This document shows positions 1 to 23,935 of a stretch of DNA of 23,935 bases, in pieces. The DNA lies in the IMG/VR virus record IMGVR_UViG_3300021373_000330, positions 1 through 23,935 of that record; one strand, written 5' to 3'. The stretch comes from a virus. How positions within the stretch are numbered: position 1 is the first letter of the stretch; each line of letters starts with the position of its first letter. Under the pieces are notes generated by a model. That model was not told the DNA's origin and did no database searches. It saw only the letters and a program-made list of their open reading frames with translations. The position numbers and the translations under genes were made by a program.

Positions 1-1007
1 CCGTGGGTCAACTCATCAACCCTAAAGAACATGCCGTATCGTTTCATCATGTCCGTCAAGGGGGACATAACAGCCTGTCTAGCGATACCTTTCTCTATCC
101 CTATGCCTATGGGCCTGTAGTCCCTGACAACCTCAAATATCTTTCTGGCTGTCTCAGACAACTCCCAGCGCCCATGCACTATGTTCTCTACGTGCCAGTG
201 TCCGTTGTCGTTGACCTTTACAACCGCTATGGCTGTCTCGTCCAGTTTACTGTTCTTGGTACGCTGTTTGTTTACTTCCTCAAAGCCAGCTAAGTCAATG
301 GCTATGTAGTAGTCACCTTCAGTTGGAGACTCACCGAACTTAACCCAATCCTCCTTAAACATCTCAGAGCCTCTGGCCTCAAAGGACGCCATAAACTCCT
401 GTCTAAACGCATAGCTGGACATACTCTTTTTAGCTACGTTTATCTCCTCTGCGTCCAACAAAGGATTGTCATAGCTCGTAAAGTGCCACGCTTTGTACGT
501 TGGGTCATCACCTAACTCAGCGTACTGGTACAACTCGTAAAAGTGATTACGTCCCATTGGCGTACCAATGAACAACGCATTCCCTTTTTGGTCAGCCAAA
601 GCTGGCCTAAGAATCTGCTCAAATACTTCAGGCTTCATGTCTGCGTATTCGTCCATGACCAGAAACTTCAAGGACACACCACGCATAGTCTCTGGTCTGT
701 CCGCGCCTTTCAACGATATGGTCGCACCGTTGATTAGCTTTATCTGTAGATTGTTGATGTGGCTGGACACAATCACTGGATTCCCCAGTTCAAGCAGTGT
801 CTGCCACATGATGTCTCTAGCCTGTCCTTGGGTCGGTGCTACATAAAACACATTCCCCTTACTGGACTCTAAGGCATTGACAATCAACAACCATGCCGCG
901 AGTCTGGACTTGCCAGTACGTCTACCAGCGGCTACAATCTTAAACCTTGTATCGTCGCCCCACACGGACTGCTGCCACGGAAGTAACTCTATGTTTAGGT
1001 CAGTCAT
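1..1007 (-). CDS. terL: Terminase large subunit, partial (C-terminus beyond left edge)
   Basis: Motor of DNA packaging: ATP-driven translocation plus headful or site-specific cutting of concatemers at the portal. The visible 335 residues begin at an ATG at 1007, preceded by AAGGA four bases upstream. Walker A is AAGRRTGKS (about residues 26-34) and Walker B is LKFLVMDE (113-120, D119 and E120 being the metal and catalytic acids). The coupling motif is LFIGTPMGRN (about 145-154). The RNase H-like nuclease begins with AIDLAG (D238), and GIGIEKG (E305) fits the second acidic position. The last nuclease Asp is off the window. It lies 31 bp downstream of the endolysin gene in the leftward late operon and presumably is followed by the portal gene. 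The family assignment is secure; the subtype was not determined. Confidence 0.95.
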   Translation of the reverse strand, partial: MTDLNIELLPWQQSVWGDDTRFKIVAAGRRTGKSRLAAWLLIVNALESSKGNVFYVAPTQGQARDIMWQTLLELGNPVIVSSHINNLQIKLINGATISLKGADRPETMRGVSLKFLVMDEYADMKPEVFEQILRPALADQKGNALFIGTPMGRNHFYELYQYAELGDDPTYKAWHFTSYDNPLLDAEEINVAKKSMSSYAFRQEFMASFEARGSEMFKEDWVKFGESPTEGDYYIAIDLAGFEEVNKQRTKNSKLDETAIAVVKVNDNGHWHVENIVHGRWELSETARKIFEVVRDYRPIGIGIEKGIARQAVMSPLTDMMKRYGMFFRVDELTH

Positions 1008-1038
1008 AAATCCTTAAAGTTCCCATAACCCAGACACA

Positions 1039-1386
1039 TTAATATGACCACACAACAGGACTAGACTTCCTAGTGTCCACATGCACAAAGCTCTTAGCAA
1101 CACCTATCCCATTGAACCCCATAATCATAGCAGCCTTAATAATCTTATGGCGCTGTTGACCGCTGGCAGTCTTAATGTCCGCAGCTATACCTTGGGCATG
1201 TGTTCCCGGTTTAGCCTTCTTAGCTTCTATGGAATGCTTAGGTGATCTATAGCCACTGGTGATTACAAAAGGAAAACCACAGGCTTCCCTCAACTCATCC
1301 AGCATTCTAACAAAATCTTCATCTATGTTATTCTCACCAGTTTCTTGACACTTAAAGTCATCTATCTGAAAGTATTTATATATCAC
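1039..1386 (-). CDS. Endolysin-like peptidase M15 (zinc D,D-/L,D-carboxypeptidase fold), GTG start
   Basis: Probably cleaves peptide bonds in host peptidoglycan for lysis. Counting from the GTG at 1386 gives 115 residues, a full single M15 (M15_3-type) domain. Visible motifs are SGYRSPKH (44-51), THAQGIAAD with zinc ligands H63 and D70, and FVHVDTR with H102 as third ligand and D104. A longer reading to an ATG at 1515 exists, but its first 43 residues overlap the upstream gene out of frame and carry no domain. The GTG overlaps the upstream stop by a few bases and follows GAAGGAG, so I prefer it. There is no signal peptide, so a holin would be needed. The position between the two terminase genes is unusual for a lysin but seen in phages that scatter lysis genes. 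Confidence 0.85.
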   Translation of the reverse strand: MIYKYFQIDDFKCQETGENNIDEDFVRMLDELREACGFPFVITSGYRSPKHSIEAKKAKPGTHAQGIAADIKTASGQQRHKIIKAAMIMGFNGIGVAKSFVHVDTRKSSPVVWSY

Positions 1387-1771
1387 TTTCTGTGAACTCT
1401 CCTTCAATGGCTGTGGTATCGTCTTGACTTGGGTCAGAGACACTTGTGGCGACTTGCCCAACACCTGAGATAGTAATTGACACAGACTGTCTCCCACCGG
1501 CAGAATCCTTTTCAAAATAACTTAAAGGCAACATCCTGTCCATCACTAGCTTCCATGCTGCCGCTTGATTTTTATGCTCATCGTTAAGAGCAGCATTAAA
1601 AATACTATCCAGAACTTTGTTAGATTTAGGTGAAGCAAGCATTCTAGCCTTATATTCATTAATAATGCTAGCGTCACCTTTAGGTCGCCCTACTTTACCC
1701 CTGTTTCCAGAGGTTTTAGAGACTACATCAGTCTTCCTTGGCCTCCCTCTTTTTCTTTTAGGTTGATCCAT
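1376..1771 (-). CDS. terS: Probable terminase small subunit with N-terminal AT-hook-like motifs
   Basis: First gene of the leftward late operon, two genes ahead of terL, the usual place of the DNA-recognition subunit. The 131 residues start with a strongly basic segment, MDQPKRKRGRPRKTD, holding the AT-hook core RGRPRK. A second hook-like GRPKGD follows at about residue 28. Both would bind the minor groove of AT-rich DNA. A helical middle (about 36-85) is followed by a beta-rich segment around SVSITISGV and an acidic tail ending EGEFTESDI. The function is inferred from position, size and basic character; I recognise no catalytic motif. AAGG lies about 10 bases before the ATG, and a strong sigma-70 promoter lies about 30 bp upstream. 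The stop overlaps the GTG of the endolysin gene. Confidence 0.6.
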   Translation of the reverse strand: MDQPKRKRGRPRKTDVVSKTSGNRGKVGRPKGDASIINEYKARMLASPKSNKVLDSIFNAALNDEHKNQAAAWKLVMDRMLPLSYFEKDSAGGRQSVSITISGVGQVATSVSDPSQDDTTAIEGEFTESDI

Positions 1772-1806
1772 AAAGTATTTACCTTAGTTCCTAAGAATAC
1801 TTATTG

Positions 1807-1835
1807 ATTATATCATATTTTTGTGTAAAAGTCAA
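1807..1835 (-). promoter_or_regulatory. Strong sigma-70 promoter with extended -10, driving the terminase/late operon
   Basis: Read on the minus strand, TTGACT (1835-1830), a 17-bp AT-rich spacer and TATAAT (1812-1807) form a near-consensus promoter. TG sits one base before the -10, giving the extended form TGATATAAT. Predicted start of transcription is near 1800, about 30 bp before the small terminase ATG. This is seen directly in the sequence. Activity and timing (early or late) are not known. Confidence 0.85.
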
Positions 1836-1936
1836 GCATTATTTTAGATTATTTAGTTATAAGAGTGTCCTTTTAGTGTGTTTTTGCTAAATTGTAGTTT
1901 TCTTTTGTATACAAGAGGTTACTGGAGAGGATTATT

Positions 1937-1949
1937 GGTCAATTTGACC
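1937..1949. promoter_or_regulatory. Perfect 13-bp inverted repeat, candidate operator
   Basis: GGTCAA and TTGACC flank one central T. The arms are perfect and the spacing suits a dimeric regulator binding on one face of the helix. It lies upstream of the leftward promoter. No regulator gene was identified, so the function is inferred from symmetry alone. Confidence 0.3.
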
Positions 1950-2040
1950 TAATTTTGGCCTATTTTGTACGTCAGCGGGTACTATAAATTATTAGAGACT
2001 ACAATCCCCTCCCCCGTCTCCTCTAGCACACCCGCCCCCT

Positions 2041-2056
2041 CATGTCAACACTTGCA
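2041..2056 (-). repeat. Motif copy 1 (TGCAAG-TG-TTGACATG), inverted
   Basis: Reads TGCAAGTGTTGACATG on the minus strand. It matches the two plus-strand copies at 2111 and 2178. TTGACA is followed after 12 bases by TGTGCT, in register with TATGCT and TATAGT in the other copies. Candidate binding site or unusual promoter. Confidence 0.55.
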
Positions 2057-2090
2057 AACAATAGCAAACAATGCTAGGGATTCTATGGCT

Positions 2091-2141
2091 TACCATAGTT
2101 TACAATAGAATGCAAGGTTGACATTGGGATTGTGTTATGCT
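2091..2141 (+). repeat. Motif copy 2 with upstream TACCATAGTT element
   Basis: TACCATAGTT (2091-2100), then TGCAAGGTTGACAT (2111-2124), then TATGCT 12 bases after TTGACA. It is repeated 66-67 bp downstream with the same element order. Candidate regulator-binding site or non-canonical promoter pointing to the early genes. Confidence 0.55.
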
Positions 2142-2156
2142 TGGGGCGCTAGGGTC

Positions 2157-2208
2157 TACCATAGTTAACAGGAGAGTGCAAGAGTTGACATGTGAGGGGA
2201 ACTATAGT
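2157..2208 (+). repeat. Motif copy 3 with upstream TACCATAGTT element
   Basis: TACCATAGTT (2157-2166), TGCAAGAGTTGACATG (2178-2193) and TATAGT (2203-2208), again 12 bases after TTGACA. Together with copy 2 it forms a direct repeat with a 66-67-bp step upstream of the early operon. Confidence 0.55.
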
Positions 2209-2362
2209 ACCCCATAGGTCATCACAAGTAACCACAAGCACACAATCCAAACCATTACAACTACCATATAGTTATATGCATAGATCAAATAGTTATTAGA
2301 CACCAGTGCTGCACACGCTATCATGGCTTCACAAATTAATTAATGACTACATAGGTAAACAC

Positions 2363-2563
2363 ATGAAACATACAGACCATATAGAGACAACAGACAACAC
2401 TATAATGACAATGCGTAGCGAAAACGAACACGCTGCCAGAGTAGATGAAAATGCAGAAGGATATACAGCGCATTTGTTTCTGTTACAGACTGAGGTTAAA
2501 GTGTTAGGCTTTGACACAGAAGATGCAGCGCAAAAAGCAGCACTAAAACACGTTTTCGGGTAA
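2363..2563 (+). CDS. Small hypothetical early protein (66 aa)
   Basis: First gene of the rightward operon. From the ATG at 2363, preceded by a weak AGGT eight bases upstream, it encodes 66 residues. Many are acidic or polar, followed by a segment GYTAHLFLLQTEVKVLGFDTEDAAQKAALKHVFG. That segment looks like a small beta-hairpin plus helix, a layout often seen in phage proteins that alter host enzymes. I do not recognise a family. A GTG at 2306 would add 19 residues but has no ribosome-binding site. The next gene begins 17 bp downstream behind an AGGAG. Function unknown. Confidence 0.6.
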   Translation: MKHTDHIETTDNTIMTMRSENEHAARVDENAEGYTAHLFLLQTEVKVLGFDTEDAAQKAALKHVFG

Positions 2564-2580
2564 CAACAGGAGCAAACCAA

Positions 2581-2874
2581 ATGAGCACATTCACTACATT
2601 ATCTAACATTAGACAACAAATTGCAGACCAATATGGCAATGCTGGTCTAGACCGATGGGAAACAAAACTACACCACGGCAGAGAATACAACAAAGTTTCT
2701 CGCGCTATAGAGTCATACCTAGGAATAGAAACTAGCACAGAGTATGATTTTCCAGAAACGCTAGAGCAACTGAAGCAGTGGTTTAGTGACAACACAATGG
2801 GGTGGTACTTCAACGATGCAGTCAGAGAGCATGGCATACCAGTAACACTAATTGACGAAACAATAGCGGCCTAG
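2581..2874 (+). CDS. Hypothetical early protein (97 aa)
   Basis: Starts at an ATG behind CAGGAGC. The protein is soluble and mixed in charge. No cysteines, transmembrane segment or known catalytic motif are visible, and aromatic pairs such as WYFND and KQWFSD suggest a compact fold. I do not recognise the family. It sits second in the early block, where phages commonly keep host-takeover genes; that role is inference from position only. A pair of short inverted repeats overlaps its stop codon. Confidence 0.65.
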   Translation: MSTFTTLSNIRQQIADQYGNAGLDRWETKLHHGREYNKVSRAIESYLGIETSTEYDFPETLEQLKQWFSDNTMGWYFNDAVREHGIPVTLIDETIAA

Positions 2875-2893
2875 CCGCGAACCATCCTAGGCC
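2866..2893 (+). other. Two overlapping inverted repeats at a gene end, candidate RNA hairpins
   Basis: GCGGC-CTA-GCCGC (2866-2878) can form a five-pair hairpin. GGCCTAG (2868-2874) can instead pair with CTAGGCC (2887-2893). The two cannot form together. There is no T-run after them, so an intrinsic terminator is unlikely; transcript processing or stability is possible. Confidence 0.3.
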
Positions 2894-2973
2894 ACGATGT
2901 AAAACTTGCCCGTTGCGTCCTGAGTACGACGAGTATAAACTGCTCACCAGTTAACAACAGACAGGCATGAACA

Positions 2974-3111
2974 ATGGATTACTACGGACAGGACTACATA
3001 GACGAGACTCAAATGATTTTTAGCGTTGTGTTATATAGCGAGCTACCCTCTGATATTCGGATTGCTATGTCATCATTAGGCGCATTCTTACTATTAGCAT
3101 TAGAGGTATAG
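2974..3111 (+). CDS. Small hypothetical protein with hydrophobic C-terminus (45 aa)
   Basis: A short reading frame that fills most of the gap before the GP88-family gene. It starts at an ATG with AGG about ten bases upstream and encodes an acidic, tyrosine-rich N-terminus, MDYYGQDYIDETQ. A hydrophobic end follows, SSLGAFLLLALEV, long enough for a short membrane or protein contact. Its last codons, GAGGTATAG, supply the ribosome-binding site of the next gene, which supports translational coupling. No family is recognised. The main doubt is its short length. Confidence 0.45.
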   Translation: MDYYGQDYIDETQMIFSVVLYSELPSDIRIAMSSLGAFLLLALEV

Positions 3112-3115
3112 AACA

Positions 3116-3760
3116 ATGGTTAAACTATCAAACGCATCTAAAATGCCGTGCAGATCATGGTCATTACAGGCACTCGACACATGTCCCGGCAGTAAAAATG
3201 CCGATGGTTCTCTGGTCGATGCCTGTAAAGGCTGCTATGCGACCACAGGTAACTATAGATTCCCTAACGTCAAAGCGCCCAGACTGCATAACTGGGAAGA
3301 CTGGCGTCGTGATGACTGGGTTGATGACATGGTGACGGAATTAGACAACGACCGTTATTTCCGATGGTTTGACTCTGGTGACATGGCAGTATTGCCGCTA
3401 GCGCATAAGATCCTACAGGTCATGCAGCGCACACCATGGGTAAGGCATTGGCTACCTACGCGCATGCACAAATTCGACAAGTTTACCAGCGTAATCGCTG
3501 ACATGCAGGCATTGCCTAACGTAGTCGTGCGCCTATCATCCGACAGTGTGCAGGGAGGCGTTATTGCTGGCGAGACTACTAGCACCATTATACCTACGCC
3601 AGACCATGCTACGGACAGTATGACAGTGTGCGAGGCATACGAGCGTGCAGGTAAGTGTGGCACATGTCGCGCATGTTGGTCTAAGGATGTTCCTGTGGTA
3701 GCATACCCTGCACACGGCAAAACAATGGCTAAGGTTATAACATTACTGGAGGCAGCATAG
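3116..3760 (+). CDS. GP88-family phage protein (cysteine-rich, function unknown)
   Basis: Recognised as the phage GP88 family, first named from a mycobacteriophage gene product. Hallmarks are the N-terminal LSNASKMPCRSWSLQ, cysteines C12, C23, C37 and C40, the sequence FRWFDSGD (82-89) and WLPTR (112-116). A C-terminal cluster CGTCRAC (C181, C184, C187), with C172 nearby, completes eight ordered cysteines. They suggest one or two metal or iron-sulphur sites. The layout of metal-binding N-terminus and barrel-like centre recalls radical-enzyme folds, but that comparison is my inference and no function is established. Length (214) looks complete. GAGG lies nine bases before the ATG. Neighbours are tiny membrane proteins and unknowns. 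Confidence 0.75.
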   Translation: MVKLSNASKMPCRSWSLQALDTCPGSKNADGSLVDACKGCYATTGNYRFPNVKAPRLHNWEDWRRDDWVDDMVTELDNDRYFRWFDSGDMAVLPLAHKILQVMQRTPWVRHWLPTRMHKFDKFTSVIADMQALPNVVVRLSSDSVQGGVIAGETTSTIIPTPDHATDSMTVCEAYERAGKCGTCRACWSKDVPVVAYPAHGKTMAKVITLLEAA

Positions 3761-3856
3761 ATGCTAAAAGACTGGAAATATAAACTTATGGTACTTGGAC
3801 TAATGTTCTTGCTAGTGGTAGACTGGGAACATACGCTAACAATGTGGGGTTTTTAG
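3761..3856 (+). CDS. Tiny single-pass membrane protein (31 aa)
   Basis: Begins at the base after the GP88-family stop, behind a strong GGAGG eight bases upstream, which argues for translation. The product has a short basic start (MLKDWKYK), about 16 hydrophobic residues centred on LMVLGLMFLLVV, and an acidic then hydrophobic end. This is a classic small inner-membrane peptide with the N-terminus probably inside. Such phage peptides can block superinfection, inhibit membrane enzymes or assist lysis; nothing here decides between them. Confidence 0.6.
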   Translation: MLKDWKYKLMVLGLMFLLVVDWEHTLTMWGF

Positions 3857-3857
3857 T

Positions 3858-3956
3858 ATGATATGGCAAGCTATAAAAGATTTTTGCACCGCCTATGTTG
3901 TAATACTGGCAATTTGTGGTGTATCATTTTTGATTGAAACTTACTTACTGGGGTAA
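3858..3956 (+). CDS. Tiny single-pass membrane protein (32 aa)
   Basis: Starts one base after the previous tiny gene and ends three bases before the next start, so the three genes are tightly packed. MIWQAIKDFC is followed by a hydrophobic stretch AYVVILAICGVSFLI and a short TYLLG tail, giving one membrane pass with two cysteines. GGGG lies about eight bases before the ATG. It is not obviously a duplicate of its neighbour, but the two may act together. Function unknown. Confidence 0.5.
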   Translation: MIWQAIKDFCTAYVVILAICGVSFLIETYLLG

Positions 3957-3959
3957 ACT

Positions 3960-4178
3960 ATGAGTTGCGAGTATAGAGATCAATACCTAGAGAACCTGGC
4001 TGACGCTGTGTATCATATCGTTGACAATCTTAGCGACGACGCATTGCACAGGCTACTAGAGGAACATCTAATTGAGAGTGCTATAGATGACGAAAGTTTC
4101 GCATGGGAATTAATGCACACGCCGGACGTATTTATGCGACAGGCAGAAACCAAAGCTAACTATTATCACAAGGGGTAA
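3960..4178 (+). CDS. Hypothetical acidic protein (72 aa)
   Basis: Soluble, helix-rich and strongly acidic, with LSDDALHRLLEEHLIESAIDDESFAWEL in its middle (about residues 24-51) and a basic end. Its ribosome-binding site GGGG overlaps the upstream gene's end (GGGGTAAACTATGAG). The same arrangement, GGGGTAAACCATGAA, recurs at its own end for the next gene, so these genes are probably coupled. No family recognised. A role as an inhibitor or DNA mimic would be a guess from charge. Confidence 0.65.
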   Translation: MSCEYRDQYLENLADAVYHIVDNLSDDALHRLLEEHLIESAIDDESFAWELMHTPDVFMRQAETKANYYHKG

Positions 4179-4181
4179 ACC

Positions 4182-4664
4182 ATGAACATCTTTTACATAT
4201 CAACTAACCCTGTGCGTGCAGCACAGATGCAGTGTGATAAACATGTGGTTAAGATGATTCTGGAGTCAGCGCAAATGCTATGCACAGCACACCATGAATT
4301 CGGCAACCATGATGTACCGTACAAAGTAGCGCACAGGAATCACCCTAGCACTATATGGGCGCGTAGTGGTCTCAAGCAGTATATTTGGCTATACCGGCAT
4401 TTTAAGGCTCTTTCAGACGAGTATACAGAACGCTATAGGAAGGTGCATCTAACGTGGCAAAAGTGCGCACACGCTCTTTTTGAGCCTCCTATGGGCATTC
4501 CTGATATTGATTGGACAGCCCCGCCACAGTGTATGCCTGACGAGTGCAAACGCGCTAGCAGTCTGGAGGCTTACCGTGTATACTATTTCCAGTACAAACC
4601 ACAGGTTATCGACATGCGATGGCCTGAGAATCGACAACCACCAATGAGGTTATTAGCAGCATGA
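4182..4664 (+). CDS. Conserved phage protein of the CDKHVVKMILE family (possible pyrimidine-dimer glycosylase-like fold)
   Basis: The N-terminal signature, MNIFYISTNPVRAA followed by CDKHVVKMILESAQML (about residues 18-33) and AHH, is one I recognise from many marine and cyanobacterial phages. There it is usually called hypothetical and is sometimes linked to the T4 endonuclease V (pyrimidine-dimer excision) fold. A second conserved part is HPSTIWARSGLKQYIWL followed by EYTERYRKVH. The C-terminal third carries PPQCMPDECK and the aromatic EAYRVYYFQYK. Length (160) fits the family. The DNA-repair link is a distant-similarity idea, not shown by catalytic residues here. The stop overlaps the next start as ATGA. 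Confidence 0.6.
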   Translation: MNIFYISTNPVRAAQMQCDKHVVKMILESAQMLCTAHHEFGNHDVPYKVAHRNHPSTIWARSGLKQYIWLYRHFKALSDEYTERYRKVHLTWQKCAHALFEPPMGIPDIDWTAPPQCMPDECKRASSLEAYRVYYFQYKPQVIDMRWPENRQPPMRLLAA

Positions 4665-4891
4665 GCGACAAAATATCACACAACATAGACGTTACTGACG
4701 ATAGAGAACCCGATAACATGACAATGCGAGACTTACAGGAGAACGACCTTATAGAGTACCGACTAAATACCATGTCGATAGCGGAGCTATGCAACGCTGC
4801 TACAGGCTGGCTGGCGTTAACACTGGCAAACAAAAGTGACGAGGAAATTTACGACATGCACAAAGACTTTTTTGACAGGGAGTTACACTAA
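4661..4891 (+). CDS. Hypothetical acidic protein (76 aa)
   Basis: Starts in a four-base ATGA overlap with the previous gene and ends in a TAATG overlap with the next, so it is coupled on both sides. The disordered, acidic N-terminus is followed by a helical core (ENDLIEYRLNTMSIAELCN, ATGWLALTLANKSDEEIYDMHK). The LANKSDEEIYD-type ending occurs in small proteins of marine phages, but no role is known to me. It is soluble, with a single cysteine. Confidence 0.65.
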   Translation: MSDKISHNIDVTDDREPDNMTMRDLQENDLIEYRLNTMSIAELCNAATGWLALTLANKSDEEIYDMHKDFFDRELH

Positions 4892-5088
4892 TGAGATGCA
4901 GAGCGTGCAATAGCGGCCCATTGAGCGACGTTGAGTTGTCCAGAAAAGACCACAAAACAGGGGAGCATTTAGACTTGTGTAACACTTGCTACACTATATC
5001 CAACAGAGCGATAATTGCACAGGAGTACGAGTCTCTGTATCTGGATGAGGGACAGCTAGATGATCTTGAGTTTGAATTATTTAACTAG
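4891..5088 (+). CDS. Small zinc-ribbon-like protein (65 aa)
   Basis: CRAC near the N-terminus (C3, C6) and CNTC at about C30-C33 form a CX2C...CX2C set spaced as in a zinc ribbon. The C-terminal part is an acidic helix ending LDDLEFELFN. Such small ribbons in early phage genes often contact nucleic acid or host transcription or replication proteins; the partner is unknown. It is coupled to the previous gene by TAATG. It is the last gene before the promoter at 5095, so it probably closes the first early unit. Confidence 0.65.
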   Translation: MRCRACNSGPLSDVELSRKDHKTGEHLDLCNTCYTISNRAIIAQEYESLYLDEGQLDDLEFELFN

Positions 5089-5094
5089 GAGGAC

Positions 5095-5122
5095 TTGCGC
5101 TAATCTGAAAATCCTGTATAAT
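5095..5122 (+). promoter_or_regulatory. Sigma-70-like promoter for the replication operon
   Basis: TTGCGC (5095-5100), a 16-bp spacer and a perfect TATAAT (5117-5122). The -35 is weak and the -10 is consensus. Predicted start is near 5129, leaving about 80 bases of leader before the SSB gene. It fits the break between the early small genes and the replication genes. Confidence 0.65.
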
Positions 5123-5207
5123 ATACCTATGAAGCGAAGGAATAAACATAATGTATATTCTTAAAGTTTCATTATAGTAATCTACAATAACCATAGAGGA
5201 GTCTATA

Positions 5208-5579
5208 ATGGCTGTAGCAGAAATGAAGGTAGCCTTTAGTAACTTGCGTGAAACTGAGTCGTATCAGGGTCAGGATACTGGACGGTTTACCTTGACGGGT
5301 ACTCTGGACGATGCAACGGCTGAGATGCTGTCCGCTCAGGGTGTGAAAATAAAAGAGTACGAGAACATGGCACAGCGAAAGTTTGCTAGTAAGTTTCCGG
5401 TGAAGATCATTGACGCCAATGATAATCCCTTTACTGGTGACATACCTCGTGGCTCTACGGTACGCATTAGCTATAAGACAGGCCCAGCGCACCCAGTACA
5501 TGGGACGCCAACCTACCTTAACGCTGTGCGAGTGTTAGAACTTGCTGAAGATGCGTCTGGAATAGATGCAGAACTCTAA
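5208..5579 (+). CDS. Probable phage single-stranded-DNA-binding protein
   Basis: Likely coats single-stranded DNA at the fork and organises the polymerase and helicase, the job of T7 gp2.5. Support comes from its place directly before the primase-helicase, its size (123 residues) and a beta-rich OB-fold-like core (for example GRFTLTGTLDDAT, FPVKIIDAND and GSTVRISYKT). It ends in an acidic tail, LAEDASGIDAEL. Unlike T7 gp2.5 the tail ends in Leu, not Phe. I cannot point to a diagnostic motif, so the call rests on context and architecture. GAGGAG lies about ten bases before the ATG. The stop lies inside the next gene (14-bp overlap). Confidence 0.65.
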   Translation: MAVAEMKVAFSNLRETESYQGQDTGRFTLTGTLDDATAEMLSAQGVKIKEYENMAQRKFASKFPVKIIDANDNPFTGDIPRGSTVRISYKTGPAHPVHGTPTYLNAVRVLELAEDASGIDAEL

Positions 5580-7176
5580 GTTTGTAAAGCACGAAGCCTG
5601 CCCAGTGTGCGGCAGTAGTGATGCGCTGGCCCGTTATAGCGACGGGTCGGCCCACTGCTTCTCCGCTGGGTGTAACCACCGCGAGAGCGCCAATGGTGAA
5701 GTTGTGAGCATTGCAGAAAAGAGACCGCTAGAGTTTAACGGAGCCACTGCCGCTATCCCAGAGCGTCGAATATCACAGGCCACTTGCGCCAAGTTTGGCG
5801 TTACTGTGGAGTTTGACAGGTCAGGGACAATCAGCAGGCATCACTATCCGTACTATGCAACCGACACTAACGAGGTGAAGGGCAGCAAGGTGCGTGTGGT
5901 GCAGAACAAAGACTTTTACGCAACAGGCACATTGCAGGGCGTAGGGCTGTTCGGGCAGAATACCTGCCGTGGCAAGGGTAAATTCATAACGATAACAGAG
6001 GGCGAACTGGACGCGCTGAGTGTGTCTGAGATGTTCGACAATAAATGGGATGTGGTGTCGCTACGCTCTGGCGCATCAGCAGCAGCAAAGGAGATAAAAG
6101 AGCAACTAGAGTGGCTGGAAGGTTACGATCAGGTAGTGGTGTGTTTCGACAGCGACAAGGCTGGACAGACCGCCATTGACGAGATCAAAGACATATTCAG
6201 CCCCAGCAAGCTCAAAATCTGTACGCTTCCTATGAAGGACGCTAGCGAGATGCTAGTAGCTAACAAGGTGCGGGATTTTGTGTCGGCATGGTGGGACGCT
6301 AAATCTTATCAGCCCGATGGTATTATATGTGGTAAGGACACATGGGACGCCATCACTGGCAAGATGAAGGTTAAGTCTATACCGTATCCGTGGCAAGGTC
6401 TTAACGACATGACCAAGGGATTCAGGCCATACGAGCTAGTGACCATCACCAGTGGCTCAGGCATGGGTAAGTCACAGATTGTCAGGGAGCTAGAGTATTA
6501 CCTACTCAACGCCACAGAGGACAACATTGGCATACTTGCGCTTGAGGAGGACGTAGCGCGGACTGCTCTGGGCATCATGTCGGTAGCCGCCGACTGCCCA
6601 TTGCACCTAGAGGAAGACTTAGACTCCGACGCTGCGTTCCCATTCTGGGAGCAAACACTAGGTACTGGACGGTTCTATCTGTTTGACCATTGGGGCAGTA
6701 CAAGCGAGGACAAACTATTGTCTCGCATACGCCACATGGCTAAGGCACTGGACTGTAAGTGGATCATACTCGACCACCTGTCCATCGTAGTGTCAGCACA
6801 GGAGAACGGGGACGAGCGTAAGGCTATCGACGCCATTATGACTAACCTGCGTACACTGGTGCAGGAGCTAGGTGTAGGGCTGTTTCTGGTGTCGCACCTG
6901 AAGCGTACCACAGGTAAGCCACATGAGGACGGAGGCAGGATTAGCCTGAGTGAGTTGCGAGGCTCACAGGCGATAGCGCAACTGTCGGACATGGTGATTG
7001 GCTTGGAGCGTAACCAGCAGGACGAGGACGAGGATAAGCGTAACACAACTACAGTACGTATCCTAAAGAATCGCTACGCTGGTTTGACAGGAGCAGCCTG
7101 CTACTTGAAGTACGACAGGACAACAGGGCGTATGGCTGAAGTAGCAGCACCCAAGGACGTAGACGATGACTTCTAA
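5566..7176 (+). CDS. Bifunctional DNA primase-helicase, T7 gp4-like
   Basis: Unwinds the fork as a ring helicase and makes primers for the lagging strand. All parts of the T7 gp4 plan are present in 536 residues. The zinc motif has C12, C15, C31 and C36. The TOPRIM primase core has ITEGELDA (E145) and CFDSDKAG (D195, D197). The RecA-type helicase has SGSGMGKS (296-303), acidic LEED (326-329), Walker B ILDHLSIVVS (D403) and LVSHLKR (H444). Motif LRGSQAIAQLSD (464-475) follows. The tail, DVDDDF, is acidic and ends in Phe, like the tail T7 gp4 uses to contact its polymerase. It overlaps the SSB gene (14 bp) and the polymerase gene (11 bp). Confidence 0.96.
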   Translation: MQNSKFVKHEACPVCGSSDALARYSDGSAHCFSAGCNHRESANGEVVSIAEKRPLEFNGATAAIPERRISQATCAKFGVTVEFDRSGTISRHHYPYYATDTNEVKGSKVRVVQNKDFYATGTLQGVGLFGQNTCRGKGKFITITEGELDALSVSEMFDNKWDVVSLRSGASAAAKEIKEQLEWLEGYDQVVVCFDSDKAGQTAIDEIKDIFSPSKLKICTLPMKDASEMLVANKVRDFVSAWWDAKSYQPDGIICGKDTWDAITGKMKVKSIPYPWQGLNDMTKGFRPYELVTITSGSGMGKSQIVRELEYYLLNATEDNIGILALEEDVARTALGIMSVAADCPLHLEEDLDSDAAFPFWEQTLGTGRFYLFDHWGSTSEDKLLSRIRHMAKALDCKWIILDHLSIVVSAQENGDERKAIDAIMTNLRTLVQELGVGLFLVSHLKRTTGKPHEDGGRISLSELRGSQAIAQLSDMVIGLERNQQDEDEDKRNTTTVRILKNRYAGLTGAACYLKYDRTTGRMAEVAAPKDVDDDF

Positions 7177-8887
7177 CAGCGAACTGTACCTAGATATTGA
7201 GACTGATGGGCTAAACCCCAGTGTTATCTGGATTGCAGTGACAAAGCAGGGCGGTAAGGTACGTAAGCATTACGATGCTGAGTCGCTAGCAGCTACGCTG
7301 GAAGGCACGTTCCCAGTGGTAGGACAGAACCTATATGGGTTTGACCTTCCTGTACTGGAGCGCCTATGGGGAATCAAGGTAGACCGTGAGCGCGTACAGG
7401 ATACGCTGGTCATGTCACGCCTGAGTAGCCCTAACCGCGACGGAGGACACAGCCTACGCGCATGGGGTGAGCGTCTTGGGTTTTCTAAGGGCGACCATAC
7501 TGATTGGTCATGCTTGTCACCTGAGATGGAAAAGTATTGTGTACGCGATGTTGAAGTAACTGAAAAACTGTACCAGCACCTACTGAGAGAACTGGATGGT
7601 TTTGAGATAGACTCAATAAAACTAGAACATGAAGTGCAGCGGATAACCGCCAGACAGGTCAGGCTAGGCTGGCTACTGGATCTAAAATATGCACACCAAT
7701 TATTAGCTCTGCTAAAGGAAAAAAAATATGAACTGGAAGACAAAGTACAGGACACCTTTCGTCCTCTCCCTACATTTATCAAGGAAGTTACGCCACGGTG
7801 TAAGAAAGATCATACGCTCTCTGCCGTAGGTCTAAAGTTTCTAGGTGAGCAGTGGGGTGACGTTTGTGGCCCGTTTAGTCGCATTGACTTCCCTGAGTTT
7901 AACTTAGGATCACGGCAGCAGATCGGCAGATACTTACAGCATTTTGGATGGAAGCCCACAAAGTTTACAGAGAAGGGACACGCCATTGTAGATGAGTCTG
8001 TACTGTCTAATATCACTGACATACCGGAAGCGCAACTGATAGCGGAGTACCTGATGGTACAGAAGCGTGTAGCACAGATAAAAAGCTGGATAGACGCCGC
8101 TGACGATGATGGTAGAGTACACGGCAGAGTGAACACCAACGGCGCTGTAACAGGCCGTATGACACACTCAGAGCCTAATCTGGCACAGGTGCCTGCCTCC
8201 CGCGCTCCATACGGTAAAGAGTGCAGGTCATGCTGGATTGTACCGGAAGGGTACTCTCTGGTCGGCTTTGATGCCAGTGGACTAGAACTACGCATGTTGG
8301 CGCATTACATGGGAGATAAGGAGTACACCAATGAAATTCTCCACGGAGATATTCACACAGCCAATCAAAGACTTGCAGGACTTGAATCGAGAGATCAGGC
8401 TAAAACTTTCATATATGCCTTCCTATACGGTGCAGGAGATGCAAAACTTGGTACGATTGTCGGGGGAAATGCGCGTACTGGCTCTGCGCTTAGAGCAAGA
8501 TTCCTTAATGGTCTCCCAGCACTTAGGGATCTTACTGAAAGAGTTGCAGCAAAAGCTGGAGGAGGATACCTTAAAGGACTAGACGGAAGGCAGCTACAGG
8601 TGCGTAGCGCACACTCAGCACTGAACACGCTACTACAGGGCGCTGGTGCTATAGTTATGAAGAAAGCTCTGGTTATCCTAGATGAATATGCACAGGGGTA
8701 CAGGCTGGACTATAACTTTGTAGGCAACATCCACGATGAAGTGCAGGCTGAAGTAGCACAGGGTCAGGAAGATAAGTACGGAAGATTAGCAGTGTCTTGC
8801 ATAGAGGCTGCTGGTCTTCATTACAGCCTGAGATGTCCACTAACAGGAGAATACAATGTTGGCAGCAACTGGTCAGAAACCCACTGA
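7166..8887 (+). CDS. polA: Family A DNA polymerase with 3'-5' exonuclease, T7-like, short form
   Basis: Replicative polymerase of the phage. Exonuclease motifs are YLDIETDG (D10, E12), NLYGFD (D60) and YCVRD (Y124, D128), all active-site acids being present. Polymerase motif A is LVGFDASGLE (D369, E374). Motif B is RDQAKTFIYAFLYG (R409, K413, Y417, Y421), and motif C is NIHDEV (H523-D524-E525). Y417 matches T7 Y526 and E. coli position 762. At 573 residues it is about 130 shorter than T7 gp5. About 60 are missing between exonuclease and palm, where T7 has its thioredoxin-binding loop. That suggests another processivity solution. The start overlaps the helicase gene by 11 bp. A strong internal ribosome-binding site and an out-of-frame ORF lie inside (8331-8582). 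Confidence 0.96.
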   Translation: MTSNSELYLDIETDGLNPSVIWIAVTKQGGKVRKHYDAESLAATLEGTFPVVGQNLYGFDLPVLERLWGIKVDRERVQDTLVMSRLSSPNRDGGHSLRAWGERLGFSKGDHTDWSCLSPEMEKYCVRDVEVTEKLYQHLLRELDGFEIDSIKLEHEVQRITARQVRLGWLLDLKYAHQLLALLKEKKYELEDKVQDTFRPLPTFIKEVTPRCKKDHTLSAVGLKFLGEQWGDVCGPFSRIDFPEFNLGSRQQIGRYLQHFGWKPTKFTEKGHAIVDESVLSNITDIPEAQLIAEYLMVQKRVAQIKSWIDAADDDGRVHGRVNTNGAVTGRMTHSEPNLAQVPASRAPYGKECRSCWIVPEGYSLVGFDASGLELRMLAHYMGDKEYTNEILHGDIHTANQRLAGLESRDQAKTFIYAFLYGAGDAKLGTIVGGNARTGSALRARFLNGLPALRDLTERVAAKAGGGYLKGLDGRQLQVRSAHSALNTLLQGAGAIVMKKALVILDEYAQGYRLDYNFVGNIHDEVQAEVAQGQEDKYGRLAVSCIEAAGLHYSLRCPLTGEYNVGSNWSETH

Positions 8888-9194
8888 GACTGACAGTAAC
8901 CGCAAAGGTGACTTAGCAGAATACTACGCAGTAACTTGGCTTTGGGATGAAGGGTACGAAGTGTTTAAGAATGCTGGGTGTTCTGGGCCTATAGATTTAA
9001 TTGCGTATAACTTAGAAACACAGGAAACAATTTTGATAGATGTTAAAACATTTTATAAGGGTTCTAAGGAAGGCACTTATTCACAAACACCTAAACAGCG
9101 GAGCCAACTGCAAAAGGATTTGAACGTTGTCCGTCTCGGTTTCAATCCAATCACACGTAAACTTAGATTTATAGACCATAGAGAAACAAAATGA
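8856..9194 (+). CDS. PD-(D/E)XK nuclease, Holliday-junction-resolvase-like (112 aa)
   Basis: Compact single-domain nuclease. RKGDLAEYYAVTWL (E22), GPIDLIAY (D47) and ILIDVKT (D62, K64) give the E...D...DxK active site with the spacing of Hjc-like and related junction resolvases. The substrate could be branched DNA or simple duplex ends, which the sequence does not decide. AGGAG lies about eight bases before the ATG, and the gene overlaps the polymerase by 32 bp and the next nuclease by 4 bp. Its codons after about 8990 are more A/T-rich than those of the polymerase, which may indicate separate acquisition. Confidence 0.75.
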   Translation: MLAATGQKPTETDSNRKGDLAEYYAVTWLWDEGYEVFKNAGCSGPIDLIAYNLETQETILIDVKTFYKGSKEGTYSQTPKQRSQLQKDLNVVRLGFNPITRKLRFIDHRETK

Positions 9195-10060
9195 AGACAA
9201 CACATACACTAGTCGATGACATCTACAAACTGGTGAAGACCAAGAACGTAGATAGGTCTGTAGACGCTGAAGCAGAGATTGAAAAGTTTGGTGAGGCAGT
9301 CAAGGACTTGATGCGTAAAGAGTTCACCAATCGCGGTGTCTTCGATGGCCGTAAGCTGCGCCTGTCAAACATAGGTAAGGACGATAGATACCTGTGGAAC
9401 CACTACAACAATGCTGGCCCGAAGGAGCCGATGCAGCCACACACGCTAGTCAAGTTCCTGTACGGACATTTGATTGAGGAAATGCTTTTGTTCCTGACAC
9501 GCCTATCTGGGCATGAGGTTACTGACGAGCAGAAAGTGTGCGAGGTGGAAGGTATTGTAGGCCACATGGACTGTCGCATAGATGGAGTAGTAACCGATGT
9601 CAAGTCAGCTAGTAGCTACGGGTTTAAGAAGTTCAAGGACGCTACGCTGGCTTTTGATGATCCTTTTGGTTATATAGATCAGATCAAGGCTTATGCTCAT
9701 TCGGAGGGTGAGACAGAGTTTGGATGGCTTGCCATGGACAAACAGAATGGACACCTAACCTTCCTGAAGTATGACCTGAAGGACACACAAGCGCCTGTGT
9801 ACGAGGTCTTGAAGGAAGACATAGTAGAGAGGATCAAGCACGTAAAAAAGGTCGTAAAGGCACCGGACGCGCCAGAGCATTGCTACGCGCCTGTGCCAGA
9901 TGGAAAGAGTGGGAACCAAAAACTCGCAATAGGTTGCTCTTACTGTCATTTCAAACTTTCGTGTTATCCCCAGCTACGCGCTTTTGCTTACGCTTACGGG
10001 CCAAGATACTTAACAGAGGTGGCAAATGAGCCTAAAGTCCAAGAGATCAAGATTGCGTAA
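9191..10060 (+). CDS. RecB/Cas4-like PD-(D/E)XK exonuclease with CX2CX5C cluster
   Basis: Probably a DNA exonuclease that helps recycle host DNA or recombine phage DNA. H93 in GHLIEE, D131 and DVKS (D136, K138) and the RecB-family QxxxY motif (Q164, Y168) give the nuclease core. The C-terminus carries CSYCHFKLSC, in which C249, C252 and C258 have exactly the CX2CX5C spacing of the Cas4 and AddB iron-sulphur clusters. The fourth cysteine, which those proteins place before the nuclease core, is not there. C231, just before the cluster, or C117 could replace it. It is coupled by ATGA to the upstream nuclease and overlaps the downstream one by 35 bp. No cas genes are nearby, so a CRISPR role is unlikely. 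Confidence 0.75.
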   Translation: MKTTHTLVDDIYKLVKTKNVDRSVDAEAEIEKFGEAVKDLMRKEFTNRGVFDGRKLRLSNIGKDDRYLWNHYNNAGPKEPMQPHTLVKFLYGHLIEEMLLFLTRLSGHEVTDEQKVCEVEGIVGHMDCRIDGVVTDVKSASSYGFKKFKDATLAFDDPFGYIDQIKAYAHSEGETEFGWLAMDKQNGHLTFLKYDLKDTQAPVYEVLKEDIVERIKHVKKVVKAPDAPEHCYAPVPDGKSGNQKLAIGCSYCHFKLSCYPQLRAFAYAYGPRYLTEVANEPKVQEIKIA

Positions 10061-10424
10061 AGCAAGTATCTACAGGTCAGGGCTAGAGGCTTCGTTTGCA
10101 GCTATAGCGCCAAAGCGGAAGTTTAAGTATGAACCATTTGATGTCCCCTACGTTATGCACAGGAAGTACAAACCAGACTTCGTACATACACGCACAGGGA
10201 TACTTTTGGAACTAAAGGGCTTCTTCAGGACAGGCGATACAATGAAGTACAAAGCCATCAGGGACTGTACAGACACAGAACTGATCTTTGTACTGTCAGA
10301 TCCTAACAAGAAGCTACGCAAGGGCGCTAAGATGACAATGGGACAATGGTGTGAGAAAGAAGGTTTTAAGCACTACACATTAAATGACTTTGACAAGTTG
10401 ATGAAATATGTTGACTCACAATAA
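10026..10424 (+). CDS. T7 endonuclease I-like Holliday junction resolvase
   Basis: Resolves branched DNA before packaging and helps degrade host DNA, as T7 gp3 does. The match to T7 endonuclease I is clear. RSGLEASF supplies E21 (T7 E20), YEPFDVPYV follows with E36, YKPDF gives D51 (T7 D55), and LLELKG gives E62 and K64 (T7 E65, K67). GQWCEKEGFKHYTLNDF resembles the T7 C-terminal part. Length 132 compares with 149 in T7. The N-terminus is strongly basic. It begins 35 bp inside the previous nuclease gene. It is the third nuclease in a row and the one with the firmest assignment. Confidence 0.92.
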   Translation: MSLKSKRSRLRKASIYRSGLEASFAAIAPKRKFKYEPFDVPYVMHRKYKPDFVHTRTGILLELKGFFRTGDTMKYKAIRDCTDTELIFVLSDPNKKLRKGAKMTMGQWCEKEGFKHYTLNDFDKLMKYVDSQ

Positions 10425-10431
10425 TTTAACA

Positions 10432-10617
10432 ATGGATGAGATTAGGGAAATGATATTGAAAAGATACGACCCTGATGATTTAATAGACTACTTGGAACTG
10501 ACCAGTCAAGAAATACTTGACAGGTTTGAAGACAAGCTAATTAACCGATTAGAGATGTTTGAGGAAGAACTACAAGATGACACAAGAGCAGACACAGAAG
10601 AAGAATATGAGTATTGA
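10432..10617 (+). CDS. Small acidic helical protein (61 aa)
   Basis: Strongly acidic and helical, with DEIREMILKRYDPDDLIDYL and EILDRFEDKLINRLEMFEEEL, then a disordered EEEYEY tail. An ATG at 10408 would add eight residues but overlaps the endonuclease gene. Neither start has a good ribosome-binding site. I prefer 10432 because the extra residues look unlike the rest. Small proteins of this pattern are common in marine podophages beside replication genes, without a known role. The end overlaps the DUF3310 gene by 41 bp. Confidence 0.6.
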   Translation: MDEIREMILKRYDPDDLIDYLELTSQEILDRFEDKLINRLEMFEEELQDDTRADTEEEYEY

Positions 10618-10963
10618 TGATGAAAGCCCGGACGCATGGACTAGAATCAACAAGAAGTACAAGTACCAAGTGCAGTGGCACGATGATGACCAAGATGATG
10701 CGCCAAATGAGCATCCTGTCTTTGGTAAGCCCGTCGACATGGTGGACAACCCACCTCACTACAACAACGGTAGTATAGAGTGCATAGAAGCTATAGAGGC
10801 AATGTTAAATAAGGACGAATACATTGGCTATTTACGTGGAAATGCGTTAAAATATAGGTGGAGATTTAGGTACAAGAAGAAGCCGTTTGAAGACCTACGC
10901 AAAGCACGTTGGTACGAGGAACGATTGATGAAGTTTTTGTTGGACAATCAAGATGCAGTATAA
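10577..10963 (+). CDS. DUF3310 protein, T7 gp1.7-related family
   Basis: The conserved block VDNPPHYNNGSIECIEAIEA (59-78 in the longer reading), then GYLRGNALKYRWRFRYK and DLRKARWYEERL, is the DUF3310 signature. Related T7 gp1.7 is a nucleotide kinase acting on dTMP and dGMP, so a role in nucleotide supply fits the adjacent nrdA and nrdB genes. Whether this short version is a kinase is not shown. The ATG at 10577 has GAGGAAG about ten bases upstream; a TTG at 10559 would add six residues but lacks support. The N-terminal 50 residues are polar and acidic, and probably disordered. It overlaps nrdA by 11 bp. Confidence 0.8.
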   Translation: MTQEQTQKKNMSIDDESPDAWTRINKKYKYQVQWHDDDQDDAPNEHPVFGKPVDMVDNPPHYNNGSIECIEAIEAMLNKDEYIGYLRGNALKYRWRFRYKKKPFEDLRKARWYEERLMKFLLDNQDAV

Positions 10964-12833
10964 GACAGGCACTCAAGATTATCTTGGGATTACTATAGAC
11001 TACGAAAGAGAGAAAGACCTAAATGACTTCTCTCTGAATACGCTGAAGGACAGGTACTTCTGGCAAGACGAGACATATGCACAGGAAGCCTTTGCACGCG
11101 CCTCTGTGTACAGTGCTACCTATCACGGTGTTACTGACTTTGACCTAGCACAGCGCCTGTACGACTATGCCAGTAAAAGCTGGTTTATGTTCAGCACACC
11201 AATACTAAGCAATGGAGGAACAACTCGTGGCTTACCTATTAGCTGCTTTCTTAATTTTGTGCCTGATTCCAGAGGTGGTCTATCGTCTCACTATGATGAG
11301 AATATTTGGCTTACTTCCAGCGGAGGTGGGCTTGGTGGTTATTGGGGCGATGTTCGCAGCAACGGTGTATCTACTTCTAATGGGAGTCAATCAACGGGGA
11401 GTATTCCCTTTATGCACGTAGTTGATAGTCAAATGCTGGCTTTCAACCAAGGAGTGACAAGGAGAGGTGCTTATGCGGCGTATATGGACATCAGCCATCC
11501 AGAGATTGAAGAATTTATTGCAATGCGAAAGACTACTGGCGGTGATCTCAATCGTAAGTGCCTTAACCTGCATAACGGTATCGTTTTATCTGATGAGTAC
11601 CTATATGCGGTAGAGCATGACTTACCTTGGCGTCTAATTGACCCTAAGTCAAAGCAAGCAGTCAAAACTATCTCAGCTAGGGACTTGTGGTGGCAGTTAG
11701 TACACACCAGAGCAGAGACAGGTGAGCCGTACATTGTCAATGCAGACCGCTGTAATGAGTACCTACCACAACAACAGAAGGACTTAGGACTTACTGTGCG
11801 ACAGAGTAACTTATGCTCTGAGATTACATTGCCTACAAGTGAGGAACGTACAGCAGTTTGCTGCTTGTCTAGTGTTAATTTAGAATACTTTGATGAGTGG
11901 AAGGAGGAAGAAAACTTTATATCAGACCTAGTTACCATGCTAGACAACACATTGGAGCATTTCATTGACAATGCAGTAGACGAGTATCCACACAAGCCTG
12001 TGGACACACTAGAGGAGTTTATGGGATATGTGGGACAAAATAAAACAGGGTTTGCAAAAGCCGCTTACAGTGCATACAGAGAACGTGCGATTGGCCTTGG
12101 TGCAATGGGCTTTCATAGTTATCTTCAACGTAATGGACTCTCTTTCGAGGGAATGTACGCTGCCAGTTTTAACAACAGAGCCTTTAAGCACATCAAGGAA
12201 AGAGCTACAGAGGCTAGTCGTAGCTTGGCTGGACTTAGGGGTGAAGCTCCTGATATGGCTGGCAGTGGTCTTCGTAACTCACATCTACTTGCTATTGCTC
12301 CTAACGCCAGCAGCAGTATTATATGCGGTGGAACGAGTCCTAGTATTGAGCCAACGAGGGCTAACGTATTTACGCACAAGACTTTGAGTGGCAGCTATCG
12401 TGTAAAGAACAAGTACCTAGAACAGTTACTTGAGAGTAAAGGTATAAACAATGAGAAAACATGGAAGGATATTTCTGCTGCTCAAGGCTCTGTTGCAGGG
12501 CTTACGGCGCTATCTGAAGAAGAAAAGGACACCTTTAAGACCGCCCCTGAGATCAATCAGATATGGGTCATAGAACACGCCTACCAGCGTCAGCCCTATG
12601 TGTGTCAGTCTCAGTCAGTTAATACCTTCTTTGAGCCACCACCTTCCAATGCACCACAGGAGACACATGATGAATACCTAGAGTACGTCAACAACGTACA
12701 CTGGGCTGGTGCAAACAAGTTGAAGTCCATGTATTACTACCGCACCACAGCGGCACGTAATGCAGAGAATGTCAACGTGAAGATACCAAGGATTAACTTG
12801 GAAGATGGGGAGTGCCTAAGCTGTGAAGGATAA
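10953..12833 (+). CDS. nrdA: Class I ribonucleoside-diphosphate reductase, alpha subunit
   Basis: Reduces ribonucleotides to deoxyribonucleotides with the beta subunit made by nrdB. The active site is visible: C98 (in ISCFLNF), N286, C288 and E290 in SNLCSEITL, C303/C304 as partner of C98, and the radical-path tyrosines in SMYYYRTT (594-596). CLSCEG at the end is the redox shuttle. Only about 20 residues precede the core, so the ATP-cone that lets dATP switch the enzyme off is absent. That is common in phage enzymes and would keep synthesis running at high dATP. At 626 residues it is shorter than the 761 of E. coli. Two hydrophobic ORFs lie out of frame inside it. Confidence 0.95.
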   Translation: MQYKTGTQDYLGITIDYEREKDLNDFSLNTLKDRYFWQDETYAQEAFARASVYSATYHGVTDFDLAQRLYDYASKSWFMFSTPILSNGGTTRGLPISCFLNFVPDSRGGLSSHYDENIWLTSSGGGLGGYWGDVRSNGVSTSNGSQSTGSIPFMHVVDSQMLAFNQGVTRRGAYAAYMDISHPEIEEFIAMRKTTGGDLNRKCLNLHNGIVLSDEYLYAVEHDLPWRLIDPKSKQAVKTISARDLWWQLVHTRAETGEPYIVNADRCNEYLPQQQKDLGLTVRQSNLCSEITLPTSEERTAVCCLSSVNLEYFDEWKEEENFISDLVTMLDNTLEHFIDNAVDEYPHKPVDTLEEFMGYVGQNKTGFAKAAYSAYRERAIGLGAMGFHSYLQRNGLSFEGMYAASFNNRAFKHIKERATEASRSLAGLRGEAPDMAGSGLRNSHLLAIAPNASSSIICGGTSPSIEPTRANVFTHKTLSGSYRVKNKYLEQLLESKGINNEKTWKDISAAQGSVAGLTALSEEEKDTFKTAPEINQIWVIEHAYQRQPYVCQSQSVNTFFEPPPSNAPQETHDEYLEYVNNVHWAGANKLKSMYYYRTTAARNAENVNVKIPRINLEDGECLSCEG

Positions 12834-12984
12834 CAAACATCCCATATATGACTGCTTGTATTATATATGGGAAGCAAACTTACTGACTTCTTATGAAGAT
12901 TGGATTAAATACTACGAGGAACTGGAACATGAGCAACAGACTGTACAGCGCACTACGGGCCAGATACAAAGCACAGATAATTGA
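12823..12984 (+). CDS. Small aromatic-rich protein (53 aa), GTG start, between nrdA and the next gene
   Basis: A GTG inside the last codons of nrdA, with GGGGAG about ten bases upstream, opens a 53-residue frame. It reads like protein, with HPIYDCLYYIWEANLLTSY and DWIKYYEELEHEQQ. It bridges the gap after nrdA and overlaps the following gene by 56 bp in another frame. The aromatic, amphipathic helix suggests a real product. The non-ATG start and the long overlap are reasons for doubt. It contains a 9-bp inverted repeat (12841-12871). Family and function unknown. Confidence 0.45.
   Translation: MKDNKHPIYDCLYYIWEANLLTSYEDWIKYYEELEHEQQTVQRTTGQIQSTDN
12841..12871. repeat. 9-bp perfect inverted repeat downstream of nrdA
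   Basis: CCCATATAT (12841-12849) and ATATATGGG (12863-12871) flank a 13-base loop. No T-run follows, so this is not a classical terminator. It may form an RNA hairpin between nrdA and the small genes, or be a by-product of the coding sequence there. Confidence 0.4.
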
Positions 12985-13141
12985 AGCTGAAGCTGACGCA
13001 CTGAACTTCTTTGAGAACCCTGTAGCTGTCGCTGAACATCCACACATGGTTGACACTATGGACATACTAATATCAAAGCTGTCGGAAGCTGAAGACAAAC
13101 TAGAGACACTAGAACTTAATTTTGGAGAGAACTACGGATAA
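12929..13141 (+). CDS. Small helical protein (70 aa)
   Basis: The start at 12929 is chosen because GAGGA lies eight bases upstream. An earlier ATG at 12893 would add 12 residues with no ribosome-binding site, in a region better explained by the overlapping small gene. The product is helical and acidic (YKAQIIEAEADALNFFENPV, then ISKLSEAEDKLETLELNF), with heptad-like Leu/Ile spacing in the second half that suggests a short coiled coil. The stop and next start share TAATG. Function unknown; it lies between the two reductase genes. Confidence 0.65.
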   Translation: MSNRLYSALRARYKAQIIEAEADALNFFENPVAVAEHPHMVDTMDILISKLSEAEDKLETLELNFGENYG

Positions 13142-13350
13142 TGATTACTTTTAAGCAACAAAGCTATCCTTGGGATGATGACAGACAACACATGCCCACT
13201 GAGAGAGTAGAGATGTCAACCCATGATGAGATAGACTGTCGTGATCTTGTGGATTTTTTTTCTAGGTTTGCTAAAGCATTGGGGTATTCGCCTACCAGTG
13301 TGTACGTAGCTTTTGAAGAATACTTAGTAGACCATAAAAAGGTAAAATAA
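13141..13350 (+). CDS. Small hypothetical protein (69 aa)
   Basis: Coupled to the previous gene by TAATG and placed one base before nrdB. It is polar at the start (SYPWDDDRQHMPTERVEMS) with an amphipathic helix DCRDLVDFFSRFAKALGYSP and an acidic helical end. A position between nrdA and nrdB is where some phages and bacteria keep glutaredoxin-like or NrdI proteins. This protein lacks a CXXC pair, so it is neither by sequence. Function unknown. Confidence 0.65.
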   Translation: MITFKQQSYPWDDDRQHMPTERVEMSTHDEIDCRDLVDFFSRFAKALGYSPTSVYVAFEEYLVDHKKVK

Positions 13351-13351
13351 T

Positions 13352-14323
13352 ATGAGCTTATTAGATACTAGAGATTACTACAAACCATTTGACCATCCTT
13401 GGATGTTCGACTACTACTCACAGCAGAATCAAATGCACTGGTTCCCTGAAGACGTACCGCTGCACAATGACGTTAAAGACTGGCAGAACATGACGGAGCA
13501 GGAGAAGAACCTGCTGACTCAGATATTCCGATTGTTTACACAGTCCGACGTAGACGTAGGTTCTGGGTACGTAGACAGGTACATGAGGATATTTAAGAAG
13601 CCTGAAGCACGTATGATGATGTCTAGCTTTGCCAACATGGAAAGCATACACCAACACGCCTACAGTCTTCTATTGGACACCGTAGGGATGCCAGAGGTGG
13701 AGTATAAGGCGTTTGCAGAGTACGAGGCTATGGCTGACAAGCATGAGTACATCGACTCTGTACGTGTCGCTAAGGGCGATAAACAGTCCATTGCTAAGGC
13801 ACTGGCTATCTACTCTGGGTTTACTGAAGGTCTACAGTTGTTTTCTAGCTTTATCATCCTGCTTAACTTCCCAAGGTTCGGTAAGATGAAAGGCATGGGA
13901 CAGATTATTACGTACAGCATACGTGATGAGTCTCTGCACGTTGAAGCAATGACTAAGCTGTTCAGGGAGTTTATTCAGGAGAACATTGACATCTGGACTG
14001 ATGACTTCAAGAAGGAGATCTATGAAGCCTGTAGGACTATGGTGGAACTAGAGGATAGATTCCTAGACCTAGTGTTTGAGCAGGGTGACATAGAAGGACT
14101 GACCAAGAAGGAGATGCAGAAGTACATCAGGTACATTGCAGACCGTAGGTTGCTACAGTTAGGTCTAAAGCCCAACTACAACGTCAAGGACAACCCTCTG
14201 GGCTGGTTAGACGAGGTACTAGGGGTAGAACACCAGAACTTCTTTGAAGGCCGTGCAACGGCTTATATGAAGGCTGGGCTACGGGGTGACATGCAGAAGG
14301 TTAAATTTGCTAATGTAGCTTAA
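13352..14323 (+). CDS. nrdB: Class I ribonucleotide reductase, beta (radical) subunit
   Basis: Holds the di-metal site and tyrosyl radical that start catalysis in the alpha subunit. All ligands align by spacing with E. coli NrdB: D66, E97 and H100, with radical Tyr Y104, then E159, E193 and H196 (E. coli D84, E115, H118, Y122, E204, E238, H241). Because both metal-binding glutamates and the tyrosine are kept, this is an ordinary Tyr-radical enzyme, not a metal-free variant. Its 323 residues are shorter than in E. coli (376). The C-terminus LRGDMQKVKFANVA should dock in NrdA. AAGG lies about nine bases before the ATG. It is the last gene of the rightward operon, followed by a terminator hairpin. 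Confidence 0.95.
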   Translation: MSLLDTRDYYKPFDHPWMFDYYSQQNQMHWFPEDVPLHNDVKDWQNMTEQEKNLLTQIFRLFTQSDVDVGSGYVDRYMRIFKKPEARMMMSSFANMESIHQHAYSLLLDTVGMPEVEYKAFAEYEAMADKHEYIDSVRVAKGDKQSIAKALAIYSGFTEGLQLFSSFIILLNFPRFGKMKGMGQIITYSIRDESLHVEAMTKLFREFIQENIDIWTDDFKKEIYEACRTMVELEDRFLDLVFEQGDIEGLTKKEMQKYIRYIADRRLLQLGLKPNYNVKDNPLGWLDEVLGVEHQNFFEGRATAYMKAGLRGDMQKVKFANVA

Positions 14324-14331
14324 AAGCTACT

Positions 14332-14360
14332 GGGGAGTCGCCTATGGCTCCCCTTCTTCT
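14332..14360 (+). terminator. Intrinsic terminator between convergent operons, possibly bidirectional
   Basis: GGGGAG (14332-14337) pairs with CTCCCC (14348-14353). Two G-T wobbles and one G-C pair can extend the stem to nine pairs around a four-base loop, and TTCTTCT follows. It lies eight bases after the nrdB stop and covers the 3' end of the leftward gene. On the minus strand the T-rich part is weaker and further off (GCTTTTAAG). Confidence 0.7.
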
Positions 14361-16105
14361 GTGCCTGATGCTGCGGTGAGTAAGCCGGGAACTACCGCTA
14401 TGTTTCTTGCAGCACCCAAATAGTCCTGTCTTGTAGGCGTAGGCTGAAACTCACCTATTCCTCTTGATACTTGAGTAATAAGGTCTTTCTTGCTTTGTCC
14501 AGTACCTGTAGTCTGGAAAGGAACGCCTGTCTTTCTTTCAATTCCTTCTCTAAAAGCCTTAGAGTCAGGGACATTACCCGCCTTCGGAACATTCCTTCCA
14601 AACATGTTATACACATAAGGCTCAGTCATTGTAATCATCTTAGAGCCTTTAGGAAACTCTAACTCAATGTCAGTTTTAGGTATAGCTGCTAGGTCATTTT
14701 TATCCAGCATTGTGTGCATCACATTACCGTCTAAATCAAACACAAACATATCCGCAACACCGCCAGCAGCTTTGGACTGCGAAACGTGGCTAGACTGTAC
14801 GACTACTTGACCGTCAAACTTATTTACAAACTTAACTTTGTTTCTATTTTCCTTGACAACATCTAGGATTTCCTGATAGATCTTTAACTGAGGCTTTGTT
14901 AGTTTGCCTCCATCTTTTAGTTTCTTTTGGTATGTCAAGTATTTCTTTAATCTATCCGAATCGTCCAAGAATCTTAAAGCTACAAAATCTTTAAGCTCGT
15001 CTACAGACTTGAACTGCTTTTTGCTGGGGTCTATCTTAGCTAACTCTTGTTTAGCTTTGTACATTCTTTTAGCTGTCTGGGAAGCTATCTTCATCCTAGC
15101 CTCCTGAGTAAGATCAGTAAATGCGTTGTTCTTTTTAATTACAAACTGAAACTTTGATGGATCTTTGGCTTTGTAGGTTTTCTTTATGTTGCCCATCAAG
15201 AAATTTTTAGTACCCTCTCCTACCCATTCTAAGTCTGATCTTCCCTTAAATCCAACATCTAGGGTGTCCTTTGTCAACGGGCCAAAATCTGAGAACGAGT
15301 AATTAGAATGAAAAGTTTTTAAAGCGTCAGGCACATCGCCTGTCTTTTGTATACCAAACAATGAAGACTGCTCTAGCTGTCCTTCAGTAAACGATGGCCG
15401 CGACCTTGCAATTTTTTCTATATCGTCTTGATGCCTGACTTCTAATCCTTTTATTCTTGCTTTTTCAGCAGTTGTCAGGTCAGCACCAGCGGCTTTCTTT
15501 GCGTACAACTCAGATATTGCGTCATTCTTTTTGATTGTGTCCCGCAACCTTACGTTAACACCCTCTCTAGCAGAGGCTCTGGCTCTAGGAGACATTGCCT
15601 CTCTAGTTGCTTTTGCTAGTGTTGAAGGCACTGCCGCTGCCATCTCAAGAGGTGCTAAACCTTTATAAAACAGAGGTAGCTCATTAGGAGCATTTTCAGT
15701 CACTCGTTGTAAAGCAGTGGAAGGAGATTTAAATAATCTTGCTGCTGGAACTACACCAGCTATCGTCGCTACGTCACTAAGGAACCCAGCAGTTCTTGGG
15801 TTTTCTCTGGCTAACCCTTCTCCATACTTGTATAGAGAGGTGTCCTGTACGGCCTCTCCTACGTCCTGTGCGGTCTCTGATATAGTCTCCTGCACTACGT
15901 CAGGCAACATACCAAACATACCTTCAAGAGCATAGTTTACGGGTGTTAATGCAGCCTCTACTGACCCAGCTACGTTACTGACACCTCTTTCAAAGTCAGT
16001 AATCTCACCAGCTTGGAACTTACGCTCTGTCTCTCTGCGGTCTTTAGCCCAATCTGTGTCAGCTATGTACTTCTTGAGAGAACTGCCGCTACGAAACTGT
16101 GCCAT
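14342..16105 (-). CDS. Large late protein, probable internal or ejected virion protein (587 aa)
   Basis: Last gene of the leftward late operon. The N-terminal 170 residues are rich in Ala, Gly and short hydrophobic stretches (for example VEAALTPVNYALEGMFGML). The centre (about 170-420) is lysine-rich and helical (TYQKKLKDGGKLTKPQL). The C-terminal part has a beta-rich segment, ADMFVFDLDGNVMHTML. I see no peptidase, lysozyme or nuclease motif. Position after the fibre, with three other large helical proteins, matches the internal core and ejection proteins of T7-like phages, which cross the host envelope ahead of the DNA. The role is inferred from context. It begins in a TAATG overlap with the previous gene, behind GAGGAAA. 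Lower GC than its neighbours in the middle part. Confidence 0.7.
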   Translation of the reverse strand: MAQFRSGSSLKKYIADTDWAKDRRETERKFQAGEITDFERGVSNVAGSVEAALTPVNYALEGMFGMLPDVVQETISETAQDVGEAVQDTSLYKYGEGLARENPRTAGFLSDVATIAGVVPAARLFKSPSTALQRVTENAPNELPLFYKGLAPLEMAAAVPSTLAKATREAMSPRARASAREGVNVRLRDTIKKNDAISELYAKKAAGADLTTAEKARIKGLEVRHQDDIEKIARSRPSFTEGQLEQSSLFGIQKTGDVPDALKTFHSNYSFSDFGPLTKDTLDVGFKGRSDLEWVGEGTKNFLMGNIKKTYKAKDPSKFQFVIKKNNAFTDLTQEARMKIASQTAKRMYKAKQELAKIDPSKKQFKSVDELKDFVALRFLDDSDRLKKYLTYQKKLKDGGKLTKPQLKIYQEILDVVKENRNKVKFVNKFDGQVVVQSSHVSQSKAAGGVADMFVFDLDGNVMHTMLDKNDLAAIPKTDIELEFPKGSKMITMTEPYVYNMFGRNVPKAGNVPDSKAFREGIERKTGVPFQTTGTGQSKKDLITQVSRGIGEFQPTPTRQDYLGAARNIAVVPGLLTAASGTEEGEP

Positions 16106-17754
16106 TACTCTGTTTCCTCTACTTCGTCTTCTTCTTCATCAAAACGAGTGTCCTGTAGGACAGACACAAGTATAGCCCTGTCTGCCCGTAGCTGTGCTGC
16201 TAATTCTGCACTTCCCCTACCCGCTTTTAGCGCCTTGTCTATGGAGTTTATCATAAGCCCTATAAACTTTTTAGTTGAAGGAGACATTGCTGCTTTAGAC
16301 GCACCGTACACTGCACTGGCAGTTGCACCTGCTGCTGCAAGATACGGAAAAACACCAGACTGCACAATGTTTGCTGCTGCGTAACCTGTGGCTACTTGGC
16401 TGGCAGGGTTTTTTGGTAAGTTCATACCCCTACGACTAAGATTCTGTCCTGCTCTGGATATTACTGTGTCAAGCTCTAATCTACGCTTCTCGTCAACAAC
16501 GTCCAATGCTCTGTATGACAGTGCTTGCTTGCGTAGTAAATCTTTTACAGCCACATCAGGCACGTTGTTTGCTATGGCATCGTGTACCGCCTCTGAGATA
16601 GCCCTACGGCCTGCCTTAGACGGTGTAGCAATGACATCCTGCTCTGATTTCTGGTCTTTCTTTAGCGCCCTGTCAAGAGCCTGACGAGCCTCTAAGACCT
16701 CTATGGCTGTGCCTTTGCCTGCTCTTTCCACAAACAAACGTAGCTGTTCTTCTATCTTACGAGCCTTGCCTTTCCTATTGTACACCTCGTCTTCAAGACC
16801 TGCCATTGCTCTTGTTCTTATGTCACTGACAAGCGCATCTAAGTCTATCTGAGGATTACCTGCTTTAGCTATGCCAGTTTTTAGCTGGTTAGCTTGTCTG
16901 CCAATGTAGTCCTCAATGACGTTAAAGTTATCAATAAATGTACTTTTAGGGTCAAACTCAGGTATGCTTGAGACAACATCAATCATCTCAATTTCATCTG
17001 CACTGGGGTCATAAGATTTCTTACTTAGCCAGCCTTTTGTGTAGGTTGTGCCTTGACCAAACCCGTCCAGAGGTTTTAGTGCCTCAGTGACAAGCTCTTT
17101 TCTTTTACCTATCTGCTGCCTGCGACCACCTCTGACCAGACCCATGCCTGTATTGGCTAGTCCTGAAGATTCTGGCAAGATAGGCTTTATTTTTGTAGGT
17201 GGTGCTACAACCGCTGCTACGTCTACTAAAGATTCAAGCTCTGTAGCTACATACGCATATTCAGGGTCTTCTTTTTTACGAGTTAGGTGCGCTGACCAGC
17301 TTTTTTGCATTGTATTTAGTACGTCTTGAGCTATCTCAGTCTCACCTAAAAGAACACCTAACTTAGCCGCTGATTCTACGCCTGTTTTAGCGTATGAGGT
17401 AATTCCTTCTACTGCTAACCCTACAGCGTCTTTTACTATAATGGGTGTTAAATCTTGAACTCCTGCAATTAAAAGATCGCCAGTGCTGCCAATAACTTCA
17501 GAAGCAGCCCTAGCAACTCCCGGCTGCATACCAGCAGCACGTTCTTCAGGTGTTCCTGACAAGGCAGACATACGTTGACCGCCACTCTCTAATGCTGCTG
17601 TAATGTTAGGCAGCATAGGGCCATCAGGCTCCTGCACAGGCTCCTCTGCCATGGCATCAAGCATCCCGGCTAGCTCATCAGCAGCATCAAAGTCTTGTGC
17701 AGCTATGGCTCTGTTGTGTGCGTCTAGTAGCTGTTGTCTAGTGTATTGAGCCAT
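16105..17754 (-). CDS. Probable internal virion/ejection protein with N-terminal helical targeting-like motif (549 aa)
   Basis: The first 35 residues contain YTRQQLLDAHNRAIAAQDF and then DAADELAGMLDAM. This short two-helix pattern (LLxAxxxAxxAxDxxAAxxLA) recurs, in my knowledge of phage proteins, at the N-termini of unrelated internal virion proteins and enzymes. A long helical body follows. A hydrophobic segment near the C-terminus (GVFPYLAAAGATASAVYGA, about 475-495) could cross a membrane after ejection. The tail, FDEEEDEVEETE, is extremely acidic. No enzymatic motif seen. The start lies six bases after the upstream stop region, with AGTAGG before the ATG. The structural role is inferred from position and build. 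Confidence 0.7.
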   Translation of the reverse strand: MAQYTRQQLLDAHNRAIAAQDFDAADELAGMLDAMAEEPVQEPDGPMLPNITAALESGGQRMSALSGTPEERAAGMQPGVARAASEVIGSTGDLLIAGVQDLTPIIVKDAVGLAVEGITSYAKTGVESAAKLGVLLGETEIAQDVLNTMQKSWSAHLTRKKEDPEYAYVATELESLVDVAAVVAPPTKIKPILPESSGLANTGMGLVRGGRRQQIGKRKELVTEALKPLDGFGQGTTYTKGWLSKKSYDPSADEIEMIDVVSSIPEFDPKSTFIDNFNVIEDYIGRQANQLKTGIAKAGNPQIDLDALVSDIRTRAMAGLEDEVYNRKGKARKIEEQLRLFVERAGKGTAIEVLEARQALDRALKKDQKSEQDVIATPSKAGRRAISEAVHDAIANNVPDVAVKDLLRKQALSYRALDVVDEKRRLELDTVISRAGQNLSRRGMNLPKNPASQVATGYAAANIVQSGVFPYLAAAGATASAVYGASKAAMSPSTKKFIGLMINSIDKALKAGRGSAELAAQLRADRAILVSVLQDTRFDEEEDEVEETE

Positions 17755-17760
17755 GTTAAC

Positions 17761-19131
17761 CTACTGGATATATTGTAAAGATCGTTGACTTGGGCCAGTT
17801 TGTTGTGGCATAGGTACTGATCCTCTGCCTATATCAAGAAGACGTACTGCCTCTGGAGTCAACAGTCCTGCTTTGACAGCCTCATCAGTCATTCTATTTG
17901 CCTGTCCAAGCTGAAACTCTGCAACCTGTTTTTCTATACGTAACATTCTTTGCAGTGTTCCTGCCTCTAACGTAGGCGTGCCTGCTTGAGCCAGTGCAAA
18001 CTCACGGTCAGCGTCTGAGAGACCAGTACCTGCACCGTATGCTTGTATAATGTCAGCAACCTTAGCTGCTCTTTCTAGTGCAAACGCCTGTGTATTTTCT
18101 AAAGTAGGTGTGTCAATACCAAAGAAAGAACCTAGCCTAGCTATTTCTACTTTTGCATTAGCTCCTAGTCCACTAAATATACCATCATCAATTAGCTGTT
18201 GCGCTCTAGCGTTTTCTGCTAAAGTATCCGATGCCTCGCCACCAGCTTTAATTGTATTAGATACTGTTTCGTTTACAAGTTTTTTCATGTCATCAGGCAT
18301 CTTACCAAAGATACCGTCTAGTTCTTGTGTTTGCACCTGTTGTGGAGCAGGCGCTAACCCTGCATCACTGGCTCTAACCCATTTACCGTCAATTAAAACT
18401 TTGTTGCCCAATACAGAGTACATCTTAGCGCCACCGCCGCCTACAGGTACAAATGCTTTTATAGTGCCTTTGTCTCCTCGCTCGACAATGTTTTTCATTT
18501 CCTCAAATGACGGAGGATTGTCGCCGTACTGCGCTTGTAAGTCTATAGGTGTAATGCCTGCTGTTGCAGCCAAAGCCTCCACAGCTTTATCATCGTCACC
18601 TCTGGTGGCTAGTTCAATCTGCCTGTTTCTAAGTTCTTTGGCAACCTCTACAAGTTCTTCAGGAGCAGCGTTTTGTATTTCTGGCCCCATTTCTAAACCT
18701 AAGTTAGCTGACAGTTCAAACAGAGCTAATCTTTGATTTTCTACTCTTTTAGCCTCTGCCTGTTTAGTTGCTAACTCTTGAGCAGCAGCTTGTCTTCCTG
18801 CTTGTATTTCTTGTATCTTACCAAGAGCATCAGCTATTTGTGAAGGTGTGCCGTATTTAGCTACAACTTCTAAACTTTTAATCTGTGCGTTAGGATCTCT
18901 AGGGTCAATGCCCTGTAACTCTGCCTGTGCTTTCTCCTGTGGACTCCTCATGTCCCTACCCATTAAGCCGCCGACATTGCGTGCCAACATACCACCAAGG
19001 CTAGCAGGAGCAGCGCCAGCGCCCGTAAGCGAACCACGCGCACCCGCTTGAGCAGAGGGAGCTTCAGTTAGAGTGGAACCAAACTCTCTTATGGAGCTTA
19101 GAAGCCCCGGACTAAATCTTAACTGTGCCAT
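17761..19131 (-). CDS. Probable internal virion protein, helical and Ala/Gln-rich (456 aa)
   Basis: Rich in Ala, Gln and Glu, with long predicted helices (GKIQEIQAGRQAAAQELATK and KVADIIQAYGAGTG) and a central short beta part around IKAFVPVGGGGAKMYSVLGN. The disordered Gly/Ala N-terminus (AGARGSLTGAGAAPASLGG) is typical of proteins packed inside capsids. Nothing suggests an enzyme. GAGGA lies before the ATG and the gene starts 10 bp after the previous stop. By order it could correspond to a core protein such as T7 gp15, but sequence similarity cannot be judged by eye. Like the next two genes it begins with MAQ. Confidence 0.65.
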   Translation of the reverse strand: MAQLRFSPGLLSSIREFGSTLTEAPSAQAGARGSLTGAGAAPASLGGMLARNVGGLMGRDMRSPQEKAQAELQGIDPRDPNAQIKSLEVVAKYGTPSQIADALGKIQEIQAGRQAAAQELATKQAEAKRVENQRLALFELSANLGLEMGPEIQNAAPEELVEVAKELRNRQIELATRGDDDKAVEALAATAGITPIDLQAQYGDNPPSFEEMKNIVERGDKGTIKAFVPVGGGGAKMYSVLGNKVLIDGKWVRASDAGLAPAPQQVQTQELDGIFGKMPDDMKKLVNETVSNTIKAGGEASDTLAENARAQQLIDDGIFSGLGANAKVEIARLGSFFGIDTPTLENTQAFALERAAKVADIIQAYGAGTGLSDADREFALAQAGTPTLEAGTLQRMLRIEKQVAEFQLGQANRMTDEAVKAGLLTPEAVRLLDIGRGSVPMPQQTGPSQRSLQYIQ

Positions 19132-19141
19132 TGGTTATCCT

Positions 19142-20179
19142 CTATAGTGCGTTTATAATCTTTTCAAACAAACTTGTGTTATCGCCTGCTGCTGCACCGC
19201 CTGCTCCTAGAACACTTGTGTACAAGTCACGTAATGCACTTGCTCTGCCTAGCTCAGTCTGTGCTAAGGCTTCCAAGCCAGAGATACCAGCTTCAGCAGC
19301 TAACCCAGCACCACCACGGCGACCTACATCAGCCAAAGATGCTATATTAATAGCTGGTGATAATGTTGACAATAGTTGCTGTTCTGGCGTTGCTTCTAGT
19401 CCAAGACCTGCACCAATGTTCTGTAACTGTGCAGCCTGTAACACAGCAGGTAAGCCAGCAGCTTGTTGACCTAAACCAAACAGACTTTGAGCAGACGCTA
19501 GGTCTTGCTGTCTTTCAGTGCCTGCTTGTCCAAGTGCTGCTAAGGCTGCTCTGTTCTTTGCTTCCTCTTGAGCCTGTGCTAGTGCAAACTGCTCAGGAGA
19601 ACCACCAAACTGTGCTGTACGTAATCCTGTACGTCCCTGAGCCTGTAGTTGCTCTTGTAATGCTATGCGTTGTCTTTCTTCTTCAGGACGCTGTACTGCA
19701 CGTATACGTTCAAATACGTCAGCTTCTCTAGCAGCCATAGGAGTCATAAAGCCTGTGAGAGCGCCTGTAACGCCGCCTAACGCCTGTTCCTGAATACCTG
19801 ATACATCTGGCCTACCTACGCCCGTATAGCTGCCTAGAAGCCCTCCTGTGATGCCTGAGAGTGCTTCTTGTCTAGCTTGCTGCTGTGGAGACAAAGTAGT
19901 ACCAAAGCCACCTTCAGGAGTGGTTGTTACACCACCAAAACCAGTAGACACTGTAAAGGGTCTAAACTCAGTAGCTGCTTGTGCTTCCTGTCCTATCTCC
20001 CTAGCGCCTGTGGCTAGACCAGAGCCTACGTCACCTAAACGGCTCAGAAGGTCATTGTAGGCTGCTATGTTAAGTCCTGTAGAAGTTAGGTCTGATAACC
20101 CACCGCTGCCTAAGAATCTAGTAAAGAAGTTACCTTGGTTATAGTCGCCTGCGTTATAATATCCTGTTCCATTCGACAT
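19142..20179 (-). CDS. Probable internal virion protein, Ala/Gly/Gln-rich (345 aa)
   Basis: First of the four large proteins after the fibre and lysis-like genes. The N-terminus is polar (YYNAGDYNQGNFFTRFLGSG). The middle has Gly-rich turns (GFGGVTTTPEGGFGTTL) and a long Ala/Gln/Glu helix (about 150-240, including RQRIALQEQLQAQGRTG). The C-terminus is Ala/Gly-rich. Hydrophobic but not transmembrane stretches could insert into a channel. This composition fits T7 gp14-like proteins, and the order suits that, but no direct similarity is claimed. GAGAG precedes the ATG. It follows the membrane-anchor protein by 12 bp. Confidence 0.65.
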   Translation of the reverse strand: MSNGTGYYNAGDYNQGNFFTRFLGSGGLSDLTSTGLNIAAYNDLLSRLGDVGSGLATGAREIGQEAQAATEFRPFTVSTGFGGVTTTPEGGFGTTLSPQQQARQEALSGITGGLLGSYTGVGRPDVSGIQEQALGGVTGALTGFMTPMAAREADVFERIRAVQRPEEERQRIALQEQLQAQGRTGLRTAQFGGSPEQFALAQAQEEAKNRAALAALGQAGTERQQDLASAQSLFGLGQQAAGLPAVLQAAQLQNIGAGLGLEATPEQQLLSTLSPAINIASLADVGRRGGAGLAAEAGISGLEALAQTELGRASALRDLYTSVLGAGGAAAGDNTSLFEKIINAL

Positions 20180-20191
20180 TGTTATCTCTCT

Positions 20192-20413
20192 CTATATCAC
20201 TAAACTTGTTATTACTGTTGCTGCTGTTGTAACTACTACAGTAACAACAAGCCATGCCAGCTTTTCCCATCTGGCTGCATGACTGTCAGCCACTTTACGA
20301 AGTTCACGTAACTCTACGATAGCTTCGCCCCAACGCTCACCACATTCTCTCTCATGTTCAGATATGCGTTCTAAGGCTTCTAAAGCTATGTCCATTTCAG
20401 TTTTGACAGTCAT
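20192..20413 (-). CDS. Coiled-coil protein with C-terminal membrane anchor (73 aa), lysis or membrane factor
   Basis: About 45 residues of charged helix (EMDIALEALERISEHERECG, then ELRELRKVADSHAARWE) with heptad Leu/Ile spacing lead into one hydrophobic helix near the C-terminus, LAWLVVTVVVTTAATVITSL. Helix plus C-terminal anchor recalls XhlA-type haemolysin/holin partners and some spanins. The position right after the small holin candidate favours a lysis role, but this is not proved. A GTG at 20425 directly follows the upstream stop and would add four residues. The ATG at 20413 with AGG about eleven bases before it is the alternative I list. Confidence 0.65.
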   Translation of the reverse strand: MTVKTEMDIALEALERISEHERECGERWGEAIVELRELRKVADSHAARWEKLAWLVVTVVVTTAATVITSLVI

Positions 20414-20425
20414 TCTTAATTTCAC

Positions 20426-20587
20426 CTATTGCTTTGCTTTACCAACTACTAAGGCGAAATACTCAAGGACTTTATATGCTTTAGCAACCATAGCATCGTC
20501 CTTGGGCGTTGGTGTCATTGCTGTTATTGCTGATGCTAGTGCAACGGCTGCTGTAGCAATGTTAAAGATGTTTAATAGTAGTTCCAT
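20426..20587 (-). CDS. Small membrane protein, holin candidate (53 aa)
   Basis: Starts at the base after the upstream stop (TAA-ATG) behind GAGGG, and its own stop TAG abuts the next gene's GTG. The product has a hydrophobic N-terminal helix (MELLLNIFNIATAAVALASA), a TPTPKDD turn and a second amphipathic helix (YKVLEYFALVVGKAKQ) with a basic end. Size, hydrophobic helix and basic tail fit a class II or III holin. Similar small proteins lie beside tail-fibre genes in marine phages I know. The endolysin is encoded elsewhere (1039-1386). The role is inferred; the coding call is firm because of the exact fit between its neighbours. Confidence 0.7.
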   Translation of the reverse strand: MELLLNIFNIATAAVALASAITAMTPTPKDDAMVAKAYKVLEYFALVVGKAKQ

Positions 20588-20845
20588 TTATCCCTCGTAT
20601 GCTTCAGCAGCGGCAATGGCTACATCTACGGTTGACATATCTTCACTGCCCCAATCGTCCAAGTCCTTCATAAACGACAAGTAGCCAGAGCTACGCATAA
20701 CGCGCTCTTTCTTCTCTGCACTGGTCATGTCGTTACAAAACTCGTTGTCATCATCAAGACAGTTTGTGATTACACTTACACCGCCTAGCATTGCTGAGTA
20801 GTCTTGTGCTTTTTGCTCGTCAGAGCGTTCTACTGATTCAGCCAT
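20588..20845 (-). CDS. Conserved small protein downstream of the tail fibre (85 aa)
   Basis: Soluble and acidic, with MAESVERSDEQKAQDYSAML at the start and KDLDDWGSEDMSTVDVAIAA near the end. The WGSEDM-type ending and the start resemble small proteins beside fibre genes in marine phages, but their role is unknown to me. A chaperone or a fibre partner is possible from position. It has an ideal ribosome-binding site, AAGGAGG, six bases before the ATG, formed by the last codons of the fibre gene. High expression late in infection is therefore likely. Confidence 0.7.
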   Translation of the reverse strand: MAESVERSDEQKAQDYSAMLGGVSVITNCLDDDNEFCNDMTSAEKKERVMRSSGYLSFMKDLDDWGSEDMSTVDVAIAAAEAYEG

Positions 20846-20847
20846 TT

Positions 20848-23800
20848 CTAGCCTCCTTTAAGGGTGTTTACTTCGGCCTGTAAAGCCGTTACTTGTGCGG
20901 ATAGTTCTTGGACTGCTTTAACTAACGGGATAACAAACGCCGTCTTAGCAATTTGTTGTACATTGTATTGATCTACTGACCAGCCGGTAAAATCAGAAAC
21001 ACCTGCGGTATCTAATGCAGCCTTTACCTCTTGAGCAATGAATCCATGTATACTAGTTTCTGTGTCCATCTGGTTATCGGCAGGATCTTCTTTGTAGAGA
21101 TGCGCTAACTCTGCATCAGTAGAATCAAGTTCGTGACTTGCCTTCCAGTTGTACTTAACTGTTCTTAGGTCATTGATAAAATCAAGGCCAAGGTCAGTGT
21201 TTTGCACGTTTTTCTTCAAACGCTCATCAGAAGACCTGCTCCACTCGTCATTCAAAGCAAAATTGTTGCTCACAACATTACTGGCTTTACCGAAACTAAA
21301 GTAGCTGTTATCGACAGCCGTTATGTTATGACCTATAACAATCTGATTAGCTCCGTTTGACTGGTGGGCGTCACTGCCGTAACCAATAATTACATTATTG
21401 TTCCCTGTTTCTAGCGCATCACCAGCAAGAGCACCGACTATAGTGTTCTGCTGTCCCGTGCTGACCACCAACCCTGCTTGCGAACCGACTGCGGTGTTGT
21501 AAATATTACTCGTTGTGGTGGAGTTTTGTGTCGCAAGCGCGTTGTGGCCCACCGCTACGCTGTTTTGGCCTTGCGTGTCAGCCGTTAATGCTTGATATCC
21601 AATTGCGGTGTTTGATGAAGCTACAGTAATTGCATCCCCAGCGAGTCCCCCAATGAGGGTGTTCTGGACTCCCGTGGTGACTGCGCCACCAGCAGCGTAT
21701 CCGATACCTATGTTGTAGTTAGTGGTCGCGGTGGTGAAATTTTGTTGTCCAAGAGCACCCTGACCTATACCGATAGCTCCACTTCCTAAAGTATCCGAAC
21801 CTACCGCGCCAACACCAACGGCTATATTAAAGTCGGCGTCAGTAAGAGCATCACCAGCTAAACCACCAACGAGGACGTTGTTGACTCCCGTGGTGACTGC
21901 GGCTCCTGCTTCAAACCCTACCGCTGTGTTATAAGAGCTTGTTGCCGTAGTAAAGTTTTGGTTTTGTAAGGCAGCTTTTCCCATCGCAACAGAGCCACTA
22001 CCTAAAGTGTCACTACTTAAAGCGTTATATCCAATAGCTACGTTTTGGTCTGCATCAGTAAGAGCATCACCAGCAAGGCCTCCGATTAGGGTGTTCTGGA
22101 GTCCCGTGGTGACTTGTAGACCCGCATCCACCCCCACTGCTGTATTATAAGTATTGGTAGCAGTAGTGAAGTTCTGAAAATGTAGGGCATAAGGGCCGAC
22201 AGCGACTGACCTGCTACCCAACGTATCTGCACCTAAAGCCTCATAACCTATTGCCACGTTTAGGTCAGCGTCAGTCAAAGCATCACCGGCTTCACCGCCG
22301 ATCAAGGTGTTGAAGGTTCCCGTGGTGACTTCTTGACCAGCGGCATAACCGACAGCGGTATTATAATTGTTACCATCATTGTTTTGTTTTGATAACGTGC
22401 CACTTCCTATAGCAGTTGAAAAGTTTCCTGTGTCTTCATCATTCAGAGCTGCATACCCAACGGCTACGTTGTTATCACCAGTAGTAATCGCCGTACCCGC
22501 CTCATCGCCCACGACCACGTTGTAGTTGCCGCCAGAGGTGATGCTGTTACCTGCGTTGACACCTGCGCGGAAGTTAGAGGTGCCGGAGGTTGATGAGACT
22601 AGGTCGCCTGAGTAAGTTAGCGTTCCTGTAAACGTAGGGCTAGCAATAGGTGCCTTAGCATCTATCTGAGTCTGTATGGCAGACGTTACGCCGTCCACAT
22701 AGTTAAGTTCAGCAGTGGTAGCAGTCACGCCATCTAGGATGTTTAGCTCAGCAGCGGTGCTAGTGACACCATCTAGGATGTTTAGCTCAGCGGCGGTAGA
22801 GGTAACGCCGTCTAGGATATTCAACTCTGCTGCCGTAGACGTAACCGTTGTGCCGTTAATAGATAGCGCATCAGTTTCTAAAGTACCATCAACATCTACA
22901 TCACCAGAGATGTCCAGAGAAGCCACTACAGCCGTTCCTGTGAGCGTAGGAGCAGTCAATGTCTTATTCGTAAGAGTCTGTGAGCCAGTGAGCGTAGCAA
23001 CAGTGCTATCAATAGACAATGTTACTCCAGTACCTGATGCAGCGGAGTCAATACCTGTACCACCAAGGATACCTAAAGACTCTGAGTCAAGGTCAATATC
23101 AATAGATGTAGAACCATCAGTAACATCTAAGTCCTGTGCAGTTACCTGTGAGTCTACATAGGCTTTGATGGACTGCTGAGAAGCAATACCTGTAGCACTG
23201 TTAGATGCCATATTGTCTTCATCAAGAAATGCTTTACCATCTAGTATATTAAGCTCTGCTGCTGTAGACGTAACACCGTCAAGGATGTTAAGTTCAGCAG
23301 TAGTGGACGTTACACCATCAAGTATGTTTAACTCAGCGGCAGTAGACGTTACTCCGTCCAGAATGTTAAGCTCAGCGGCTGTGCTGGTTACTGTAGTACC
23401 GTTAATAGACAGTGCGTCAGTTTCCAACGTACCGTCAACATCTACGTCGCCTGAGATGTCCAAAGAAGCTACTACTGCTGTGCCTGTAAGAGTAGGAGCA
23501 GTAAGTGTCTTATTAGTCAGCGTCTGAGAGCCTGTAAGCGTCGCTACGGTGCTGTCTATTGCAAGGGTTACACTTGTACCTGATGCAGTAGAAGATAGCC
23601 CTGTGCCGCCTAGAATGCCCAGAGACTCACTATCTAAGTCGATGTCAATGCTTGATGAGCCGTCAGTAACATCTAAGTCCTGTGCGGTTACTTGGCTGTC
23701 AACGTATGCTTTGATGGACTGTTGAGTAGCCAGTTTAGTGGCACTATTGGAAGACATATCATCTTCATCTTTAATGCCAGTTACAGTAGCGCCATCGCCT

Positions 23801-23935
23801 GCAATGTTAATGCTGGTGTTTGCTACAATGGTTGTGCCTACGATACTTGAAGCACTAGATGCTCCTATAGTCGTAGCGTCTACAGCACCACCATTGATGT
23901 CTGCTGTGGGTATAGTTACTGTGCCAGTGAACGTA
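20848..23935 (-). CDS. Tail fibre/spike with YadA-like repeats and C-terminal peptidase S74 chaperone, partial
   Basis: Host-recognition fibre; the frame stays open to the right edge, so the N-terminal virion-binding part is missing (about 1,028 residues are visible). Order: two 182-residue modules with tandem TSTAAELNILDGV repeats, then a Gly/Asn-rich head with five 72-residue repeats built on AVG...AG...TTG and NVAIGY turns. This probably is a YadA-like beta-roll trimer. The C-terminus is the S74 intramolecular chaperone. SSDERLKKNV (about 21218-21234) holds the Ser and Lys of the self-cleavage site, and a final coiled coil (VQELSAQVTALQAEVNTLK) holds the trimer. After cleavage the last 125 or so residues leave. 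Its end supplies the ribosome-binding site of the next gene. Confidence 0.9.
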   Translation of the reverse strand, partial: TFTGTVTIPTADINGGAVDATTIGASSASSIVGTTIVANTSINIAGDGATVTGIKDEDDMSSNSATKLATQQSIKAYVDSQVTAQDLDVTDGSSSIDIDLDSESLGILGGTGLSSTASGTSVTLAIDSTVATLTGSQTLTNKTLTAPTLTGTAVVASLDISGDVDVDGTLETDALSINGTTVTSTAAELNILDGVTSTAAELNILDGVTSTTAELNILDGVTSTAAELNILDGKAFLDEDNMASNSATGIASQQSIKAYVDSQVTAQDLDVTDGSTSIDIDLDSESLGILGGTGIDSAASGTGVTLSIDSTVATLTGSQTLTNKTLTAPTLTGTAVVASLDISGDVDVDGTLETDALSINGTTVTSTAAELNILDGVTSTAAELNILDGVTSTAAELNILDGVTATTAELNYVDGVTSAIQTQIDAKAPIASPTFTGTLTYSGDLVSSTSGTSNFRAGVNAGNSITSGGNYNVVVGDEAGTAITTGDNNVAVGYAALNDEDTGNFSTAIGSGTLSKQNNDGNNYNTAVGYAAGQEVTTGTFNTLIGGEAGDALTDADLNVAIGYEALGADTLGSRSVAVGPYALHFQNFTTATNTYNTAVGVDAGLQVTTGLQNTLIGGLAGDALTDADQNVAIGYNALSSDTLGSGSVAMGKAALQNQNFTTATSSYNTAVGFEAGAAVTTGVNNVLVGGLAGDALTDADFNIAVGVGAVGSDTLGSGAIGIGQGALGQQNFTTATTNYNIGIGYAAGGAVTTGVQNTLIGGLAGDAITVASSNTAIGYQALTADTQGQNSVAVGHNALATQNSTTTSNIYNTAVGSQAGLVVSTGQQNTIVGALAGDALETGNNNVIIGYGSDAHQSNGANQIVIGHNITAVDNSYFSFGKASNVVSNNFALNDEWSRSSDERLKKNVQNTDLGLDFINDLRTVKYNWKASHELDSTDAELAHLYKEDPADNQMDTETSIHGFIAQEVKAALDTAGVSDFTGWSVDQYNVQQIAKTAFVIPLVKAVQELSAQVTALQAEVNTLKGG
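21410..22375 (-). repeat. Five 216-bp (72-codon) repeats encoding the beta-roll head of the fibre
   Basis: The YNTAVG...AG...VTTG...NTLIGG block recurs with a 216-bp step (tyrosine codons near 22358, 22142, 21926, 21710 and 21494). Each unit also has AGDALTDAD, NVAIGY.AL..DTLGS and a QNFTTAT linker. The fourth and fifth copies are the most changed (NIGIG, DALETG). Confidence 0.85.
22689..22848 (-). repeat. Four 39-bp tandem repeats in unit B, last one diverged (TATTAELNYVDGV)
   Basis: Same 13-codon repeat as in unit A. The fourth copy has changed ILDG to YVDG and leads into a different linker (TSAIQTQIDAKAP), which marks the end of the module series. Confidence 0.85.
23236..23392 (-). repeat. 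Four 39-bp tandem repeats (TSTAAELNILDGV) in unit A
   Basis: Four 13-codon repeats encoding TS(T)(A/T)AELNILDGV or close variants. They differ from each other mainly at synonymous positions, so slippage alone did not keep them alike. Confidence 0.85.

Follow-up and report, generated by a model that had tools for sequence, protein, structure and literature searches.

Out-of-frame phage genes that have their own ribosome-binding site are exemplified by lambda Rz1, nested in Rz, and by phiX174 E, nested in D. Genes 4B and 5B of the T7/T3-type phage phiYeO3-12 offer another kind of internal gene, in which replication genes, that of the polymerase among them, have a second start; 4B and 5B are both annotated as in-frame shorter versions. 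For spanins, a published account is available (PMC6139136). In phage Fc02, overlapping genes were tested and have superinfection-exclusion activity (PMC9936078), and de novo overprinted viral genes mostly encode accessory proteins, according to a review (PMC8227390).

Here we describe a putative and previously unannotated second gene inside the DNA polymerase gene of a family of marine bacterial viruses, where it bears a strong signature of selection. Like Rz1 in Rz and E in D, it would be a complete gene inside another one, in a shifted frame, with internal initiation and a small product. Unlike in these two pairs, the host gene encodes a replicative DNA polymerase, and the product is predicted to be a soluble hydrophilic helix rather than a lipoprotein, a spanin or a membrane lysis protein. 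It shares with 4B and 5B of phiYeO3-12 the second start inside a replication gene, but it is out of frame and would yield a different protein; we thus rejected a T7-type in-frame internal start of the 5B kind, since the ORF lies in the +1 frame and not in that of the polymerase. As in Fc02, an overlapping gene pair is found in a double-stranded DNA phage, with an accessory function proposed here for one member, although location, host gene and sequence all differ. A further likeness is with the HTVC103P-type pelagiphages and related uncultured marine groups, whose polymerase is related and among which the isolated phages HTVC103P, HTVC104P and HTVC115P carry the same ORF.

An 83-codon ORF lies in the +1 frame of a phage polymerase gene

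The window analysed is the entire 23,935-nucleotide stretch of the IMG/VR virus record IMGVR_UViG_3300021373_000330. Its replication block holds a DnaB-type helicase-primase gene (5566-7176), the gene of a family A DNA polymerase (7166-8887, + strand; 573 aa; PF00476, E 4.5e-50) with a 3'-5' exonuclease-like N-terminus, and a ribonucleotide reductase (RNR) large subunit gene. A PD-(D/E)XK-like gene, judged by sub-threshold matches, lies at 8856-9194. At 20848-23757 on the - strand, the window encodes a 969-aa fibre-like protein in which repeats of the type TAAELNILDGVTST are numerous. Polymerase phylogeny has been used to place uncultured marine genomes around pelagiphages of the HTVC103P type (PMC8528129), and the similarity of its polymerase suggests that the window belongs near these phages.

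The sequence-only reading had proposed an overprinted gene of 83 codons at 8331-8582 (+ strand, +1 relative to the polymerase frame), and the ORF and its signals lie exactly where it placed them. The ATG (8331-8333) is formed by the polymerase codons AAT GAA (8330-8335), the stop codon is at 8580-8582, and the Shine-Dalgarno sequence TAAGGAG (8317-8323, with AAGGAG at 8318-8323), which overlaps the Asp-Lys-Glu codons of the polymerase, is separated from the ATG by a spacer of 7 bases. The ORF was also said to cover polymerase motif B, and the motif B/O-helix stretch RDQAKTFIYAFLYG indeed lies within it. Finally, a shift in the codon use of the polymerase frame over the ORF had been noticed, and counts of Leu, Arg and Ala codons show that it is real. 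Leu codons inside the ORF stretch are CTT (8), CTC (2) and CTA (1), with no CTG, as against 20 CTG, 22 CTA and 3 CTT in the rest of the polymerase; AGA accounts for 5 of 7 Arg codons inside and 7 of 30 outside, and GCA for 7 of 13 Ala codons inside and 11 of 32 outside.

When amino acids were kept fixed and codons were sampled from the usage of the polymerase outside the ORF stretch, 6.3 stops were expected in the +1 frame of this stretch in the window's own gene, and none is seen (P 0.0000, 4000 draws). Outside of it, the same polymerase has 43 +1 stops for 44.6 expected.

The frame is kept open in distant relatives

Polymerase relatives were gathered from viral contigs with four queries, and 269 distinct sequences were codon-aligned (266 excluding three distant phage records). 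Clustering at 92% nucleotide identity led to 105 clusters, of which 90 have the ORF (ORF-plus) and 15, including the three distant records, do not (ORF-minus). At the homologous site, an ATG followed by at least 70 open codons is present in 242 of the 266 distinct polymerases. The ORF-plus clusters reach down to 54-60% nucleotide identity to the window, and in all 90 an open frame of 80-108 codons starts at the homologous ATG. In close relatives, where stops in the +1 frame would have spoken against a gene, no internal stop was found, and all sequences with at least 88% nucleotide identity keep both the ATG and the 83-codon length. The position of the stop varies more widely in the group, the longer versions having 88-108 codons and most often 97, which suggests that the C-terminus of the nested protein is loosely constrained.

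We compared these counts with a null in which each gene keeps its own amino acids and codon usage. Over the first 83 codons, synonymous resampling predicts 442.5 stops in the 90 ORF-plus clusters, and only 6 are seen, all of them terminators of the 80- and 82-codon versions. Pooled counts of this kind overstate the independent evidence because the 90 clusters are kin, a problem that is partly answered by the test on disjoint pairs given below. The G+C content of the ORF-plus loci ranges from 0.30 to 0.49, so that AT-rich Pelagibacter phages are stop-free as well, where some 6 to 9 stops would be expected. In a scan of five frames, the +1 frame has no stop at 8351-8530 (241 expected), and no complete depletion was found in the other frames or in other parts of the polymerase. 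Stops are also scarce over 8441-8530 in the antisense frame that is in codon register (34 seen, 170 expected), which would follow from the same avoidance of codons of the CTA, TTA and TCA type. Two control genes treated by the same method, the helicase-primase gene, in 96 clusters, and the gene at 9191, in 139, showed no comparable stop-free stretch.

These data bear on the simplest alternative, a chance open frame, in which a conserved motif and biased codons leave the +1 frame open and nothing is made from it. The conserved residues around motif B do limit what the +1 frame can hold, and in T3-like phages a +1 ORF of 58 codons occupies the corresponding site without any excess over expectation. 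However, the deficit of stops persists with amino acids and codon usage held, and the ORF-minus clusters, which have much the same motif, carry stops near the expected rate (63 seen, 78.9 expected). Nor does chance predict the lower synonymous change and the protein-level shifts described below. We therefore regard this explanation as already refuted, barring a codon bias that tracks the presence of the ORF exactly, and its remaining probability as negligible.

The start codon and the ribosome-binding site are conserved

The polymerase residue that supplies the nested ATG is Asn, His, Asp or Tyr in 75, 12, 2 and 1 of the ORF-plus clusters, respectively. Its codon ends in T in 90/90 (AAT, CAT, GAT or TAT, never NAC), and the codon after it always begins with G; in the rest of these genes NAT accounts for about 54% of the codons of this kind, so that the start codon appears to be conserved beyond the demands of the polymerase, although this comparison is partly circular as the ORF-plus clusters are defined in part by this very ATG. 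The ribosome-binding site likewise appears to be conserved beyond what the polymerase demands: of 88 clusters, 86 have G as the last base of the Lys or Glu codon that forms it, for 43.8 expected. The longest Shine-Dalgarno match has a mean of 5.34 where 4.06 would be expected, with a per-lineage median P of 0.34, which is no more than suggestive since the polymerase residues there already favour a match. In the ORF-minus lineages, most of which have Pro, Ser or Ala at the ribosome-binding codon, the match is no better than expected (2.25 versus 2.07). Thus, the start and the ribosome-binding site put forward by the sequence-only reading have been kept through replacements of the polymerase residues that encode them. 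In 97% of the ORF-plus clusters, folding is weaker in the start region than it is on average in the gene.

Programmed frameshifting is well known in phages, and both the frame and the direction would fit a +1 slip giving a truncated polymerase that ends in a new tail. However, a +1 stop lies upstream of the ATG at a median distance of 7 codons, at 7 codons or less in most ORF-plus clusters and at 1 codon in nine of them, so that any slip would have to take place no more than a few codons away from the ATG. In addition, the features that are conserved are an ATG and a Shine-Dalgarno sequence, and we consider frameshifting highly improbable.

Synonymous change is reduced over the ORF

A nested gene should lower synonymous change in the polymerase over 8331-8582, and it is clearly reduced there. 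In 37 disjoint pairs of ORF-plus sequences, 16.0% of the codons are synonymously changed inside the ORF and 28.8% outside, with the inside value being lower in 33 of the 37 pairs, whereas in 5 ORF-minus pairs the values are 32.7% inside and 26.6% outside. The excess of codon identity at synonymous sites peaks at 8306-8620 (+ strand) in the lineages keeping the ORF and not in the ORF-minus ones; this zone extends beyond 8582 because many relatives have a longer version of the ORF. Even with stop-relevant codons excluded, the best-scoring 83-codon constraint window of the entire gene has the nested ATG as its exact starting point. A second and mild patch of constraint is found at 7496-7630, in the exonuclease part of the polymerase. 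As a nested ORF it was rejected, since it consists of scattered codons, is also seen in ORF-minus lineages and has no consistent open frame.

The nested ORF encodes a putative helical protein under selection

Third positions of the polymerase codons are second positions of the nested codons, and nearly every silent change in the polymerase therefore alters the nested protein. Against a null obtained by stop-free synonymous resampling of the polymerase, the nested proteins are richer in Glu and Lys (19.7% versus 11.0%), poorer in Pro and Gly (3.5% versus 6.3%) and more hydrophilic; the z-scores for composition count related lineages as separate. Pairwise identity between distant lineages is 0.375 for 0.269 in the null. 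The Glu+Lys and hydropathy shifts are absent from control windows and from the ORF-minus lineages. From residue 35 to 76, hydrophobic columns recur every 3.5 residues, with a heptad power of 5.4 against 1.98 +/- 0.22 in the null. Composition, identity and heptads together argue that the nested protein is under selection at the protein level. The overprinted helical protein with its own ribosome-binding site that had been proposed from one sequence is thus seen to be conserved in about 90 lineages, with a selected composition and a preserved start.

An AlphaFold2 model built with 88 family members predicts a single helix over residues 3-82 (mean pLDDT 88.7, pTM 0.46); being a single helix with a low pTM, it cannot name a binding partner. 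Searches in Pfam and PHROGs gave scattered weak matches only, largely of coiled-coil type, PADLOC, searched with the window's own protein, gave no match, and the best PDB hits were coiled coils (E 0.004). Judged by these four resources, the predicted protein resembles no known family, and its function has to be deduced from its shape alone. A small membrane lysis protein or spanin of the Rz1 or sgl type was rejected on composition and predicted shape, as the mean hydropathy of -0.5, the Cys content of 0.7% and the continuous hydrophilic helix speak against a transmembrane stretch or a lipobox.

Synonymous constraint alone would also fit a structured RNA or DNA element, such as an origin, a promoter or a processing site, with the open frame as a by-product. 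Such an element does not account for stops that are wholly missing in the +1 frame only, for a constraint that starts at the ribosome-binding site and tracks the ORF, or for a +1 product shifted in Glu+Lys, Pro/Gly and heptads, and the start region is less structured rather than more. This explanation was already disfavoured, and we hold it to be very unlikely. The nested ORF is almost certainly a genuine protein-coding gene, a reading for which the case is stronger than its first description could know.

The ORF is old in the group and apparently lost several times

No annotated version of the nested ORF was found in the phage records examined, among them those of the Pelagibacter phages HTVC103P and HTVC115P, whose versions have 99-107 codons, and our literature search, with subscription journals mostly outside its scope, found no report of an ORF nested in this polymerase. 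In a tree of polymerases with outgroups, ORF-plus sequences spread across the entire group and ORF-minus ones are scattered within it. The ORF-plus label changes 9 times on this tree, and at least 7 changes are forced by well-supported branches. The simplest reading would be an early gain followed by several losses; as the rooting is unsure, with outgroups falling inside the drawn tree, we claim no number of losses.

The nested ORF is missing from the polymerases of contigs L192, L195, L196, L147 and L162. The first four group together with ORF-bearing sequences, and L192, L195 and L196 also have no ribosome-binding codons (Asp-Pro/Ser at that place), providing a natural experiment on loss. 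For the ORF-minus L054 group, we found no clear ORF-minus donor phage for a loss by recombination.

Outside the group, no ORF open beyond expectation was found in the polymerases of T3-like, Pelagivirus, Roseobacter, Bordetella, Mesorhizobium, Mycobacterium, Pseudomonas and Pseudoalteromonas phages. The 58-codon +1 ORF of the T3-like phages (L324-L328), at 2501, occupies the same polymerase site and has its ATG after GGAG. We rejected it as a homologue because it is within chance where tested, and it is likely a coincidence of the shared motif. A free-standing homologue was sought near the polymerases and at loci drawn with a profile of the ORF, and in 80/80 of the latter the ORF lies inside the polymerase in the +1 frame; one profile match outside a mapped polymerase (L074) was set aside since its contig has a partial polymerase. 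No provirus with this polymerase was found in the bacterial genome contigs searched.

A second nested ORF in the ribonucleotide reductase gene

The RNR large-subunit gene, first examined as a control, has a nested ORF of its own, with 119 codons in the +1 frame (12028-12387, + strand) and a hydrophobic predicted product. Its ATG is present in 32/32 clusters with a start column that is always NAT, and it is preceded by a conserved purine-rich GGAG/GGAA-TTT site. One stop, the terminator of a 113-codon version, occurs within the 119 codons, where some 2 to 6 would be expected in each cluster. Synonymous change is 14.2% inside and 24.3% outside (16 disjoint pairs). The RNR genes of HTVC115P, HTVC021P and HTVC142P do not carry the ORF. 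This case is good but weaker than that of the polymerase, because the RNR clusters are closer kin (at least 73% identity) and other stretches of the gene are also poor in +1 stops. In the 32 clusters, these stretches are 11223-11402 (0 seen, 76 expected), 11493-11582 (3 and 84), 12483-12572 (8 and 75) and 12663-12752 (13 and 58), and they could be further nested ORFs or the result of shared ancestry and local codon preference.

With both ORFs in one genome, we tentatively suggest that these marine phages may habitually place out-of-frame genes inside replication genes and nucleotide genes, that the start signals may help to fix polymerase residues, and that the products may be new-born proteins made together with replication enzymes. 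At the start-signal spot, the polymerase residues are Asp-Lys/Glu-Glu-Tyr-Thr-Asn, and ORF-less lineages mostly have Pro, Ser, Ala, Lys and similar residues there.

Proposed function and significance

Taken as a whole, the locus very probably holds a nested gene with internal initiation that encodes a small helical accessory protein, likely a coiled coil. With TAAGGAG as their guide, ribosomes would start internally on the polymerase transcript, with the ATG of position 8331, and follow the +1 frame as far as 8582, so that the nested protein would be made in step with the polymerase. Its product would be small (80-108 aa across the family), hydrophilic, nearly all-helical and heptad-patterned, and the helix and the heptads together make a coiled coil acting through a protein partner the most likely form. 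Translation in the cell, oligomerisation and the binding partner are what we infer from the conserved signals and the predicted shape.

An accessory role is suggested by a gene that is old in the group, confined to it, selected in most lineages and apparently lost several times. Its absence from several lineages indicates that it is not essential everywhere, and fits the pattern of overprinted genes that encode accessory proteins. The target of the protein may be a host factor, or it may be the replication machinery of the phage itself. A host factor is a plausible partner that we put forward with reserve. Within the same nested-gene explanation, the protein could instead bind the phage polymerase, helicase-primase or RNR as a regulator of replication. 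Joint production from the polymerase message and a coiled-coil shape suited to a small regulator speak for it, whereas several lineages keep the polymerase without the ORF, and we find this role possible but rather doubtful. A partner other than a host factor or the phage replisome seems unlikely.

Few bacterial groups in the sea are as abundant as Pelagibacter, and the nested gene is absent from the annotation of the isolates checked, HTVC103P and HTVC115P; gene finders easily discard ORFs that are nested in a large gene. The nested proteins would form a new protein family that is open to study in isolated phages with cultured hosts, and the lineages without the ORF serve as internal controls. 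As the ORF lies on a part that ranks among the most conserved of a replicative polymerase, it makes a good natural case of one DNA stretch carrying two proteins. It is also a warning that the conservation around polymerase motifs in these phages may be due in part to another gene.
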